A DNA stretch of 64,000 bases from the NCBI RefSeq assembly GCF_026341125.1, contig NZ_JAPEOR010000002.1, positions 2,776,001 through 2,840,000 on the forward strand. Reading direction: 5' to 3'. The stretch is from Streptomyces sp. NBC_01142. Its GTDB lineage: Bacteria > Actinomycetota > Actinomycetes > Streptomycetales > Streptomycetaceae. Every line of letters starts with the position of its first letter. Position 1 is the first letter of the stretch. Of the stretch, positions 1 to 64,000 are shown piece after piece. A program made the translations under genes and the position numbers. The notes beneath the pieces are model-generated. The model was not told the origin of the DNA. It saw nothing but the letters and a program-made list of their open reading frames with translations, and searched no databases.

Positions 1-352
1 GGTGGTAGGCGAGTACGGCCGCGTGGTCATTGAGCCCGGTCACCGGGTCGCGCCGCTCCAGACCGTCGAGAAAGTGCCGGTGCAGGGCATCCAGCGGGGA
101 CACCCCGGCCGGCCGGGCCGCCACCACGCGGGCCGCCTCGTCCTCATGGTCGGCGAACCGGTGCAGGGCCAGATCCTCCTTGGCCGGGAAGTACCGGAAG
201 AGGGTCGGCTTGGACACGTCCGCGGCGGCCGCGACCTCGGCGACCGAGACCCGGTCGAAGCCCTTCTCGAGGAAGAGCGCGATGGCGGCGTCGGAGATCG
301 CCCGGTACGTCAGCAGCTTCTTGCGCTCCCGCAGACCCATGCTCGTGCTCAT
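1..352 (-). CDS. TetR-family regulator, N-terminal part (cut by window edge)
   Basis: Reading leftwards from an ATG at 352, the frame is open to the window edge and encodes MSTSMGLRERKKLLTYRAIS followed by a typical TetR helix-turn-helix (VSVAEVAAAADVSKPTLFRY at about residues 37-56). About 117 residues are visible; the ligand-binding C-terminus is off the window, so the inducer cannot be inferred. A second in-frame ATG lies 12 nt downstream. It is divergent from the quinone oxidoreductase at 512, whose transcription it could control, but the intergenic dyad at 428-447 looks more like a MerR-type site. Family assignment is firm; the function is unknown. Confidence 0.85.
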   Translation of the reverse strand, partial: MSTSMGLRERKKLLTYRAISDAAIALFLEKGFDRVSVAEVAAAADVSKPTLFRYFPAKEDLALHRFADHEDEAARVVAARPAGVSPLDALHRHFLDGLERRDPVTGLNDHAAVLAYH

Positions 353-424
353 GCCCCGAGCGTACGCATCGGAGCGACGGCAGGAGCAACGGCATCGGAG
401 CGACGGCATCGGAGCGGTGGCCGC

Positions 425-455
425 TTGACCTCAACCGGACTTCAGGTTCCAGACT
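425..455 (+). promoter_or_regulatory. Candidate MerR/SoxR-type promoter
   Basis: TTGACC (425-430) and CAGACT (450-455) are separated by 19 bp. An imperfect dyad, ACCTCAA at 428-434 and TTCAGGT at 441-447, fills the spacer. A long spacer holding a CCTCAA-type dyad is the hallmark of MerR-family (for example SoxR) activated promoters. The downstream gene is a quinone oxidoreductase, a common SoxR target class in Streptomyces. This is a pattern match only. Confidence 0.4.
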
Positions 456-511
456 CGTACCACGGGCGCCGGAGAGGCCGGGAACGCCCGGACAGATGGG
501 GTGTGGACGGC

Positions 512-1483
512 ATGCGCGTGGCACAGGTGACGGAGTTCGGCGGCCCGGAGGTGCTGGTCACGGTCGAGGTGCCGGATCCCGTGGCGGGTCCCGGCGAGGC
601 CGTGGTCGAGGTCTCGACGGTCGACACGATCTTCGTGGAGACGCAGGTGCGGGCGGGTGCGTTCAGCGACCACTTCCCGATCCAGGCGCCGTACGTAGCG
701 GGCGGCGGCATCGCCGGCACGGTGCGGGCGGTCGGCGAGGGGGTGGACGAGGCGTGGATCGGCCGCCGCGTCGTCACCGCGCTCGGCTTCTCCGGCGGGT
801 ACGCCGAACAGGCGGCGGCCCGCGCCGAGAAGCTGGTCCCCGTCCCGGACGGGCTCGCACTGCGCGAGGCCGCGGCCCTGGTCCACGACGGCGTGACCGC
901 CACCGCCCTGCTGGAGGCCACCGGCCTGGGCGCGGACGACCGTGTCCTGATCCTGGGCGCGTCGGGCGGCATGGGCACCCTGCTGGTGCAGCTGGCGAAG
1001 GCCGCGGGCGCGCAGGTGGTCGGGGTGGCGCGGGGCGAGCGGAAAACGTCCCTGGTACGGGAGTTGGGCGCGGACGCCGTCGTGGACGCCACGCACGGGG
1101 ACTGGACCGAGCAGGCCCGCGCCGCGCTGGGCCCGGCCGGCGCGGATGTGGTGCTCGACGGGGTCGGTGGCGAACTGGGCCTGGCTGCCTTCGCCTTGAC
1201 GGCCGACGGCGGGCGTTTCTCGGCCCACGGCGCGTCGACGGGCGGCTTCGCCCCGGTCGACACGGACGAGGCCGACCGCAGGGGCATCAAGTTGACCGGC
1301 ATCGCCGACCTGCAGCTGTCGGACGAGGACTACACACGCCTGGCGGCGAAAGCTCTGGAGGCGGCGGCCACGGGGCGGCTGCACCCGGTGATCGGCGGCA
1401 CGTTCCCGCTGGACCAGGCATCGGAGGCCCACCGCACGATCGAGGCCCGGACGCTGCTGGGCAAGGTCCTGCTGACGATCTGA
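512..1483 (+). CDS. Zinc-independent quinone oxidoreductase (MDR superfamily)
   Basis: This 323-residue protein is a medium-chain dehydrogenase/reductase of the NADPH:quinone oxidoreductase type. The N-terminal GroES-like domain has no cysteine zinc ligands, and the Rossmann nucleotide-binding motif ILGASGGMG lies at about residues 147-155. It probably reduces quinones or enones with NADPH in the cytoplasm. The ATG at 512 was chosen because the alignment to the family begins at MRVAQVTEFGGPEVL; the open frame extends further upstream without family similarity. The stop codon lies inside the first unit of a 17-bp tandem repeat. The substrate is not predictable. Confidence 0.88.
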   Translation: MRVAQVTEFGGPEVLVTVEVPDPVAGPGEAVVEVSTVDTIFVETQVRAGAFSDHFPIQAPYVAGGGIAGTVRAVGEGVDEAWIGRRVVTALGFSGGYAEQAAARAEKLVPVPDGLALREAAALVHDGVTATALLEATGLGADDRVLILGASGGMGTLLVQLAKAAGAQVVGVARGERKTSLVRELGADAVVDATHGDWTEQARAALGPAGADVVLDGVGGELGLAAFALTADGGRFSAHGASTGGFAPVDTDEADRRGIKLTGIADLQLSDEDYTRLAAKALEAAATGRLHPVIGGTFPLDQASEAHRTIEARTLLGKVLLTI

Positions 1484-1515
1484 CGGGGGTGCTGTTCAGA
1501 CGGGGGTGCTGTTCA
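1482..1515. repeat. 17-bp tandem duplication starting in a stop codon
   Basis: The 17-bp unit GACGGGGGTGCTGTTCA occurs twice in tandem (1482-1498 and 1499-1515). The first copy begins at the second base of the oxidoreductase stop codon (1481-1483). Confidence 0.85.
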
Positions 1516-1546
1516 GGGGGCGTACGGCATAGGGCCTACGGCCCCC
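1516..1546. terminator. Hairpin between convergent genes
   Basis: GGGGGC (1516-1521) pairs with GCCCCC (1541-1546), and the stem extends through GTA/TAC with one bulge. It lies between the convergent oxidoreductase and phosphotransferase genes and has no U-tract, as is usual in Streptomyces. Confidence 0.5.
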
Positions 1547-1559
1547 GGCCGGCAGCGGC

Positions 1560-2783
1560 TCATGCCACGCGCCGCGCCGCGTCCGGTTCGCTCTCCCCCG
1601 ACCCGGTCCCCGCCGACCCGCTCTCGCCCGGGTCCGCGCCCGTCCTTGCGCCCCCTCCCGCCCTCGAGTCCGGCCCCGAGTCCGGCCCCGAGTCCCGCCC
1701 CGCCTCCGCGGCGTGCCGCCAGGAGACACACGCCGACGTGATGCGCCCCGCGCTCGGCACCCGCCGCAGCCCGAGCGGCCGGCGCGCCGCGCGCAGCACC
1801 GCCTCGATCCCCGACGCGGTCCGCTCGAGCCCGGCACGGTCGGGATGGCGCGCGAAAGCGAGCGCCAGCCGGATCACATCGATGTAGACCGACTGCAGCC
1901 GCTCGAAGTCCAGATAGATCCGCAGCGCGTCGCGATGTCCGGCGAGGGCCGCGGGACGGCTGTCGGCGACGGCCGTACACCAGGCCCGCAGCGCCGCCCG
2001 CCGCTCGGCTCGCTTCGCGTAACGCATCCGCGACAGATGCGAGGCGATCTCGTAGACAGGATCGCCGAAGAGGGCGAGCTCCCAGTCGATCAGGGAGAGC
2101 CTGCCGTCCGCGCCGGCGATGAGATTGCCCCGGTGGACATCGGTGTGAAGAAGGACGAACGGCCGCTCTCCCAGCCCCTCCGCACGCTCCTTCAGCCGCC
2201 CGAACGCGTCGTCCGGCACCTTCAGTGCGGCGAACAGCGACTCGTACTCCTTGCCGTGACGCCCCTTCACCTCGCTCACGGTGAAGTCGACCAGAGTATG
2301 GAGAAAGCCCGGGCAGTCGCCGTCCACCGGCCAGTCCTCGGGGCAGGGCGGCAGCAGCCGGGACGGGACGGCGGTCGTCTGCCGGAAGAGTTCGCCCAGC
2401 GAGTCGATGTACGGAAGCCCCACCGGCCCCTCATGCCCCACGGCTTCCGACAGCGGATCGCCCTCGGCGAAGGAGTGCACGGTGAAGCCGGGGCGGTCCG
2501 CCAGGACCCGGGGGCTTCCGTTCACCCGGCCCGCGATGGCGCCGAGCAGTTCCCCCTCGGGCCAGATCCGCAGATTGAACTGCACGGCATCGGTGATCGG
2601 GGCCCGGAGCTTCACGGGCGTGCCCGCGGGCAGGGAGACCGACGCCGCGAGCGCATGCGGCAGCTCCACGCAGTAGTTGCGGTGGTAGTAGCCGGTCAGG
2701 GGTGCCCCCTCACCGGCTGCTCGGTACAGCGACTCCCAGCTGTCGACGACACGGCCGGAGGCGCTGCGGGCTACATCGGGCAT
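1560..2783 (-). CDS. Aminoglycoside phosphotransferase (APH)-family protein
   Basis: This 407-residue protein belongs to the APH/choline-kinase fold. The catalytic loop HTDVHRGN is at about residues 213-220 and the metal-binding IDWE at 232-235, so it is probably an active small-molecule kinase. The ATG at 2783 has AGGAG five bases upstream; a longer open frame has no family similarity. The C-terminal ~50 residues are low complexity and include a 12-bp DNA repeat giving the peptide DSGPDSGPDS. It lies 158 bp behind the GntR-HAD pair on the same strand. Whether it confers resistance or acts on a metabolite cannot be told. Confidence 0.8.
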   Translation of the reverse strand: MPDVARSASGRVVDSWESLYRAAGEGAPLTGYYHRNYCVELPHALAASVSLPAGTPVKLRAPITDAVQFNLRIWPEGELLGAIAGRVNGSPRVLADRPGFTVHSFAEGDPLSEAVGHEGPVGLPYIDSLGELFRQTTAVPSRLLPPCPEDWPVDGDCPGFLHTLVDFTVSEVKGRHGKEYESLFAALKVPDDAFGRLKERAEGLGERPFVLLHTDVHRGNLIAGADGRLSLIDWELALFGDPVYEIASHLSRMRYAKRAERRAALRAWCTAVADSRPAALAGHRDALRIYLDFERLQSVYIDVIRLALAFARHPDRAGLERTASGIEAVLRAARRPLGLRRVPSAGRITSACVSWRHAAEAGRDSGPDSGPDSRAGGGARTGADPGESGSAGTGSGESEPDAARRVA

Positions 2784-2941
2784 GCGGCTCCTGCGCTCTC
2801 GAGGCCGAAGACACAACGGACGGGCACGTCCCGGGCCGCCGCTCACCTTCATACCCAAGAGTAGTGACAGCATCAAACCCCTTGCGGTGAAGGAAAGTTG
2901 ACGCCACCCTGCTGCCGAACGACCGGACCCGTCTGTCATCC

Positions 2942-3643
2942 CTACCCGACGGCGGCCACCTGCATGACGCTCAGATCCGCAGCAAAGTGTGCGGCTCCGG
3001 CCGCCTTGAGCCGCAGAAGTTTCTTCCGGTCCGGGTGGTACCCGATGAAAGGGACGCCGGCCGCCGCGGCCGCCCGGGCGTCGGCGGGCGAGTCGCCGAT
3101 CATCACGCTGTCCCCGGCGGCCGTACCGGTGCCGTGGAGCAGCCGCAGCAGACTGTGCGGGTCGGGCTTCATCAGGGCGGGATCGTCGGGCCTGCCGACG
3201 ATCCGGTCCTGGAAGTACTCCTGGATGCCCTGGCGGTGGAGGTAGGCACGGATCGCCGCCTCGCAGTTGTTGGAGGCGATGGCAAGCAGCTTGCCCTCGC
3301 CGCGCAGCTGCGCCATCAGCGGCTCGGCCGCGGCGGTGGGCCTGGCCGTATCGGCGGCCTCGGTCTCCGCCTCCTCGAGGTGCTTGCGCACCGCTCTGAC
3401 CAGGCCGAGCGGGTCGTCGGGGCAGGCGTCGTACGTCCGCAGCATCACTTCGAGCGGGTCTGTCACGCCCTCGATGCCGATGCTCGGGCCGGCGGCGGCG
3501 CCGACGATGTCGCGCAGCGCCACGGCGATGCTCGAGGCCTCGCGGTGCGCGAAGAGATCACAGACAGGACCGTCGAAGTCCCACAGGACAAGGGAGGCGC
3601 GGGACAGCAGATCCCGCAACTGGGTGGGGGAGGTGAGCAACAC
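2942..3643 (-). CDS. HAD-superfamily hydrolase (phosphatase-like)
   Basis: This 233-residue haloacid dehalogenase-like hydrolase has motif I DFDGPVCD (nucleophile Asp near residue 22), a helical cap, the motif III lysine in MKPDPHSL and motif IV GDSPADA. In motif I the usual DxDGT/V reads DFDGP. The GTG start at 3643 lies two bases beyond the stop codon of the GntR gene, so the two are translationally coupled. It probably removes phosphate from a small metabolite. The pairing with a kinase-fold gene downstream suggests related substrates, which is inference. Confidence 0.85.
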   Translation of the reverse strand: MLLTSPTQLRDLLSRASLVLWDFDGPVCDLFAHREASSIAVALRDIVGAAAGPSIGIEGVTDPLEVMLRTYDACPDDPLGLVRAVRKHLEEAETEAADTARPTAAAEPLMAQLRGEGKLLAIASNNCEAAIRAYLHRQGIQEYFQDRIVGRPDDPALMKPDPHSLLRLLHGTGTAAGDSVMIGDSPADARAAAAAGVPFIGYHPDRKKLLRLKAAGAAHFAADLSVMQVAAVG

Positions 3644-3645
3644 GA

Positions 3646-4596
3646 TCAGTCGCCAAAGTCCGTATCTCGGGCCAGGAGGTCCCAGTAGGAGTCGAAGAAC
3701 GATTGCGCTGTCTCCACCTTCAGTGCCTGGTCAGGCTTGGAGTACGGAAAGAGCGTGGCGCCGAGACCGAGCGAGTTGAGGGTTGTGCCCTCCTGCTCCT
3801 CTCCCTCGACAGGATCCGGATCCGTCTCCTCCAGGGTGTAGTAGCCCTCGAGCAGCAGATCGTTGTTGAGGAGATACATCTTGCTGGTCGGCGTGAGGCG
3901 TACGGTCCTGATCTGGACCGAGACCGCAGGCACGAGCCGCTGTCGCTTGAGGGTACGCAATTCGTGGCGCAACGACTTGGAACAGCTGATCAGGGTGTCG
4001 CGGTGCCGCAGACGCGGCCGCTCGTCACCAGGGTCGTGCAGGGATACGGGGAAGGCGAGCTTGATGTCGGGGTCGGGCAGCATCAGGCGCAGCGAGATGC
4101 TCCGCGGCCGGATCCTGCCGTCGTGGATGCGGGTGATCTGCGCCCCCAGTTGCCGATTCATGGTCTCCGAGGTGAGGGAGAAGACGTCCATGGTGATGTC
4201 ATCGGCTTCGAAGGCTGCTTGAAGATGGGGCTGGAGCGTCTCCAGGGCGGGCCGCGCGGTGGCCGGTCCGGCCGGCGGGACGGCTCCGGCGGGTCGCCCC
4301 CCGGCGGGCAGCACCCGCGCGCCGCTGCCCTGACGTGACTCGATCAGACCTTCGTCCTTGAGCAGGTCCAGGGCCTTGGTCACCGTCGCGCGGGACACCT
4401 CGAAGGTTTCCCTCAACTCCCGTTGCGGTGGCAGCAGCTTGCCCGCTCCGTACTCACCGCTGCCGATGCCCTCCCTCAGCCGGGCAGCGACGATCTCGTA
4501 CTTCCTGCCGTCTTCGCCTGCGGGTTCGCGAGTTGCCACCGCCCCACCGTACAACTCCCCTACCTCTGAGCGTAATTGACCTGTCACGACAGACAT
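3646..4596 (-). CDS. GntR-family transcriptional regulator
   Basis: The protein is 316 residues from the ATG at 4596. A winged helix (KYEIVAARLREGIGSGEY ... VSRATVTKALDLLKDEGLIE) occupies about residues 30-95. A proline/alanine linker and a ~190-residue C-terminal domain follow; I do not recognise the latter as UTRA or FCD. An alternative GTG start at 4539 sits closer to the domain and has a G-rich ribosome site. It heads a minus-strand group with the HAD and APH genes and is divergent from a small membrane protein. The palindrome at 4698-4730 is a likely autoregulatory site. Confidence 0.85.
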   Translation of the reverse strand: MSVVTGQLRSEVGELYGGAVATREPAGEDGRKYEIVAARLREGIGSGEYGAGKLLPPQRELRETFEVSRATVTKALDLLKDEGLIESRQGSGARVLPAGGRPAGAVPPAGPATARPALETLQPHLQAAFEADDITMDVFSLTSETMNRQLGAQITRIHDGRIRPRSISLRLMLPDPDIKLAFPVSLHDPGDERPRLRHRDTLISCSKSLRHELRTLKRQRLVPAVSVQIRTVRLTPTSKMYLLNNDLLLEGYYTLEETDPDPVEGEEQEGTTLNSLGLGATLFPYSKPDQALKVETAQSFFDSYWDLLARDTDFGD

Positions 4597-4697
4597 GTTC
4601 GAGCCACTTCAGGACGACCGGACAATTTCCGGTCAACTATCCGGACCAATAGTCATACAAGTTTGCCGGTACCTGGCGAACGGGAAGACAACAGACA

Positions 4698-4730
4698 GGT
4701 CAACCAGACTAATTTGTCTGCAAGTTGACC
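4698..4730. promoter_or_regulatory. Palindromic operator candidate for the GntR regulator
   Basis: GGTCAAC (4698-4704) and GTTGACC (4724-4730) form a perfect 7-bp dyad that encloses a second one, AGAC (4706-4709) and GTCT (4716-4719). It lies in the divergent intergenic region between the GntR gene and the 62-residue membrane protein. Confidence 0.5.
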
Positions 4731-4818
4731 GCTTGACCGGCTCTCTCACGGGGCGCCCGAGCGGGTACAACGACGTGCGGGCACAGGCGCTCCCCGCCCA
4801 TTGAAGGAGGGGACCCCC

Positions 4819-5007
4819 ATGCCCTTGCTCGCACTTGTACTCGCCACCTTCGCCCTCGGCTTCGAGCAGCTCATCGAATGGCAGTTCGGCGCCATGGGCG
4901 TGGTGGGGCTTGCCATGCTGACCATCGGCGTCAAGGCGAGGAACACCACCTGCACCAGCATCGGAGCGGTCATCCTCGTCCTGCTGCTGGCACAACCCGG
5001 CCAGTGA
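4819..5007 (+). CDS. Small two-helix membrane protein, 62 aa
   Basis: The ATG at 4819 is preceded by the strong ribosome site GAAGGAGG at 4803-4810. The 62-residue product has two hydrophobic segments (about residues 2-14 and 18-35) and a third short one near the C-terminus. I do not recognise the family. It is divergent from the GntR gene and may respond to it through the shared intergenic palindrome. A 16-bp repeat array begins 23 bp after its stop codon. Confidence 0.65.
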   Translation: MPLLALVLATFALGFEQLIEWQFGAMGVVGLAMLTIGVKARNTTCTSIGAVILVLLLAQPGQ

Positions 5008-5030
5008 CCCAGTGACCGGAAGGCCTCCGG

Positions 5031-5158
5031 CCAACAGACGGACGGGCCAACAGACGGACGGGCCAACAGGCGGACGGGCCAACAGGCGGACGGGTCAACA
5101 GACGGACGGGTCGGAAAACGTCCGGGTCGGAAAACGTCCGGGTCAGAAGACGTCCGGG
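5031..5158. repeat. Eight-unit 16-bp tandem array in two subfamilies
   Basis: There are eight contiguous 16-bp units. Units 1-5 follow CCAACAGACGGACGGG with one or two changes. Units 6-8 follow TCGGAAAACGTCCGGG. The first subfamily carries CGGACG and the second CGTCCG, so units of different type can pair as hairpins, for example 5104-5109 with 5120-5125. The last unit starts exactly at the stop codon (5143-5145) of the Eis-like gene. It lies between convergent genes and may act as a terminator. Confidence 0.85.
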
Positions 5159-6387
5159 CACCACGGGCGCCTGGACGTACGGAACACCGCGTCCGCGACG
5201 GCCGCCGCGCCCGGCGCCTCCTCCTCGATACGGCCCAGCGCCGCGAGGCGGACCGCCGACTCGTCGCCCAGGTAGAGAGTCCCCAACTCCCGCACGTCCA
5301 GAGTCAGATCGGGCGACTGTGCCGATGGAGCACAGACCGCCCCGTCGGGCGAGGCGTCCAGCCGGAAGCGGCCGCCGGCCAGGCCCGCCGCGTCGTGGAG
5401 CTCGAGGACGAGGGTGGCGGACGTCGCGTACGTACGTGCTTCCAGAGCTCGTACGACATCCAGGATGCGGACCCACAGGAAGTCCGCCTGGGTCAGGATC
5501 CTGGCGGCGCGGGGGTCCGGGAGGAGGAGGGGGAGCAGATCGTCGGGGGCGCGGTAGCCGGACTTCACCGTGGTGATCCAGTCCACCGAGCAGACGTAGT
5601 GCCACAGCGCACGCTCGGCCGCGGGCGTCAGCGCGATCAAGTCGCGCACGGACGCGGTGTTCAGCGGCTGCTTGGCATCGCCCCACTTGTCGTCGGCCCG
5701 GTAGGCCATCAGGCCCTCGATCTCTCCGCCCGCCGCGCGGTAGACCGCGTAGAACGGCTCCGTCCAGGGTTGGCTCGGATACTGCGTCTCGCCGGTGTTG
5801 ACCTGCCACCAGAGCTCGTCACGGCTGACGACGCCGTGCTGCCGGGCGGCGAGGCGCTCGTGCAGCTCGGGTCCGAGCTTGCGTACGTCCGAGCCGTCGA
5901 CCAGCTCGATCCGGCCGCCGTCGCCCGGGCCCGACCAGCGCGGGTCGAGGCCGGCGCGCGGGACGTCGATGGCCCACTCGGTGGTCTGGGCGGCGGGGCC
6001 GAAGCCGTATCGCCCGTAGATGGGGTACTCGGCGGCTATCAGCGTGGACACGACGTCGCCGCGCTCCTTGGCCTCGGCCAGGTCGGCGGTCATCAGCGTA
6101 CTGAGCAGCCCGCGGCGGCGGTGCGTGGGCGAGACGGTGACATTGGAGACGGCGCTCGCGGTGAGCGCGGCGCCGCCCACCGTGGTGAGCTGCTGCGCGA
6201 AGGAACGGAACGTGGCCACGCACCGTCCGCTGTCGAAGGCGCCGCGGACCCGGGGAAGATCAATGTGCGCGAGCCGCTCGGCGGCCTCCTCGTCGGAGAC
6301 GACCGGCGGCCGCAGAAACCCGGTGGCCAGAGCCCGCAGCCAGTCGGGAAACTCGGACGCGGTGACGGTACGGGTTTCAACGCTCAT
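5143..6387 (-). CDS. Eis-like N-acetyltransferase
   Basis: This 414-residue protein has the Eis architecture: an N-terminal GNAT domain with the acetyl-CoA motif VSPTHRRRG at residues 85-93, a middle GNAT-like domain and a C-terminal sterol-carrier-like domain. In mycobacterial Eis a tyrosine is the general acid and the C-terminal phenylalanine carboxylate the base. Here IYGRYGFG (123-130) supplies the tyrosine and the protein ends in Phe (CPDVF). Mycobacterial Eis acetylates many amines including aminoglycosides; the substrate here is unknown. The last codons lie in the final unit of the 16-bp array. Confidence 0.88.
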
Positions 6388-6504
6388 CCGCCCACGCTAT
6401 GCGCCCCGCCGACGCCCCCGCACCCGGTTTTCTTCCCACTCCGTCGCGCCCTTTCCCCGGGGGTACGGGGTGCCCCCGGGTGGGGGAAAGAGTCAGGCTC
6501 CCGG

Positions 6505-6626
6505 GGTCGGAATCCCATCGGTCCCAGGTCGGAACCCCGCCGACCCCGGGGTCGGAATCCCGCCGGCCCCAGAGCGGAATCCCGCCGGTCCCGGGCCGGA
6601 ATGCCGCCCGCCCGGGGTCAGAACGC
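6505..6626. repeat. 22-23-bp imperfect tandem repeat, six units
   Basis: Units begin GGTCGGAA or close variants at 6505, 6527, 6550, 6572, 6594 and 6616, a 22-23-bp period. The typical unit is GGTCGGAATCCCGCCGGCCC. The last unit spans the stop codon (6618-6620) of the asparaginase gene, and the array fills the gap towards the Eis-like gene downstream. Confidence 0.8.
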
Positions 6627-7583
6627 CGCGCGGATTTCGCCGACCTGGGTGCCGCCACCCAGCAGCGGCGTGTGTCCGATGCGGGTCACCACCGGAGCAT
6701 CCACGCCCAGCAGCTCGAGCGCGCGCGCCAGGACCGGGCCCAGAGCGCGGGTGGCGCCGTCGTCGACCTTGAAAGCCAGGGCGCGGCCGTCCGCCAGGGC
6801 CACCGCCTGGACCGCCTCCGCGCCCATCTTGGAGAGCGTGCCCGGGAGCTCGCGCATCAGCCAGGTGTCGGGGCGGCGCGTGCCCGCGACGTACTCGGGG
6901 TGGGCGCGCATCGCGTCCGCGACGCGGCGTTCGGCGGAGTCCGGCTCGGCCAGTACGAAGTGGCGGAAGGCGCGGGCCAGGCCGGTCAGGCTGATCGCCA
7001 TCAGCGGGGCGCCGCAGCCGTCCGTACCCACCGCGGTGACCCGCTCGCCGGACGCGGACTCGACCACCTCGTGGACCAGTTGCTGGAGGGGGTGGGACGG
7101 GGCGAGGTAGGAGGCAAGATCCCAGTCGTTCAGGGCGCAGGCCGCGAGCATCGCCGCGTGCTTGCCGGAGCAGTTCATGGTGACCCGGTCCCGCACATGG
7201 CCGGCGGCCAGATACGTCTCCGCCTCCGCCGGGTCCAGCGGCAGGTCCGGCGGAGTCTGCAGATCCCCGGCCTCGAGCGAGTACTCCCCGAGCATCGTGC
7301 GTACGAGATCGAGGTGGAAGCCCTCCCCCGAGTGGCTCGCGGCGGCCAGTGCCAGCCGCTCCCCGGAGAGGTCGAGCCCGGCGCGCAGCACCGCCGCCGC
7401 CTGCATGGGCTTGTTGCTGGAGCGCGGGAAGACCGGCACGGAGGGGTCTCCGAGCGCCAGCTCCACACTGCCGTCCGCCGCCAGAACGACGAGCGATCCC
7501 CGGTGATGGCCCTCGACAAAGCCGGAACGTACGACTTCGGCGAGGACCGGGGGTATGGCGGTGCTGGCGGGGGTGGCGCTCAT
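6618..7583 (-). CDS. L-asparaginase II-type protein
   Basis: This 321-residue protein belongs to the bacterial asparaginase II family (the type with EVVRSGFVEGHHRGSLVV near the N-terminus, not the AnsA/AnsB fold). Conserved segments are FPRSSNKPMQA, ASHSGEGFH, NCSGKHAAML and GTDGCGAP. It should hydrolyse asparagine to aspartate and ammonia in the cytoplasm. The ATG at 7583 follows GGAAGG at a good distance; the longer GTG start at 7631 adds 16 residues without similarity. It is the last gene of the minus-strand run starting with rsiG, 57 bp upstream. Confidence 0.85.
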   Translation of the reverse strand: MSATPASTAIPPVLAEVVRSGFVEGHHRGSLVVLAADGSVELALGDPSVPVFPRSSNKPMQAAAVLRAGLDLSGERLALAAASHSGEGFHLDLVRTMLGEYSLEAGDLQTPPDLPLDPAEAETYLAAGHVRDRVTMNCSGKHAAMLAACALNDWDLASYLAPSHPLQQLVHEVVESASGERVTAVGTDGCGAPLMAISLTGLARAFRHFVLAEPDSAERRVADAMRAHPEYVAGTRRPDTWLMRELPGTLSKMGAEAVQAVALADGRALAFKVDDGATRALGPVLARALELLGVDAPVVTRIGHTPLLGGGTQVGEIRAAF

Positions 7584-7640
7584 CGCGGGGCCTTCCGGGG
7601 CGTGGGCCCACTCCCGGAAGGATTGGTTCACACCATCGCT

Positions 7641-8240
7641 TCAGGTGAGCAGGTCGTCTACTTGTGCTTCGCCTTCACGGTACCTGCGGGCGATCTCCGC
7701 ACTGCAATCGTCGGCCGTCCGCTGCAGCACCTGGCGCCCGCGCGAGACCTGCTGCTCGTAGCGGATCAGCCGCCCCATGGCCGTATGCAGCTCCTCGTCC
7801 GTACGGGCATCGAGGTCGGAGAGCTCGACCTCGGCCAGCATGTCGGCGGCCAGCCGCCGGTACTCCTCGCTGTGCGGCGTGGAGAGCGTCACATGGCGGG
7901 CCGACGAGCGGTGCTGCGAGGGGGCGTCGGCCAGGATCTCCGAGAGCCGGTCGACGACCGGCGTCTCCGGGGCCGTACGCCGGGCCAGCTCGGCCCGCAG
8001 GATGTCGACCCGGCCCTGCACCAGCCGCCGTACATAGCTCAGGTCCGCCTCGTCGCGCTGCGAGTCGCGGCGCAGCGTGCGCAGCTCCGGCAGGCGGAGC
8101 GCGGCGAGGTCGTGCTGCGAGTCCTGGGACGGGACTCCGGTGGACCGTTGCGGGGGCGGCCACACGGGTCGGGCAGTAGTGACCGGAGATGCGGGCGTGG
8201 TTACGGGACCGGGCGGACGCCCGGCTCCAGATGTACTCAT
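7641..8240 (-). CDS. rsiG: RsiG, c-di-GMP-dependent anti-sigma factor for WhiG
   Basis: This 199-residue coiled-coil protein carries the RsiG c-di-GMP signature E-x3-S-x2-R-x3-Q-x3-D twice: E64/S68/R71/Q75/D79 and E162/S166/R169/Q173/D177. In Streptomyces RsiG binds a c-di-GMP dimer and then sequesters the sporulation sigma factor WhiG. Two intact motif copies, one per helix of the antiparallel hairpin, match the Streptomyces form. The N-terminal 40 residues are Pro/Thr rich. The ATG at 8240 is chosen because upstream codons read into the divergent dtd promoter. whiG itself is not in the window. Confidence 0.9.
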
Positions 8241-8356
8241 ATGCGTTTGTCCGTCCCCTCGACCGGTGCGGCGCACCGCCTCCGTGCATCGTGCCACTCC
8301 GGAAGGTCCCGACGCAGTTGCTCTGCACCCGTTCAGCCGCAGATAGGTTGGCCTGT

Positions 8357-8782
8357 ATGCGTGCAGTGGTGCAGAGAGTCGACGGCGCGAGCGTCGTCGT
8401 GGCCGGCGAAACGGTCGGCGAAATTGTCGGCGAAGGACTGTGTGTGCTGGTGGGAGTCACCCACGAGGACACCGGGGAGAAGGCGGCGCAGCTGGCGCGC
8501 AAGCTCTGGTCGGTCCGGATTCTGAACGGTGAGAAGTCCTGCTCGGACGTGAATGCACCCTTGTTGGTGATTTCACAGTTCACTCTCTACGGGGACGCCC
8601 GCAAGGGACGCCGGCCCACCTGGAACGCCGCGGCGCCGGGCGACGTGGCCGAGCCGCTCGTCGACGAGGTGGTGGCGCAACTGCGGGCGCTGGGAGCGCA
8701 GGTGGAAACGGGCAGGTTCGGGGCGGACATGCGCGTCTCGCTCACCAACCACGGCCCGTTCACGGTGATCGTGGAGGTCTAG
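8357..8782 (+). CDS. dtd: D-aminoacyl-tRNA deacylase
   Basis: The 141-residue product matches Dtd, which hydrolyses D-amino acids from mischarged tRNAs. The two active-site signatures are present: SQFTLYGD (73-80) and NHGPFT (131-136, the cis Gly-Pro motif). The length is usual for the family. A -10-like TAGGTT lies 10 bases before the ATG, so the transcript is probably leaderless. It is divergent from rsiG. A perfect 11-bp inverted repeat begins at the last base of the stop codon. Confidence 0.95.
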
Positions 8783-8834
8783 GGGGTGTCGTGCCAGGGG
8801 CACGCGAGCCCGGCAAGATCCAAACGACACCCCC
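8782..8834. terminator. Long-stem terminator after dtd
   Basis: GGGGGTGTCGT (8782-8792) is perfectly complementary to ACGACACCCCC (8824-8834), and the loop contains a further GCC/GGC stem. It starts in the dtd stop codon and separates dtd from the convergent YgfZ-type gene. Confidence 0.75.
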
Positions 8835-8943
8835 TGGCTCCGGGGGCCCCGCTGCCCAGACCCAGGAAGGTCTGGATCCGGGCGGCATACGGGCAGGGGG
8901 CCTACGGATCAGGGGGCGGTGTACGGCTCCGGGGGCGTACGGA

Positions 8944-9909
8944 TCAGGGCTCGACCACGGGCTCCTGCGCCGCCGCCGTGTCCCCCGCCAGCAGCTCCGC
9001 GTCCAGCGGCACATTGCGCTTGACCAGCGCCAGCGCGATCGGGCCGAGTTCGTGATGGCGGGCGGACGTGGTGATGAAGCCCAGCTGGCGGCCGTCCTCG
9101 CCGTCCGCGGCGAGCCGGACCGGGGTGCCGTGGCCCGGCAGGTGCACCTCGCTGCCGTCCAGGTGCAGAAAGACCAGGCGGCGCGGCGGCTTCCCCAGGT
9201 TGTGGACGCGCGCGACGGTCTCCTGACCGCGGTAGCAGCCCTTCTGGAGATGGACCGCGCTGCCGATCCAGCCCAGCTCGTGCGGGATGGTGCGGTGGTC
9301 GGTCTCGAAACCGACGCGGGGGCGGTGGCTCTCGATCCGCAGCGCCTCGTAGGCCAGGATCCCGGCGGCCGGGCCGCTCTGGGCGGCGTACGACTCGAGG
9401 TCGGCGCGCGGCAGGAACAGATCGCGGCCGTGCGGGGTCTCCCGTACGACCACGCCCTCCGGCACCTCGGCGATGGAGCCCGCGGGCAGGTGTACGACCG
9501 CGAACTCCTCTGTGCGATCCGCCACTTCGACCCGGTAGAAGAACTTCATCGACTCCAGATAGCCGATCAGCGCCTCCTGCGTACCGGGCTCGACATGGGC
9601 CCAGACGGTCTCGCCGTCGTCGACGAGATAGAGGGCGTGCTCGATATGGCCGTGCGCGGACAGGATCAGCGCCTCGGTCGCCTGCCCCACGGGGAGGTCG
9701 CTCACATGCTGGGTCAGCAACAGGTGCAGCCAGCTCAGCCGGTCGTCGCCGGTGACGGAGACGACACCGCGGTGCGAGAGATCGACAAGGCCGGTGCCGT
9801 CCGCGAGAGCGCGCTGCTCGCGAAACAGATCGCCGTAGTGCGCAGCGACTCCTTCGTCACGTCCTTCGGCAGCGACGGCACCGGGCAGCAACAGCAGGGG
9901 GCTCTTCAT
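8944..9909 (-). CDS. ygfZ: YgfZ/GcvT-like folate-binding protein
   Basis: This 321-residue protein has the GcvT-like fold and the YgfZ signature KGCYRGQE at residues 223-230, containing the conserved cysteine. YgfZ proteins are tetrahydrofolate-dependent and help maintain or repair certain iron-sulfur enzymes. The ATG at 9909 (MKSPLLLLPG) starts where family similarity starts. The gene lies 10 bp beyond the Fur-family gene on the same strand and is probably co-transcribed with it, which would tie it to metal or redox status. Confidence 0.88.
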   Translation of the reverse strand: MKSPLLLLPGAVAAEGRDEGVAAHYGDLFREQRALADGTGLVDLSHRGVVSVTGDDRLSWLHLLLTQHVSDLPVGQATEALILSAHGHIEHALYLVDDGETVWAHVEPGTQEALIGYLESMKFFYRVEVADRTEEFAVVHLPAGSIAEVPEGVVVRETPHGRDLFLPRADLESYAAQSGPAAGILAYEALRIESHRPRVGFETDHRTIPHELGWIGSAVHLQKGCYRGQETVARVHNLGKPPRRLVFLHLDGSEVHLPGHGTPVRLAADGEDGRQLGFITTSARHHELGPIALALVKRNVPLDAELLAGDTAAAQEPVVEP

Positions 9910-9919
9910 GCCGTCCAGC

Positions 9920-10354
9920 CTACGACCCGGTAGTTGAAGCATCCGCGGCGCACTTCTTACAGCGGCCGAAGATCGCGAAGTGCTTCATGTCCGTCTCGAA
10001 ACCGAAGGTCTCGCGCAGCTTCGCGGTGAAGTCCGCGGCGACGCCGACATCCGCCTCGATCACGTTCGTACAGTCCCGGCAGACCAGGTGTATGTGGTGG
10101 TGGCGGTCGGCGAGATGGTAGGTCGGGGCGCCGTGGCCGAGGTGGGCGTGCGAGACCAGGCCCAGCTCCTCCAGGAGCTCCAAGGTCCGGTAGACGGTGG
10201 AGACGTTCACCCCGGACGCGGTCTTGCGCACTTCGGAGAGGATGTCGTCGGGGGTCGCGTGCTCAAGCGTGTCGACGGCCTCGAGGACAAGCTGCCGCTG
10301 CGGGGTCAGCCGGTAGCCGCGCTGCCGCAGATCGCTCTTCCAGTCGATGCTCAC
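9920..10354 (-). CDS. Fur-family metalloregulator
   Basis: This 144-residue protein has the Fur layout: N-terminal winged helix (VSTVYRTLELLEELGLVSH), the metal-site stretch HHHIHLVCRDC and structural zinc cysteine pairs at residues 92/95 and 132/135. The sequence does not tell whether iron, zinc, nickel or peroxide is sensed. The GTG at 10354 (SIDWKSDLRQ) is preceded by GGGGG; a longer reading from 10378 lacks a ribosome site. It precedes the YgfZ-type gene by 10 bp. An unrelated nitrobindin gene lies upstream on the same strand. Confidence 0.88.
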   Translation of the reverse strand: MSIDWKSDLRQRGYRLTPQRQLVLEAVDTLEHATPDDILSEVRKTASGVNVSTVYRTLELLEELGLVSHAHLGHGAPTYHLADRHHHIHLVCRDCTNVIEADVGVAADFTAKLRETFGFETDMKHFAIFGRCKKCAADASTTGS

Positions 10355-10505
10355 CACGCCCCCAGTGTAGGCAGGCACCCTGGCCGCCGGGGCGGTTGTG
10401 GGCGTGTTCCTGCCACTGGGGGCGCAGAAGGCTTCGAAGTGCGTGCGCTCGGCGTTGTGCTCGGCGTTGCGTGCAGATGCCGGGGTTACGTGAGGAGGCC
10501 GGAGG

Positions 10506-11078
10506 CTACTTGAAGAAGGCGATGCCGTCGTCGGGGAGGTCGCCGAGGTCCTTGGCCCACGCCTCGACCTGCTCCGCGGAGACGACCTTCTTCAGATGCG
10601 CCGACATGTACGGCCGCAGCGGGATCTCCGGAGTGGACTTCTCGCCCACCCACATCAGGTCGCTCTTCACATAGCCGTAGAGCCGCTTGCCACCGCTGTA
10701 CGGGCCGGAGGCCGCGGTGCGCGCCACCGCGTCCGTCACCAGGTCGATCTGCGGCTTCTGGTCGGCGAGCTCGCCGTACCAGATCTCCACGACGCCCTGG
10801 TCACGCACCATGACGATCTCGACCTTGCGGTCGGAGTCGATACGCCAGTAGCCGGACTCGGACTCCAGGGGGCGCACCTTCTTGCCCTCGGCGTCGAGCA
10901 CCCAGGAGTGCGAGACGTACTCGAGGAAGTCCCGCCCGTCGTGGCTGAAGGTGACCTCCTGGCCGAAGTTGCACTTCTCGGCGCCGGGAAAGTCGGAAAC
11001 GCCCACACCCTCCCAGGTACCGAGAAGGAAGGCGAGGGGGACGAGGTCCGGGTTCAGGTCGGACGGAATCTCGATCAT
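10506..11078 (-). CDS. Nitrobindin-family heme/FABP-like protein
   Basis: This 190-residue protein of the nitrobindin (FABP-like) family has the signature GTWEGVG at residues 20-26 and a late His in PLRPYMSAHLKK, the usual axial heme ligand position. Family members bind ferric heme in a ten-stranded barrel and can isomerise peroxynitrite or bind NO. The ATG at 11078 gives the full-length form. A 32-residue membrane peptide gene begins 136 bp upstream on the same strand. Confidence 0.88.
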   Translation of the reverse strand: MIEIPSDLNPDLVPLAFLLGTWEGVGVSDFPGAEKCNFGQEVTFSHDGRDFLEYVSHSWVLDAEGKKVRPLESESGYWRIDSDRKVEIVMVRDQGVVEIWYGELADQKPQIDLVTDAVARTAASGPYSGGKRLYGYVKSDLMWVGEKSTPEIPLRPYMSAHLKKVVSAEQVEAWAKDLGDLPDDGIAFFK

Positions 11079-11115
11079 GAGCAGCTCTGTCGATCCGTAG
11101 GGAGACGAGTGGTGA

Positions 11116-11214
11116 TTAGCGCTGGCCCTGGTACAGCTTCTTCACGGCCAGTCCGGTGAAGGCGAGGACGCCGACGCAGACCAGGACCAGCAGGGCTTCG
11201 AAGAAAACGATCAC
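11116..11214 (-). CDS. Very small membrane protein, 32 aa
   Basis: A GTG at 11214 with AGGAG nine bases upstream opens a 32-codon gene for a peptide starting MIVFFEALLVLVCVGVLAFT and ending with basic residues (KKLYQGQR). It is a single membrane helix with a cytoplasmic positive tail. The strong ribosome site and the perfect terminator immediately upstream (11251-11285) support a separate gene. It precedes the nitrobindin gene by 37 bp and is probably co-transcribed. Function is unknown. Confidence 0.65.
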   Translation of the reverse strand: MIVFFEALLVLVCVGVLAFTGLAVKKLYQGQR

Positions 11215-11250
11215 GGGAGTGCTCCTCGAATGAGCGTGAAGGCAGAACGG

Positions 11251-11285
11251 GCCGGGGCCCCAGCTTAATAGGCTGGGGCCCCGGC
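11251..11285. terminator. Perfect 14-bp stem terminator
   Basis: GCCGGGGCCCCAGC (11251-11264) and GCTGGGGCCCCGGC (11272-11285) form a perfect 14-bp stem with a 7-base loop, TTAATAG. No complete gene reads into it from either side, which suggests that the decayed coding segment to its right once did or that it insulates the divergent units. Confidence 0.85.
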
Positions 11286-11296
11286 TCTCTCTGTGA

Positions 11297-11512
11297 GGTC
11301 GGCCCAGCAGCTGGTTCCGGAGGATCGGCGTCTGCGGGGAGCCGAAGCCGTACGACGCGCAGCAGGTCCGGCAGGCGCACGTCCTGGCCCGGGACACCCT
11401 CGCGCCGGTCGGCCACGCCAAGAAGGACGGCGCGGCCGAGGTCCCCTTCCAGCAGACGGGGCCGTCGTCACGCCGCGCATTACAGTTCGGCATATGGCGA
11501 AGAAGCTCGTGA
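11297..11512 (+). pseudogene. Orphan coding-like fragment without a start
   Basis: From 11297 to about 11470 one plus-strand frame has nearly perfect G/C third positions and reads WFRRIGVCGEPKPYDAQQVR and onward to GAAEVPFQQTGPSS. It has no ATG, GTG or TTG start: a stop codon (11294-11296) precedes it directly. It runs out of frame into the start of the DsrE gene. It looks like the C-terminal stub of a lost gene. I do not recognise the protein. Confidence 0.35.
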
Positions 11513-11856
11513 TCAAGGTGACCGCCGGGACCGATGCACCCGAGCGCTGCTCACAGGCCTTTACGGTGGCGGCGGTTGCCGTGGCCAGCGGCGTGGAGGT
11601 CTCGCTCTGGCTGACCGGCGAGTCCGCGTGGTTCGCACTGCCGGGCCGCGCGGCCGAGTTCGAGCTGCCGCATGCCGCGCCGCTGCCCGATCTGCTCGAC
11701 TCGATCCGGGCGGCCGGGCTGATCACCCTCTGCACGCAGTGCGCGGCCCGTCGCGACATCACCGAGAAGGACGTGCTGGACGGCGTACGGATCGCGGGTG
11801 CCCAGGTCTTCGTCAGCGAGATCATGGCGGACGGCGTCCAGGCTCTCGTCTACTGA
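11494..11856 (+). CDS. DsrE-family sulfur-relay-like protein
   Basis: This 120-residue protein is of the DsrE/DsrF-like fold: MAKKLVIKVTAGTDAPERCS, then VAAVAVASGVEVSLWLTGES and the cysteine pair CTQC near residue 76. DsrE-like proteins carry persulfide sulfur or bind nucleotides. The proximity of a thiosulfate sulfurtransferase fits a sulfur role, but that is inference. The ATG at 11494 has no obvious ribosome site, so it may be leaderless. It is convergent with the DUF3099 gene, 13 bp away. Confidence 0.8.
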   Translation: MAKKLVIKVTAGTDAPERCSQAFTVAAVAVASGVEVSLWLTGESAWFALPGRAAEFELPHAAPLPDLLDSIRAAGLITLCTQCAARRDITEKDVLDGVRIAGAQVFVSEIMADGVQALVY

Positions 11857-11869
11857 CACCTGACACGCC

Positions 11870-12133
11870 TCAGGGCTGGCGGCGCTTCTTGCCGTCCAGC
11901 TCGTCCCACCACTCGTCGGACTTCGGATCCCCGGACGGATCGTCCCACCAGCGGTCGTCGGGCCCGCGCGCATTGGCGAGCATCGCGGCCAGCGGCGGGA
12001 TGACCATGGCGACGACGCACATGCCGACGGCGACGGGTATCGACCAGAGACGTACGAAACCCCAGGCGGAGACGAAGAGGAAGACGCATCCGCCCATCAT
12101 CAGGAAGTACCGGCGCCGGCGCCGCTCGTACAT
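11870..12133 (-). CDS. DUF3099-family membrane protein
   Basis: The 87-residue product begins MYERRRRRYFLMMGG, followed by two membrane helices (about residues 9-27 and 31-52) and an acidic Trp-rich tail (DDRWWDDP, DEWWDEL). This fits the actinobacterial DUF3099 family of unknown function. The ATG at 12133 has GGAG close upstream. It is separated from DUF1416 by two hairpins, so it probably has its own promoter. Confidence 0.75.
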   Translation of the reverse strand: MYERRRRRYFLMMGGCVFLFVSAWGFVRLWSIPVAVGMCVVAMVIPPLAAMLANARGPDDRWWDDPSGDPKSDEWWDELDGKKRRQP

Positions 12134-12152
12134 GTCTCCAGCGTACGACCGA

Positions 12153-12200
12153 AGGGCCGCACCCCTACCAGTGAGCGTCCAACCCCTGGGGTGCGGCCCT
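12153..12200. terminator. Hairpin upstream of the DUF3099 gene
   Basis: AGGGCCGCACCCC (12153-12165) pairs perfectly with GGGGTGCGGCCCT (12188-12200) across a 22-base loop. It is the second of two hairpins between DUF1416 and DUF3099. Confidence 0.6.
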
Positions 12201-12273
12201 GCGGCCGGCAAACAGAGCTACGAGCTGCGTGGGATCCGACGGACAGAGTCCGGCGCAGCGGCTCGAAGCCCGG

Positions 12274-12310
12274 GACGCGCCCCCCGCACCGAACGGTGCG
12301 AGGGGGCGTC
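12274..12310 (-). terminator. Terminator after DUF1416
   Basis: The stem runs GACGC...CCCCC...GCACC (12274-12290) against GGTGC...GGGGG...GCGTC (12295-12310) with loop GAAC and one mismatch. It begins 7 bp beyond the DUF1416 stop codon on the minus strand. Confidence 0.75.
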
Positions 12311-12316
12311 GAAAAC

Positions 12317-12604
12317 TCAGACGGCGATCGCGACCTCGGCGAGGCCGCCCGTCTGCGCGACGACCGTACGGTCCGCCGTGCCACCCGGGACGAGTGCGCG
12401 CACCGTCCACGTGCCCTCGGCCGCGTAGAAGCGGAACTGTCCGGTCGCCGAGGTCGGGACCTCGGCGGTGAACTCGCCGGTCGAGTCCAGCAGGCGGACG
12501 TAGCCGGTGACGGGCTCGCCGTCGCGGGTCACGCTGCCCTGGATGGTGGTCTCACCGGGCTTGATCGTCGAAGCGTCGGGGCCGCCGGCCTGTGCTCCAC
12601 ACAT
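12317..12604 (-). CDS. DUF1416-family protein
   Basis: This 95-residue protein starts MCGAQAGGPDASTIKPGE and reads as an all-beta, Ig/carboxypeptidase-regulatory-like domain (GYVRLLDSTGEFTAEVPT). The conserved cysteine at residue 2 is typical of the family, which is found next to the actinobacterial rhodanese gene. It starts 31 bp after that gene and is followed by a terminator, so the pair is one transcript. Its molecular function is unknown; a sulfur-carrier partner is a guess from context. Confidence 0.85.
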   Translation of the reverse strand: MCGAQAGGPDASTIKPGETTIQGSVTRDGEPVTGYVRLLDSTGEFTAEVPTSATGQFRFYAAEGTWTVRALVPGGTADRTVVAQTGGLAEVAIAV

Positions 12605-12635
12605 AGGGGTAGTCCTTCGGGGTCGGGAGGAGGGG

Positions 12636-13475
12636 TTACTTGCTGGCGCCGAGCTCGATCGGCACGCCGACGAGGGAGCCGTACTCGGTCCACGAGCCGT
12701 CGTAGTTCTTGACGTTCTCCTGGCCGAGCAGCTGGTGCAGGACGAACCAGGTCAGCGCGGAGCGCTCGCCGATGCGGCAGTAGGCGATGGTGTCCTTCGA
12801 CAGATCGACCTGCTCGGCCTCGTAGAGGGCCTTGAGCTCGTCGTCCGACTTGAAGGTGCCGTCGTCGTTGGCGTTCTTGGACCAGGGGATGTTGCGCGCG
12901 CTCGGCACGTGGCCGGGGCGCTGCGACTGCTCCTGCGGCAGGTGGGCAGGGGCGAGCAGCTTGCCGCTGAACTCGTCGGGCGACCGGACGTCGACGATGT
13001 TCAGGTTGCCGATCGCGGCCACGACCTCGTCACGGAAGGCACGGATCGAGGTGTCCTGGGGCTTGGCCTTGTACTCCGTCGCGGCGCGCTGCGGCACCTC
13101 GGCGACCAGGTCGCGGGAGTCGAGCTCCCACTTCTTGCGACCGCCGTCGAGCAGCTTGACGCTGTCGTGGCCGTAGAGCTTGAAGTACCAGTAGGCGTAC
13201 GAGGCGAACCAGTTGTTGTTGCCGCCGTAGAGGACGACGAGGTCGTCGTTGGCGATGCCCTTCGCGGAGAGGAGCTTCTCGAAGCCCTCCTGGTCCACGA
13301 AGTCGCGGCGGACCGGGTCCTGGAGGTCGGCCTTCCAGTCGATCCGTACGGCGTTCTTGATGTGGTTCTTCTCGTACGCCGAGGTGTCTTCGTCAACCTC
13401 GACGATAACGACCTTCGGGTCGTCGATGTGGGCCTCGACCCAGTCGGCGTCTACCAGGACGTCGCTGCGGCTCAT
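12636..13475 (-). CDS. cysA: Thiosulfate sulfurtransferase (rhodanese)
   Basis: This 279-residue tandem-rhodanese protein has the active-site loop CRIGERS at residues 233-239 in the second domain; the first domain lacks the cysteine, as usual. It transfers sulfur from thiosulfate to an acceptor via a cysteine persulfide. In actinobacteria this gene is often named cysA or sseA. Upstream on the same strand lies a 26-residue leader peptide with two cysteine codons, so expression is probably coupled to cysteine supply. DUF1416 follows in the same operon. Confidence 0.93.
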   Translation of the reverse strand: MSRSDVLVDADWVEAHIDDPKVVIVEVDEDTSAYEKNHIKNAVRIDWKADLQDPVRRDFVDQEGFEKLLSAKGIANDDLVVLYGGNNNWFASYAYWYFKLYGHDSVKLLDGGRKKWELDSRDLVAEVPQRAATEYKAKPQDTSIRAFRDEVVAAIGNLNIVDVRSPDEFSGKLLAPAHLPQEQSQRPGHVPSARNIPWSKNANDDGTFKSDDELKALYEAEQVDLSKDTIAYCRIGERSALTWFVLHQLLGQENVKNYDGSWTEYGSLVGVPIELGASK

Positions 13476-13613
13476 GCGCTTTCTCCTCCGGGGCAGTGTG
13501 CGGCGGGTGGTGCGAAGAGAGGTGTGCGGGGTACGCGGAACGCGCGGCGTACGTGCACGGTGGCCCTGACAAACGGTCGAAGGGCCCGGGGGATACGGAA
13601 GTCGAGCTCCCGC

Positions 13614-13694
13614 TCAGAAGGTGCGACAGAGCATGGCGGCGACGCGGCACAGGTCTACTGCCCGCCGCTTCGTGAGATCCGCCTGTCGCTTCAT
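13614..13694 (-). CDS. Cysteine-codon leader peptide upstream of the rhodanese gene
   Basis: An ATG at 13694 opens a 26-codon frame starting MKRQADLTKRRAVDLC and ending AAMLCRTF, with Cys codons TGC and TGT at positions 16 and 23. Its basic, Cys-containing sequence matches the putative leader peptides found ahead of sulfur genes in actinomycetes. The promoter at 13702-13731 puts transcription start at or within a base or two of the ATG, so the mRNA is leaderless. Downstream, GGCCCT (13562-13567) and AGGGCC (13581-13586) form a hairpin that ribosome stalling at Cys codons could influence. The regulation is inference. Confidence 0.75.
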   Translation of the reverse strand: MKRQADLTKRRAVDLCRVAAMLCRTF

Positions 13695-13701
13695 GCGTCC
13701 G

Positions 13702-13731
13702 ATCGTAGGGACGAAACGACGACAATGTCAC
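13702..13731 (-). promoter_or_regulatory. Promoter of the leader peptide-rhodanese operon
   Basis: Read on the minus strand, GTGACA (13731-13726) and TACGAT (13707-13702) are spaced by 18 bp. The -10 lies 7 bases before the leader peptide ATG, which predicts a leaderless transcript. Confidence 0.6.
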
Positions 13732-13739
13732 CGGCGTGT

Positions 13740-13770
13740 CGCATACTGAGACGCGATCGTCCACTATGCG
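13740..13770. promoter_or_regulatory. 31-bp imperfect inverted repeat upstream of the sulfur operon promoter
   Basis: CGCATACTG at 13740-13748 mirrors CACTATGCG at 13762-13770 (CGCATAnTG ... CAnTATGCG). It lies just upstream of the -35 of the leader peptide promoter and could be an activator site. No regulator can be named. From 13771 to 13975 I see no gene, only G+C-rich sequence with short repeats. Confidence 0.4.
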
Positions 13771-13975
13771 GGACGGATGGGTGCCCCGGACGGCCCCTCC
13801 CCGTTTCCCCGGTGGTCTGCGCGCTTCTGCCTTCTGCTCAGCGGACTCGGCCGTCTCAGCATGTGGCCGGGCGGACGCGGAAGGCGGTCCGGGGCGGACA
13901 CGGAAGGGGCGGTCCGGGCAGGCAGGGAAAGCGGTCCGCGCCTGTCGCGCCCGGCGGGCCATGCGCGCCATGCGT

Positions 13976-14020
13976 GGCAGGCGCGGCAGGCACGGCAGGC
14001 ACGGCAGGCGCGGCAGGCCG
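13976..14020. repeat. 9-bp tandem repeat, five units
   Basis: GGCAGGCGC/GGCAGGCAC units repeat five times without gaps, ending 18 bp from the stop codon (14038-14040) of the DUF2993 gene. Confidence 0.8.
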
Positions 14021-14037
14021 GGCGCGGTGGAAAGCGG

Positions 14038-14727
14038 TTATCCGGCGAGCGCGACGTCCTTGCCGGTGACGGTGAAGACGACGCCGTCGGACTTCGCCTC
14101 GACCTTCTCGAGCTTCAGCCCGGTCGGCAGTCCGCCGATCTGGCGGTCGAAGTCGGTCTTCTTGCGAATCAGGTTCTCGAGCCCCGGGATGTCCTCACCC
14201 GGGACCTTGTCCGCCCGTACCCGGATCGTGTCGCCGTCGACGAGGCTGACGGTGGAGAAGACGCTGCGCGTGACCGTCCGGCCGAGGATCTCGGCGGTGC
14301 CGGTGACCTTGAGCTTGCCGTTCTGCCCGTAGGCGACGGTGACACCGTCGTCCGAGGCCTTGGTGAGGTCCTCGTAGGAGATCCGGGCGGTGCCCTCGGC
14401 ACGGGCGGCGGTGGCGCTGGAGTAGCCCTCACCCAGGCGCACTTGGAAGAGATCGGCGGACATCTCGCTGATCCGCACCATGCGGCCGGCGGCGCTCGTC
14501 TCGATCCCGGTCAACTCGATCCCGACCTCGTCGAGTTCCTTGCCCGCAACCTGGGTCAGGAAGGGGAAGCCCTTGATGGAGACCTCCGTCGAACCGGCCG
14601 TCCCCTGCTGGAACTTGATGCGGTCCGCTGCCTTGGACTCGGCCATGTTGACCGCGATCCGGTCCACGGCGACGAAAATGCCGCCGAGGATCACAGCGAT
14701 GATCAGCAGTATTCGCAGTGCACGCAT
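14038..14727 (-). CDS. DUF2993 (LmeA-like) exported protein
   Basis: The 229-residue product begins MRALRILLIIAVILGGIFVA, a signal anchor. A DUF2993 domain follows with alternating beta strands (VSIKGFPFLTQVAGKELDEV; FPFL is the family hallmark). LmeA of mycobacteria is a periplasmic DUF2993 protein involved in mannan/lipoglycan assembly; a cell-envelope lipid role here is inference. The ATG at 14727 was preferred to a GTG six codons upstream because the signal sequence starts there. Confidence 0.8.
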   Translation of the reverse strand: MRALRILLIIAVILGGIFVAVDRIAVNMAESKAADRIKFQQGTAGSTEVSIKGFPFLTQVAGKELDEVGIELTGIETSAAGRMVRISEMSADLFQVRLGEGYSSATAARAEGTARISYEDLTKASDDGVTVAYGQNGKLKVTGTAEILGRTVTRSVFSTVSLVDGDTIRVRADKVPGEDIPGLENLIRKKTDFDRQIGGLPTGLKLEKVEAKSDGVVFTVTGKDVALAG

Positions 14728-14850
14728 TGCTCGGTGTTCCCCCACCCTGGTGTATCCGGCCCCCGTGACGCCCGCGAGCCTAAACCAGTCCGGACGACGC
14801 CTCTTCGTAAATGATCGACGTCCGGGTGGGGGCTTTGGTTCCGGGCCGGG

Positions 14851-15999
14851 TCACACCAGGGCGCGGCCGATCAGATAGACCGCGGGCGCCGCGGCGGTCA
14901 GCGGCAGGGCCACACCCGCTGTCATGTGGACGAAGCGGGACGGGTAGTCGTAGCTGGCCACCCGCAGGCCGATCAGCGCACACCCGCCGGCGGCGAGGCC
15001 GAGCAGCGCGCCCTGCGGCCCGATGCCGGTCAGGCCGCCCGCCGCGATACCGGCCCCGGTTGCGGCCAGCAGCGACAGTACGACGGACGCGACGCCCGGC
15101 AGCGGCAGCGCGCGGGCCACGACGGCCACGGCGACGGCGATGCCGCCCACCACCACGGCGTCGGCGGCGGCCGCGAGATACCCGGTCGCGAGGACGGCGA
15201 GGGCGGCCGACGCGACGGTCGCCATCAGGCCGTACATCCGCTCGTCGGCGCCCGCCCGGCTGCGCAGCTGCAGTACGAGGGTGAGCAGTACCCAGACCCC
15301 GAGCGTGCCGATGATCGCGGCGGGGGCGTTCTCCCGGCCGACGGCGAGCAGTACGACGTCCGCGGCGAGGCCGCCCGCGAAGGCCAGCGCGATGCCCTGC
15401 CGGGCGGGCCACATGCCGTTCAGCCGGAACCATCCGGCGGCGGTGACGGCCTGCAGCAGAACGAGCGGTACGAGCAGGGCGTACTGGCCCACGGCCGCGC
15501 CGACGGCGAGCAGCAGTCCGAGAGCGGCGGTCAGCCCGGCGGGCTGCAGACCGGGCGCGATGATCGGCGAACGTCCCTCGGCGCGGGCGCGCTGGGCGTC
15601 GGTGATGCGGGCGTTGCCGAGGGTGGTGGGAGCGCTGTACCCGTCGGGCGCGGCGTCGGGCGCGGGGGCCGTGTCCACCGGGGCTGTCGGCGGCGGGTAC
15701 GCGTGCTGAGGCGGCAGATACGCGGTGTCCGCCGAGACGACAGGCTGCTGCGGCTGCGACTGCCCGTAGGGATGCTGCGGCTGCGGCTGTTCCGGCTGCA
15801 CGACCGGCTGGTACTGCGTGTCCCAGGTCTCGGCCTGCCAGGTCTGCGTCGCGCCGGGGTCGTGGAACGGCTGCTGGTGCGGCTGCTGATAGGCCTGCTG
15901 CTGCGGCTCCTGGTACTGCTGGTACTGCTGCTGCGGCTCCTGGTACGGCTGCTGCGGTTGCTGCGGTTGCCCGTACGGATACTGCTGATCGCTGCTCAT
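14851..15999 (-). CDS. Polytopic membrane protein with PQ-rich N-terminus
   Basis: The protein has 382 residues. The first ~140 residues are cytoplasmic low complexity, rich in Gln, Pro and Tyr. About eight membrane helices follow (for example LTAALGLLLAVGAAVGQYAL). The ATG at 15999 has CAGGAGGG upstream, and a longer reading frame into the MoaD-like gene is rejected. It starts 10 bp after the MoaD-like stop codon, as the third gene of a hydrolase-MoaD-membrane protein operon. I cannot name its function. Confidence 0.75.
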   Translation of the reverse strand: MSSDQQYPYGQPQQPQQPYQEPQQQYQQYQEPQQQAYQQPHQQPFHDPGATQTWQAETWDTQYQPVVQPEQPQPQHPYGQSQPQQPVVSADTAYLPPQHAYPPPTAPVDTAPAPDAAPDGYSAPTTLGNARITDAQRARAEGRSPIIAPGLQPAGLTAALGLLLAVGAAVGQYALLVPLVLLQAVTAAGWFRLNGMWPARQGIALAFAGGLAADVVLLAVGRENAPAAIIGTLGVWVLLTLVLQLRSRAGADERMYGLMATVASAALAVLATGYLAAAADAVVVGGIAVAVAVVARALPLPGVASVVLSLLAATGAGIAAGGLTGIGPQGALLGLAAGGCALIGLRVASYDYPSRFVHMTAGVALPLTAAAPAVYLIGRALV

Positions 16000-16009
16000 G
16001 CTGTGCGGT

Positions 16010-16264
16010 TCACCCTCCTGCGAACGGCGGGAGCACCTCGACCGTGCCGCCCTCGGCAAGCCGTACGGTCTCATGGCCGCGGGTCCCGACGGGGTCACCG
16101 TCGATGAGGAACGAACACCGTTGCAGTACACGCGTCAGCTCCCCGGGGTGCCGTTCGCGTACCGCATCGAGCGCCTCGGCGAGCGTTCCCGCGGCGTACG
16201 GTTCCTCGGCGATCCCGGCTGCTGCCTTGGCCGCGGCCCAGTAGCGGATGGTTCCCGCTGCCAT
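16010..16264 (-). CDS. MoaD/ThiS-family sulfur carrier protein
   Basis: This 84-residue ubiquitin-like protein ends in PPFAGG; the C-terminal Gly-Gly is the site of adenylation and thiocarboxylation in MoaD and ThiS. The ATG at 16264 has GGAAAGGAG seven bases upstream. It is too short to appear as an independent frame because the frame is open upstream, but the ribosome site and family start agree. It lies between the hydrolase (43 bp) and the membrane protein (10 bp). The cognate activating enzyme is not in the window, so molybdopterin versus another thio-pathway is open. Confidence 0.85.
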   Translation of the reverse strand: MAAGTIRYWAAAKAAAGIAEEPYAAGTLAEALDAVRERHPGELTRVLQRCSFLIDGDPVGTRGHETVRLAEGGTVEVLPPFAGG

Positions 16265-16307
16265 GGCGGCACTCCTTTCCTCGGCATTCGTCGGCTTCCA
16301 TGATGGG

Positions 16308-17147
16308 CTACTCGCCGGCCAGCCAGTCCGCGAGGCGGCCGAGCAGCTCGTCGTCCGCGGCGTTCTCGGCGTGGCCCATGCCCGGCTCCAGCCACAGCTC
16401 GGCCGGACCTGCCGCCGCCAGCATGCGCGGATGGTCCAGCGGGAAGTACGGATCCCGGTCGCCGTGGACGATGAGCAGCGGGGTCGGGGCGATGAGCGGG
16501 ACGGACTCGACCGGGGAGAGCGGGACCGGGTCCCATGACTCGTGGTGGATGCGGGTGCGGAGGCCGTAGCGGCCGACGATCCGGCCGAGCGGGCGGGTGA
16601 TGACCCAGTGCACGCGTCGCATCGGGGGCGTACCCCGGTAGTACCAGCGGGCGGGGGCGCTGACAGCGGCCACGGCATCGGTGCGCGCTTCTGTGCGCCC
16701 CCCGTGCATCGTGCCCTGCACCGCGCCCTGCGCGGCGTACATCGCCGCATGGCGGAGCACCACCGAGCCGCCCATCGAGAAGCCGACCGTCACCACCCGG
16801 GAGTGGCCGAGGGAACGCGCCCATGCCACCGCCGCGGCCAGGTCGAGCACCTCGCGGTCGCCGACCGTGGAGCGGCCGCCCGAGCCGCCATGACCTCGGA
16901 AGGAGAAGGTGACTACCGCTGCACGCTGTGCGAACACCTGCGCCGCGCGGCGTACGGCCGGGCGGTCCACGGACCCCGTGAAACCGTGCGCGACCACGAT
17001 CGCGGTACCCCCGGCACCTGCCGTACACGGCGCGTACACCGCCTCGATCCGGACGCCGTCGTCCGTACGGAGCAGGGTGCGGCGGGGTGCCGGCGTGAGC
17101 GAGGGAACAGATGATCTGCGGAAAGATCCCTCTGACACGGAACTCAT
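16308..17147 (-). CDS. Alpha/beta hydrolase
   Basis: This 279-residue serine hydrolase has the oxyanion region HGFTGS, the nucleophile elbow GFSMGGS, an Asp in HGDRDPYFP and the catalytic His in GMGHAEN. It resembles acyl-esterases or lipases of the cytoplasm; no signal peptide is present. The ATG at 17147 lies within the divergent glnR promoter region. An enormous open frame running on to 19964 is an artefact of G+C content. It is the first gene of the operon with the MoaD-like and membrane proteins. Confidence 0.85.
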   Translation of the reverse strand: MSSVSEGSFRRSSVPSLTPAPRRTLLRTDDGVRIEAVYAPCTAGAGGTAIVVAHGFTGSVDRPAVRRAAQVFAQRAAVVTFSFRGHGGSGGRSTVGDREVLDLAAAVAWARSLGHSRVVTVGFSMGGSVVLRHAAMYAAQGAVQGTMHGGRTEARTDAVAAVSAPARWYYRGTPPMRRVHWVITRPLGRIVGRYGLRTRIHHESWDPVPLSPVESVPLIAPTPLLIVHGDRDPYFPLDHPRMLAAAGPAELWLEPGMGHAENAADDELLGRLADWLAGE

Positions 17148-17159
17148 GTGGGTTATTCT
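17132..17159 (+). promoter_or_regulatory. Likely glnR promoter
   Basis: CTGACA (17132-17137) and TATTCT (17154-17159) are separated by 16 bp. They overlap the start codon of the divergent hydrolase. The predicted transcript begins just before the hairpin at 17169. Confidence 0.45.
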
Positions 17160-17168
17160 GCTTGCAGA

Positions 17169-17207
17169 GGATCCGGGCAACGAAGCCCCCGGGTCCTTTT
17201 GTGTTTT
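17169..17207 (+). terminator. Rho-independent terminator/attenuator in the glnR leader
   Basis: GGATCCGGG (17169-17177) pairs with CCCGGGTCC (17188-17196), nine pairs including one G-U, across a 10-base loop. The stem is followed directly by TTTTGTGTTTT. A true U-tract is rare in this genome. It lies about 10 bases after the predicted promoter and 160 bp before glnR, so it looks like an attenuator or the end of a tiny transcript. Confidence 0.75.
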
Positions 17208-17366
17208 CTGCCCGTTGTTACAGGCAGGTGAACGGCGGACCCAGGGCGCGGGGCCGCCACCGTACGAAGCAGTGCCGCAACGTCCTCGCAGGGACCGAGG
17301 AGGAACCGACGTTATGGGCGAGCGAACCGTGCACGACAGAAGGACGACCCGGGCAGGTGGGGCGCG

Positions 17367-18146
17367 ATGAGCTCTCTGCTGCTCCTGACCAATGCCCTCC
17401 AGCCGTCGACGGAGGTGCTTCCCGCCCTCGGACTGCTGCTGCACAACGTACGGGTGGCGCCTGCCGAGGGCCCGGCCCTCGTCGACACCCCCGGTGCCGA
17501 CGTCATCCTGATCGACGGCCGCCGCGATCTGCCGCAGGTGCGGTCGCTGTGCCAGCTGCTGCGGTCCACCGGACCCGGCTGCCCGCTGATCCTGGTGGTG
17601 ACGGAGGGCGGGCTCGCCGCCGTCACCGCGGACTGGGGCATCGACGACGTACTGCTCGACACGGCCGGTCCGGCCGAGGTCGAGGCCCGGCTGCGGCTCG
17701 CGATGGGCCGCCAGCAGATCACCTCGGACGACAGCCCGATGGAAATCCGCAACGGCGATCTGTCGGTCGACGAGGCGACGTACAGCGCGAAGCTGAAGGG
17801 CCGGGTCCTGGATCTGACCTTCAAGGAGTTCGAGCTGCTGAAATACCTCGCGCAGCACCCGGGCCGGGTCTTCACCCGGGCCCAGCTGCTCCAGGAGGTC
17901 TGGGGCTACGACTACTTCGGCGGCACGCGGACGGTCGACGTCCATGTGCGGCGGCTGCGGGCGAAGCTCGGCCCCGAGCACGAGTCGCTCATCGGGACCG
18001 TACGCAACGTGGGATACCGCTTCGTCACCCCGGAGAAGGTCGAACGCGCGGCCGAGGAGGCCAAGGCGAAGGCCGCAGCGTCGGTAGCCCGTCCGGAGCA
18101 CACGACCGACGTACAGGAAGAGGCCGTACGCCCTGCCCAGAGGTAG
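17367..18146 (+). CDS. glnR: GlnR, global nitrogen regulator
   Basis: This 259-residue OmpR-family protein is recognisable as GlnR by its N-terminus ([20 protein letters not shown]), the atypical receiver with Asp50 in [10 protein letters not shown], and the winged helix [20 protein letters not shown]. GlnR controls glutamine synthetase, ammonium transport, urease and nitrite genes in actinomycetes. It acts as a dimer without a cognate kinase; none is adjacent. The C-terminus has a Lys/Ala/Glu-rich tail. The ATG at 17367 follows GGTGGGG. A LacI-type gene follows 24 bp later but has its own promoter. Confidence 0.93.
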
Positions 18147-18170
18147 GTCACCCCGCGTAGACTGCCGCGC

Positions 18171-19193
18171 GTGGCCAAGGTGACGCGGGACGATGTGGCG
18201 CGACTGGCGGGAACTTCGACCGCGGTCGTGAGCTACGTCATCAACAACGGACCCAGGCCGGTTGCCCCGGCCACGCGCGAGCGGGTACTCGCCGCGATCA
18301 AGGAGCTGGGGTACCGGCCCGACCGGGTTGCCCAGGCCATGGCGTCGCGGCGGACCGACCTCATAGGCATGATCGTGCCGGACGCGCGGCAGCCGTTCTT
18401 CGCGGAGATGGCGCACGCGGTCGAACAGGCCGCGGCCGAGCGCGGAAAAATGGTGCTCGTCGGCAACTCCGACTACCGCGACGAGCGCGAGGTCCACTAT
18501 CTGCGGGCGTTCCTCGGGATGCGGGTCTCCGGGCTGATCCTGGTCAGCCAGGGACCGAGCGAGCGGGCGGCCGCGGAGATCGAGGCGTGGGACGCGCGGG
18601 TGGTGCTGCTGCACGAGCGCCCGGAGGCCATCGATGACGTTGCGGTTGTCACCGACGACATCGGCGGCGCGCAGCTGGCGACGCGGCATCTGCTGGAGCA
18701 CGGGCACCCGTATGTCGCCTGCCTCGGCGGCATCGAGTCGACCCCGGCGGTCGGTGACCCGGTGACGGACCACGTCGAGGGCTGGCGGCGGGCGATGCTG
18801 GAATCCGGCCGCCCGGTGGAGGGCCGGCTCTTTCAGGCCCCGTTCAACCGCTACGACGCGTATCTCGTCGCCCTGAAACTGCTCTCGGGCCCGGAGCGTC
18901 CGCCGGCGATCTTCTGCGCGACGGATGACCAGGCGATCGGCGTCCTGCGTGCGGCGCGTGAACTGCGGATAGACGTCCCGGGCGAGCTGGCGGTGGCGGG
19001 CTTCGACGACGTCAAGGAGGCGGCGCTCACAGACCCGCCGCTGACGACGGTCTCCTCGGACCGCCCGGCGATGGCACGGGCCGCGGTGGACCTGGTCCTG
19101 GACGACGCGCTGAGGGTGGCGGGTTCGCGCCGGGAGAGGGTGAAGCAGTTCCCCTCGGGCCTGGTGATCCGCCGCTCCTGCGGCTGCGGCTGA
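18171..19193 (+). CDS. LacI-family transcriptional regulator
   Basis: This 340-residue protein has an N-terminal LacI helix-turn-helix ([20 protein letters not shown], hinge near residue 55) and a periplasmic-binding-like sugar domain. It ends in RRSCGCG, as many actinobacterial LacI proteins do. The GTG start at 18171 lies 8 bases after TAGACT, a good -10, so it is probably leaderless and independent of glnR. No sugar operon is adjacent; the ligand is unknown. Confidence 0.9.
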
Positions 19194-19266
19194 GCCGCCC
19201 GGGCGAGGACGCGGACGCGTGTGACCTCGGCCCGTGCTTGGTGCGGGCGCCTGCGGCTCGGGCCCG

Positions 19267-19338
19267 TGGCGCGGGTTCCCGCCCTGGCGCGGGTTCCCGC
19301 CCTGGCGTGGGTTCCCACCCTGGCGCGGAATGCGGGTC
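19267..19338. repeat. 18-bp hairpin-bearing tandem repeat
   Basis: The unit TGGCGCGGGTTCCCGCCC occurs at 19267 and 19285. A variant TGGCGTGGGTTCCCACCC follows at 19303 and a partial copy at 19321. The arms GCGGG/CCCGC change together to GTGGG/CCCAC in the third unit, so the dyad is preserved. A 13-bp repeat (GCTCGGGCGTGTG) follows at about 19351-19385. The array lies between the LacI gene and the PucR-type remnant. Confidence 0.8.
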
Positions 19339-19411
19339 ACTCCGGCGTGTAGCTCGGGCGTGTGGCTCGGGCGTGTGGCTCGGGTTCCCGGAGTGGCGAG
19401 GCGGATCTTCC

Positions 19412-19720
19412 TCAGTCGTCGAGCAGCCGCCATGCGGTGAGGGCGAGCCCGGCCCGTATCAGTCCGGTGGGTTCGGTGAGTTCGATGCCCAGGGTCTTTG
19501 CGATCTGTTCGAGCCGGCGGGCAACGCTGCTGTGGTGCAGATGGAGGAGGTCGGCGGCCCGGCGCAGGGAGCCGGTGGCGCAGTAGGCGTCCAGGGTCTC
19601 CAGATCTTCCGGATTGCCGGCGATGCGGGCGATCGCGGCCACGTCGGCGTTGTCTCGCGCGATGTCCTGGGGTACCTGTGCGAGCAGCGCCAACGCTCCC
19701 AGCGACACGCGGCTCTGCAC
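19412..19720 (-). pseudogene. C-terminal remnant of a PucR-type regulator
   Basis: About 100 codons encode the C-terminus of a PucR/CdaR-like regulator: DLETLDAYCATGSLRRAADL, HLHHSSVARRLEQIAKTLGI and the closing LALTAWRLLDD. The N-terminal sensory part is missing. Homology starts abruptly near 19708, and upstream lies G+C-rich repeat and terminator sequence. A GTG at 19720 could still allow translation of a 102-residue helix-turn-helix protein. A 45-bp direct repeat borders the break point, which suggests a rearrangement. Confidence 0.6.
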
Positions 19721-19725
19721 GCGAC

Positions 19726-19924
19726 CCCGCTTCTCGGGCCCCGCGGCGTAGCCGCCGGAGCGGTGGGGTGTGGGGCGGCAGGCCGGCCCCACCTCTCCCT
19801 CCCCCTCCGGTGGTCCGGGGAACAACCCCCGGCCCGCCACCGGAGCCGCCCGAAGCCGCCGCACGGCACCGGTGATCGGCCCGCTTCTCGGGCTCCGCGG
19901 CAGATCCGCTGGAGTGGCGGGGTG
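19726..19924. repeat. Pair of ~45-bp direct repeats
   Basis: The segment starting CCCGCTTCTCGGG at 19726-19770 recurs at 19880-19924 with about eight substitutions. The pair brackets a hairpin-rich stretch next to the truncated PucR-type gene. Confidence 0.65.
19805..19845. terminator. Terminator hairpin between PucR remnant and protease
   Basis: CTCCGGTGG (19805-19813) is complementary to CCACCGGAG (19837-19845), with an inner CCGGGG/CCCCGG stem and loop AACAA. From 19721 to 20033 no gene is visible. Confidence 0.7.
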
Positions 19925-20033
19925 CCTGGGCGTCAGCCCCCACCGGCTCCTTCATGTCGGGCATACGTTGTTCTGTCGGGCTTCTCAGGGCTCCCTCAGA
20001 CCCCTCTCATCTCCAGGCCCGAGAGTCGTTCCC

Positions 20034-21134
20034 ATGACCGACCACCACCGCCGAAGCGGCGACGACGGAACCCAGCAGCAGCCGTACGAGACGGGTGCCT
20101 ACCCGCCCCCGCCTCCCTTCGAGCCCCCCAGGCCTCCGGTCACCGTGTGGCCGGGGGGCGGTGGGGCGGGGTACACGCCCCCCGGTGGGGTCGTGCAGGC
20201 CGCCGGGGCGCCCGGACACCGGGCCAGGACCAGGCGGCCCGTTGCGCTGATCGTCGCCGTCGCCATCGCCGCCGCCCTCATCGGCGGCGGCGCCTCCGTG
20301 CTCGTCGGGGAGCTCACCGGGGGCGGTACGAGCGCCGGCGGCAACGGCGTGACCGGCACCACCGTGGCGCAGAGCAGCAAGGGCAGCGTCGCCGGTGTCG
20401 CTCAGGCCGTGTCGCCGAGCATCGTCGAGATCAGCGCGAGCTCCGCCTCCGGGCAGTCCACCGGCTCCGGCGTGATCATCACGGCGAACGGCGAGATCAT
20501 CACCAACAACCACGTCGTCTCCGGGGCCGACTCCGTCAAGGTGCGGCTCAGCGACGGCAAGACCTACACCGCCGAGGTTGTCGGCACCGACCCCGGCAAG
20601 GACCTCGCCCTCATCAAGCTGGAGGGCGCGAGCGGCCTCAAGGCGGCGGCCCTCGGCGACTCGGGCAAGGTCAAGGTGGGTGACGAGGTCGTGGCAATCG
20701 GCTCTCCCGAGGGGCTGACCGGCACCGTCACCAGTGGGATCGTCTCCGCCCTCGACCGCGACGTCACGGTCGCGAAGGACCAGGGCCAGGGTCAGGGGCA
20801 GGGTCAGGGTCAGGGTCAGGGTCAGGGTCAGGGTCAGCAGCAGGGTGGCGGAGGCGGCTGGCCCTTCGAGTTCGGCGGGCAGGAGTTCAACGGCGACACG
20901 GGATCGTCGAAGACGACGTACAAGGCCATCCAGACCGACGCCTCGCTCAACCCCGGCAACTCCGGCGGCGCGCTCATCAATATGAACGGCGAGATCATCG
21001 GTATCAACTCCGCGATGTACTCGCCCAGTTCGGCCACCGGATCGACGGCCGGCAGCGTCGGTCTCGGCTTCGCCATCCCCGTCGACACGGTCAAGGACGT
21101 CCTCGGCGAGCTGCGTGACGGCGGCACCGGCTGA
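20034..21134 (+). CDS. Membrane-anchored HtrA-like serine protease without PDZ domain
   Basis: The protein has 366 residues. A Pro-rich cytoplasmic start is followed by a membrane helix at 69-92 and a trypsin-like domain with His160 (TNNHVV), Asp190 (GKDLAL) and Ser310 (NPGNSGG). The chain stops soon after the protease domain, so the C-terminal PDZ domain of most HtrA proteins is absent. A (GQ)n stretch at 250-267, encoded by a GGTCAG-type 6-bp repeat, lies in a surface loop before the active-site serine and is likely length-variable. It probably degrades misfolded exported proteins. The two-component system follows 56 bp later. Confidence 0.88.
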
Positions 21135-21190
21135 GCCCGTGCGAGGCTGAGGCAGGCAGAGAACCCCCCGCACCCGAAGAGAGACCGCAG

Positions 21191-21907
21191 ATGAGTGCCG
21201 CCGAGCGCATCCTGATCGTCGACGACGAGCCCGCCGTGCGCGAGGCGCTCCAGCGCAGTCTCGCCTTCGAGGGGTACGGGACCGAGGTCGCCGTCGACGG
21301 CATTGACGCCCTCACCCGGGCGGAGACGTACGCACCCGATCTGATCGTCCTCGACATCCAGATGCCCCGGATGGACGGCCTGACCGCGGCCCGCCGGCTG
21401 CGGGCCACCGGGTCGAGGGTGCCGATCCTGATGCTGACCGCGCGGGACACGGTCGGCGACCGGGTGACGGGTCTGGACGCGGGTGCCGACGACTATCTGG
21501 TCAAGCCGTTCGAGCTGGACGAGCTGTTCGCCCGGGTAAGGGCGCTGCTGCGGCGCAGTTCGTACACGACGGCGAGCGGCGGCGGCGCCGACGACGACGA
21601 CGTACTGGCCTTCGCCGATCTGCGGATGGACCTGGCGACCCGCGAGGTCCACCGCGGCACGCGCCGGGTCGAGCTGACCCGTACCGAGTTCACGCTGCTC
21701 GAACTGTTCCTGGCGCATCCGCGCCAGGTGCTCACCCGGGAGCAGATCCTGAAGGCCGTCTGGGGCTTCGACTTCGAGCCGAGTTCGAACTCGCTGGATG
21801 TGTATGTGATGTATCTGCGCCGCAAGACGGAGGCCGAGGGAGAGCCGCGCCTGGTCCACACGGTGCGTGGCGTGGGGTACGCGCTGCGCACCGGCGGTGA
21901 GGCGTGA
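21191..21907 (+). CDS. OmpR-family response regulator
   Basis: This 238-residue protein has a complete receiver (acidic pair VDDEP, phospho-acceptor Asp in LIVLDIQMP, Thr in LTARD, Lys in VKPFE) and a winged-helix domain ([20 protein letters not shown]). It overlaps the kinase gene by 4 bp. With the protease upstream the arrangement resembles MprAB/PepD-type envelope-stress loci, so the protease may be part of its output or signal path. ATG at 21191 after AGAGACCGCAG. Confidence 0.92.
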
Positions 21908-23307
21908 GAGGCCTGGTCAGCCGGTTCCGTACGCTGCCCCTGCGGTCCCGGCTGGCACTGCTGGTGGCCACGGCCGTCGCGGTCGCCGTCGCGGCCGTGT
22001 CCGTCGCCTGCTGGCTGCTGACCCGCGCCCAGTTGCACGATGAGCTCGACACCTCGCTGCAGAACACCAGCGCGCCGCCCAGTGCGGTGCAGCAGGCGCT
22101 GGCCACGTGCGGCGCCCGCGAGAGCAGGTCGACGAAGGGCTCCGGCTTCGCCTATGTGCAGATCGTCGGGCCGACCGGCAACCGCTGCGTCGCCCCGGAC
22201 TCGCAGCCGGTGAAGGTCCAGCAGCCCGACATCGACGTCGCGCTGCTCACCCGGCACGACACCCTGCACGACAGCACCACCGACCGGGGTGACCTGGTGC
22301 GCGTCCACACCACGGTGGTCGACATCGGCCCGCAGCCGGTGGCCGTCTCCGTGTCCCGCCCGCTGGAGGAGATCGACTCCGCCCTGAACCGGCTCGCGCT
22401 GGTGCTGACCGTGCTCGCCGGGATCGGTGTGCTCGGCGCCGGGGCGGCCGGCCTGTGGGTCGCGCGGACCGGTCTGCAGCCGGTCGACCGGCTCACCGGA
22501 GCCGTCGAGCATGTCGCCAGGACGGAGGATCTGACCGTACGCATCCCGGTCGAGGGCGAGGACGAGATCGCCCGTCTGTCCCGCTCCTTCAACTCGATGA
22601 CCGCCGCGCTCGCCTCCTCCCGCGACCGCCAGGCCCAGCTGATCGCGGACGCCGGGCACGAGCTGCGTACGCCGCTGACGTCGCTGCGTACGAACATCGA
22701 GCTGCTGGCGCGCAGCGAGGAGACGGGCCGGGCGCTCCCGCCCGGGGACCGTGCGGCGCTGTTGGCCTCGGTCACGGCGCAGATGACCGAACTGGCCGCG
22801 CTCATCGGCGACCTGCAGGAGCTGTCGCGGCCGGATGCCGTCGGCCCGGGGCCGTTGCAGGTCATCGCCCTGCACGAGATCGTCGCGGCCGCGCTGGAGC
22901 GGGCCCGGCTGCGCGGTCCCGAGCTGACCATCGCGGCGGAGCTGGAGCCCTGGTACGTACGGGCGGAGCCGGCCGCGCTGGAGCGGGCGCTGGTCAACGT
23001 CCTGGACAACGCGGTGAAGTTCTCCCCGCCGGGCGGGACGATCGAGGTGTCCCTGCGGGGCGGCGAGCTGGCGGTACGGGACCACGGGCCCGGCATCCCC
23101 GCCGATGAACTCCCGCATGTCTTCGAGCGGTTCTGGCGTTCACCGTCCGCGCGGGCGCTGCCGGGTTCGGGGCTCGGGCTGTCGATCGTGGCGCGTACGG
23201 TCCAGCAGGCGGGCGGCGAGATCGCGCTCGGGCCGGCGGCGGACGGTGGCACGCGGGCGGTGATCCGGCTGCCGGGGGCGGCGACTCCGCCCCCCTCCGG
23301 AATTTAA
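21904..23307 (+). CDS. Sensor histidine kinase
   Basis: This 467-residue kinase has two membrane helices (about 18-40 and 160-185) flanking a ~120-residue extracellular sensor that holds three cysteines. HAMP, the phospho-His in [13 protein letters not shown], the N box NVLDNAVKF, and the G boxes DHGPGIP and GSGLGLSIV follow. It starts at GTG 21904, overlapping the regulator stop codon (GTGA), so the pair is translationally coupled. The signal is probably envelope stress by analogy with protease-linked systems. Confidence 0.92.
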
Positions 23308-23375
23308 CGAGACGGTGCGTCTTGCGGGACATCGGAAGCGGCGCTACGGTCGATACAACGAGACGGCACGTCCCG
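23306..23375. promoter_or_regulatory. Two repeated operators flanking the ABC-F promoter
   Basis: AACGAGACGGTGCGTCTTG (23306-23324) and AACGAGACGGCACGTCCCG (23357-23375) are near-identical partial palindromes (CGAGACG ... CGTCYYG), 51 bp apart. Between them TTGCGG (from 23322) and TACGGT (23345-23350) form a plausible promoter. This is a typical TetR-type operator layout; the regulator is not adjacent. Confidence 0.5.
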
Positions 23376-23424
23376 TCTCCATCGCGTCGTCCTGTCGTCC
23401 TGTCGTCCACGAAAGAAGACACAC

Positions 23425-25049
23425 TTGTTCCCAGTCACCGCCTCAGCCGCCACCACCGCTGCCGCTGCCGTTTCGCAGCTCACCCTGTCCGACGTCACCA
23501 AACGCTACGACGATCGTGTCGTCCTCGACCGGGTCTCCTTCACCGTCCGTCCGGGCGAGAAAGTCGGCGTCGTCGGCGACAACGGCTCCGGCAAGTCCAC
23601 CCTGCTCCGGCTGCTCGCCGGACAGGAGCAGCCCGACAACGGCACGCTCACCGTCACCGCTCCCGGCGGCGTCGGCCATCTCGCCCAGACCCTGGAGCTT
23701 CCCGGCACCGCTCTCGTCGGTGACGCCGTCGACCTCGCACTCGCCGAACTGCGGGCGCTGGAGCGGCGGATCCGTACCGCGGAGGCGGAGCTGCACCGGG
23801 CGGACGAGGCGGCGTACACCGAATACGCGGAACTCGTCGCCGAGTTCGAGGCGCGCGACGGCCACGAGGCCGACCGGCGGGTCGAGATCACCCTGCGCCG
23901 GCTGGGCGAGAAGCAGCGCCTGGACCGGACCCGCCCGCTGGGCACCCTCTCGGGCGGGCAGCGCTCCCGCCTCGCGCTGGCAGCGACGCTCGCCTCCGCG
24001 CCCGAGCTGCTGCTGCTCGACGAGCCGACCAACGACCTCGACGACGAGGCCGTCGGCTGGCTGGAGGGGCAGCTGAGAGCCCACCGCGGCACGGTGGTCG
24101 CGGTCACCCACGACCGGACGTTCCTGGACCGGGTCACCTCCACCGTGCTGGAGGTGGACCAGGATCTGCGCACGGTACGCCGGTACGGCAACGGCTACGC
24201 CGGCTTCCTCGCCGCCAGGGCCGCGGCCCGTGCACGCCGGGTCCGGGAGCACGAGGAGTGGCGCGCCGACCTGCCCGCCACTCGGCGCTGGCCGAGTCGA
24301 ACATCGGGCTGCTGTCCGCGATCCCGCGCAAGGCCCCGTCGGCCTTCAGCGGTGCGGGCGCGTTCCGGGCCAGGTCACGGGCGCACGGCGCGATGAGCAG
24401 AATCCGCAACGCCCGGGAGCGGGTGCACCGGCTGACCGAGAACCCGGTGCCGCCGCCCCCGGAGCCGCTGCGTTTCACCGCCCGTATCGAGGGCGGGACC
24501 TCGCACGAGGTGGAGCTTTCCGGTGTACGTGTCCCGGGCCGGCTCTCGCTCGACGCACTGCGCATCGCACCGGGCGAGCGCCTGCTGATCACCGGACCGA
24601 ACGGAGCCGGCAAGTCCACGCTGCTCCAGGTGCTGGCCGGAGAGCTGGTCCCGCAGACCGGTACGGTCCGCCGTCCGGCCCGGGTCGGGTTCCTGCGCCA
24701 GAACAACTCCCCGGCGGACGACGGGCGCACGGTCGCCGAGGTCTTCGGCCACGACCGCGTGGACGAACTGCTCGCCCTCGGCCTGTTCCGCGGGGAGGAC
24801 CTCACCGTCCCCGTACGGGCACTGTCCACCGGGCAGCGCCGCAAGCTGGAGCTGGCCCGGCTGGTCGTCGAACCTGTCGACCTGCTCCTCCTCGACGAAC
24901 CCACGAACCACCTCTCCCCCGCCCTGGTGGAGGAGCTGGAGACCGCGCTGGCCGGCTATGCCGGGGCGCTGGTGATCGTCACGCACGACCGGCGCATACG
25001 GGCGGGCTTCACCGGCTCGGAACTGGTGATCACAGGTTGTGGCGAATGA
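23425..25049 (+). pseudogene. ABC-F ATPase interrupted by a single-base frameshift
   Basis: The first reading frame (23425 to about 24272) encodes ABC domain 1 with Walker A GDNGSGKS, signature LSGGQRSRLALA and LLLLDEPTNDLD. Domain 2 continues in another frame to 25049 with Walker A GPNGAGKS, the altered signature LSTGQRRKLELA and LLLLDEPTNHLS. The join is at about 24273, where ...GACCTGCCCGCCAC... has lost one G compared with the expected DLARHSALAES reading. ABC-F proteins protect ribosomes from antibiotics or act as translation factors. The loss could be genuine or a sequencing error. The start is TTG. Confidence 0.8.
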
Positions 25050-25902
25050 GTGAATCGACCAGGCCGGAGCGGGTGTTGGGGAAGTCCATCGGGACGATCC
25101 CCAGCCCGCGCCAGCCGCCTGCCTCGGAGCCGTCGAGGAAGGAGTGGACCCTCGGGTTCAACCGGTCGGAGTTCCAGCGGGGCGGCAGCAGTGCGGATGT
25201 GCTGACGTAGTTGACGTACAGCTTTCCGGGCTGCTGCGCCGCCTTGCGGAAGTGCGCCTCGATCTTGGGGTACTTGGCGCCGGGCTCCGCGTTCCAGTCG
25301 TCCTGGATGTCGAACAGGTTCCCGTCCCCGTACCGCACGCCCGGCAGCCCGCCGTTGTCGCCGAGCAGCACGACCTTGCCGCGCGCCTCGCCCAGCGCCG
25401 GCAGCCCGTCGCCGATCCGGAAGTGCGGACGCCAGCCCTTGCCGTCCAGATAGAGGTCGAAGATGCGCCGGAAGGTGGCGTCACTGTCCCCCGAGTACTC
25501 CTGCTTGACCCGCATCAGGACCGTCTCGGAGGGGTGCACCGCGAGGAAGTCGCGGCAGGCGATGAGGACATCGCCGAACATCAGGTTCTGGTAGTACGCC
25601 CCGTGGTGGATGGCGAACGAGTCGCCGGTGACCCGGCACCGTACGTCCAGAAAGCGGATACCGCTGTTCAACTGGTCGGCGATGGTGATGTTCTGGCACT
25701 GCACCCACAGACCGCCGAAGCGCGCGCCCGAGTCGTGGGTGCCGGGGATCGTCAGCCGTTGCAGGGGGGTCGCGTCGGCGGCGCCCGCCATCCAGTCCTG
25801 TGCGGACAGCGTGCGCCGCGGCGCGGCGGCAGCGGCCGGTGCGCCGATGAGGGCGGTGGCGGAGACGGCTGCCGCACCCGCGAGAAAACTCCGTCGGTCC
25901 AT
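25030..25902 (-). CDS. Secreted phosphatidylinositol-specific phospholipase C
   Basis: This 290-residue protein has a Tat signal (MDRRSFLAGAAAVSATALIG) and a PI-PLC X domain. The two catalytic histidines are at 56 (TIPGTHDSG) and about 99 (FAIHHGAYY), with conserved FLDVRCR between. It cleaves phosphatidylinositol outside the cell. Its 3' end overlaps the ABC-F gene by 20 bp, so the two genes are convergent and interlocked. Confidence 0.9.
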   Translation of the reverse strand: MDRRSFLAGAAAVSATALIGAPAAAAAPRRTLSAQDWMAGAADATPLQRLTIPGTHDSGARFGGLWVQCQNITIADQLNSGIRFLDVRCRVTGDSFAIHHGAYYQNLMFGDVLIACRDFLAVHPSETVLMRVKQEYSGDSDATFRRIFDLYLDGKGWRPHFRIGDGLPALGEARGKVVLLGDNGGLPGVRYGDGNLFDIQDDWNAEPGAKYPKIEAHFRKAAQQPGKLYVNYVSTSALLPPRWNSDRLNPRVHSFLDGSEAGGWRGLGIVPMDFPNTRSGLVDSLIRHNL

Positions 25903-26025
25903 GGCCCGGAGTATGGCGGGTTCACGTCAAAAGCTACAGTGCCGCGACCCACGGAATCCCGCCCGCACAACGCCGGTGGGGCGGCAGGCACCTGGCCCAC
26001 CGCCCCACCAACTGTCCGCCGGGCA

Positions 26026-26053
26026 GCCCGGCTTCACCACCGTGAAGCCGGGC
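26026..26053 (-). terminator. Terminator after the 5'-nucleotidase gene
   Basis: GCCCGGCTTCAC (26026-26037) and GTGAAGCCGGGC (26042-26053) form a perfect 12-bp stem with a 4-base loop. It starts 6 bp beyond the nucleotidase stop codon. Confidence 0.85.
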
Positions 26054-26059
26054 AGCGCC

Positions 26060-27886
26060 CTACTTCACCACCGTGATCCGGTCCGCGACCGGCGGCGTGA
26101 TCGGCGCGGCCGCCGTGGACTTCGCCGCCAGGTAGGCGTTGAAGACATCCAGGTCGGAAGCGCCGACCAGCTTGTTCTTGTGCTCCTTCAGCACGGGGAA
26201 GCCGTCACCGCCACCCGCCAGGAACTCGTTCATCGCGACGCGGTACGTCTTCGCCGGGTCGATCGCCTCACCGTTCAGCTTCACCGAGTCGACGACGATC
26301 CGGGCCGCGCCCGTCTTCGTCATGTCCAGGGTGTACGTGAAGCCCTTCGAGACCTGAAGGATCTTCGGCGAGGCCTCGTTCGGGCCGCTGACCTGCTGCT
26401 GGAGCGTGGTGATCAGCTGGGCGCCGGTCAGGTCGACGACGTTCATCATGTTGGTGAACGGCTGCACGGTGAAGGACTCGCCGTACGTCACCACCCCGTC
26501 GCCCTCGCTGCCCGACGCCTTGAAGACCAGATCGGACCGGATGCCGCCCGGGTTCATCAGCGCGAGCTGCGCCCCGCCCTTGTCCGCCGGAGCCAGGCCC
26601 TCGAGCTGGGCATCCGCGATCAGGTCTCCGAGCGGCTTCTCGGGCGCCGTCGAGCCACGGCCGTTGATGTCGCCGGAGATCCAGCCCTGCGGGCGGTTCG
26701 CAATCGGCGCGGCCAGCTTGCTCCAGCGCTCGATGAGGGAGGTCATGTCCGCGGCCTTGGCCTGGTCGCGGCTGACGATGTGGTTCGCGGACTTCACCGA
26801 CGTACGGACGATGTCCTTGGTGCGACGGTCGTACGTGAGGGTGGTGTCCGTGTAGAGCTTGCCGTACGAGGACGCCGAGGTGACCATGCGCGGCTTGCCG
26901 GACGGGTCCGGGATGGTGCACACGTACGCCTGGTGGGTGTGGCCGGTGACCAGCGCGTCCACCTTCGGCGTGATGCCCTTGGCGATGTCGACGATCGGGC
27001 CGGAGATGCCGTCACCGGCGCCCGGCGAGTCGCAGTTGTAGTTGTACGAGGGGGAGGCGGGCGAGCCGCCCTCGTGGATCAGCGCGACGATCGACTTCAC
27101 GCCCTGGCGGTCCAGCTCACGGGCGTACTTGTTGATCGTCTCGACCTCGTCGCGGAAGGCGAGGCCCTTGATGCCGTTGGCGTTGACGATGTCCGGGGTG
27201 CCCTCGAGGGTCACTCCGATGAAGCCGATCTTGACGCCGTTCTTCTTCCAGACCGTGTACGGCTTGAGGATCGGCCTGCCGGTCTTCTCCTTGGTGACGT
27301 TGGCCGCGAGGTAGGGGAAGTCCGCGCCCCGGAACTTCTTCCCCTTCTCGAAACAGCCCTCGACCGGGTGGCAGCCGCCGTTCTGCAGTCGGGCGAGCTC
27401 GACCGCGCCCTCGTCGAACTCGTGGTTGCCCACGGACGTCACATCGAGATCGATCTTGTTGAGCGCCTCGATGGTCGGCTCGTCGTGGAAGAGACCGGAC
27501 AGCAGCGGGCTGGCGCCCACCATGTCGCCGCCGGCCGCGGTGATGGAGTACGGGTTCCCCTTGCGCGCGGTGCGCAGCGAGGTGGCCAGGTACTCGACGC
27601 CGCCGGCCGGGATGCTCTTGACCGTGCCGTCGGCCTGCGTCTCACTGACCGCCCCGGCCGAGCCGGCGGGCGGCTCCAGGTTCCCGTGGAGGTCGTTGAA
27701 GGAGAGCAGTTGCACATCGACGGTGCGCGGCTTGTGCTTGTGGTGCCGGTCTCCGTGACGCTCCCCGTCCGTGGCACCGGCCGGCATCGCGGCGACGAGC
27801 GCGCCGACGGTGGCCAGTCCCGCGGCGGTGGCGAGTATCCGCCGGGTCCGCCGGGCCGCGCGGTTCTTCTGTTGTGTCGCTGACAT
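26060..27886 (-). CDS. Secreted 5'-nucleotidase/2',3'-cyclic phosphodiesterase
   Basis: This 608-residue exported metallophosphatase has a signal peptide (about residues 1-38), a Mn/Zn calcineurin-like domain with FNDLHGN (63-69), GNHEFDEG (153-160) and VTGHTHQAY, and a C-terminal 5'-nucleotidase substrate domain ending near GGDGFPVL. It liberates phosphate from external nucleotides. A location beside ppk and pst fits phosphate scavenging, although I see no PHO box here. The ribosome site AAGGGGA precedes the ATG at 27886. Confidence 0.9.
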   Translation of the reverse strand: MSATQQKNRAARRTRRILATAAGLATVGALVAAMPAGATDGERHGDRHHKHKPRTVDVQLLSFNDLHGNLEPPAGSAGAVSETQADGTVKSIPAGGVEYLATSLRTARKGNPYSITAAGGDMVGASPLLSGLFHDEPTIEALNKIDLDVTSVGNHEFDEGAVELARLQNGGCHPVEGCFEKGKKFRGADFPYLAANVTKEKTGRPILKPYTVWKKNGVKIGFIGVTLEGTPDIVNANGIKGLAFRDEVETINKYARELDRQGVKSIVALIHEGGSPASPSYNYNCDSPGAGDGISGPIVDIAKGITPKVDALVTGHTHQAYVCTIPDPSGKPRMVTSASSYGKLYTDTTLTYDRRTKDIVRTSVKSANHIVSRDQAKAADMTSLIERWSKLAAPIANRPQGWISGDINGRGSTAPEKPLGDLIADAQLEGLAPADKGGAQLALMNPGGIRSDLVFKASGSEGDGVVTYGESFTVQPFTNMMNVVDLTGAQLITTLQQQVSGPNEASPKILQVSKGFTYTLDMTKTGAARIVVDSVKLNGEAIDPAKTYRVAMNEFLAGGGDGFPVLKEHKNKLVGASDLDVFNAYLAAKSTAAAPITPPVADRITVVK

Positions 27887-28127
27887 CTGTCCCCTTGTCA
27901 GTTCAGCGTGGCGTGAGGGTGCGAGCGGCAGCCTAGAGTCAACGCGCGTAGCGCGACAGGGGGTGACGGGTTACAACCTGGTTGCCTTCGCACGTCAACG
28001 GGTCGTTCCTGGCGTATCACCCCCGCAGGGGCGGACATGGACGAGCAGGATCGTCCACCGCATGCGCGGGCCAATCGCCGAGCCGCGCAGATCCCGCGCC
28101 GGGCCACCCCCGCCGTACCCTCGACAC

Positions 28128-29051
28128 ATGACGATTGACGTACCAGCCCTGGAGCCCGGCCGGCACATTCAGACCCTTGACGAGCTCACCGCCGACCAGG
28201 CACAGGCCGTACTGGGCATGCTCGGTGACGCCGCCCGGTCCGACGGGATGCAGGCCGTCTCCGAGCAGGGGCGGCTGCAACTGCGCGGCGGGAAGCGGGA
28301 GGGCGTACGCCACTTCCTCCTCACCGTCGACGGGGATCTCATCGGGTACGGCCAGCTCGAGGACACCGACCCCGTCGAGGCCCCGGCCGCCGAGCTCGTC
28401 GTGCATCCCTCGCACCGGGGGCGTGGGCACGGGCGGGCGCTCGGGGCCGCGTTGCTGGGGGCGTCCGGGAAGCGGCTGCGGGTGTGGGCGCACGGCGGGA
28501 GGTCCGCCGCCCGGCATCTGGCCCAGGTGCTCGGGCTGACCCTCTTCCGTGAACTGCGCCAGCTGCGGCGGCCGTTGAGCCCGCTGGACATCTCCGAACC
28601 GGTGTTCCCGGCCGGCGTCACCGTACGCACCTTCGTACCCGGGCAGGACGACGCCGCCTGGCTCGCCGTGAATGCCCTCGCCTTTGCGCACCATCCCGAG
28701 CAGGGATCGCTGACGCAGCGCGACCTCGACGACCGCAAGGCCGAGCCGTGGTTCGACCCCAAGGGATTCTTCCTCGCCGAGCGAGACGGGGAGCTCGTCG
28801 GCTTCCACTGGACGAAGGTGCACGCCGAGGAGCGCCTCGGCGAGGTGTACGTCGTCGGCGTCCGGCCCGACGCGCAGGGCGGCGGTCTCGGCAAGGCCCT
28901 CACCGCCATCGGCCTGCGGCATCTGGCCGCGCAGGGCCTGCCCACCGCGATGCTCTATGTCGACGCGGACAACACGGCGGCGCTGACGGTGTACGAGCGT
29001 CTCGGCTTCGTCACCCACGAGGTGGACCTGATGTACCGCACGGAGTCCTGA
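28128..29051 (+). CDS. mshD: Mycothiol synthase
   Basis: This 307-residue protein consists of two GNAT domains (motifs VHPSHRGRGHG and VRPDAQGGGLGKA), the architecture of MshD. It acetylates Cys-GlcN-Ins in the last step of mycothiol synthesis. The length and the end ERLGFVTHEVDLMYRTES fit the actinobacterial family. The ATG at 28128 was chosen over an upstream open frame without similarity. An 11-12-bp repeat array starts 7 bp after the stop codon and a strong terminator follows. Confidence 0.93.
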   Translation: MTIDVPALEPGRHIQTLDELTADQAQAVLGMLGDAARSDGMQAVSEQGRLQLRGGKREGVRHFLLTVDGDLIGYGQLEDTDPVEAPAAELVVHPSHRGRGHGRALGAALLGASGKRLRVWAHGGRSAARHLAQVLGLTLFRELRQLRRPLSPLDISEPVFPAGVTVRTFVPGQDDAAWLAVNALAFAHHPEQGSLTQRDLDDRKAEPWFDPKGFFLAERDGELVGFHWTKVHAEERLGEVYVVGVRPDAQGGGLGKALTAIGLRHLAAQGLPTAMLYVDADNTAALTVYERLGFVTHEVDLMYRTES

Positions 29052-29057
29052 CAGGGC

Positions 29058-29104
29058 GCCCGGCACATCGCCCGGCACACGCCCGGCAGATCACCAGGCA
29101 CATC
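29058..29104. repeat. 11-12-bp tandem repeat after mshD
   Basis: Four units (GCCCGGCACATC, GCCCGGCACAC, GCCCGGCAGATC, ACCAGGCACATC) lie head to tail, starting 7 bp after the mshD stop codon. Confidence 0.75.
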
Positions 29105-29125
29105 GCCTGATCCGACGAACGGCCC

Positions 29126-29155
29126 AGGGGCCGGTGGCAGTTGACACCGGCCCCT
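29126..29155 (+). terminator. Terminator of mshD
   Basis: AGGGGCCGGTG (29126-29136) and CACCGGCCCCT (29145-29155) form a perfect 11-bp stem with an 8-base loop. Confidence 0.85.
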
Positions 29156-29179
29156 CTCCTGCACACCCTTTCCCTGCTC

Positions 29180-29620
29180 AACCGGTCCTGCTGCTGCGCG
29201 CCCTGCCCGCCGGCGGGCTCGCCTTCGTCACCGGGTTCCTGAGGGTGGCCGCCGCCCGCTGCCGGGAGCTGCTGCGGGCGCCCGCGGACCGCGTCATCGC
29301 CACCCGCCTCGAGCTGCCCAGCAGCGTCCGGCCGCCTCCGGCAGCGTCCGGCCGCTCGACAACGGCGAGGTGTCCACCTCCGGCAGGCGCGCGTCCAGGG
29401 CCCCTGTGCCGGGAGTGGTACGGCCGGAGGCCGCGCGGGAGACCGTGCGGGAGCCCGCGCGGTGCAGGGCCGGGGCGGGGATCACCGACTCGTACGCCGT
29501 CTGCCACCCCGCCTCACACGTCTGGCCGATCCAGCTGGTCGAGACGGGCACCGGGCCGGCCGTCGCGGCGGATGTGGTGGGTGCGGCGTTCCGGATTCTG
29601 CGCCGACGCCACGCCCGAGC
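29180..29620 (+). pseudogene. Decayed coding region upstream of ppk
   Basis: Two plus-strand frames in succession show coding-type third-position G/C. The first reads PVLLLRALPAGGLAFVTGFL up to about ELPSS (29330). The second, in another frame from about 29365, contains ITDSYAVCHPASHVWPIQLV and ADVVGAAFRILRRRHA. The switch falls at a 20-bp direct duplication (GCAGCGTCCGGCCGC...). No clear start or family is evident. I interpret it as a broken gene; the product is not recognised. Confidence 0.35.
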
Positions 29621-29622
29621 GG

Positions 29623-29665
29623 CCTTCCCGGGCGTGGTGAACGGGAATCTCCACGCCCGGGAAGG
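29623..29665. terminator. Perfect 15-bp inverted repeat
   Basis: CCTTCCCGGGCGTGG (29623-29637) and CCACGCCCGGGAAGG (29651-29665) form a perfect stem with a 13-base loop. It is probably the terminator of the decayed gene to its left. Confidence 0.75.
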
Positions 29666-29800
29666 ACGTCGGCCGGGTCCGTGGAGCCATCCGGCCGACC
29701 GCCGCTCATCCCGACCGCGCCTGCATGTCATGTCGTCGTTACCGGGCATTCAGACACCCTTGCGACCCTCTCTCAATGCAGCCCGCTGTGCCCGCCTCCC

Positions 29801-29842
29801 CCAACGGGAGAGTCCCCCTCGCCAATGGGAGAATCCCCCTCA
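29801..29842. repeat. 21-bp tandem duplication upstream of ppk
   Basis: CCAACGGGAGAGTCCCCCTC(G) at 29801-29821 is followed directly by CCAATGGGAGAATCCCCCTC(A) at 29822-29842. Each unit has a small GGGA/TCCC dyad. It ends 53 bp before the ppk ATG and may be a regulator site or simple duplication. No GTTCACC-type PHO box is visible here. Confidence 0.6.
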
Positions 29843-29895
29843 CCCCGGCACTCTCCGACGCGCCCGTTCTGCCTTCCACGCGGAAGAATGGGTCC

Positions 29896-32124
29896 ATGAA
29901 CCAGCAGCCCGCCGAGGTACCGGTCCAGCACCCCCAGCCGTCCGTCGGTTCCATAGCCGCGCACCGGCCGCACACGGTCGCGGCCACCGTCTCCGATCTG
30001 GAGCCCGACCTCGATGCCGACCTCGACGGTTACGAGGAGGATCACGAGGGAGAGGGCGGCGAGCTGCCCGCGGGGCGGTTCCTGGACCGTGAGCGCAGCT
30101 GGTTGGCGTTCAACGAGCGGGTGCTCGAGCTCGCCGAGGATCCCGCCACCCCGCTCCTCGAACGAGCGAATTTCCTGGCCATCTTCGCGTCCAACCTGGA
30201 CGAGTTCTTCATGGTCCGGGTGGCCGGTCTGAAGCGCCGTATCGCTACCGGTGTCGCCACCCGTTCCGCCTCCGGCCTGCAGCCCCGCGAGGTCCTCGAC
30301 CTGATCTGGACGCGCTCCCGCGAGCTCATGGCCCGGCACGCCGCCTGCTACCAGCAGGACGTGGCCCCGGCACTCGCCGAGGAGTCCATCCACCTCATCC
30401 GCTGGCCCGAGCTCACCGAGAAGGAGCAGGCCCGCCTCTTCACGCTCTTCCGGCAGCAGATCTTCCCGGTCCTCACCCCGCTGGCCGTGGACCCGGCGCA
30501 CCCCTTCCCGTACATCTCCGGTCTGTCCCTGAACCTCGCGGTTGTCGTGCGCAACCCCGTCAGCGGCCACCGCCACTTCGCCCGGGTGAAGGTCCCGCCG
30601 CTGCTGTCCCGCTTCCTGGAGGCCTCGCCGCAGCGGTACGTCCCCCTCGAGGACGTCATAGCGGCGCATCTGGAAGAGCTGTTCCCCGGCATGGAGGTCC
30701 TGGCGACCCATATGTTCCGGGTGACGCGCAACGAGGACCTGGAGGTGGAGGAGGACGACGCCGAGAACCTTCTCCAGGCCCTGGAGAAGGAGCTCATGCG
30801 GCGCCGCTTCGGCCCGCCGGTACGGCTCGAGGTCGAGGAGTCCATCGACCCGTACGTCCTCGATCTGCTGGTCCGCGAGCTGAAGGTCTCCGACGCCGAG
30901 GTGTACCCGCTGCCGGGGCCGCTGGATCTGACCGGTCTCTTCGGCATCGCGGCGCTGGACCGGCCCGAGCTGAAGTTCCCGAAGTTCGTCGCGGGCACCC
31001 ACCGGGACCTCGCCGAGGTGGAGTCCGCCTCCGCACCCGACATCTTCATGGCGCTGCGCGAGCGGGACGTGCTGCTGCACCACCCGTACGACTCGTTCTC
31101 CACGTCCGTCCAGGCCTTCCTGGAGCAGGCCGCGGGCGACCCGGACGTGCTGGCGATCAAGCAGACGCTGTACCGGACCTCGGGCGACTCCCCGATAGTG
31201 GACGCGCTGATCGACGCCGCGGAGTCGGGCAAGCAGGTGCTCGTACTCGTGGAGATCAAGGCCCGCTTCGACGAGCAGGCCAACATCAAGTGGGCGCGCA
31301 AGCTGGAGGAGTCCGGCTGCCATGTCGTCTACGGCCTGATCGGGCTGAAGACCCACTGCAAGCTCTCGCTGGTGGTCCGCCAGGAGGGCGAGACACTGCG
31401 CCGCTACTCGCATGTGGGGACCGGGAACTACCACCCGAAGACGGCCAGGCTCTACGAGGACCTGGGGCTGCTGACCGCGGACCCGCAGGTCGGCGCGGAT
31501 CTGTCGGACCTGTTCAACCGGCTGTCGGGATATTCGCGCCGCGAGACGTACCGCCGTCTGCTCGTCGCCCCCAAGTCCCTTCGGGACGGCCTCATTTCGC
31601 GAATAAACAAGGAAGCCGCGCACCACCGCGCAGGGCGCCCCGCCTACGTACGCTTCAAGGTCAACTCCATGGTGGACGAGGCGATCATCGACGCCTGCTA
31701 CCGGGCGGCGATGGCGGGGGTGCCGGTGGACATCTGGGTGCGCGGCATCTGTGCGATACGCCCCGGAGTGACCGGGCTCTCCGAGAACATCCGGGTCCGC
31801 TCGATCCTCGGGCGCTTCCTGGAACACTCCCGGGTCTTCGCCTTCGGCAACGGCGGCGAGCCCGAGGTGTGGCTCGGCAGCGCCGACATGATGCACCGCA
31901 ACCTCGATCGCCGTATCGAGGCACTGATACGGGTCACCGACCCGGCCCACCGCGCGGCCCTCACCCGGCTGCTGGAGACGGGCATGTCCGACACCACCGC
32001 CTCCTGGCACCTCGGCCCGGACGGCGCCTGGACCCGGCATGCCGCGGATCCGGACGGCCAGCCGCAGCGGCATGTACAGGAGATGCTCATAGACGCCCGG
32101 AGGCGCCGGCGTGCACAGCCCTGA
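29896..32124 (+). CDS. ppk: Polyphosphate kinase
   Basis: This 742-residue Ppk1 makes polyphosphate reversibly from ATP. The phospho-His region is [19 protein letters not shown], and the second conserved region [19 protein letters not shown] lies further on; the length is normal. The first ~60 residues are an acidic Streptomyces-type extension. The ATG at 29896 has GGAAG upstream. The CHAD gene overlaps its 3' end by 14 bp, so the enzyme and a polyphosphate-binding protein are co-expressed. Streptomyces ppk is known to be phosphate controlled. Confidence 0.95.
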
Positions 32125-33325
32125 TCTCTCCCGGCAGGACACTGCCGCCGTCCCGGCCGCCTTCGCGGTGCCGGTCACGGCCGGCGAAGCTCTGGCCCGG
32201 TATCTTCATGCGCAGGCGGGCACCTTCCTGCGCAGCCTGCGACTGCACAGCGAGAGCGGCGCGGACACGGCGAGCGTGGCGGAGGCGGCCCGCGCGCTGC
32301 GCCAGGCGTCCCGCCGTATCAGCGGAACGCTGCACACGTTCCGGCCGCTCCTCGACCCGGCGTGGGCGGACGGTCTGCGCGGCGAACTGGCCTGGCTGTC
32401 CGCCACCCTGGCCCAGGAACACGCCTGCACCTCACGCCTGGCCAGACTGCTGGACGCGCTGTCGCGCCTGTCGGGGGCGTCGCCGCTGCCCCCGGCGAGG
32501 GGAGAGCTCCGCGGACTGACGGCGGGCAGCCCGGCTGCCGAACCGGCAGACCCGGGAACGGCAGGCGGGCCGGTGGAGCCGGGCGCTCCCGGCAGCGCCG
32601 ACGCCCTGGCCGGCTCCGGCCGGCGGGCCGCAGACGGCGGCCCCGGAAGCTCCGCCGGACCCCGCAGCCCCGCCGACGGCGTCGAGGCCCGGCGGGCCAC
32701 GGGGGCGCTCACCGTGGGGGCCGCGCGGGCCGGTGCCCTGCTGGAGCGGCAGCTGACCCTCGCCCGGACCCGCGCCCACTCTGCCGCGCTCCAGGCGCTC
32801 GGCTCGTCCCGGTTCCACGCGGTCGCCGACGCCGTCGCCGTACTCGCCTCCGAGCTGCCCCTGGGTGCCGTGGCCGCGGCCCCGGCCGCCGAGACCCTCT
32901 CGCTGCCCGCCGAGACCGCCGAGCGGCGCCTGCTGGAGGCCGTGGCCGCGCTGCCACTGGGCCGCGCGGCCCACCCGTACAACGCGGAAGCCCTGGTCAA
33001 CGGTCTCGCCACCGCCTCGGCCGGCGAGGCGCAGGATGCCCCCTGGCACCAGGTGCGGCTGCTGCTGAGGCTGCACCGGTACGCACAGGAGGTGCTGTAC
33101 CCGGACGCGGACCCGGTGCTCCGCCACGCGGGGCTGGTCCTGGACCGCCACCGTGACGCCGCCGAGGCCGCGACCGCGGCCGCGGTCGCGGCCAGGACCC
33201 CGCGCATCGCTCCGGCGACGGCGTACGCCCTGGGGGTGCTCCACGCCGACCAGCGGCACGAGGTCGAGGCGGCCCGCTTCGCCTTCCAGCAGGTATGGCA
33301 TCGGACGGCGGTGGCGGCCCCATGA
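32111..33325 (+). CDS. CHAD-domain protein
   Basis: This 404-residue alpha-helical protein carries conserved histidines and basic residues of the CHAD fold ([20 protein letters not shown] at about 24-43, [20 protein letters not shown] at 62-81, SRFHAV later). CHAD domains bind inorganic polyphosphate. A ~70-residue Gly/Ala/Pro linker splits the domain. The GTG start at 32111 overlaps the ppk stop region by 14 bp. It probably organises or senses polyphosphate made by Ppk; an enzymatic domain is not visible. Confidence 0.88.
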
Positions 33326-33409
33326 GGGAGCGGACCGACCCTCCGCACGGACGGTAACCACGATCAAGGAAGCCGCAGACCAAGCGCGGTTTCAGTCGGG
33401 AGGAGCCGG

Positions 33410-33838
33410 ATGAACGACGACTCTGTGATTCTCGCTGCGGGCTGCGTGCTGTGGCGTCGCTCGCCCTCTGTCGACGGGATCGAGCTCGCCCTGGTCCATC
33501 GGCCGAAATGGGCGGACTGGTCGCACCCGAAAGGCAAACTGAAGCGCGGCGAGGACGCACGGCAGGGAGCGGTACGCGAGGTGCTGGAGGAAACCGGCAT
33601 GGCGTGCGACCTGGGACCTGAGCTGCCCACCGTCCTCTACCGGGCCGAGGGCCGGCCCAAGGAAGTCCGCTACTGGGCGGCGGAGGCCACCGGCGGCTCG
33701 TTCGAGCCGAACAGGGAGGTCGACCGGCTGCTGTGGCTGCCTCCTGCTGCCGCGCGCGACCGGCTCACCCAGCCCCGCGACCGCCTCCTCGTAGACGCGC
33801 TGCTGGAGGCTCTGCACTCGGCCTGGGACGGCGGGTGA
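33410..33838 (+). CDS. Nudix hydrolase (MutT-like)
   Basis: This 142-residue protein has an intact Nudix box, GKLKRGEDARQGAVREVLEE then TG. The N-terminus (ILAAGCVLWRR, VHRPKWADWSHPKGK) is that of mycobacterial MutT1/Ap-n-A-type enzymes. The histidine-phosphatase half found in MutT1 is absent. The position after ppk-CHAD suggests a nucleotide or inositol-polyphosphate-type diphosphate substrate, which is inference. The ribosome site GGGAGGAG precedes the ATG at 33410. Confidence 0.88.
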   Translation: MNDDSVILAAGCVLWRRSPSVDGIELALVHRPKWADWSHPKGKLKRGEDARQGAVREVLEETGMACDLGPELPTVLYRAEGRPKEVRYWAAEATGGSFEPNREVDRLLWLPPAAARDRLTQPRDRLLVDALLEALHSAWDGG

Positions 33839-33887
33839 GTCACACACGGTGTACAGATCGAAGGGTGGCACTTAGCCGCCCGACACG

Positions 33888-33931
33888 GTTCACCTTCCGT
33901 TCACTCTCTCCCGTTGGCCGCTTCATCTGAT
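33888..33931 (+). promoter_or_regulatory. PHO box (PhoP operator) of pstS
   Basis: Consecutive 11-bp units GTTCACCTTCC (33888-33898) and GTTCACTCTCT (33899-33909) match the Streptomyces PhoP direct-repeat consensus. Two weaker units follow at 33910-33931. PhoP-phosphate activates pstS under phosphate starvation. Confidence 0.85.
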
Positions 33932-34057
33932 CTGCCTAATTTCGGCCCTACACGGTGACCGGCACAGCGTCGGTCCCCCCACCCCGATCACACGCCGCCA
34001 CGGAACGTTCAGACACCCCAGTCAGCGTCCGGCGGCTTCTGGAAGGAACACCCGAAA

Positions 34058-35194
34058 GTGAAGCTTCAGAGCAAGAACGGGCTTCGCGCCACCGCGCTCG
34101 GCGCCCTCGCCGTTTCCGGCGCCCTGGTCCTCACGGCGTGTGGTTCGGACGACAACGCCGGCTCCACCGGCGGCAACGGCAGCAAGACCAGCGCCGCCTC
34201 GAACATCAAGTGCGAGGACGCCAAGGGCCAGCTCCTCGCGGCGGGCTCGACCGCACAGAAGAACGCCATGGACCTCTGGGTGAAGAACTTCCAGGCGGCC
34301 TGCTCCGGCGTGGAGATCAACTACCAGGCCATCGGCTCCGGCGGCGGCATCACCAAGTTCAATCAGGGCCAGGTCGCCTTCGCGGGCTCCGACTCCGCGC
34401 TCAAGCCCGAAGAGGTCACCGAGTCGAAGAAGATCTGCAAGACCGGCCAGGGCATCAACCTGCCCATGGTGGGCGGCCCGGTCGCCATCGGCTACAAGCT
34501 GAGCGGCGTGGACAACCTGGTCCTGGACGCCCCGACCCTCGCCAAGATCTTCGACTCGAAGATCAAGAAGTGGGACGACGAGGCGATCAAGAAGCTCAAC
34601 CCGGACGCCAAGCTGCCCAGCACCAGCATCCAGGCCTTCCACCGCTCGGACGAGTCCGGCACCACCCAGAACCTCGGCAAGTACCTCAGCGAGGCCGCCC
34701 CGGCCGACTGGAAGTACGACCCGAAGACGAAGTCCTGGCCGGCCGAGGGTGGCCAGGCCGCCAACGGCTCCTCCGGCGTCGCCACCGCGGTCAAGGACGC
34801 CGAAGGCGCGATCGGCTACTTCGAGCTCTCCTACGCGACCGCCAGCAAGATGAGTACCGTCAAGCTGAACACGGGTGCCGCTGCCCCGGTCGAGGCGACC
34901 ACCGAGAACGCCTCCAAGGCCATCGCCGCCGCCAAGGTCAAGGGCACCGGCAGCGACCTCGCCCTGTCCCTCGACTACAAGACCAAGGCCGAGGGCGCGT
35001 ACCCGATCGTCCTGGTCACGTACGAGATCGCCTGCGACAAGGGCAACAAGGCGGAGACCCTGCCGACCCTCAAGTCGTTCCTGAACTACACGGTCAGCGA
35101 GGACGGCCAGAAGGTCCTCGCCGAGGCCGGCTACGCCCCGCTCCCGGCCGAGATCGCGGCCAAGGTCCGCGAGATCGTCCCGACCCTGTCCTGA
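34058..35194 (+). CDS. pstS: PstS, phosphate-binding lipoprotein
   Basis: This 378-residue lipoprotein has signal MKLQSKNGLRATALGALAVS, lipobox LTAC (lipidated Cys near 28) and a phosphate-binding fold (AAGSTAQ, GSGGGITKF, FHRSDESGTT). It captures phosphate outside the cell for PstCAB. The GTG at 34058 lies downstream of a PHO box. A 15-bp perfect hairpin follows the stop codon within the operon and probably keeps pstS mRNA more abundant than pstCAB. Confidence 0.96.
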   Translation: MKLQSKNGLRATALGALAVSGALVLTACGSDDNAGSTGGNGSKTSAASNIKCEDAKGQLLAAGSTAQKNAMDLWVKNFQAACSGVEINYQAIGSGGGITKFNQGQVAFAGSDSALKPEEVTESKKICKTGQGINLPMVGGPVAIGYKLSGVDNLVLDAPTLAKIFDSKIKKWDDEAIKKLNPDAKLPSTSIQAFHRSDESGTTQNLGKYLSEAAPADWKYDPKTKSWPAEGGQAANGSSGVATAVKDAEGAIGYFELSYATASKMSTVKLNTGAAAPVEATTENASKAIAAAKVKGTGSDLALSLDYKTKAEGAYPIVLVTYEIACDKGNKAETLPTLKSFLNYTVSEDGQKVLAEAGYAPLPAEIAAKVREIVPTLS

Positions 35195-35200
35195 TTTCCG

Positions 35201-35245
35201 GCCGAGGCCGGTCCGTGCCGCAGCACGGGCCGGACCGGCCTCGGC
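35201..35245 (+). terminator. Intra-operon hairpin between pstS and pstC
   Basis: GCCGAGGCCGGTCCG (35201-35215) and CGGACCGGCCTCGGC (35231-35245) form a perfect 15-bp stem, with an inner GTGC/GCAC stem. It is likely to cause partial termination and stabilise the pstS transcript. Confidence 0.85.
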
Positions 35246-35298
35246 ATCCGGTGCACCGCCGCCAGGAGCCCACCGGCTCCGCAGACCGGAGAGACCCG

Positions 35299-36294
35299 AT
35301 GGTTACACCAACCACCACCGAAACACCGCCGCCCGACAGGCGCGGCGACACACGCGCGTCCAGGGGCAGCACCCGCCCCGGTGACCGGATCTTCCTGGGC
35401 CTGTCCCGCGGATCCGGCATCACCCTGCTGGTGATCATGGCCGCGATAGCGGGGTTCCTCGCCTACCGCGCCGCGATCGCCATCTCGAAGGACGACGCGA
35501 ACTTCCTCACCACCTCCGAGTGGAACCCGGCCGGTGACCCGCCGGTCTTCGGCATCGCCGTACTGGCCTTCGGCACGGTCGTCAGCTCGGTCATCGCGAT
35601 GCTCCTCGCCGTGCCCGTGGCGATCGGCATCGCGCTGTTCGTCTCGCACTACGCGCCGCGGAAGCTGGCCGCGCCGATCTCGTACGTCGTCGACCTGCTC
35701 GCCGCCGTACCGAGCATCATCTACGGCCTCTGGGGCGCCATCTTCCTGGTCCCGTACCTCGACGGCCTCAACCAGTGGCTGAACGAGTACCTCGGCTGGA
35801 CGTACATCTTCGACAAGGCCACCGACGGCCCCGCCCGCAACCTCTTCACCGTGGGCATCCTGCTGGCGATCATGATCCTGCCGATCATCACCAACGTCAC
35901 CCGTGAGGTCTTCCTCCAGGTGCCGAAGATGCACGAAGAGGCCGCTCTCGCCCTCGGCGCCACGCGCTGGGAAGTCATCCGGATGTCCGTGCTCCCCTTC
36001 GCCCGCTCCGGCATCATCAGCGCCTCGATGCTCGGCCTCGGCCGTGCGCTCGGCGAGACGATGGCCGTGGCCGTGGTGCTCTCCCCGAGCTTCATCATCT
36101 CCGGCCACCTGCTCGACCCGGGTGGCGGCACCTTCGCCCAGAACATCGCGGCGAAGTTCAACGAAGCCGATGAGTTCGGCCGGGACGCGCTGATCGCCTC
36201 CGGTCTGGTGCTCTTCTTCATCACGCTGCTGGTCAACGGCGCGGCACGGTGGATCATCGCGCGCCGCAAGGAGTACTCGGGGGCCAACGCATGA
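35299..36294 (+). CDS. pstC: PstC, phosphate ABC permease
   Basis: This 331-residue permease has six membrane helices after a ~40-residue cytoplasmic start. The EAA loop is MHEEAALALGATRWEVIRMS. It pairs with PstA to form the phosphate channel. The ATG at 35299 has CGGAGAG upstream. The stop codon overlaps the pstA start (ATGA). Confidence 0.95.
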   Translation: MVTPTTTETPPPDRRGDTRASRGSTRPGDRIFLGLSRGSGITLLVIMAAIAGFLAYRAAIAISKDDANFLTTSEWNPAGDPPVFGIAVLAFGTVVSSVIAMLLAVPVAIGIALFVSHYAPRKLAAPISYVVDLLAAVPSIIYGLWGAIFLVPYLDGLNQWLNEYLGWTYIFDKATDGPARNLFTVGILLAIMILPIITNVTREVFLQVPKMHEEAALALGATRWEVIRMSVLPFARSGIISASMLGLGRALGETMAVAVVLSPSFIISGHLLDPGGGTFAQNIAAKFNEADEFGRDALIASGLVLFFITLLVNGAARWIIARRKEYSGANA

Positions 36295-37364
36295 GCAACG
36301 TCGTCCAGGACAAGCGGCCGGTTGCCGTCGTGCGCCACGACCCCCTGTCCCACGCCCGCCTCCCCCGCTGGGCCCCGGCCGCCATCGCCGCCGGGTCGAT
36401 CGCCGCGGGCTGCGGCGCCGGCCTCGCCGCCGGCTGGCACAGCCGGATCCAGTGGGGCCTTCTGTCCGCGCTCTTCTTCCTGATCGCGAGCTACCTGATC
36501 ACCACCAAGGTCGAGGGCAGCCGCCAGGCGAAGGATCGTTTCGCCACCAGCCTCGTCTGGGTCTGCTTCATCCTCGCCGTCATCCCCCTGCTCTCGCTGG
36601 CGTGGGTCACGATCAGCAAGGGCGTCAAGGTCCTCGACACGTACTTCCTGAGTCACTCGATGGGCGGTGTGCTCGACGCCGAAGCCGGCGGCGGCATCTA
36701 CCACGCGCTGCTCGGCACCATCGAGCAGGTCCTCATCGCCACCGTCATCGCCGCCCCCATCGGCATGCTGACCGCGATCTACCTGGTCGAGTACGGACGC
36801 GGAAAGCTCGCGAAGGCCGTCACCTTCTTCGTCGACGTCATGACCGGCATTCCGTCGATCGTCGCGGGCCTGTTCATCCTCGCCACCTGGAACCTGATGC
36901 TGGGCTTCGGGCCCTCCGGGTTCGCCGGCTCGCTGGCGCTCGCCATCCTGATGATGCCGGTGGTCGTCCGCTCCACCGAGGAGATGCTCAAGCTCGTCCC
37001 CAACGAGCTGCGCGAGGCTTCCCTCGCCCTGGGCATCCCCAAGTGGCGCACGATCCTCAAGGTGGTCCTGCCCACCGCGATCGGCGGCATCACGACGGGC
37101 GTCATGCTCGCGGTGGCCCGTATCGCCGGCGAAACGGCCCCCGTGCTGCTGCTCGTCTTCGGTACGAAGCTGATCAACAACAACCCCTTCGAAGGTGCCC
37201 AGTCCTCGCTGCCGCTGTATGTGTACGAGCAGTACGCCGTCGGCACCGACGCAGCGGTCGACCGCGCCTGGGCCGCCGCCCTGGTCCTGATCGCCTTCGT
37301 CATGATCCTCAATCTGGTGGCCCGCGGCATCGCCCGCTGGAAGGCCCCGAAGACCGGTCGCTGA
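36291..37364 (+). CDS. pstA: PstA, phosphate ABC permease
   Basis: This 357-residue permease has its EAA loop at ELREASLALGIPKWRTILKV and several membrane helices (for example WGLLSALFFLIASYLI). It overlaps pstC by 4 bp, indicating translational coupling. The N-terminal ~70 residues are longer than in E. coli PstA but usual for actinomycetes. Confidence 0.95.
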   Translation: MSNVVQDKRPVAVVRHDPLSHARLPRWAPAAIAAGSIAAGCGAGLAAGWHSRIQWGLLSALFFLIASYLITTKVEGSRQAKDRFATSLVWVCFILAVIPLLSLAWVTISKGVKVLDTYFLSHSMGGVLDAEAGGGIYHALLGTIEQVLIATVIAAPIGMLTAIYLVEYGRGKLAKAVTFFVDVMTGIPSIVAGLFILATWNLMLGFGPSGFAGSLALAILMMPVVVRSTEEMLKLVPNELREASLALGIPKWRTILKVVLPTAIGGITTGVMLAVARIAGETAPVLLLVFGTKLINNNPFEGAQSSLPLYVYEQYAVGTDAAVDRAWAAALVLIAFVMILNLVARGIARWKAPKTGR

Positions 37365-37394
37365 CCGCGGCCTTCTGAAAGCGAAGTGATTCAC

Positions 37395-38171
37395 ATGGCC
37401 AAGCGCATCGACGTCAGCGGCCTCACCGCGTACTACGGCTCCCACAAGGCCATCGAGGACATCTCGATGACCGTGGAGCCCCGCTCCGTGACGGCCTTCA
37501 TCGGCCCGTCCGGCTGCGGCAAGTCCACCTTCCTGCGCACCCTGAACCGTATGCACGAGGTCACCCCCGGTGGCCGCGTCGAGGGCAAGGTGCTGCTGGA
37601 CGACGAGAACCTGTACGCATCGAGCGTCGACCCCGTCGCCGTGCGCCGTACGGTCGGCATGGTCTTCCAGCGCCCGAACCCCTTCCCGACGATGTCGATC
37701 TTCGACAACGTCGCGGCGGGCCTCCGGCTGAACGGCTCGTACAAGAAGAGCCAGCTGGCGGACGTCGTCGAGAAGTCCCTCAAGGGCGCGAACCTCTGGA
37801 ACGAGGTCAAGGACCGCCTGAACAAGCCGGGCTCCGGGCTCTCCGGCGGCCAGCAGCAGCGTCTGTGCATCGCCCGCGCGATCGCGGTCGAGCCGGATGT
37901 GCTGCTGATGGACGAGCCGTGCTCGGCGCTGGACCCGATCTCCACGCTCGCGATCGAGGACCTCATCGGCGAGCTGAAGGAGCGCTTCACGATCGTCATC
38001 GTGACGCACAACATGCAGCAGGCAGCGCGCGTCTCGGACCGTACGGCCTTCTTCAACCTGTCGGCGGTCGGCCAGCCCGGCAAGCTGATCGAGATCGACG
38101 AGACCGAGCGGATCTTCGCCAACCCGTCGGTGCAGGCGACGGAGGACTACATCTCGGGCCGCTTCGGATAA
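37395..38171 (+). CDS. pstB: PstB, phosphate ABC ATPase
   Basis: This 258-residue ATPase has Walker A GPSGCGKS, the Q loop [10 protein letters not shown] typical of PstB, signature [14 protein letters not shown], Walker [12 protein letters not shown] and the switch His in VTHNM. The ATG at 37395 is preferred to a GTG three codons earlier because GAAG lies eight bases upstream of the ATG. It is the last gene of the pst operon; a strong bidirectional terminator follows. Confidence 0.95.
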
Positions 38172-38312
38172 CCGGCCGGTCCCGTGGTGGACCCGGGCCG
38201 GGGGCGTTGGCGGTTACTGCCGGTGGTGGGTTCACCCGGGCGGACCGCCGAACTCCTCCGGCGCCCCCAAGCCGTCTCGCGGTGCTGCATGGCGGTGCCA
38301 CCGCAAGGCGAA

Positions 38313-38345
38313 GGGCCCGCCCCTCTCTCCCAGAGGGGCGGGCCC
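38313..38345. terminator. Bidirectional terminator between pstB and pit
   Basis: GGGCCCGCCCCTCT (38313-38326) and AGAGGGGCGGGCCC (38332-38345) form a perfect 14-bp stem with a 5-base loop between convergent genes. Confidence 0.9.
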
Positions 38346-38399
38346 ACACCTGTTCCTGGACCTCTGTCCTCGCCCGAAGGGCGTGCCGACCCGCGGCCG

Positions 38400-39398
38400 T
38401 CAGCCGAAGGTCAGGTACACGACCCCGTAACTCATCGCCGCCACAGCCGCGGCCGCCGGCATCGTAATGAACCAGCCCAGAATGATGTTCTTGGCGACGC
38501 CCCAGCGAACCGCGTTCACCCGCTTCGTGGCGCCCACTCCCATGATCGCCGAGGTGATCACATGCGTCGTCGAGATCGGCGCGTGGAACAGGAACGCCGA
38601 GCCGAACATGATCGACGCACCTGTCGTCTCCGCCGCGAAGCCCTGCGGCGGGTCCAGCTCGATGATCTTGCGGCCGAGCGTACGCATGATGCGCCAGCCG
38701 CCCGCGTACGTACCGAGCGAGAGCATCAGCGCACAGGCGATCTTCACCCAGACCGGGATCGCGTCGCCCTGGCCCTCGACATCGGCGATGACCAGCGCCA
38801 TCACCACGATGCCCATCGTCTTCTGCGCGTCCTGCAGACCGTGACCGAGGGCCATGCCCGCCGCCGAGACCGTCTGCGCTATCCGGAAACCGCGCTTGGC
38901 CTTGCTCGGATTGGACTTGCGGAACATCCACATGATCGCGACCATCACCAGATAGCCGCAGACCAGGCCGACGACCGGCGAGATGAACATCGGGATGACG
39001 ACCTTCTCGAGCACGCCGGTCCAGATGACCTCGGTCCCGCCCGCGAGCGCCGCGCCCACCATGCCGCCGAACAGCGCGTGGGACGAGGACGAGGGCAGTC
39101 CGAAGTACCAGGTGACCAGGTTCCACACGATCGCGCCGACCAGCGCGGCGAAGAGAATGCCCATGCCACGCGAGCCCTGGGGCGTCTCGATGAGCCCCTC
39201 GCTGACGGTCTTGGCCACACCCTGGCCGAGGAAGGCGCCGGCGAGGTTCATCACCGCGGCCATCGCCAGGGCGGCGCGCGGCGTCAGCGCGCGGGTGGAG
39301 ACGGAGGTCGCGATGGCGTTCGCGGAGTCGTGAAAGCCGTTGGTGTAGGTGAATCCGAGCGCGACACCAATGGTCACGATCAGCGCAAAGGTGTCCAC
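38400..39398 (-). CDS. pit: PiT-family low-affinity phosphate transporter
   Basis: This 332-residue transporter has the duplicated PiT signatures GFHDSANAIATSV and GHGLQDAQKTMG and about ten membrane helices. It moves metal-phosphate with protons. It begins 5 bp after the PhoU-like gene, an order conserved in Streptomyces. The pair is transcribed towards the pst operon, so high- and low-affinity uptake systems face each other. Confidence 0.93.
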   Translation of the reverse strand: MDTFALIVTIGVALGFTYTNGFHDSANAIATSVSTRALTPRAALAMAAVMNLAGAFLGQGVAKTVSEGLIETPQGSRGMGILFAALVGAIVWNLVTWYFGLPSSSSHALFGGMVGAALAGGTEVIWTGVLEKVVIPMFISPVVGLVCGYLVMVAIMWMFRKSNPSKAKRGFRIAQTVSAAGMALGHGLQDAQKTMGIVVMALVIADVEGQGDAIPVWVKIACALMLSLGTYAGGWRIMRTLGRKIIELDPPQGFAAETTGASIMFGSAFLFHAPISTTHVITSAIMGVGATKRVNAVRWGVAKNIILGWFITMPAAAAVAAMSYGVVYLTFG

Positions 39399-39403
39399 GT
39401 GGT

Positions 39404-40024
39404 TCAGGACTCCTTGACCGCGATGGTCTCCACGGTGTTCGCGACATGCTCGAAGGCGTCAGCGGCCTCTTCCAGCACATCCACGATCTGCTTGAGCTTC
39501 AGCACCTCCATGGCGTCGTACTTGCCGTTGAAGAGGTGGGCCAGCAGCTTGCGGTGGATCTGGTCGGCCTGGTTCTCGAGACGGTTGACCTCGATCCAGT
39601 ACTCGGTGAGGTTGTCCATGGTCCGCAGGTGCGGCATCGCCTCGGCGGTCAGCTCGGCCGCCCGCGCCAGGACCTCGATCTGCTGCTCGACACCCTTGGG
39701 CAGCTCCTCGACCTGGTACAGCACGACCAGGTCGACGGCCTCCTCCATAAAGTCCATGATGTCGTCGAGCGACGACGCGAGGTTGTAGATGTCCTCGCGG
39801 TCGAACGGCGTGATGAAGGAGGAGTTCAGCTGGTGGAAGATCGCGTGAGTCGCATCGTCCCCCGCATGCTCTGCTGCCCGCATCCGCTCCGCGATCTCGG
39901 CCCGGGCGGAGGAGTCCGCCCCGAGCAGTTCCATCAGGAGCTTGGAGCCCGTGACGATGTTGTCCGCGGATGCGGCAAACATGTCGTAGAAGCTCGTCTC
40001 CCTGGGGGTCAGACGAAATCGCAC
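39404..40024 (-). CDS. DUF47/PhoU-like phosphate transport accessory protein
   Basis: This 206-residue all-helical protein of the DUF47 (PhoU-like) family has the two acidic metal-binding signatures EHAGDDATH and ENQADQIHR. Such proteins are encoded with PiT transporters and modulate them. It is co-transcribed with pit (5-bp gap). A TAGCAT -10 lies near 40062-40067 upstream. Confidence 0.9.
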   Translation of the reverse strand: MRFRLTPRETSFYDMFAASADNIVTGSKLLMELLGADSSARAEIAERMRAAEHAGDDATHAIFHQLNSSFITPFDREDIYNLASSLDDIMDFMEEAVDLVVLYQVEELPKGVEQQIEVLARAAELTAEAMPHLRTMDNLTEYWIEVNRLENQADQIHRKLLAHLFNGKYDAMEVLKLKQIVDVLEEAADAFEHVANTVETIAVKES

Positions 40025-40170
40025 GTGGGGTCCTCGGGGTGCTCTGGATTCGGTCAGGGTGATGCTAGGCGCATCATCCGGCCACGGCTAACCGGCGTTG
40101 TTCAGTGTCGCCCATCGAGCACAGGGATCAGCACGGGGCCCCGTCCCGATCCGAAACGATTCGTTACCAT

Positions 40171-40187
40171 ATACCCATGAGGGGTAT
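40171..40187. promoter_or_regulatory. CsoR-type operator
   Basis: ATACCC (40171-40176), spacer ATGA and GGGGTAT (40181-40187) form the dyad typical of copper-sensing CsoR operators. It lies 32 bp before the chosen csoR start, so csoR is probably autoregulated. Confidence 0.7.
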
Positions 40188-40218
40188 CAAGCCCCTTGGC
40201 GGACAACGGGAGGACGCG

Positions 40219-40563
40219 ATGACGACCACCGAGGCGGCCGGCCCCCCGGGCACGGACCACACCGGCAGCCATGACGGGGGGACGCACGGCTACCACAAGC
40301 AGAAGGACGAGCATCTCAAGCGGCTGCGCCGGATCGAGGGACAGATCCGCGGGCTGCAGCGGATGGTCGACGAGGACGTCTACTGCATCGACATACTCAC
40401 CCAGGTCTCTGCCTCCACGAAGGCCCTGCAGTCCTTCGCGCTCCAGCTGCTGGAGGAGCACCTGCGGCACTGCGTCGCGGATGCGGCGGTGAAGGGCGGC
40501 GAGGAGATCGACGCGAAGGTGGAGGAGGCGACGAAGGCGATCGCCCGCCTTCTCCGTACGTGA
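40219..40563 (+). CDS. csoR: CsoR-family copper-sensing repressor
   Basis: This 114-residue four-helix protein has the Cys-His-Cys copper site at C56, H81 and C85, the exact spacing of CsoR (25 and 4). Cu(I) binding releases it from DNA. The ATG at 40219 follows GGGAGG; an upstream ATG at 40177 is rejected because it lies inside the operator. No copper ATPase or chaperone is adjacent, so it probably regulates distant copper genes. Confidence 0.9.
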   Translation: MTTTEAAGPPGTDHTGSHDGGTHGYHKQKDEHLKRLRRIEGQIRGLQRMVDEDVYCIDILTQVSASTKALQSFALQLLEEHLRHCVADAAVKGGEEIDAKVEEATKAIARLLRT

Positions 40564-40638
40564 GCACGCTCACCTGACCTCCCCTCCCGCAGCGCCGGGG
40601 CGCGCCGACGGCGTCCCGGCTGCCCGGCGTCCGCGACC

Positions 40639-40670
40639 GCTGAGCTGCCCGGCTGCCCGGGCCGCTCAGC
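40639..40670. terminator. Hairpin after csoR
   Basis: GCTGAGC (40639-40645) pairs with GCTCAGC (40664-40670), with CCCGG/CCGGG repeats in the loop. A 16-bp duplication, GACCGCCATGCCGCCC, follows at 40684-40715. Confidence 0.5.
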
Positions 40671-40730
40671 CACCCCGCTGCTCGACCGCCATGCCGCCCG
40701 ACCGCCATGCCGCCCGGCCGGTGTTTCCCG

Positions 40731-40907
40731 TCACTCCTGCCGTGGGAGTACGGACCGCTCGGCTGCCACCATCAGCACCTCGTCGATACGGTCCGGGCTG
40801 AGCCGATCCTCGTCCGCGGCCGATGCCGCGATCATCAACTCGCCACACAGCTCGATCTCGGCGAGGGCCACGTAGTCCTGGACGGTTGTCGTACTGGGCG
40901 GAGCCAC
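40731..40907 (-). CDS. Small conserved-type protein, 58 aa
   Basis: A GTG at 40907 with AGAGGTG upstream encodes 58 residues starting MAPPSTTTVQDYVALAEIEL and ending AAERSVLPRQE. It looks helical and acidic (CGELMIAASAADEDRLSPDR). I do not recognise a family, but the composition and codon use are coding-like. It lies between csoR and a lipoprotein gene. Confidence 0.6.
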   Translation of the reverse strand: MAPPSTTTVQDYVALAEIELCGELMIAASAADEDRLSPDRIDEVLMVAAERSVLPRQE

Positions 40908-40988
40908 GTGCAATCACCTCTTCCTGCCGGTGTCGACTTCCTAGCGTAGGGAGTGATGCACGGACCGCGCATGGCACGTCCGGACCAT

Positions 40989-41816
40989 TTAGGCCCTGAT
41001 CTTCCCGGCGTAGATGTCCCGTTCTTCCGGCAGACGCACAGCGACGGGCGTACCGAAGTCGTACAGCAGGGTGGTCGATGTCACGGCGGCCGTACGGCCC
41101 TGACTGGCGAAGCTGAACTCGTGGCGCACCTTGCGCAGCCGGCCCGCCTCGTCGAGATACGCGTCGAAGGGCACGGTGTCCTCGGCGAACCCTTTCGCCG
41201 CGGCGGCGAGCGAAGCGCGGGCATGCGGCTCGGCGATACGGGCGGCGTACGCGATGTCGGCGGTTCCGCGGTAGTGGCGCACCTTGGTCCCGGCCAGCTC
41301 CTCGTCGCCGAGGTAGGTGACGTCACGCGCGCCGCGCAGCAGTTCGGCGGCGGCGAGGGGATCGGTGGCGCCGCCGGTGACCAGGTTCCCGTCCTCGAGG
41401 GTGGTCGTGTCGACGCGGACCCACTTGTCGGCGGGCACACCCGCGCCGCGGTTCTTCATGTACAACGCGCCGGAGGTCAGCAGTTCGGTGACCGGCCGGT
41501 GCTCGTCCGCGCCGGCGGGATCCTTGGGCAGGACGACGACGAGCCGGCCCATCCGCCGCTCGAAGTCGTACGCGCCCTCGCCGCGGATGGTCACACGGGT
41601 CCCGCCGGTGGCCATCTCCATGGACGTGCGGGCCTTGGAGCTCCCGGCCACAGCGAGGGCGTCGGCGGCGTTGCGCACCTGGTCCACGGAGCCGACGACC
41701 CGCCAGTCCTCGGCGACGGCGCCCCCGCCGGAGCATCCGCTGGCGGCGACGACCCCCAGTAGGGCGGCCGCGACGGCGAACGCTCCGTCCCTGCGCCTGT
41801 GCTGCTGCACCACCAT
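40989..41816 (-). CDS. Exported lipoprotein (LppX/LprAFG-like fold candidate)
   Basis: This 275-residue protein has a signal peptide and lipobox VVAASGC (lipidated Cys near residue 28). The mature part reads as alternating beta strands (TRVTIRGEGAYDFERRMGRL, RHYRGTADIAY), similar in character to LppX/LprG lipid-binding lipoproteins. That link is tentative. It is divergent from a small Cys-rich gene. Role unknown. Confidence 0.75.
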   Translation of the reverse strand: MVVQQHRRRDGAFAVAAALLGVVAASGCSGGGAVAEDWRVVGSVDQVRNAADALAVAGSSKARTSMEMATGGTRVTIRGEGAYDFERRMGRLVVVLPKDPAGADEHRPVTELLTSGALYMKNRGAGVPADKWVRVDTTTLEDGNLVTGGATDPLAAAELLRGARDVTYLGDEELAGTKVRHYRGTADIAYAARIAEPHARASLAAAAKGFAEDTVPFDAYLDEAGRLRKVRHEFSFASQGRTAAVTSTTLLYDFGTPVAVRLPEERDIYAGKIRA

Positions 41817-41944
41817 GACCTGCCAACCCCCAACACGGAACGGCTGCGTCTACGGAGACCCCCACCCGTCCCGCATAACGACGGCCGTGGCCCCTCGTCA
41901 CGCGGCCTCTCCCGCGCACTTGCGCGCCCCAGTACCGTGGAGAC

Positions 41945-42109
41945 GTGCTCCACCAAGACCCGCCTGCCGAAGCCCGCCACCACCACACCACCACCACGGA
42001 CCGCGGCTCCTTCTGCACGGCCCGCTGCACCTGCGGGTGGTCGGGCCCGGCCCGCCGTTCCCGCGAACGGGCACGTACGGACGCCGAGTTGCACGGATCA
42101 ACCCCCTGA
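41945..42109 (+). CDS. Small Cys-rich protein, 54 aa
   Basis: A GTG at 41945 opens a 54-codon gene starting MLHQDPPAEARHHHTTTTDR. Its core is CTARCTCGWSGPARRSRERA, a C-x3-C-x-C cluster followed by a basic helix, which suggests a small zinc- or nucleic-acid-binding protein. This motif recurs in Streptomyces small proteins as far as I recall; function is unknown. GGAG lies very close to the start. From 42110 to 42320 no further gene is visible. Confidence 0.6.
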   Translation: MLHQDPPAEARHHHTTTTDRGSFCTARCTCGWSGPARRSRERARTDAELHGSTP

Positions 42110-42320
42110 CCTGCGCCGCGACCCTCCCGAGGGCAGTGGAGGATCCCCGCGCGCTTCCGCATCCCAGCGCGGGCAGTTGGGGGCAAACCACCCGATACCG
42201 GAGCCGCCATCCACGCGGCGGAACCGCAGAGTGTTGCCACGCAAAGGCGCGGGAGTGGAAACACCGCCCACTCCCGGAACCCCCCACCCCCTGGAACCGT
42301 CTCCCTCTCCAGGAGGCCCC

Positions 42321-43895
42321 ATGGACCGGCGCACACTGCTCACCACCGCTGTAGCCCTCACCGCTACCGCCTGCACAGGCAAGGGCGGCGACGGCGCCAC
42401 CGCGGCACCCCTCGCCACACCCCCGCCCGCGGCCACGCTCGCCCGCACCCCCACCCGTGGACCCGCACCCTCAGCGGCTCCCGACTGGGGCGCCCTCGGG
42501 CGTGGGCTCGACGGGACGCTCGTGCGGCCCGCCGACGCCGCCTATCCCACCGCCCGACAGCTCTACAACACCCGCTTCGACTCCCTGAAGCCCGCCGCCG
42601 TCGCCTATGTCGCCGGCGAGGACGACGTCAAGGAGTGCCTGGCCTACGCCCGGGCCCACCGCACCCCGGTCTCCATCCGCAACGGCGGCCACTCCTACGC
42701 CGGCTGGTCCTCCGGCAACGGCCGTCTCGTCATCGACGTCTCCCGGCTGAACCGCGTCACCGCGGACGGCTCCATCGGCGCCGGCGCCAAACTCATCGAC
42801 GTCTACAACACCCTCGGCCGCCACAACCGCACCATCCCCGCCGGTTCCTGCCCCACCGTCGGCGTCTCCGGCCTGACCCTCGGCGGCGGCCATGGCGTCA
42901 CCTCCCGCGCCTACGGCCTGACCTGCGACAGCCTCACCTCCGCCACGATCGTCACGGCCGACGGCAAGAAGCTGACCGCGAGCGCCACCGAGAACAAGGA
43001 CCTCTTCTGGGCGCTGCGCGGCGCGGGCAACGGCAACTTCGGTGTCGTGACCCGCCTCCGCTTCCGTACGCATCCCACGCCCCCGAGCGTGACCGCCTAC
43101 CTCAGCTGGCCCTGGTCGAAGGCGGATGCCGTACTCGCCGCCTGGCAGCAGTGGGGCCCGGCTCAGCCGGACGAGATATGGTCGGCGCTCCACCTGGCCG
43201 CCGGTCCGGGTGGCAGGACCCCCACTCTCTCCGTCTCCGCCTTCACCCTCGGCACCGAGGGCGACCTCAAGAACGCCCTCGACCGCCTTGCCGACAAGGC
43301 CGGCTCCCCCGCCCGCTCGGTGTCCGTGCGCCGCCGCAGCTACCTCGAGGCGATGCGCCTCTACGCCGGCTGCTCGACATTCACCGAGGCCCAGTGCCAT
43401 CTGCCGGGCACCACTCCGGGCCGTACGCCCCAGGGCGTGCTCCAGCGGGAGACGTACGCCGCCGCCTCCGACTTCTTCGACCGCGGTCTGTCCCCCGCCG
43501 GGCGGCGCGCCCTGCTCTCCTCGGTCGAGGCGTTCACCCGGATCTCGCCCGGCCAGGGCGGTGGCGGCGGTTCCGTCGCGCTCACCGCACTCGGCGGCGC
43601 GATCAACCGCGTGGACCCGCTCGCGACGTCGTTCGTGCACCGGCGTTCACGGATGCTCGCGCAGTACATCGCCGCCTGGCGCCCGGGAACCGCGGGCTCC
43701 GCCCAGCAGGCGTGGCTGAAAACCGCCCATGGGTCCATGCGCCGCTACGCCTCGGGGGCGGCGTACCAGAACTACATCGATCCCGCCCTCGCCGACTGGC
43801 GACGGGCGTACTACGGACCCGCCGCTGACCGCCTCACGCGCCTGAAGAAGCAGTACGACCCGGGCAGGGTCTTCGACTTCCCGCAGGCGCTGTAG
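42321..43895 (+). CDS. FAD-linked (bicovalent-type) oxidoreductase, Tat lipoprotein
   Basis: This 524-residue berberine-bridge-type oxidase has a Tat-like signal with lipobox (MDRRTLLTTAVALTATAC, Cys18) and a PCMH FAD domain. His124 (NGGHSYAG) and Cys177 (GSCPTVGVSG) are the pair that links FAD twice in bicovalent oxidases. A BBE domain ends near YDPGRVFDFPQAL. Such enzymes oxidise sugars or secondary metabolites outside the cell. The ATG at 42321 follows CAGGAGG. The last codons and stop codon are duplicated just downstream. Confidence 0.9.
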   Translation: MDRRTLLTTAVALTATACTGKGGDGATAAPLATPPPAATLARTPTRGPAPSAAPDWGALGRGLDGTLVRPADAAYPTARQLYNTRFDSLKPAAVAYVAGEDDVKECLAYARAHRTPVSIRNGGHSYAGWSSGNGRLVIDVSRLNRVTADGSIGAGAKLIDVYNTLGRHNRTIPAGSCPTVGVSGLTLGGGHGVTSRAYGLTCDSLTSATIVTADGKKLTASATENKDLFWALRGAGNGNFGVVTRLRFRTHPTPPSVTAYLSWPWSKADAVLAAWQQWGPAQPDEIWSALHLAAGPGGRTPTLSVSAFTLGTEGDLKNALDRLADKAGSPARSVSVRRRSYLEAMRLYAGCSTFTEAQCHLPGTTPGRTPQGVLQRETYAAASDFFDRGLSPAGRRALLSSVEAFTRISPGQGGGGGSVALTALGGAINRVDPLATSFVHRRSRMLAQYIAAWRPGTAGSAQQAWLKTAHGSMRRYASGAAYQNYIDPALADWRRAYYGPAADRLTRLKKQYDPGRVFDFPQAL

Positions 43896-43933
43896 CCGCC
43901 CGGCCCGGTACAGGCGCTGTAGCCCGCCCGGTA
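43884..43933. repeat. Duplication of a gene's last codons and stop
   Basis: CAGGCGCTGTAG (43884-43895, the end of the oxidase gene) recurs at 43911-43922 within a 23-27-bp tandem duplication. A shorter ACCCGCATC repeat follows. Confidence 0.8.
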
Positions 43934-43979
43934 CCCGTACCCGCATCTGCACGCGTACCCGCATCCCGGGGCCGTACGG

Positions 43980-44705
43980 TCAGGCCGCGAGGTCGTTCTC
44001 CCCGTTCCCGGCCCCCTCGGTCCTCGGCTCCGGGATGTCGAGCGTCTCGTGCCTTTCCGCATATCCGCCCGCCACCACCCGCCTTGACCGTACGAGGCGG
44101 CCGATCCGCCCCGACGCGGCGGCCGCCGACACCACCGGCGTCAGCAGGGCCAGCGCGAGGGGCGCGAGCAGCAGCGCCACCGCCGTACCGAGCGCGAATC
44201 CGCCCACGACGTCGGTCGGGTAGTGCACGCCCATGTAGACGCGGCAGAAGCCTTCGGCCAGCGCGAGCCCGATCGCGGCGAAGCCGAACTTCCGGTGCGC
44301 GACGAAGAGTCCGGCCCCGATCGCCATCGCCATCGTCGCGTGGTCGCTCACGAAGGAGTAGTCGGTCTTGCCGGCCACCAGGACCTCGAGCCCGTGATGG
44401 TCCAGGAACGGCCGTGGTCTCTCCACGAACCCGCGGATCGGGATGTTGACGAGCAGCGCGATCGCGGCACCCAGCGGCGCCCAGACCAGCCCGGCGACGG
44501 CCGCCACCGAGTCCTCGGTGGTCCCGCGCCGGCGCACGCTCCACCAGCACCAGAGCACCAGCAGCACCATCGCGAGCATGATTCCGTACTCGCCGATGAA
44601 CTCCATGGTGCGGTCGAGCCACGGGGGCGCGTCCTTGGCGAGACCGTTGATGTCATAGAGCAGGCTGACGTCGGGGTTCGACCCATCCGCTGCGAGTCCA
44701 GCCAT
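43980..44705 (-). CDS. PAP2-family membrane phosphatase
   Basis: This 241-residue membrane protein has about five helices and the acid phosphatase motifs RGFVERPRPF, FVSDHATMAMA and CRVYMGVHYPTDVV. In the last motif Cys replaces the usual Ser/Gly. It probably dephosphorylates undecaprenyl diphosphate or other lipid phosphates at the membrane. The ATG at 44705 has AAGGGG upstream; 20 codons upstream in frame lack similarity. The 245-bp stretch to the next gene holds only GGTCAGTGCGG duplications. Confidence 0.85.
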   Translation of the reverse strand: MAGLAADGSNPDVSLLYDINGLAKDAPPWLDRTMEFIGEYGIMLAMVLLVLWCWWSVRRRGTTEDSVAAVAGLVWAPLGAAIALLVNIPIRGFVERPRPFLDHHGLEVLVAGKTDYSFVSDHATMAMAIGAGLFVAHRKFGFAAIGLALAEGFCRVYMGVHYPTDVVGGFALGTAVALLLAPLALALLTPVVSAAAASGRIGRLVRSRRVVAGGYAERHETLDIPEPRTEGAGNGENDLAA

Positions 44706-44950
44706 CTGCTGCCCCTTGCCTTGTTGCCTGGCGCGGCACACTTCCGTGTGCGCCGCCTCTACCAACCCCCGTGGTCAGTGCGGTGTCTGCTGCATGGTCA
44801 GTGCGGCTGTCCCTGTCCAGGGAACGGCCTATTCCCCGCGTACGTTCCACTCTCCACCGAATGATCACGATGACGTTATCGAAGAGTGACACATCGTCGC
44901 AGCTCAGAGGCTTGGCGCAGCGGAGAGTTCCGGCCATCGCCGACGCCCTG

Positions 44951-45970
44951 TCAGGCTTCCGGTCGGGCGGTGGGCAACGCCTTCGCGCCATCCTTGGTGA
45001 CCCGCGTCGCACCGAAGTAGTCCGGGGTGTCGATCTTGTCGAAGCGGATCACGGCACCAGTGTACGGAGCGTTGATCATGTACCCGCCGCCGACGTAGAG
45101 ACCGACGTGCCGGATCTCCCGCGAGTTGGTGAGGTCGTCCGAGAAGAAGACCAGATCGCCCGGGAGCAGCTCGTCGCGGGAGGGATGCTTGCCCGCGTTG
45201 TACTGGTCGTTCGCGACACGCGGCAGCTCGATCCCCACGGTGCGGTACGCGGCCTGGGTCAGCCCGGAACAGTCGAACCGCCCGCCCTGCTCGGGCGTTC
45301 CGTTGCCGCCCCACAGATACTTCGTACCGAGCCTCTGCTGCGCGAAGTAGATGGCCCCGGCGGCCTGCCGCGACGGCTCGACCCGGCCGACGGGCTTCGC
45401 GAAGCTCTTCTCCAGGGTGCGGATGACCTTCACATAGTTCTTCGTCTCCCGGTACGGAGGCACGCCGCCGTACTTGATGACGGCGTACGCGCCCGCGTTG
45501 TACGCGGCGAGCATGTTGTCGGTGGGGTCGCCGGGCGCCTTCTTGACGTATCCGGCCAGTTCACAGTCGTACGAGGCGGCGGACGGAATCGCGTCGGCCG
45601 GGTCCCATACGTCACGGTCACCGTCCTTGTCCCCGTCGACGCCGTGCGTGGCCCAGGTGCCGGGGATGAACTGCGCGATGCCCTGAGCGGCGGCGGGGCT
45701 CTGGGCCTTCGGGTTCCAGCCGCTCTCCTGGTAGAGCTGTGCGGCGAGCAGCGCGGGGTTGATGGCCGGGCAGAGATTGCCCCACTTCTGTACGAGCGGC
45801 TGATAGAGCGCCGGTACGGCACCCTTCACCAGACCGACCGCTCGTCCGCCGCCTCCGCTCGCTCCGCCGATCAGCCCCGCGGCCGCGGAGTAGGTCCCGA
45901 CGACGAGCAGCGCGACGAAGCTCAGGCAGAGCCCGAAGCAGGCTCCCCCGACGAGCCACGCCTTACGCAC
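44951..45970 (-). CDS. Bifunctional lytic transglycosylase/NlpC-P60 endopeptidase (VirB1-like)
   Basis: This 339-residue exported cell-wall hydrolase has a signal anchor (9-30), an SLT domain with Glu82 (YQESGWNPKAQ) and a C-terminal NlpC/P60 domain with Cys234 (FDCSGLTQ) and His288 (RHVGLYVG). In the third catalytic position the usual His reads Asn (MINAP). It cuts both glycan strands and peptides. Enzymes of this architecture accompany type IV secretion and conjugation loci, and the T4SS-like genes start 2.4 kb away. A DasR-type site lies 150 bp upstream. Confidence 0.9.
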   Translation of the reverse strand: MRKAWLVGGACFGLCLSFVALLVVGTYSAAAGLIGGASGGGGRAVGLVKGAVPALYQPLVQKWGNLCPAINPALLAAQLYQESGWNPKAQSPAAAQGIAQFIPGTWATHGVDGDKDGDRDVWDPADAIPSAASYDCELAGYVKKAPGDPTDNMLAAYNAGAYAVIKYGGVPPYRETKNYVKVIRTLEKSFAKPVGRVEPSRQAAGAIYFAQQRLGTKYLWGGNGTPEQGGRFDCSGLTQAAYRTVGIELPRVANDQYNAGKHPSRDELLPGDLVFFSDDLTNSREIRHVGLYVGGGYMINAPYTGAVIRFDKIDTPDYFGATRVTKDGAKALPTARPEA

Positions 45971-46120
45971 CGTCAGCCACCCTTCGCCTCAAGGCAGTCC
46001 ACCGTCAGACGTCAGACAGTGTAGGTGCGGGGCGGCGGGTTCAGGGGGTGGACGAGAGGGCGGACAAGGGGCGGACGAGGGGGCGGGGGCGCATCCGGCC
46101 CGAGAACGGACCCCCCGTCA

Positions 46121-46136
46121 AGTGGTCTGGACCAGG
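46121..46136. promoter_or_regulatory. Candidate DasR-responsive element (dre)
   Basis: AGTGGTCTGGACCAGG matches the DasR consensus ACTGGTCTAGACCAGT at 13 of 16 positions and keeps the TGGTC/GACCA dyad. It lies between the divergent cell-wall hydrolase and the 54-residue membrane protein genes. DasR senses glucosamine-6-phosphate. Confidence 0.5.
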
Positions 46137-46232
46137 CATGACTACTGTGTGTCACGCAGCCAGGAAGGCTGAGGCGAGAACCCCACCGGCGACCACGGTG
46201 GGGCAAGCAACACAGCAACACAGGAGAAGCAC

Positions 46233-46397
46233 GTGAAGAACCTGGCGAACACAGCCGGCGCGGAGAGCACACAAAACGGGGAGCGCAAGGCGTCACGCCG
46301 AAACGGCGACGCCGGAGGTACGGCGGCGACAGTGACGTTCATCGCACTCATCGCCATTGCCGTGGCTCTGCTCGGATACATGGTGACCCTGGCCTGA
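46233..46397 (+). CDS. Small single-helix membrane protein, 54 aa
   Basis: A GTG at 46233 with AGGAGAAG seven bases upstream encodes 54 residues: a polar basic N-terminus (MKNLANTAGAESTQNGERKA) and one membrane helix (VTFIALIAIAVALLGYMVTL). It is divergent from the transglycosylase gene. A CCCCACCG/CGGTGGGG hairpin (46181-46203) lies in its 5' leader and a large terminator follows. Function unknown; it may belong to the secretion-like locus. Confidence 0.7.
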   Translation: MKNLANTAGAESTQNGERKASRRNGDAGGTAATVTFIALIAIAVALLGYMVTLA

Positions 46398-46409
46398 CAA
46401 GCGGCTGTC

Positions 46410-46485
46410 GGGCAGGCGGCCACCCGACCCGGCCGAGCCCGGGGCCGAAATCCCCGGCCCGCTCGAACCGTCCGGCCGCCTGCCC
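46410..46485. terminator. Large two-stem terminator
   Basis: GGGCAGGCGGCC (46410-46421) is complementary to GGCCGCCTGCCC (46474-46485), with an inner CCGGGG/CCCCGG stem. It separates the 54-residue gene from the convergent reductase. Confidence 0.8.
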
Positions 46486-46514
46486 TGCCACAACGACCCA
46501 CCTCATGGGGACCG

Positions 46515-47459
46515 CTACGGCTTGCGCCCCACGGCGCCGCCCATCGCGACCTCCTCCGGCTCGGCCGCATCCACAGGACGCACCGCCTTGAGCAGCTCCA
46601 CCAGGCTGGAGAAACTGTCCTCCGCGTGTCCGGCGTCCAGCCCTCGCCGGGCAAGCGCCGTGACCGCAGCCGGGATCGCCGTGTCGACGCCCGCGTCGGC
46701 CGCTGTACGAACCACGTGCTCCATGCTCGCGAGACCCATCGCCAGCCGGTCCACGTCCCCACGGTGGTCACCCGCGTCGATGCGCTCGGCATAGAGGTCC
46801 AGGAAGCTCCCGATCCCGCCGAGCGTGCTATTGGCGTACGGCAGGATGTCCGCCGCCGTCAGGCCATGCGCCTGCGCCATGGCGATCGCCTGCCAGTAAC
46901 TCACCATGGACGTCCAGAACATGGCCATGCTGAGCTGGTAGAAGAGCGCGGCGAGCCCAGGATCCTCGCCCTTGTGGTCCGTACCGGTCAGCGCCTCCAG
47001 AGTCGTGCGGTGCGCGTCGAAGACCTCGCGCGGGCCGCTGTAGACGGTCGATGCGCCGGAGGTCCCGATCATGTACGGCGCGGCCATCACGCCACCCGTG
47101 AGCTGTACGGCTCCGCGCTCGGCGGCCCAGCGTGCCGCCGCCCTCGCCTTTTCGGGGGTGTCCGAGCTGAGATTGACCAGGACCCGGCCGGCCAGCACCT
47201 GCGGGTCGACGGAGCCGAGGATCGCGTACATCGCGTCGTAGTCCGTCAGGCTCAGCACCACCAGCTCGTGGGCGGCAAGCGCCTCTTCGATGCTGTCGGC
47301 CCGCACCGCACCGCGCGCCACGAGCGCGTCGGCACGACTCGCCGTGCGGTTCCAGACCGTGACGCCGTGCCCCCGGTCCAGGAACGCGTTCACCATGGCC
47401 TGCCCCATCGGCCCGAGCCCGATGACGGTCACCGACGGTTGGCTCACGTTGCTGCTCAT
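46515..47459 (-). CDS. NAD(P)-dependent oxidoreductase, imine-reductase/6PGDH-like
   Basis: This 314-residue protein has an N-terminal Rossmann fold (VTVIGLGPMGQAMVNAF) and an all-alpha C-terminal domain (SMAMFWTSMVSYWQAIAMAQ), the layout of beta-hydroxyacid dehydrogenases and imine reductases. It is divergent from a TetR gene with a set of shared operators, so it is probably the induced target. The substrate is unknown. The pair interrupts the secretion-like locus. Confidence 0.87.
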   Translation of the reverse strand: MSSNVSQPSVTVIGLGPMGQAMVNAFLDRGHGVTVWNRTASRADALVARGAVRADSIEEALAAHELVVLSLTDYDAMYAILGSVDPQVLAGRVLVNLSSDTPEKARAAARWAAERGAVQLTGGVMAAPYMIGTSGASTVYSGPREVFDAHRTTLEALTGTDHKGEDPGLAALFYQLSMAMFWTSMVSYWQAIAMAQAHGLTAADILPYANSTLGGIGSFLDLYAERIDAGDHRGDVDRLAMGLASMEHVVRTAADAGVDTAIPAAVTALARRGLDAGHAEDSFSSLVELLKAVRPVDAAEPEEVAMGGAVGRKP

Positions 47460-47477
47460 GGGATCCCCTCGATTGAC

Positions 47478-47534
47478 TAGAACGTTCTATCTAGAGCGAA
47501 GAAAACGTAACACAGCACTAGAACGAACGCTCTA
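47478..47534. promoter_or_regulatory. Operator array for the TetR regulator
   Basis: The half-site TAGARCG occurs five times in alternating orientation: TAGAACGTTCTA (47478-47489, a perfect palindrome), TAGAGCG (47492-47498) and TAGAACGAACGCTCTA (47519-47534). The array covers both divergent promoters. Confidence 0.7.
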
Positions 47535-47558
47535 CTCACTGGGTATTAGGATCGCGGC

Positions 47559-48143
47559 ATGCCGACCGACACCCCACGCCCGGGCACCCGCGACCGGATC
47601 GTCATCGCCGCCGCCCGCCTGCTGCAGCGCCAGGGGTACGTCGGCACAGGCATCAAACAGATCGCCAAGGAGGCGGAGGCCACGCTCGGCTCCGTCTACC
47701 ACTTCTTCCCCGGCGGGAAGGAGGCCGTCGCGGTCGCGGCCATCACCTACAGCGGCAAGGAATTCGCGGCGACGTTGCACACGGCACTGGAGCTCGAGGA
47801 CGACCCGGCCCGCGCCATCGAGGCCTGCGCCGGCGACCTCGCCCAGGGGCTGCGCGCATCGGGCTGGACCGACGGCTGCCCGGTCACGGCCGCGGCCCTG
47901 GAGACGCTCGGCACCGACTCCGAGATCCAGCAGGCCTGCGCCCGGGCACTGCAGAGCTGGCAGGACATGGTGTCCGACAAACTGCTCCGCTGCGGATTCC
48001 CCGCGGCCGTCGCGCGCGACCTGGCCTGCACGGTGATCAGCACCCTGGAGGGCGCGGAGGTGACCGCCCAGGTCAACCGCAGCGAGGAACCTCTCCTCCT
48101 GGCGGGCCGTCACCTGGCGCGCCTGGTGGGCTCGTACCGCTGA
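47559..48143 (+). CDS. TetR-family regulator of the divergent reductase
   Basis: This 194-residue protein has an N-terminal TetR helix-turn-helix (RIVIAAARLLQRQGYVGTGI, SVYHFFPGGKEAVA) and a C-terminal domain with a pair of Cys-containing segments (DGCPVTAAALETLG), like LmrA/YxaF-type regulators. It is divergent from the imine-reductase-like gene, and the TAGARCG array lies between them, so it most likely represses both. The ligand may be the reductase substrate. Confidence 0.9.
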   Translation: MPTDTPRPGTRDRIVIAAARLLQRQGYVGTGIKQIAKEAEATLGSVYHFFPGGKEAVAVAAITYSGKEFAATLHTALELEDDPARAIEACAGDLAQGLRASGWTDGCPVTAAALETLGTDSEIQQACARALQSWQDMVSDKLLRCGFPAAVARDLACTVISTLEGAEVTAQVNRSEEPLLLAGRHLARLVGSYR

Positions 48144-48413
48144 ACGGCGGGGCGTCATGCATACGGCGGCCCCAAAGGTGGAACAACGACAGTCATTGCC
48201 CGGAGTCACCCTGCGTGATACACAGAGTTACCATAGGCATACCCGTACTGGTCCGGTCCGCGCCGTCGCAGGTCAGAACGGTGGGGTCGGTCAAACGTGC
48301 GGAGATCGGGTAAAGAGACCCGCCGAGTCGGCATACGCGGGCGATTTCATCAGCGAAGATAGAACGACAGCCCATGCCGAGGGGCAAGGGCACTGAACAA
48401 CCCAACAGGGGCG

Positions 48414-48731
48414 GTGAGTTACATGATCCTGGCAGCCGAAAAGGGCGACATCACCACCATCATCGGCGGAATCGCCCCGAACTGGGGGCCGTTCGGGAGC
48501 CTGGGGAACGAGGCTCGAGTGATGATCGAGGTCGTGATGGCCATTGCCATCCTCCTCTGCCTCGGCATCGCGATCTGGGGCGCGGCCAAACAGCGCATCG
48601 GAGCAACGGCCCTGCGTGACACGTTCAGCGCAGAGCAGGGAAAGGGCCTGATCGTCGCCGGACTGACCGGCGTCTTCATCATCGGCTCACTGGGGACCTT
48701 GTTCACCATCGTGTACGGGATGGCCGTCTAG
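48414..48731 (+). CDS. Two-helix pilin-like membrane protein of the T4SS-like locus
   Basis: The protein has 105 residues from the GTG at 48414; an ATG at 48423 is the alternative. Two membrane helices, IEVVMAIAILLCLGIAIWGA and GKGLIVAGLTGVFIIGSLGT, are separated by a short basic loop, the topology of VirB2-type pilins or a small channel subunit. It is the first gene of the secretion-like run. The 270 bp upstream contain no gene, only a weak promoter-like TTGCCC/TACACA pair. Sequence identity to VirB2 is not evident, so the role is inferred from topology and place. Confidence 0.65.
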   Translation: MSYMILAAEKGDITTIIGGIAPNWGPFGSLGNEARVMIEVVMAIAILLCLGIAIWGAAKQRIGATALRDTFSAEQGKGLIVAGLTGVFIIGSLGTLFTIVYGMAV

Positions 48732-48893
48732 CCGCCCGCCAGTCCTCTCCGGGCGCGCCCGGCCCACCCTTTGAGGTTGCGTTTCCCTGATGTCGAGTCA
48801 CCACACCGCGCCCGCGAGGCAAGCAGCACGACTACCGTCGTACTACGCGGCGTACTACGCGGAACTGCAACGGGTTGAGGGGGCGTACGCGAG

Positions 48894-49751
48894 ATGAGCC
48901 TCGGTGACGAACACGGCTTCGGAAGCGAGTCGGGCGACCGCCGTTCGGACGACAGCTTCGGCGGCTCGGGCCAGACCCGCACCCGCCTGCCCGGCGGTGG
49001 CGACACCGACGTCTACGGCGGAGCGCGCCGCCCCGTGCGGAACTCGCGCTCCCTCATCACGGTGGTGGGCGTCGTGGTGCTGCTGATCGCGGCTATCGCA
49101 TTCGCGAACCAGGGCGGGGGCGAGGAGGGCCCGTCGGGGGACGGGGCGAAGGGGACGGGGTCGCAACCGACGGCGGCGACGGGGGTGAAACCGGTGACGG
49201 GGAAGAACGGGCAGATTCCGACGGGGTACGCAAAGGATGAGCAGGGGGCGCAGAGCGCGGCGGCGAACTACGCGGTGGCGCTCGGTTCTGACGGCATGTT
49301 CAAGTCCGCGACCAGACGCGACATCGTGCAGACCGTTCACGATCCCGCCGTCACCGACGGCCTCCTGAGTGATCTGGACAAGGCCTACTCCGCAGACTTT
49401 CTGGCAAACGTCGGCCTGACCGGAGACGGCAGCGCGCCCGCCGGCCTGACCTTCGTTTCTCGTACCGTGCCCGTCGGCACGAAGACGACAAGTTTCGCCG
49501 GTGACAAGGCAACCGTCGAGGTCTGGTGCACCGGCCTCGTGGGGCTCGCGGGCCCGAAGTCCACCAAGCCCGTGACCGAGACCTGGTTCACGATCACCCA
49601 GAACCTGAAGTGGGTCGGCAACGACTGGAAGATCGGGTCGTCGAGCCAGAAGGAAGGCCCGACACCGGTCAACGGCGACAACCGCGCCTCCTCCGCAGAC
49701 GAGATCGCGGGAGCTGTCCAGGGATACGGAGGCTTCACCTATGCCCGCTAG
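48894..49751 (+). CDS. Bitopic VirB8-like protein of the T4SS-like locus
   Basis: The protein has 285 residues: a cytoplasmic acidic and basic N-terminus, one membrane helix at 54-71 and a ~200-residue extracellular part. The last third (KATVEVWCTGLVGLAG ... TETWFTITQNLKWVGNDWKI) reads like the NTF2-like fold of VirB8/TcpC. The ATG at 48894 has GAGGGGGCG upstream. It overlaps the next gene by 11 bp. The linker after the helix shows reduced codon order (Gly/Thr rich). Assignment to VirB8 rests on topology and context. Confidence 0.65.
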   Translation: MSLGDEHGFGSESGDRRSDDSFGGSGQTRTRLPGGGDTDVYGGARRPVRNSRSLITVVGVVVLLIAAIAFANQGGGEEGPSGDGAKGTGSQPTAATGVKPVTGKNGQIPTGYAKDEQGAQSAAANYAVALGSDGMFKSATRRDIVQTVHDPAVTDGLLSDLDKAYSADFLANVGLTGDGSAPAGLTFVSRTVPVGTKTTSFAGDKATVEVWCTGLVGLAGPKSTKPVTETWFTITQNLKWVGNDWKIGSSSQKEGPTPVNGDNRASSADEIAGAVQGYGGFTYAR

Positions 49752-51066
49752 TCGGCACCCCCGTGCCCTCGCGATCACCGCCCTGGCCAGTCTTCCGACG
49801 TCAATCGTCCTGTTGGCATCGCGGTCCTCAGCGGCACCGACCCCTCCCCCGACGCCCAGCCCCAGCAAGAGCGACAACCCCTGCGACCTCATCGTCGGGC
49901 TCGCCAAGGACTACTGCGAGGACGGCGAAAAGGCCGGCGGCGCCCCCCGCTCCGGCCCCCCCGAGCCCGCCGACGCCCTCGACCCCCTCGCCTCCCTCGC
50001 CCGTGGCTGTGCCGACGCCGCCGCCTGGACCGTCGACACGCTCTCCAAGGCCGTGAAGTCCACCGCCACCGTCGACTTCACCAACACCGCCTTCCTCTCC
50101 CAGTACGCCATCGTCTTCGCCGCCGCCACCATCCTCACCCTCGTCCTCTGGCTCCTCGCCGTCACCAAGCGCGCCATCCGCGGCGTCCCCCTCACCACCG
50201 CCATCTCCGAAGCCATCGGCTTCCTCTGGCTCACCGTTCTCGCCTCCGCCTTCACCCCGCTGATCCTCTTCACCCTCGTCTCCGTGACCGACGGCGTCAC
50301 CGAGGTCATCGCCGGCGGCACCAGCGGCCAGACGGAGATGTTCTTCGGGAACTTCTCCGGCGCCCTGAAGAAGGGCACCGACATCGGCGGCGGGCCGATC
50401 ATGCTGATCGTCGTCTCGCTCGTCACGATCCTCGCCGCCGGCGTGCTCTACCTCGAGCTGTTCATCCGCGCCGTGCTCCTCTACGTCGGCGCCCTCCTCG
50501 GCGTCGTCGTCTACTCCGGACTCGTCGACAAGAACATGTGGGGGCACGTCCGCCGCTGGGCCGGGATCATGATCGCGATCATCCTGGTCAAGCCGGTGAT
50601 CGTGATCGTCCTCGGACTCGCCGGCGCGCTCTCCGCCGGCAAGGGCCCCGACTCCTTCTCCGCGGTCGTCTCCGGCCTGGCGATCATCCTGCTCGCCATC
50701 TTCGCCTCCGCGATGATCTACCGTTTCGTCCCCGGCTTCGGCGACGAGATCGCCAACTCCCGCAACAACCGCCTCCAGAACGGCGCCGAGAACGCCGCGG
50801 CCGCCGTCATCAGCTCCCCCGCCGCCCTCGTCTCCCAAGGCATCAAGACCCACAGCAGCCGCGGAAACCAAGGCGGCGGCGGCAACAACAGCGGCAGCGG
50901 CCGCCCCTCCAACCCCCTCAGCGGAGGCGTCGCCGCGCACAGCAACCGCACCCCCGGAGGGGGCGGCGGAACTGCCCCCTCCGCCGCACCCCCACCGCGT
51001 AGCAGCAGTCCCACCAGCGGCACCCCGCACAGCAACCGCAAGAGCACAGGAGGTGGAGGGCGTTGA
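49741..51066 (+). CDS. Polytopic VirB6/TrbL-like protein
   Basis: The protein has 441 residues: signal peptide (10-32), a Pro/Ser stretch, then about six membrane helices (122-141, 157-180, 220-240, 242-262, 275-297, 306-328) and a ~100-residue Gly/Ser/Asn-rich tail with repeated SNR motifs. This is the layout of VirB6/TrbL inner-membrane channel proteins. It overlaps the previous gene by 11 bp and the next by 4 bp, showing a tightly coupled operon. Confidence 0.75.
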   Translation: MPASRHPRALAITALASLPTSIVLLASRSSAAPTPPPTPSPSKSDNPCDLIVGLAKDYCEDGEKAGGAPRSGPPEPADALDPLASLARGCADAAAWTVDTLSKAVKSTATVDFTNTAFLSQYAIVFAAATILTLVLWLLAVTKRAIRGVPLTTAISEAIGFLWLTVLASAFTPLILFTLVSVTDGVTEVIAGGTSGQTEMFFGNFSGALKKGTDIGGGPIMLIVVSLVTILAAGVLYLELFIRAVLLYVGALLGVVVYSGLVDKNMWGHVRRWAGIMIAIILVKPVIVIVLGLAGALSAGKGPDSFSAVVSGLAIILLAIFASAMIYRFVPGFGDEIANSRNNRLQNGAENAAAAVISSPAALVSQGIKTHSSRGNQGGGGNNSGSGRPSNPLSGGVAAHSNRTPGGGGGTAPSAAPPPRSSSPTSGTPHSNRKSTGGGGR

Positions 51067-52616
51067 CCACCCAGTCCCAACCGATCACGCCCCGCCGTAC
51101 GTATCTCATCGGCCGTGCCCGGCCGAACGCGATCGTCGGCAAGAACCGCGAGACCGGCGAGATCGCGCTGATCATCGCCGGCGCGTTCCTCGGCATGATG
51201 AGCGGGCTGCTGGTCCCCGTCCTGTCCCTGCGGATCGTGCTGCTGATGGGCTTCCCGCTCCTCGCGCTCGCCGCCGTGTACGTCCCGTTCAAACACCGCA
51301 CCTTCTACAAGTGGTACGAGATCAACCGCAGCTACAAGCGCACCCTGCGCAGCGGCACCCTCTACCGCTCCCCGGCCGCCGAAGCCGGCACCCGGTTCGA
51401 CGGCCGGGAGATCGAGGTCGGCCCGCCCCCCGGCATCGGCCGGATCAACTGGCTCGCCGCGCCCTTCGGCCCGGACGAGATCGCCGTCCTGCTGCACGCC
51501 GACCGCCGCACCGTCACCGCCGCCATCGAGATCGAGGGCCCGGGCGTCGGACTGCGCGACAGCGAGGACCAGGAAGCCCTGGTGGACCGTTTCGGCACCC
51601 TGCTGAAGCATGTGGCCAACGGCGACGGCTTCGTGACACGCCTTCAGATGCTCGCCCGTACGCTCCCCGCCGACCCCGACGCACACGCCAAGGACGTCGC
51701 CCAGCGCGGCGACCAGCAGTCGCCCGGCTGGCTGCGCGAGTCGTACGACCAGCTTCAGTCGATGGTCTCCACCTCCAGCGAGCAGCACCGCGCCTACCTC
51801 GTCGCCTGTATGCACTACAGCCGCGAACTGGCGGCCGAAGCCCATGCCATGGCCCGCGCCGCCCGCCACACCGCCGGCACCAAGAAGCTCGACAAGGACG
51901 CGGGCCTCGCCGTCGTCATGGCGCGCGAACTCACCGACATCTGCGCCCGCCTCGCCGAGGCCGACATCCGCGTCCGCCAGCCGCTGGGCCAGGGCAGGCT
52001 CGCCTCCCTCGTCCACTCGATGTACGACCCCGACCACCCCATCGACCACATCCAGGCGATGACGAAACGGAACACCTGGCCCGCCGAGCTGGACGCCATG
52101 GAGGCGACGTACCTCCAGGCGAAAACCCGCGAGTCCTCCACCCGCGCGCCCTGGTGCCACTCCACCGCCTGGGTGAAGGAGTGGCCGATGACCCCGGTCG
52201 GCGTCAACTTCCTGGCACCGCTGCTCGTTCACACCCCCGACGTGATCCGTACGGTCGCGGTCTGCATGGACCTGGAGCCCACCGAGGTCGCCATCGAGAG
52301 GATGCTCACCGAGAAGACCAACGACGAGGCGGACGCGAGCCGCGCCGCCAAGATGAACCGGACGATCGACCCGCGCGACATCGCCGCGCACGGACGGCTC
52401 GACCAGCGGGGTGAAGATCTCGCGAGCGGTGCGGCGGGGGTCAACCTTGTCGGGTACATCACTGTGTCGGCGCGTTCGCCCGAAGCCCTGGCCCGGGACA
52501 AGCGCACGATCAGGGCCTCGGCCGGCAAGTCCTATCTGAAGCTGGAGTGGTGCGACCGCGAGCACCACCGTGCCTTTGTGAACACCTTGCCGTTCGCGAC
52601 CGGCATCCGACGCTGA
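51063..52616 (+). CDS. SCO6880/PrgI-type protein (VirB3 plus VirB4 N-domain)
   Basis: This 517-residue protein has two membrane helices near the N-terminus (about 34-50 and 55-75), as in VirB3/PrgI. A long cytoplasmic part resembles the N-terminal, non-ATPase domain of VirB4 (AIEIEGPGVGLRDSEDQEAL ... NLVGYITVSARSPEALARDK). It matches the actinobacterial SCO6880 family. There is no P-loop; the ATPase part is the next gene, 18 bp away. TTG start at 51063, overlapping the previous stop codon, with GGAGGTGGAGGG upstream. Confidence 0.8.
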   Translation: MTTQSQPITPRRTYLIGRARPNAIVGKNRETGEIALIIAGAFLGMMSGLLVPVLSLRIVLLMGFPLLALAAVYVPFKHRTFYKWYEINRSYKRTLRSGTLYRSPAAEAGTRFDGREIEVGPPPGIGRINWLAAPFGPDEIAVLLHADRRTVTAAIEIEGPGVGLRDSEDQEALVDRFGTLLKHVANGDGFVTRLQMLARTLPADPDAHAKDVAQRGDQQSPGWLRESYDQLQSMVSTSSEQHRAYLVACMHYSRELAAEAHAMARAARHTAGTKKLDKDAGLAVVMARELTDICARLAEADIRVRQPLGQGRLASLVHSMYDPDHPIDHIQAMTKRNTWPAELDAMEATYLQAKTRESSTRAPWCHSTAWVKEWPMTPVGVNFLAPLLVHTPDVIRTVAVCMDLEPTEVAIERMLTEKTNDEADASRAAKMNRTIDPRDIAAHGRLDQRGEDLASGAAGVNLVGYITVSARSPEALARDKRTIRASAGKSYLKLEWCDREHHRAFVNTLPFATGIRR

Positions 52617-52634
52617 ACGAGAGGGCAGTCCGCC

Positions 52635-54050
52635 ATGCGAGATCCGCTGTCCGTCTTCACGGATGCCTTCACCTCCTTCCTCTTCGGGAAGGTGGAGACG
52701 ACGCGCCTTCCCGTCCGTACGTCCACGGGGCAGGCGCAGGCCGTCTACCTCCCCACCGCCGCGCCGGGCCTCGGCGACTCGGGCGTCATCATCGGCCGCG
52801 AGGTGTACAGCGGCAAGGGCTACATCTACGACCCGTTCCAGCTGTACGGCCAGCAGCTCCCGGCCCCCCACTGGCTGGTGCTCGGCGAGTCGGGCAACGG
52901 CAAGTCGGCGCTGGAGAAGACGTACGTCCTCCGGCAGTTGCGCTTCAGGGACCGCCAGGTGGTGGTGCTGGACGCGCAGGGCGAGGACGGCGTCGGCGAG
53001 TGGAACCTCATCGCGCAGGAGCTGGGAATAACCCCCATCCGGCTCGACCCCATGACGGCGCTGGACGGCGGCATCCGACTCAACCCACTGGACCCGTCGA
53101 TCACCACGACCGGCCAGCTGGCTCTGCTCCGTACGATCATCGAGGTCGCGATGGGGCACGGGCTCGACGAGCGGTCCGGCTTCGCGCTGAAGGTGGCGCA
53201 CGCGTACGTCAACGAGACGATCCTCGACCGGCAGCCGGTGCTCACCGACATCGTGGACCAGCTGCGGCACCCGGAGCCGGAGTCCGCCGAGGCGATGAAC
53301 GTCGACATCGACGACGTACGGGCGTGGGGCCTGGATGTCGCGCTGGTGCTGGACCGGCTGGTCGACGGTGACCTGCGGGGCATGTTCGACGGTCCGACGA
53401 CGGTCGGGATCGACCTGGACGCGCCGCTGATCGTCTTCGACCTGTCGCACATCGACCGGAACTCCATCGCGATGCCGATCCTGATGGCGATCGTGGGGGT
53501 GTGGCTGGAGCACACCTGGATCCGTCCCGACCGAAAGAAACGCATCTTCCTGGTGGAAGAGGCATGGCACATCATCAACAGCCCCTTCGTCGCCCAGCTC
53601 TTCCAGCGGCTGCTGAAGTTCGGCCGCCGGCTGGGTCTGTCGTTCGTCGCGGTCGTCCACCACCTGAGCGATGTGGTCGACGGGGCGGCGGCGCGGGAAG
53701 CTGCGGCGATCCTGAAAATGGCGTCGACACGGACGATCTACGCACAGAAGGCGGACGAGGCCCGGGCGACGGGACGGGTGCTCGGCCTGCCGCGCTGGGC
53801 TGTGGAGATCATCCCTACGCTCACCCCCGGCATCGCGGTCTGGGACGTCAACGGCAACGTCCAAGTGGTCAAACACCTGGTGACGGAGGCGGAGCGACCA
53901 CTGGTCTTCACCGACCGGGCGATGACGGAGTCGTCCGGACCTGCGCTGCCCGAGGACGTAGCGGCCGCGGAGTGGGAGGCGGAGGAGCGCGCGGCCCTGA
54001 TCGAGCGGCAGAAGATGGACGCGGAGTCCTCCGAGTCGACGGTGGCGTGA
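52635..54050 (+). CDS. VirB4-type secretion ATPase
   Basis: This 471-residue cytoplasmic ATPase has Walker A GESGNGKS (84-91), Walker B RIFLVEEAW (about 303-311) and the VirB4/TraC-type segments RLNPLDPS, FDLSHIDRN and MASTRTIYAQKADEA. It powers assembly or substrate transfer in type IV machines. It lacks the VirB4 N-terminal domain, which is encoded by the upstream gene, so VirB4 is split into two polypeptides. The coupling-protein-like gene starts 1 bp after its stop codon. Confidence 0.9.
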   Translation: MRDPLSVFTDAFTSFLFGKVETTRLPVRTSTGQAQAVYLPTAAPGLGDSGVIIGREVYSGKGYIYDPFQLYGQQLPAPHWLVLGESGNGKSALEKTYVLRQLRFRDRQVVVLDAQGEDGVGEWNLIAQELGITPIRLDPMTALDGGIRLNPLDPSITTTGQLALLRTIIEVAMGHGLDERSGFALKVAHAYVNETILDRQPVLTDIVDQLRHPEPESAEAMNVDIDDVRAWGLDVALVLDRLVDGDLRGMFDGPTTVGIDLDAPLIVFDLSHIDRNSIAMPILMAIVGVWLEHTWIRPDRKKRIFLVEEAWHIINSPFVAQLFQRLLKFGRRLGLSFVAVVHHLSDVVDGAAAREAAAILKMASTRTIYAQKADEARATGRVLGLPRWAVEIIPTLTPGIAVWDVNGNVQVVKHLVTEAERPLVFTDRAMTESSGPALPEDVAAAEWEAEERAALIERQKMDAESSESTVA

Positions 54051-54051
54051 C

Positions 54052-56037
54052 ATGCGCGAACGTCACAACCGTCACGACCGCCGCCCTCAGCGGGACGACG
54101 AGCGCGGCATCCCTGACGGCCTGTTGGTGGGGCTGCTCGGCTTCGTACTCGGACTGACGCTGCTCGTCTGGACGGCCACGGGGCTGGCAGGCGTGCTGTC
54201 GCACGGCGCCTGGCCGGCGGGGGTCACGTTCGGCAACACGCCGCCCGCGATGCGCGCGCTCGCGTCCGAGCCCCACGACCTCGCGTCCGCCTGGCCGAAC
54301 ACACCCAAGGCAGAACTGTCGGGGTACGGGCTGTTCTGGGGCCTGGCCATCGGCGAGTTGATGGTCCTGGTGGTCCTCACGGTATTCGTCCTGGGCACCC
54401 TGGCACGCTGGCGCGCGGTCCGGGCCCGCGCCGGCGCCCATGTCCCAACCGAGGCCCGGGAGAGCCTGCACACGAAGCGGGAGAGCCTGCGTACGAAGAA
54501 GGGGGCGCCCGGCCGGAACCGCCGCGCCCCCGCCCGTCCGCGCACGGAGCAGCGGGCGGCCGAGTGGGACTTCCCCACCGCCCCCGAGCCCGGCACCACG
54601 GCCGACCGGGACGCAGCCACGGGCATGAGTGCGGGCGCGGGCGCGGACGGCGGGTACCGCTCAGAAGGACGCCGCCCCGGCCACCCACAGGACGCCGCCC
54701 CGGACCCGGCGCACACGGGTGACAGCCCCCGCCAACCCCGGACGGCCGACCACGGGGCGAGCGAGCGGGACCGCCACGACGCCTACGGGCCGAGCATCTC
54801 CGCAGGCCCCCACCCCCTCGGAGAGCCCCTCGCCGAACAGGGAGCGAGCGGGTGGGACCTGAACGACACCCACGGGTCCGTGCACCCCGCGGACCCGGCC
54901 CACCCCGGCCCGTACACCGCGCCCGCAGGCCACCCGCAGCTCGCCGACCGCGGAGCAGGGCGGGGCCTCCACAGCGCCCACGGCGCCCACAGACCCGCCA
55001 CCCACGGACCCGGCACCCACGCGGACTCCGCCACCGCAGGCCCCCACCCCCTCGCCGGACAAGGGGCGAGCGCGCGGGACCCCCTCGGCTCCCATCCCGC
55101 CGTCCCCGCCCCCCGCGCCCCCCGTGTCCTCTACGGCGACCCCGCCACCCGCCGCCCCGCCACCGTCCAGGCCGTCCTGGACGCCGAAGGACCCGCGCTC
55201 GTCGTCACCTCCGACCCCACGGTGTGGGCGGAGACCAAGGACGCGCGGGCCAAGCTCGGGCCCGTCCTCGTGTACGACCCCGGGCATCTGTGCGACACCC
55301 CCGCCCGCCTCCACTGGTCGCCCACCGCGCACTGCGAGGACCCCGCCAGGGCCCAGGAACGCGCCCACGCCCTCCTCGCGCCCGTACGGCCCCGCGCCCT
55401 CCTCGACGCCGCCATGGCGGACACGGCGGAAACACTCCTCCATTGCTGGCTGCACGCCGCGGCCGTGGACGGGCGTCCGTTCAAGCAGCTCCACCGCTGG
55501 GCGCAGGGCGGCAGTGCCCATGACGCCGTACGGATCCTCCGTACGCACCCCAAGGCCACCGCCGGACTCGCCGGGCTGCTCGAGTCCGCCCTCACCGCGC
55601 ACCCCGAACGCCGCGAAATCGCTCAGCAGTTGGTGGTCCGCGCGCTCTCCGCGCTCTCCTCGGTCCACATCCGTGAGGCGTGCACCCCGAACCGAACCGA
55701 TTCGCTCATCCTGGAATCATTCGTGAACGAAGGGGGCACGCTTTATGTGGTCGGTGAACCCATCGAGGACCCCAGGGCGCACCCCGGGGCGATGCCCCTG
55801 CTCACCGCACTCGCCTCAGACGTGGTCGAGCGCGGCCGCCGCATGGCCGCACGGTCATCCGACGGTCGCCTCGACCCACCAATGACGCTCGTCCTCGACG
55901 ACGTCGCGGCCGTGGCTCCCCTCCCCCGTCTCCCGGAGCTGCTGGCAACCGGTCAGGACCACGGCCTGCCGGCCCTCGTCCTGCTCCGTTCCGCGGAACA
56001 GGCGCGCGCCCGCTGGAGCGAGGCACTCAACCAGTAG
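54052..56037 (+). CDS. VirD4/TraG-like coupling protein lacking Walker A
   Basis: The protein has 661 residues: two membrane helices (24-44, 93-118), a ~200-residue Pro/His-rich linker with about four degenerate 35-residue repeats (TADHGASERD, LAEQGASGWD, LADRGAGRGL, LAGQGASARD) and a C-terminal TraG/VirD4-like domain. The Walker B region LVLDDVAAVAPLPRLPELL and following ATGQDHGLPALVLLRSAEQA match coupling proteins. Where GxxGxGKT is expected the sequence reads GDPATRRPATV, with no lysine. It is therefore probably an inactive or non-hydrolysing homologue. Confidence 0.75.
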   Translation: MRERHNRHDRRPQRDDERGIPDGLLVGLLGFVLGLTLLVWTATGLAGVLSHGAWPAGVTFGNTPPAMRALASEPHDLASAWPNTPKAELSGYGLFWGLAIGELMVLVVLTVFVLGTLARWRAVRARAGAHVPTEARESLHTKRESLRTKKGAPGRNRRAPARPRTEQRAAEWDFPTAPEPGTTADRDAATGMSAGAGADGGYRSEGRRPGHPQDAAPDPAHTGDSPRQPRTADHGASERDRHDAYGPSISAGPHPLGEPLAEQGASGWDLNDTHGSVHPADPAHPGPYTAPAGHPQLADRGAGRGLHSAHGAHRPATHGPGTHADSATAGPHPLAGQGASARDPLGSHPAVPAPRAPRVLYGDPATRRPATVQAVLDAEGPALVVTSDPTVWAETKDARAKLGPVLVYDPGHLCDTPARLHWSPTAHCEDPARAQERAHALLAPVRPRALLDAAMADTAETLLHCWLHAAAVDGRPFKQLHRWAQGGSAHDAVRILRTHPKATAGLAGLLESALTAHPERREIAQQLVVRALSALSSVHIREACTPNRTDSLILESFVNEGGTLYVVGEPIEDPRAHPGAMPLLTALASDVVERGRRMAARSSDGRLDPPMTLVLDDVAAVAPLPRLPELLATGQDHGLPALVLLRSAEQARARWSEALNQ

Positions 56038-56170
56038 CCGGGGGTGGTGCCAGCGACACCCCCCAACCTGCCTGCTACGCCCACTGACCCGCGCCCCCCG
56101 GCACGGCAGAGTCATAGCCAAGCCCAGCGACGAAGCCCCGCTCGGCACTACGACTCAGGGGGTCCCGCCC

Positions 56171-57757
56171 ATGCCTACTCGACGTCAAGTCCTCGGTACC
56201 GCAGCCGCACTGACCGGCACGGCGCTCGTCGGCGGGACGCCCACCCCCGCGACCGCGACCGCGACAGCCACCGCAACGGCGACCGGGACCGCCACCGCAA
56301 CGGCGACCGCGACCGGGACCGGGACCACCACTCCCCACCCCGACGCGCTCCTCGCCCTCACCCACGCCACGCTCGTCGAGGGCGCGCGCACCCTCCCCGG
56401 CCAGACCCTCCTCGTCCGCGCCGGCCGTATCGTCCGCTCCGGCAGCAGCGCGGAGGTCGTGGTCCCGCGCAGCGCACGGACCGTCGATCTGCGCGGCAAG
56501 TACGTCATCCCCGGCCTGGTCGAGTCCCACGTCCACACCTCGGGCCCCGAAGAGGTCCTCGCACCGCTCTTCCCGCTGACCGGCGTCACGTCCGTACGGG
56601 AGATGTGGGGCACGCCCGAGCACCACGCGTGGCGGCAGCGGGTCACCAGCGGCAAACTCCTCGGCCCCCGCTGGGTGATCGCCGGCCCGCTCGTCGACGG
56701 CCCGCCCACCCTCTTCACGCAGGACACCGGCAACGCGGTGATCGAGGTGCGCGACGAGGCCTCGGCCCGCCGCGCCGTACGACAGGTCAAGCGGGCCGGC
56801 GCGGACTTCGTCAAGGTCTACTCCCGCCTCTCGCGCCCCGCCTACCTCGCCCTCGCGGACGAGGCCCGCCGGCAGGGCATCCGGTTCGCGGGCCACTGCC
56901 CGGACTCCATGACCATCGCGGAGTGCAGCGACGCCGGGCAGCAGACCATCGAGCATCTGCACGCGCTCCTGCTGGCGACCTCCTCGAAGGAGAAGGAGAT
57001 CCGCCGCCGCCTCGCGGACGTACGGCTCGACCCGAACGAGCCCTCCAGCCTGGCCCGCTACAACTCCTGGTTCCGCCAGGTGCACGAGCTGGAGTACGAA
57101 GCCGTACGCAGCTACGACCCCGGCCGGGCCCGCGCCCTCTTCGACCGCCTCGCCGCCAACGGCACCCGTGTCGTGCCGACCCTGTCGGTCCACCACACCC
57201 TGGAGCGCCCGGACGAGCTCCCGGCCACGCAGGAGGGGACGGCTCAGTCGCAGTACCTGCCGTCCTGGATGGTGAAGAGCTGGCCGGTCACATGGGAGGC
57301 CCTGATCGGCGGCCGCACCCCTCGCGAGGCGACCCGTATCCGGCAGATCTACGCGCACCGGCTGCGTCTGGTCGCGGAACTGCACGGCGCGGGCGTGGAG
57401 TTGCTGGCAGGCACCGACAGCGGCACCGGCTATCTCGTGCCCGGCTTCTCGCTCCATGACGAGATGGCGCTGCTCGCCGGGGCCGGCCTGCCCGCCCACC
57501 GGGTGCTGGAGTCCGCGACGACCGCGCCCTCCCGGATGCTGGGACTCGACGACCGCAGGGCCGATCTGGTGGTGCTGGACGCGAACCCGCTCACCGACAT
57601 CCGGCACACTCGCCGTATCGACTCGGTGGTCGTCGCCGGCCGCTATATCGACCGGACGGAGCGCGGGCGGCTGCTGGCGCAGGTCAAGAAGGCCGCGGCG
57701 GCGAGCCGGCCGCCCGCCGGCGCCGCCACCGCAACCGGCCTCCGCCCCTGCTGCTAG
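56171..57757 (+). CDS. Secreted amidohydrolase
   Basis: This 528-residue metal-dependent hydrolase has a Tat signal (TRRQVLGTAAALTG) followed by an Ala-Thr repeat tract (ACCGCG-type DNA repeats, residues 27-53). The TIM-barrel metal ligands are HVH (SHVHTS), a lysine in DFVKVYSR, His in FAGHCPDS and IEHLH, and Asp in AGTDSGTG, as in imidazolonepropionase/prolidase-type amidohydrolases. It ends in two cysteines. The substrate is unknown. It follows the secretion-like operon but has its own leader. Confidence 0.88.
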   Translation: MPTRRQVLGTAAALTGTALVGGTPTPATATATATATATGTATATATATGTGTTTPHPDALLALTHATLVEGARTLPGQTLLVRAGRIVRSGSSAEVVVPRSARTVDLRGKYVIPGLVESHVHTSGPEEVLAPLFPLTGVTSVREMWGTPEHHAWRQRVTSGKLLGPRWVIAGPLVDGPPTLFTQDTGNAVIEVRDEASARRAVRQVKRAGADFVKVYSRLSRPAYLALADEARRQGIRFAGHCPDSMTIAECSDAGQQTIEHLHALLLATSSKEKEIRRRLADVRLDPNEPSSLARYNSWFRQVHELEYEAVRSYDPGRARALFDRLAANGTRVVPTLSVHHTLERPDELPATQEGTAQSQYLPSWMVKSWPVTWEALIGGRTPREATRIRQIYAHRLRLVAELHGAGVELLAGTDSGTGYLVPGFSLHDEMALLAGAGLPAHRVLESATTAPSRMLGLDDRRADLVVLDANPLTDIRHTRRIDSVVVAGRYIDRTERGRLLAQVKKAAAASRPPAGAATATGLRPCC

Positions 57758-57808
57758 CCACCCGCCTCTTGCCCACGCCCGCGCACACGGCTTCGCCGGC
57801 ACGCCGCC

Positions 57809-58366
57809 CTAGCGCAGAACCTCCATCTCCCGTTCCCATGCCGTGGGATCCCCCGGCATGGGAACCGCATCACCGCTCGGCAGGAACCCGATGCGCCGGT
57901 AGAAGGCGGCCGCACGCGCATTGCGCTCGTGCACATACAGCCGCACCCGCTGGATACGCGGCCCCTCCAGCGCCCAGGACCACTCCAGGGCCGCCTCGAA
58001 CAGCCCCTCCGCCACACCCGCGCCGCGCGCCTCGGGCCGTACGAACACCCCGACCACATGCGTCTGGTCCATCTTCGCCGCCTCACCGAACCGCACCTCC
58101 CCGGCCGGCCGCTCGACCAGTACGGTGAGCGTCCCCACCCACTGCCCGTCCGGGGCATCCGGGCTCTCGGCGATGAACTGGCGCGACACAACCCCCTCAG
58201 CGGCCGCCGAGGTCCGGTCCTGCCAGAACGGATCGGGCTTCTCGACGGCCTGCTCGTACGTCTCCAGGAAGGCAAGCGGCGCGGCCGGATCCCGCAGGGC
58301 GGCAAGCCGGATCTCCCGGGCCTTCGCCCACTCCTCGGCGCGCACGGCGCGGATGACATAGTCCAT
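57809..58366 (-). CDS. GNAT-family N-acetyltransferase
   Basis: This 185-residue acetyltransferase has the acetyl-CoA loop VRPEARGAGVAEGL and the closing ERNARAAAFYRRIGFLPSG. The substrate is unknown. It is convergent with the amidohydrolase and divergent from the ABC transporter operon; both starts sit close to the shared 130-bp promoter region. Confidence 0.9.
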   Translation of the reverse strand: MDYVIRAVRAEEWAKAREIRLAALRDPAAPLAFLETYEQAVEKPDPFWQDRTSAAAEGVVSRQFIAESPDAPDGQWVGTLTVLVERPAGEVRFGEAAKMDQTHVVGVFVRPEARGAGVAEGLFEAALEWSWALEGPRIQRVRLYVHERNARAAAFYRRIGFLPSGDAVPMPGDPTAWEREMEVLR

Positions 58367-58497
58367 TCGCCGATACTGACCCGGACCCCATCCCTGAGCA
58401 ACGCGGTTTGGCCGTCGTACCCCGGTACTACTCGCCGTACCCCGCTCCCGCCCCCGGTCGGATGTCCCGCCGCCGCCCGCTCCGTAGCGTCGAAGAC

Positions 58498-59439
58498 ATG
58501 ATCAAGCCACCCGGAATCGAAGCAGCCGGACTCACCAAGCGGTACGGCGACAAGACCGTCGTCCAGGACCTGAGCTTCACCGTCAGGCCCGGCACTGTCA
58601 CCGGCTTCCTCGGCCCGAACGGTGCCGGGAAGTCCACCACCATGCGGATGCTGCTCGGCCTGGACGCGCCGACCCGCGGCCACTCCACCATCGGCGGCCG
58701 CGCGTACGTCACCCATGCCGCGCCGCTGCACCAGGTGGGCGCGCTCCTCGAGGCCCGCTCCGTCCACCCGGGCCGTTCCGCCCACCATCATCTGATGGCG
58801 CTGGCCCACACCCACGGCATCCCCAAGAGCCGCGTCCTGCGCGTCCTGGACCTCGCCGGGATCAGCCAGGTGGCGGGCAGGCGGGTGAAGGGCTTCTCGC
58901 TCGGCATGGGCCAGCGGCTCGGCATCGCCGCCGCCCTGCTGGGCGACCCGGCCACCGTCATCCTCGACGAGCCCGTCAACGGCCTCGACCCCGAGGGCGT
59001 GCTGTGGATCCGAAACCTCCTCAAGTCCCTTGCCGCGGAAGGCCGTACGGTCCTCGTCTCCTCCCACCTCATGAGCGAGATGGCACTCACCGCGGACCAC
59101 TTGGTCATCATCGGCCGCGGCCGACTGCTTGCCGACACCACGGTTTCGGACTTCGTACGCGAATCCGGCGCCGCGGCGGTCAAGGTCGTCACCCCCGAGG
59201 CGGGCCTGCTGGCCGAGCTCCTCGCCGGCCCCGGCATCGAGATCGCCGGCGGCCCGCCGGGCACCCTCGAAGTCCGAGGCACCAACAGCGAGCACATCGG
59301 CCGCACCGCCGCCGCCCACGCCATCCCGCTCCATGAACTCACCCCGCACACCGCCTCGCTGGAGCAGGCCTTCATGGACCTGACCCGCGACACGGTCCAG
59401 TACCGGGCCACCGCGGCCCTGACGGGAGCAGCGACATGA
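58498..59439 (+). CDS. ABC exporter ATPase
   Basis: This 313-residue ATPase of the DrrA/CcmA-type has Walker A GPNGAGKST, signature FSLGMGQRLGIAAAL (the Gly-rich form common in this class), Walker B VILDEPVNGLDP and the H loop SSHLMSEM. The ATG at 58498 closely follows a TAGCGT -10-like box, so it may be leaderless. It overlaps the permease gene by 4 bp. The substrate is probably an antibiotic, peptide or lipid. Confidence 0.9.
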   Translation: MIKPPGIEAAGLTKRYGDKTVVQDLSFTVRPGTVTGFLGPNGAGKSTTMRMLLGLDAPTRGHSTIGGRAYVTHAAPLHQVGALLEARSVHPGRSAHHHLMALAHTHGIPKSRVLRVLDLAGISQVAGRRVKGFSLGMGQRLGIAAALLGDPATVILDEPVNGLDPEGVLWIRNLLKSLAAEGRTVLVSSHLMSEMALTADHLVIIGRGRLLADTTVSDFVRESGAAAVKVVTPEAGLLAELLAGPGIEIAGGPPGTLEVRGTNSEHIGRTAAAHAIPLHELTPHTASLEQAFMDLTRDTVQYRATAALTGAAT

Positions 59440-60218
59440 GCACCCCGGTCATCCCCACGGCCTACCGTGTGACGCCCGCCCGGGTCATGCGCTCCGAATG
59501 GCACAAGTTGTGGTCGCTGCGCTCGACCTGGATCACGCTGATCTCCGCGTACATGCTGATCCTCGGCATCGGCATCCTGATGGGCACCACCTACGACGGC
59601 GACGACTCCGACGTCGACACCATCACCCTGGTCCTGCTCGGCACCCAGCTCGCACAGATCTTCCTCGCGGTGCTCGGCATCCTGGTCACCGCCGGCGAGT
59701 ACTCAACAGGCATGATCCGGGCGTCCCTCATGGCGGTGCCCCGCAGGCTGCCGGTGCTCTGGTCCAAGGCGGCGGTCTTCGGCGCCCTCGTGTTCGGGCT
59801 GTCCCTCGTGACGGTCTTCGCCACGTTCCTCATCGCGCAGATCTTCCTGGCGGGCACGGAACAGGCCCGCTCCCTGGGTGATCCCGGCATCGCACGGGCG
59901 CTGTTCGGCAGCGCGGCCGCCCTCACTCTGCTGGGTCTGCTGGCCCTGGGCCTCGGAGCGCTGGTGCGGTCGGTGCCCGGCGCCATCGGCGCCTACATCG
60001 GCGGCGTACTGATCCTGCCCGAGGTGCTGGCCATGCTGCCGTACGACGCCGTGAGCACCGCCATGAGGTACTTCCCCACCAAGGCGGTCGAGGCGCTCAC
60101 CACCTCCCAGCAGCTGCCGGGCACCGCCTCGCCGGGTGCGGCGCTGCTCGCCCTGATTCTCTGGGCGGCGGCAGCGGTGGGCGCGGCCGGGCTGCTGCTC
60201 AAACGACGCGACGTATGA
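59436..60218 (+). CDS. ABC exporter permease
   Basis: This 260-residue ABC-2-type membrane protein has six helices (for example STWITLISAYMLILGIGILM and ALLALILWAAAAVGAAGLLL). It starts with ATGA overlapping the ATPase stop codon and forms the exporter with it. The histidine kinase gene follows 25 bp later, so exporter and two-component system were one regulatory unit. Confidence 0.88.
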   Translation: MSTPVIPTAYRVTPARVMRSEWHKLWSLRSTWITLISAYMLILGIGILMGTTYDGDDSDVDTITLVLLGTQLAQIFLAVLGILVTAGEYSTGMIRASLMAVPRRLPVLWSKAAVFGALVFGLSLVTVFATFLIAQIFLAGTEQARSLGDPGIARALFGSAAALTLLGLLALGLGALVRSVPGAIGAYIGGVLILPEVLAMLPYDAVSTAMRYFPTKAVEALTTSQQLPGTASPGAALLALILWAAAAVGAAGLLLKRRDV

Positions 60219-60243
60219 CCCGCTCCCGTACGAGGATGGCCAC

Positions 60244-62016
60244 GTGACGCACGAGTCTGAGGAGAGCCGGGGCGCCCCGGACCAGGACTGGTCCGCGGGC
60301 GCCCCGCCGCTCACCCGGTACATCCAGGGCCGCCTCCAGCGCATACGCACCTTCGACCGGCGCCGCCCGCTGGTCTGGGACGTACTGCTGACCGGCTTCT
60401 ATGTGACGGTCGCGGGCATCGACCTCACCAGCGGCGGCTGGCGCAACATCACGCAGAACCCGAATGCGCCGACCTGGCTGCTGGCCGTGCTGACCGTCGG
60501 CTTCACCGTGCCGCTGCTGTGGCGGCGTACGCACCCGTTCGCCGTCTTCCTCGTCATGGCCCCGCTCGCGGTGGTCAACAGCGGGACCGGCGCCGTCCTG
60601 CAGGCTGCTCTGATCCAGCTGCTGGTCGTGTTCCATGTCGCGCTGCGGCTGCCGCTGAAGGTACTGGCCTGGACTGTGGGGCTGGCTGCCGTGCCGCTGA
60701 TCGTGGGTGCGGTGCGCCATCCGCAGGGCAGTTGGGACCAGCAGATCATCCCGACGATGTGGTCGGCCGTGATCGCCTCGCTGCTGGGCATCGCGGTCCG
60801 TACGCGCAGGGAGTACACCGCCTCCCTGGTGGAGCGTGCCCGCCAGCTCGAGGTCGAGCGCGACCAGCAGGCCCGGCTCGCCGCGGCCGCCGAACGCACC
60901 CGTATCGCCAGGGAGATGCACGACATCATCGGCCACAACCTGTCGGTGATCACGGGCCTGGCGGACGGCGGCACCTACGCGGCGGCCAAGAACCCCGAGC
61001 GCGCCGGACAGGCTCTCGACGCCATCGCCACCACCAGCCGGCAGGCCCTCTCCGAACTGCGCCGACTGCTGGGGGTCCTGCGCGAGGACTCCCCGACAGC
61101 CGAACTCGCCCCGCAGCCTTCGCTCTCCGACCTCGACCAGTTGGTGGAGGGAGTGGACGCGGCGGGCCTGCCGGTCCGTATGACGGTCACGGGCAGCCCG
61201 GATTCGGTGCCGGCCGGGATGCAGCTCACCGTCTACCGGGTTGTTCAGGAGGCATTGACGAACACCCTGAAGCACGGGGGCCGGCCGGCGACCGCGGAGG
61301 TGGAAGTGGCGTACGCACAGGAGGGGGTAACGGTGACGGTCACGGACACGGGGACCGGCAGAACGGAAGGTGCGAACCGTGGCGTCGAAGGCCGCGGCAT
61401 CACCGGCATGCGGGAGCGAACGGCCCTGTACGACGGGACACTTGAGGCCGGTCCGCTGCCGGTGCCGGCCGTCGGCTGGCGCGTCCATATGATCTGCCGC
61501 ACTCGCCTCTCCCGCCCCTGTCACACCTACCGCCTCTCTCACATCTGCCACATCCCCCGCACCATCCCTCGCACCCCTCGCCTCTGCCGGAGGGCACCAC
61601 CCCGTGACGACCGTACTGATCGTCGACGACCAGCCGATGCAGCGTTTCGGCTTCCGCATGCTGCTCGAGAGCCAGGACGACATGGAGCTCCTCGGCGAGG
61701 CCGCGGACGGCGCCGAGGCGGTGCGTCTGGTGTCCCGGCTCCACCCGGACGTGGTCCTGATGGACGTCCGTATGCCGGGCCTGGACGGCAATCCGTGCGG
61801 TGGCGAGCGGCGACGCGGTGGTCGCGCCGAGCCTCACGCGTCGTCTCCTCGACATGTACGCCCATCATCTGCCGATCGCCCCGGACGCGCCCCTGTCCCC
61901 CGATCCACGGCTGGCAGGTCTCACCGAACGCGAACGGGAAATCCTCACCGTCATCGGCCAGGGCTGGACGAACACCGAGATCGCGTCCCGTCTCCACCTC
62001 GCCGAATCGACAGTGA
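60244..62016 (+). CDS. NarL-type sensor histidine kinase, C-terminus frameshifted
   Basis: The kinase has several N-terminal membrane helices, the HisKA_3 site AREMHDIIGHNLSVI and a HATPase domain (VVQEALTNTLKHG, DTGTG, GRGITGMRERTALYDG). After GWRVHM at about 61494 the frame runs on as out-of-frame sequence into the regulator gene, giving 590 residues. The other frame downstream reads LPHSPLPPLSHLPP ... PLPEGTTP and stops at 61607, overlapping the regulator's GTG by the usual 4 bp. One base was therefore probably lost or gained near 61490. The catalytic core is intact. Confidence 0.8.
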   Translation: MTHESEESRGAPDQDWSAGAPPLTRYIQGRLQRIRTFDRRRPLVWDVLLTGFYVTVAGIDLTSGGWRNITQNPNAPTWLLAVLTVGFTVPLLWRRTHPFAVFLVMAPLAVVNSGTGAVLQAALIQLLVVFHVALRLPLKVLAWTVGLAAVPLIVGAVRHPQGSWDQQIIPTMWSAVIASLLGIAVRTRREYTASLVERARQLEVERDQQARLAAAAERTRIAREMHDIIGHNLSVITGLADGGTYAAAKNPERAGQALDAIATTSRQALSELRRLLGVLREDSPTAELAPQPSLSDLDQLVEGVDAAGLPVRMTVTGSPDSVPAGMQLTVYRVVQEALTNTLKHGGRPATAEVEVAYAQEGVTVTVTDTGTGRTEGANRGVEGRGITGMRERTALYDGTLEAGPLPVPAVGWRVHMICRTRLSRPCHTYRLSHICHIPRTIPRTPRLCRRAPPRDDRTDRRRPADAAFRLPHAAREPGRHGAPRRGRGRRRGGASGVPAPPGRGPDGRPYAGPGRQSVRWRAATRWSRRASRVVSSTCTPIICRSPRTRPCPPIHGWQVSPNANGKSSPSSARAGRTPRSRPVSTSPNRQ

Positions 62017-62114
62017 AGACGCACGTCAGCAGAATCCTGTCGAAGACGGGCGCCAGGGACAGAGTGCAGGCAGTGATTCTGGCGTACGACGCCCGGCTGG
62101 TGAACCCGGCATGA
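61604..62114 (+). pseudogene. NarL/LuxR response regulator with internal deletion
   Basis: The GTG at 61604 starts a receiver (MTTVLIVDDQPMQRFGFRML, phospho-acceptor Asp54 in VLMDVRMPGLDG) that breaks at about 61790. Sequence resumes one frame over as IRAVASGDAVVAPSLTRRLL and the LuxR helix-turn-helix (LTEREREILTVIGQGWTNTE). About 50 codons, including the conserved Thr and Lys of the receiver, are missing and the frame is shifted. The DNA-binding part could only be made from an internal start such as 61800. The partner kinase is also damaged. Confidence 0.8.
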
Positions 62115-62170
62115 GATGAAATCGACCATCGCCTGCCGGAATGGGCCACAGAATTGCCCCTGAACGCAGA

Positions 62171-62200
62171 AAAGCCCCGCACCATAAGGTGCGGGGCTTT
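62171..62200 (-). terminator. rRNA operon terminator
   Basis: AAAGCCCCGCACC (62171-62183) and GGTGCGGGGCTTT (62188-62200) form a perfect 13-bp stem with loop ATAA. It lies 13 bp beyond the 5S rRNA 3' end on the minus strand. Confidence 0.9.
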
Positions 62201-62212
62201 CCCACAATGATT

Positions 62213-62331
62213 GTTCGGCGGCGTCCTACTCTCCCACAGGGTCCCCCCTGCAGTACCATCGGCGCTGAAAGGCTTAGCTTCCGGGTTCGGAATGTAACCG
62301 GGCGTTTCCCTAACGCAATGACCACCGAAAC
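62213..62331 (-). rRNA. rrf: 5S ribosomal RNA
   Basis: The minus strand reads GTTTCGGTGGTCATTGCG at the 5' end, CCGAACCCGGAAGCTAAGCC in the middle and GGGAGAGTAGGACGCCGCCG at the 3' end, which is a complete actinobacterial 5S rRNA. Ends are approximate to a few bases. Confidence 0.95.
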
Positions 62332-62408
62332 TCTATGAAATTCTGACCGGAGCAACAGCTACAAATACGGTCGTTACTTCAGAACTGACACAGTGGACGC
62401 GAGCAACT

Positions 62409-64000
<1,592 letters not shown>

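Follow-up and report, generated by a model that had tools for sequence, protein, structure and literature searches.

Positions 48414–56037 of the window, the 64,000-nt stretch of Streptomyces sp. NBC_01142 DNA analysed here, hold six plus-strand genes that are the orthologues of S. coelicolor cmdF–cmdA (SCO4131–SCO4126), matched in order and type to the gene list of PMC2782261. The preliminary description of this DNA had pointed to a similar S. coelicolor block, and the correspondence is with SCO4126–4131. All seven products of the type IV secretion system (T4SS)-like set that it had reported, the six Cmd proteins and a wall hydrolase, lie where it had placed them, and the overlaps of 11 and 4 bp that it had noted within the six-gene run are correct; the gaps are 162 bp (cmdF–cmdE), 18 bp (cmdC–cmdB) and 1 bp (cmdB–cmdA). 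GC3 is 0.86–0.93 in the six cmd genes, like that of the neighbours, which agrees with its statement on codon use. CmdE, CmdD, CmdC, CmdB and CmdA were matched in 44/44 sampled relatives and CmdF in 43/44, so the gene set, recurring in this way, is not a product of chance. At two loci, L063 and L069, a first-start open-reading-frame rule puts CmdE ahead of CmdF; at L063, tblastn puts CmdF first.

CmdF (48414–48731, 105 amino acids) has two main hydrophobic segments and no Pfam match at E ≤ 1. It is among the operon's most conserved products, with identities of 85–99% (median 94%) in 43/44 genus loci and 70–91% in the 12 loci of families f2 and f3 and genome G328 where it was found, and with dN/dS of 0–0.04 in four comparisons. 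We regard it as a VirB2-like pilin candidate, a weak assignment. CmdE (48894–49751) is a single-pass membrane protein by hydropathy and carries PF26526/DUF8175 in precomputed annotation. Its NTF2-like domain has a predicted VirB8-like fold in the structural comparison that the preliminary description had called for; against this, Foldseek's own top matches are to a chloroplast NTF2-like domain. Because SCO4130 of S. coelicolor is listed as a glycoprotein in the accessible text of PMC6593405, the C-terminal domain of CmdE is probably outside. CmdD (49741–51066) is polytopic, and its position and topology hint weakly at a VirB6/TrbL-like protein; its profile retrieved a designed protein alone from the PDB (E = 0.81), its structure model was unusable (pLDDT 44.7) and its plasmid counterpart (L108:5634–7451) gave a TrbL_4 match below the cut-off (E = 1.9e-4). 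CmdC (51063–52616) belongs to the SCO6880 family (NF042935, E = 1.1e-52) and has no Pfam match at E ≤ 1; its N terminus contains two hydrophobic segments by hydropathy, and we infer VirB3/PrgI-like N-terminal segments joined to a VirB4-N-like body.

CmdB (52635–54050) is a VirB4-type ATPase (AAA_10, E = 8.9e-13; VirB4-like PDB entry 4ag5, E = 1.7e-6) with a Walker A motif, GESGNGKS, and a Walker B region, LVEEAW (Glu-Glu), both of which are present in 44/44 relatives. The accessible text of PMC2782261 places CmdB at the membrane and reports that CmdB site mutants fail to complement, its authors allowing that the mutant proteins may be unstable.

The seventh product, encoded at 44951–45970 on the minus strand, combines a lytic transglycosylase (SLT) domain with NlpC/P60 and is linked to the operon, as expected of a VirB1-like wall hydrolase. 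The preliminary description had counted its gene as part of the block; it is a true neighbour, but in this genome it lies on the opposite strand, divergent from the operon, with two genes in between. The gene occurs in 60/61 genus genomes, its own included, lies 5.6–30.7 kb from CmdB in 37/37 same-contig cases (41/60 genomes compared), and adjoins CmdF divergently in f2, in G328 and in 10/12 loci of f3, a family that we take to be Catenulispora-like. It is a long-standing neighbour of the operon.

The operon ends with CmdA (54052–56037), which is built of two N-terminal hydrophobic segments, a long linker and a degenerate nucleotide-binding domain; its C terminus resembles TraG-D_C weakly, at an E of 0.0036 that does not reach the cut-off. 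The Walker A lysine, the catalytic glutamate and the sensor glutamine of VirD4 ATPases, together with the C-terminal strand, are all missing from the CmdA domain. Each of the three residues is found in 0/41 readable CmdA proteins (45 in total, 4 unreadable), whereas 15/15 comparison VirD4s keep them all. The lysine was scored by alignment column, since a strict P-loop pattern, GK[ST], misses most intact VirD4s, which read GKG; P-loop-like strings off the aligned position occur in 2/120 and 4/45 CmdA proteins. The f2 orthologue, which keeps the lysine only, was scored as pseudo despite it in the count of motor states, and G328 was excluded from that count because its contig stops 34 bases past CmdB. 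Judged by its sequence, CmdA is a VirD4/TraG-derived pseudo-ATPase that has lost its catalytic residues, and not an active coupling ATPase.

The homologies to VirB8, VirB4 and VirD4 in the preliminary description stand, but VirD4 as a working part does not, nor does its label of a 'full' T4SS: without catalytic residues in CmdA, the genes fall short of a complete, functional T4SS, and because the residues for ATP use are lost, the machine probably has a job other than DNA transfer. Purifying selection continues to act on the degenerate domain (dN/dS 0.17–0.25), which suggests that CmdA keeps some role. No CmdA was found in 12/12 f3 loci, and no VirD4 match occurs in the stretch at 18/18 Frankia-like loci. 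The residue loss and these absences fit with the silent cmdA knockout reported in the accessible text of PMC2782261. In the passages naming SCO4126–4131, from sources other than subscription papers, CmdA is nowhere called inactive.

ARAGORN found no tRNA in the window. The TrwC relaxase profile matched contigs C9 and C3 only, with no match on the window's contig, where the closest matches to the Phage_integrase profile are 37 kb ahead of the window's start and 115 kb beyond its end. By these profiles, neither a relaxase nor an integrase of an integrative element lies in or near the locus, in agreement with the preliminary description of a chromosomal set lacking mobility genes and tRNAs nearby. 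CmdB is present in 195/199 genus genomes at E ≤ 1e-264, none of its plasmid relatives exceeds 60% identity, and the tree supports vertical inheritance. The cmd operon is vertical core genome, and on these grounds, together with the TrwC and Phage_integrase profiles, we rejected a mobile element. An alternative, that the operon is the chromosomal remnant of an integrative element in decay, would suit the lack of relaxase and integrase matches nearby and the degeneracy of CmdA; in the accessible text of PMC9513070, each of 11 Streptomyces strains surveyed has a 'defective ICE' close to the middle of the chromosome, which may be cmd. Decay is contradicted by purifying selection on CmdB, CmdC and CmdF (dN/dS 0–0.15) and by the published deletion phenotype, and it sits badly with the near-universal presence in the genus sample and the vertical tree; we consider it most improbable.

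Among the closest known machines are the T4SS gene sets of actinobacterial plasmids. Sets on L109 (pMDJK44.2), L108, L026 and L027 and on contig C8 of the same genome resemble cmd in encoding a wall hydrolase (SLT/C40 in L108 and L109, M23 in L026 and L027), F, E, D, the SCO6880 protein and VirB4, then VirD4; CmdB is 40–50% identical to their relatives. Unlike CmdA, the VirD4 of these sets retains Lys, Glu and Gln in the three tested (C8, also listed as L014, L026 and L027), and in L026, L108 and L109 small extra genes separate VirB4 from VirD4, unlike in cmd. PLSDB types L109 as MOBF and L026, L027 and L108 as non-mobilizable. Four linear Streptomyces plasmids (L111–L114), presumably SLP2-like, resemble cmd as well: they carry an SLT/C40 enzyme, a CmdB relative (33–35% identical) and genes of small and of polytopic size, and the annotation of the stretch lists no VirD4; unlike cmd, all four encode an FtsK/SpoIIIE protein, and L112 is typed MOBF. 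An FtsK-type motor can apparently accompany this type of channel.

Upstream of the operon, a predicted BldD box (TCACCCTGCGTGA, 48206–48218, plus strand) lies 208 bp ahead of CmdF and follows the consensus TNAC(N5)GTNA, taken from the accessible text of PMC4151990. The box occurs in 39/44 genus upstream regions of 300 bp and is missing from 5/44, against a chance level of about 1.8 of 44 (a density of 0.135 per kb, or 0.04 per 300 bp). It is also missing from 7/10 f3 regions and from 17/17 Frankia-like regions ahead of the CmdF-like gene. It is overlapped by a conserved plus-strand element (GTGATACACAGAGTNACC, 48215–48232), the first 14 bases of which are single-copy in the genome. Conservation of the box suggests that BldD may control the operon; MtrA is a possible regulator of the overlapping element. 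A WhiG-type promoter pattern had no match upstream of CmdF.

The preliminary description had called the block functionally open, which is out of date, and had proposed a developmental function among other roles, which is supported. In the accessible text of PMC2782261, published in 2009, S. coelicolor depends on cmdABCDEF (SCO4126–4131) for its aerial growth, septation and chromosome segregation to proceed normally, and cmd deletions impair sporulation in three Streptomyces species. That account lists the six genes in an identical order and already proposed a type IV-like channel; its accessible text does not contain CmdA as a degenerate VirD4, CmdE as VirB8, the VirD4-less related loci or the upstream BldD box. 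Neither 'cmd' nor SCO4126 appears in the accessible text of a Streptomyces development review (PMC4255298), and VirB4, VirD4 and SCO6880 are all missing from that of a polymorphic-toxin review.

Transfer of DNA between hyphae, or DNA uptake, with a motor acting in trans would accord with the kinship to same-order plasmid machines carrying VirD4 (L108, L109) and with Helicobacter ComB, a VirD4-less uptake system (PMC12857230). We judge it very unlikely, given that deleting the S. coelicolor cluster had no significant effect on how an SLP2-derived plasmid was transferred (PMC2782261, data not shown there), that the TrwC profile has no match on the window's contig and that the phenotype is strongly developmental. 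A second possibility, put forward by the authors of the 2009 study themselves, is a DNA pump serving segregation: at sporulation septa, the channel would let chromosomal DNA through or clear it away, powered by host FtsK or by CmdB instead of VirD4. The 6–8% anucleate spores of cmd mutants (PMC2782261) could point to such a direct role in DNA handling, and the four linear plasmids above pair FtsK/SpoIIIE with a hydrolase and a CmdB relative. In the mutants, however, aerial growth is delayed, branching is affected and actII-orf4 is transcribed early, none of which is a septation defect (PMC2782261); the VirD4-type DNA loader is lost, and tgdA (lytic transglycosylase) mutants show the same antibiotic phenotype, which the screen's authors relate to the envelope (PMC6585502). 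We hold this explanation to be unlikely.

We favour, with a probability of about 0.6, a domesticated conjugation-type T4SS that no longer has its coupling motor and acts via the VirB4-type CmdB in developing hyphae. A Gram-positive system of this type would have been domesticated on the chromosome in the ancestor that Streptomyces shares with its order-level relatives, keeping pilin-like CmdF, VirB8 (CmdE), VirB6-like CmdD, VirB3/VirB4-N-like CmdC, the VirB4 ATPase CmdB and the nearby VirB1-like hydrolase, and losing a working VirD4 coupling motor, with CmdA persisting as a dispensable pseudo-ATPase. BldD repression would be relieved once aerial growth begins, and ATP use by CmdB would then drive a CmdC–CmdD–CmdE–CmdF membrane complex. 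This complex would move or assemble its load, either CmdF or cargo exported by Sec, across the wall at openings made by the SLT-NlpC enzyme. It would act in the envelope of aerial hyphae as they grow or septate, after the manner of Gram-negative VirD4-less T4SSs. Homology, vertical inheritance, the loss of catalytic residues from CmdA and the conserved BldD box are results of this analysis, and the developmental phenotype, the membrane location of CmdB and the non-complementing CmdB site mutants come from the literature; the substrate, the site of action and BldD control are inferred. The segregation defects weigh against this reading, as do the selection still acting on CmdA, the weak assignments of CmdD and CmdF, the Foldseek matches of CmdE and the regions that lack the BldD box.

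Ptl, Brucella VirB, Bartonella Trw and ComB likewise have VirB machinery without a coupling protein but, unlike cmd, belong to diderms (PMC12857230); in the accessible text of that review, no Gram-positive example is given where VirD4-less systems are treated, and no word starts with 'cmd'. Since Ptl and Brucella VirB secrete proteins, CmdB might directly load cytoplasmic or Sec-exported proteins in a system dedicated to the secretion of proteins or effectors. Informal inspection of the locus brought up no candidate cargo gene, and we rate dedicated secretion as quite unlikely. The operon and its developmental phenotype are already known; what is new is that the coupling protein lacks its catalytic residues, which would make cmd a Gram-positive T4SS with no functional coupling protein. 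This makes cmd a tractable example of a T4SS repurposed for cell development, gives a concrete, mechanistic form to the puzzle of a phenotype that depends on cmdB–cmdF but not on cmdA and, through the conserved BldD box, renders regulation directly testable.

More tentatively, and with rather less than even confidence, we propose at least two domestications of conjugation machines in mycelial, spore-forming actinobacteria, one in the Streptomyces/Catenulispora-like lineage and one in Frankia, each losing or killing VirD4 and keeping the VirB4 channel and hydrolase. The Streptomyces outcome would be a BldD-controlled developmental Gram-positive type IV machine that does not serve DNA transfer, within a wider family whose motor can be swapped (VirD4, FtsK/SpoIIIE or none). 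Frankia-like loci share with cmd the order F-like, E, D, C, B and differ from it in forming a separate clade and in having an extra upstream gene. A single domestication uniting them with cmd in one clade was rejected by the AU test (p-AU 8e-8), the grouping having been tested after inspection of the tree, in which long branches are flagged. In three aligned Frankia-like CmdB relatives, Walker A reads GxxGSRKS. We take these loci (family f17) to be Frankia; the gene of G383 lies at 40 kb, inside the region that PMC2266912 gives for the CcI3 gene. The accessible text of that paper describes one VirB4 conserved in three Frankia strains.

The six plus-strand genes at 48414–56037 match cmdF, E, D, C, B and A of Streptomyces coelicolor (SCO4131 to SCO4126) in order and type, judged by gene order, protein types, the CmdB ATPase and the gene list in the accessible text of PMC2782261. 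The operon, its phenotype and the idea of a 'type IV-like channel' have been known since 2009. The gene coordinates and overlaps in the preliminary description, and its statement that the window holds no tRNA, proved correct on checking. The best-supported reading is that cmd is a conjugation-type type IV secretion system (T4SS) that has been domesticated to serve hyphal development, with the VirB4-type ATPase CmdB as its motor and no working coupling protein.

Several lines of evidence show that the operon belongs to the core genome and is not a mobile element. First, within the genus, CmdB is matched at E ≤ 1e-264 in 195 of 199 genomes (own included); among the remaining four, G172 and G174 give strong matches with weaker E-values, and G124 and G136 gave no match of note in this search. 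All six genes were matched together in 44 genus loci chosen for sufficient flank, with CmdF unmatched in one and CmdA reduced in some. Of 31 genomes whose main contig is long, 29 carry the operon at 0.40–0.59 along it. Second, CmdB relatives were recorded on 207 plasmids, and none of them exceeds 60% identity. Outside the order, the only orthologue-like match in a class sample of 197 genomes is in a single outlying genome, G328 (78%), and the CmdB tree contains a single cmd clade (support 100/99) in which G328 branches first, then family f2, then the Catenulispora-like family f3 beside Streptomyces. Third, the TrwC relaxase profile has no match on the window's contig in this 10.1-Mb genome, and the Phage_integrase matches closest to the window lie 37 kb ahead of its start and 115 kb beyond its end. 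The available part of PMC9513070 describes a 'defective ICE' close to the middle of the chromosome in every strain of a Streptomyces population; an ICE-finding program may have mistaken the cmd operon for such an element.

CmdA aligns with VirD4/TraG coupling proteins; against the VirD4 encoded on contig C8 of the same genome, identity is 31% across 287 residues. In this alignment APPREGKT of the C8 protein becomes GDPATRRP in CmdA, the DE and Q positions become DD and R, and the C-terminal strand is absent. We scored three positions, which we take to be the Walker A lysine, the catalytic glutamate and the sensor glutamine, in the window and 44 relatives: each residue is kept in 0 of 41 readable CmdA proteins, and all three in 15 of 15 comparison VirD4s. 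The other four rows could not be read: L058 encodes a 260-aa CmdA that naturally lacks the domain and contains no Ns, L054 has Ns nearby, and L086 and L087 are truncated or disrupted. An intermediate state is seen in the f2 orthologue, which reads GPARSGKA together with D and R, and 12 of 12 f3 loci lack a CmdA/VirD4 match (BLASTP, E ≤ 1e-3; 3.3–9.0 kb downstream covered). Because purifying selection still acts on the degenerate domain (dN/dS 0.17–0.25 in four comparisons), CmdA is predicted from sequence to be a conserved pseudo-enzyme, not a free-running relic. In L054 the CmdE reading frame (about 5214–5894) matches the opposite strand of an otherwise normal operon, which, given the Ns in this locus, may be an assembly fault. 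Contig C8 (65.8 kb) itself carries a second, plasmid-like T4SS set with VirD4 intact (L014–L015), its VirD4 being 94% identical to that of a Streptomyces sp. NBC_00015 plasmid.

The degeneracy of CmdA explains published genetics: in the accessible text of PMC2782261, the SCO4126 (cmdA) knockout looks wild-type, whereas the other single knockouts give light grey colonies and poor sporulation. Blue pigment is overproduced in cmdB, D and E knockouts, with little or none in cmdA, C and F (PMC2782261, same text). A transposon screen names cmdBCDEF (PMC6585502, available part), but since cmdA comes at the end of the operon, insertions in the genes before it may have polar effects.

Upstream of CmdF, a putative BldD box (TNAC(N5)GTNA, as defined in the accessible part of PMC4151990) occurs about 155–266 bp before the gene in 39 of 44 regions (window plus 43 relatives), against an expectation of about 0.04 per region. 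Its centre varies. A longer conserved element, which the box overlaps, has a 14-base core found at just one place in the genome. The predicted box would fit published cmdB expression, because BldD represses sporulation genes during vegetative growth (PMC4151990, same part) and cmdB RNA increases at aerial growth (PMC2782261, accessible text); MtrA may be an alternative regulator. Outside the genus the box is less regular: it is found in 3 of 10 f3 regions and in f2, is absent upstream in G328, and in Frankia-like regions precedes the CmdF-like gene in 0 of 17 and an extra upstream gene in 5 of 17. A leader close to ACTACCCAACAGGGGCGGTGA (about 48390–48413), directly before CmdF, is conserved in most of the genus sample.

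A second group without VirD4 is found in the Frankia-like family f17, for which we fetched loci from 18 of the 19 genomes where the class-sample search lists a CmdB match. VirD4 matches are absent from all 18 stretches (1.1–9.1 kb downstream covered), and TraG-D_C has no match anywhere in G351 and G391, two of five f17 genomes searched. The loci hold a CmdF-like gene (17/18), a CmdE match (16/18) and, inside the stretch, an SLT-NlpC enzyme (5/18). A single clade of f17 and cmd was rejected (p-AU 8e-8), with long branches flagged in the tree; by parsimony, VirD4 would then have been lost or killed at least twice, with three motor-state changes in all. The extra conserved gene before the CmdF-like gene, matched in 17 of 18 loci, encodes 632–695 aa in L037, L038 and L041. 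According to the available portion of PMC2266912, the three Frankia strains examined there all share one conserved VirB4, which in CcI3 lies within 0.035–0.096 Mb.

Plasmids with the cmd gene order have VirD4, whereas four linear, SLP2-like Streptomyces plasmids (L111–L114) carry an FtsK/SpoIIIE protein beside a cluster of VirB-like channel genes, with no VirD4 annotated within the stretch; the FtsK match was confirmed for one of the four. The channel therefore seems able to pair with different DNA motors or none, and the arrangement in L111–L114 is possibly a hybrid conjugation system.

Its VirB4, VirB8 and VirB1 features place cmd among the Gram-positive T4SSs, with CmdD, CmdC and CmdF as candidates for the VirB6, VirB3 and VirB2 parts, although the active VirD4 of such systems is lacking. 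Its likeness to VirD4-less Gram-negative T4SSs (PMC12857230, section 20, as accessible) is the missing loader. A role as a DNA pump is kept alive by anucleate spores (PMC2782261), but an envelope role is favoured because, in the accessible parts of both sources, the mutants already show delay and faulty branching in aerial growth (PMC2782261) and have an antibiotic phenotype similar to that seen when a transglycosylase is mutated (PMC6585502). As far as the open-access papers searched show, four points are new: that CmdA is a pseudo-ATPase by sequence and is absent from related loci, that CmdE has a VirB8 fold, that Frankia holds a distinct clade without VirD4, and that a predicted BldD box is conserved.

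Counting the window's own genome, 60 of the 61 genus genomes searched carry the SLT-NlpC gene, which encodes a VirB1-like wall hydrolase (44951–45970, minus strand). Its position relative to CmdB was compared in 41 of the 60, drawn from both lists; the two share a contig in 37 of the 41, always 5.6–30.7 kb apart. Adjoining the SLT-NlpC gene is a PAP2 (undecaprenyl-diphosphatase-like) gene (43980–44765, minus strand). It also occurs in 10 of 16 genus loci whose stretch included SLT-NlpC, and it may belong to the same envelope-related gene neighbourhood.
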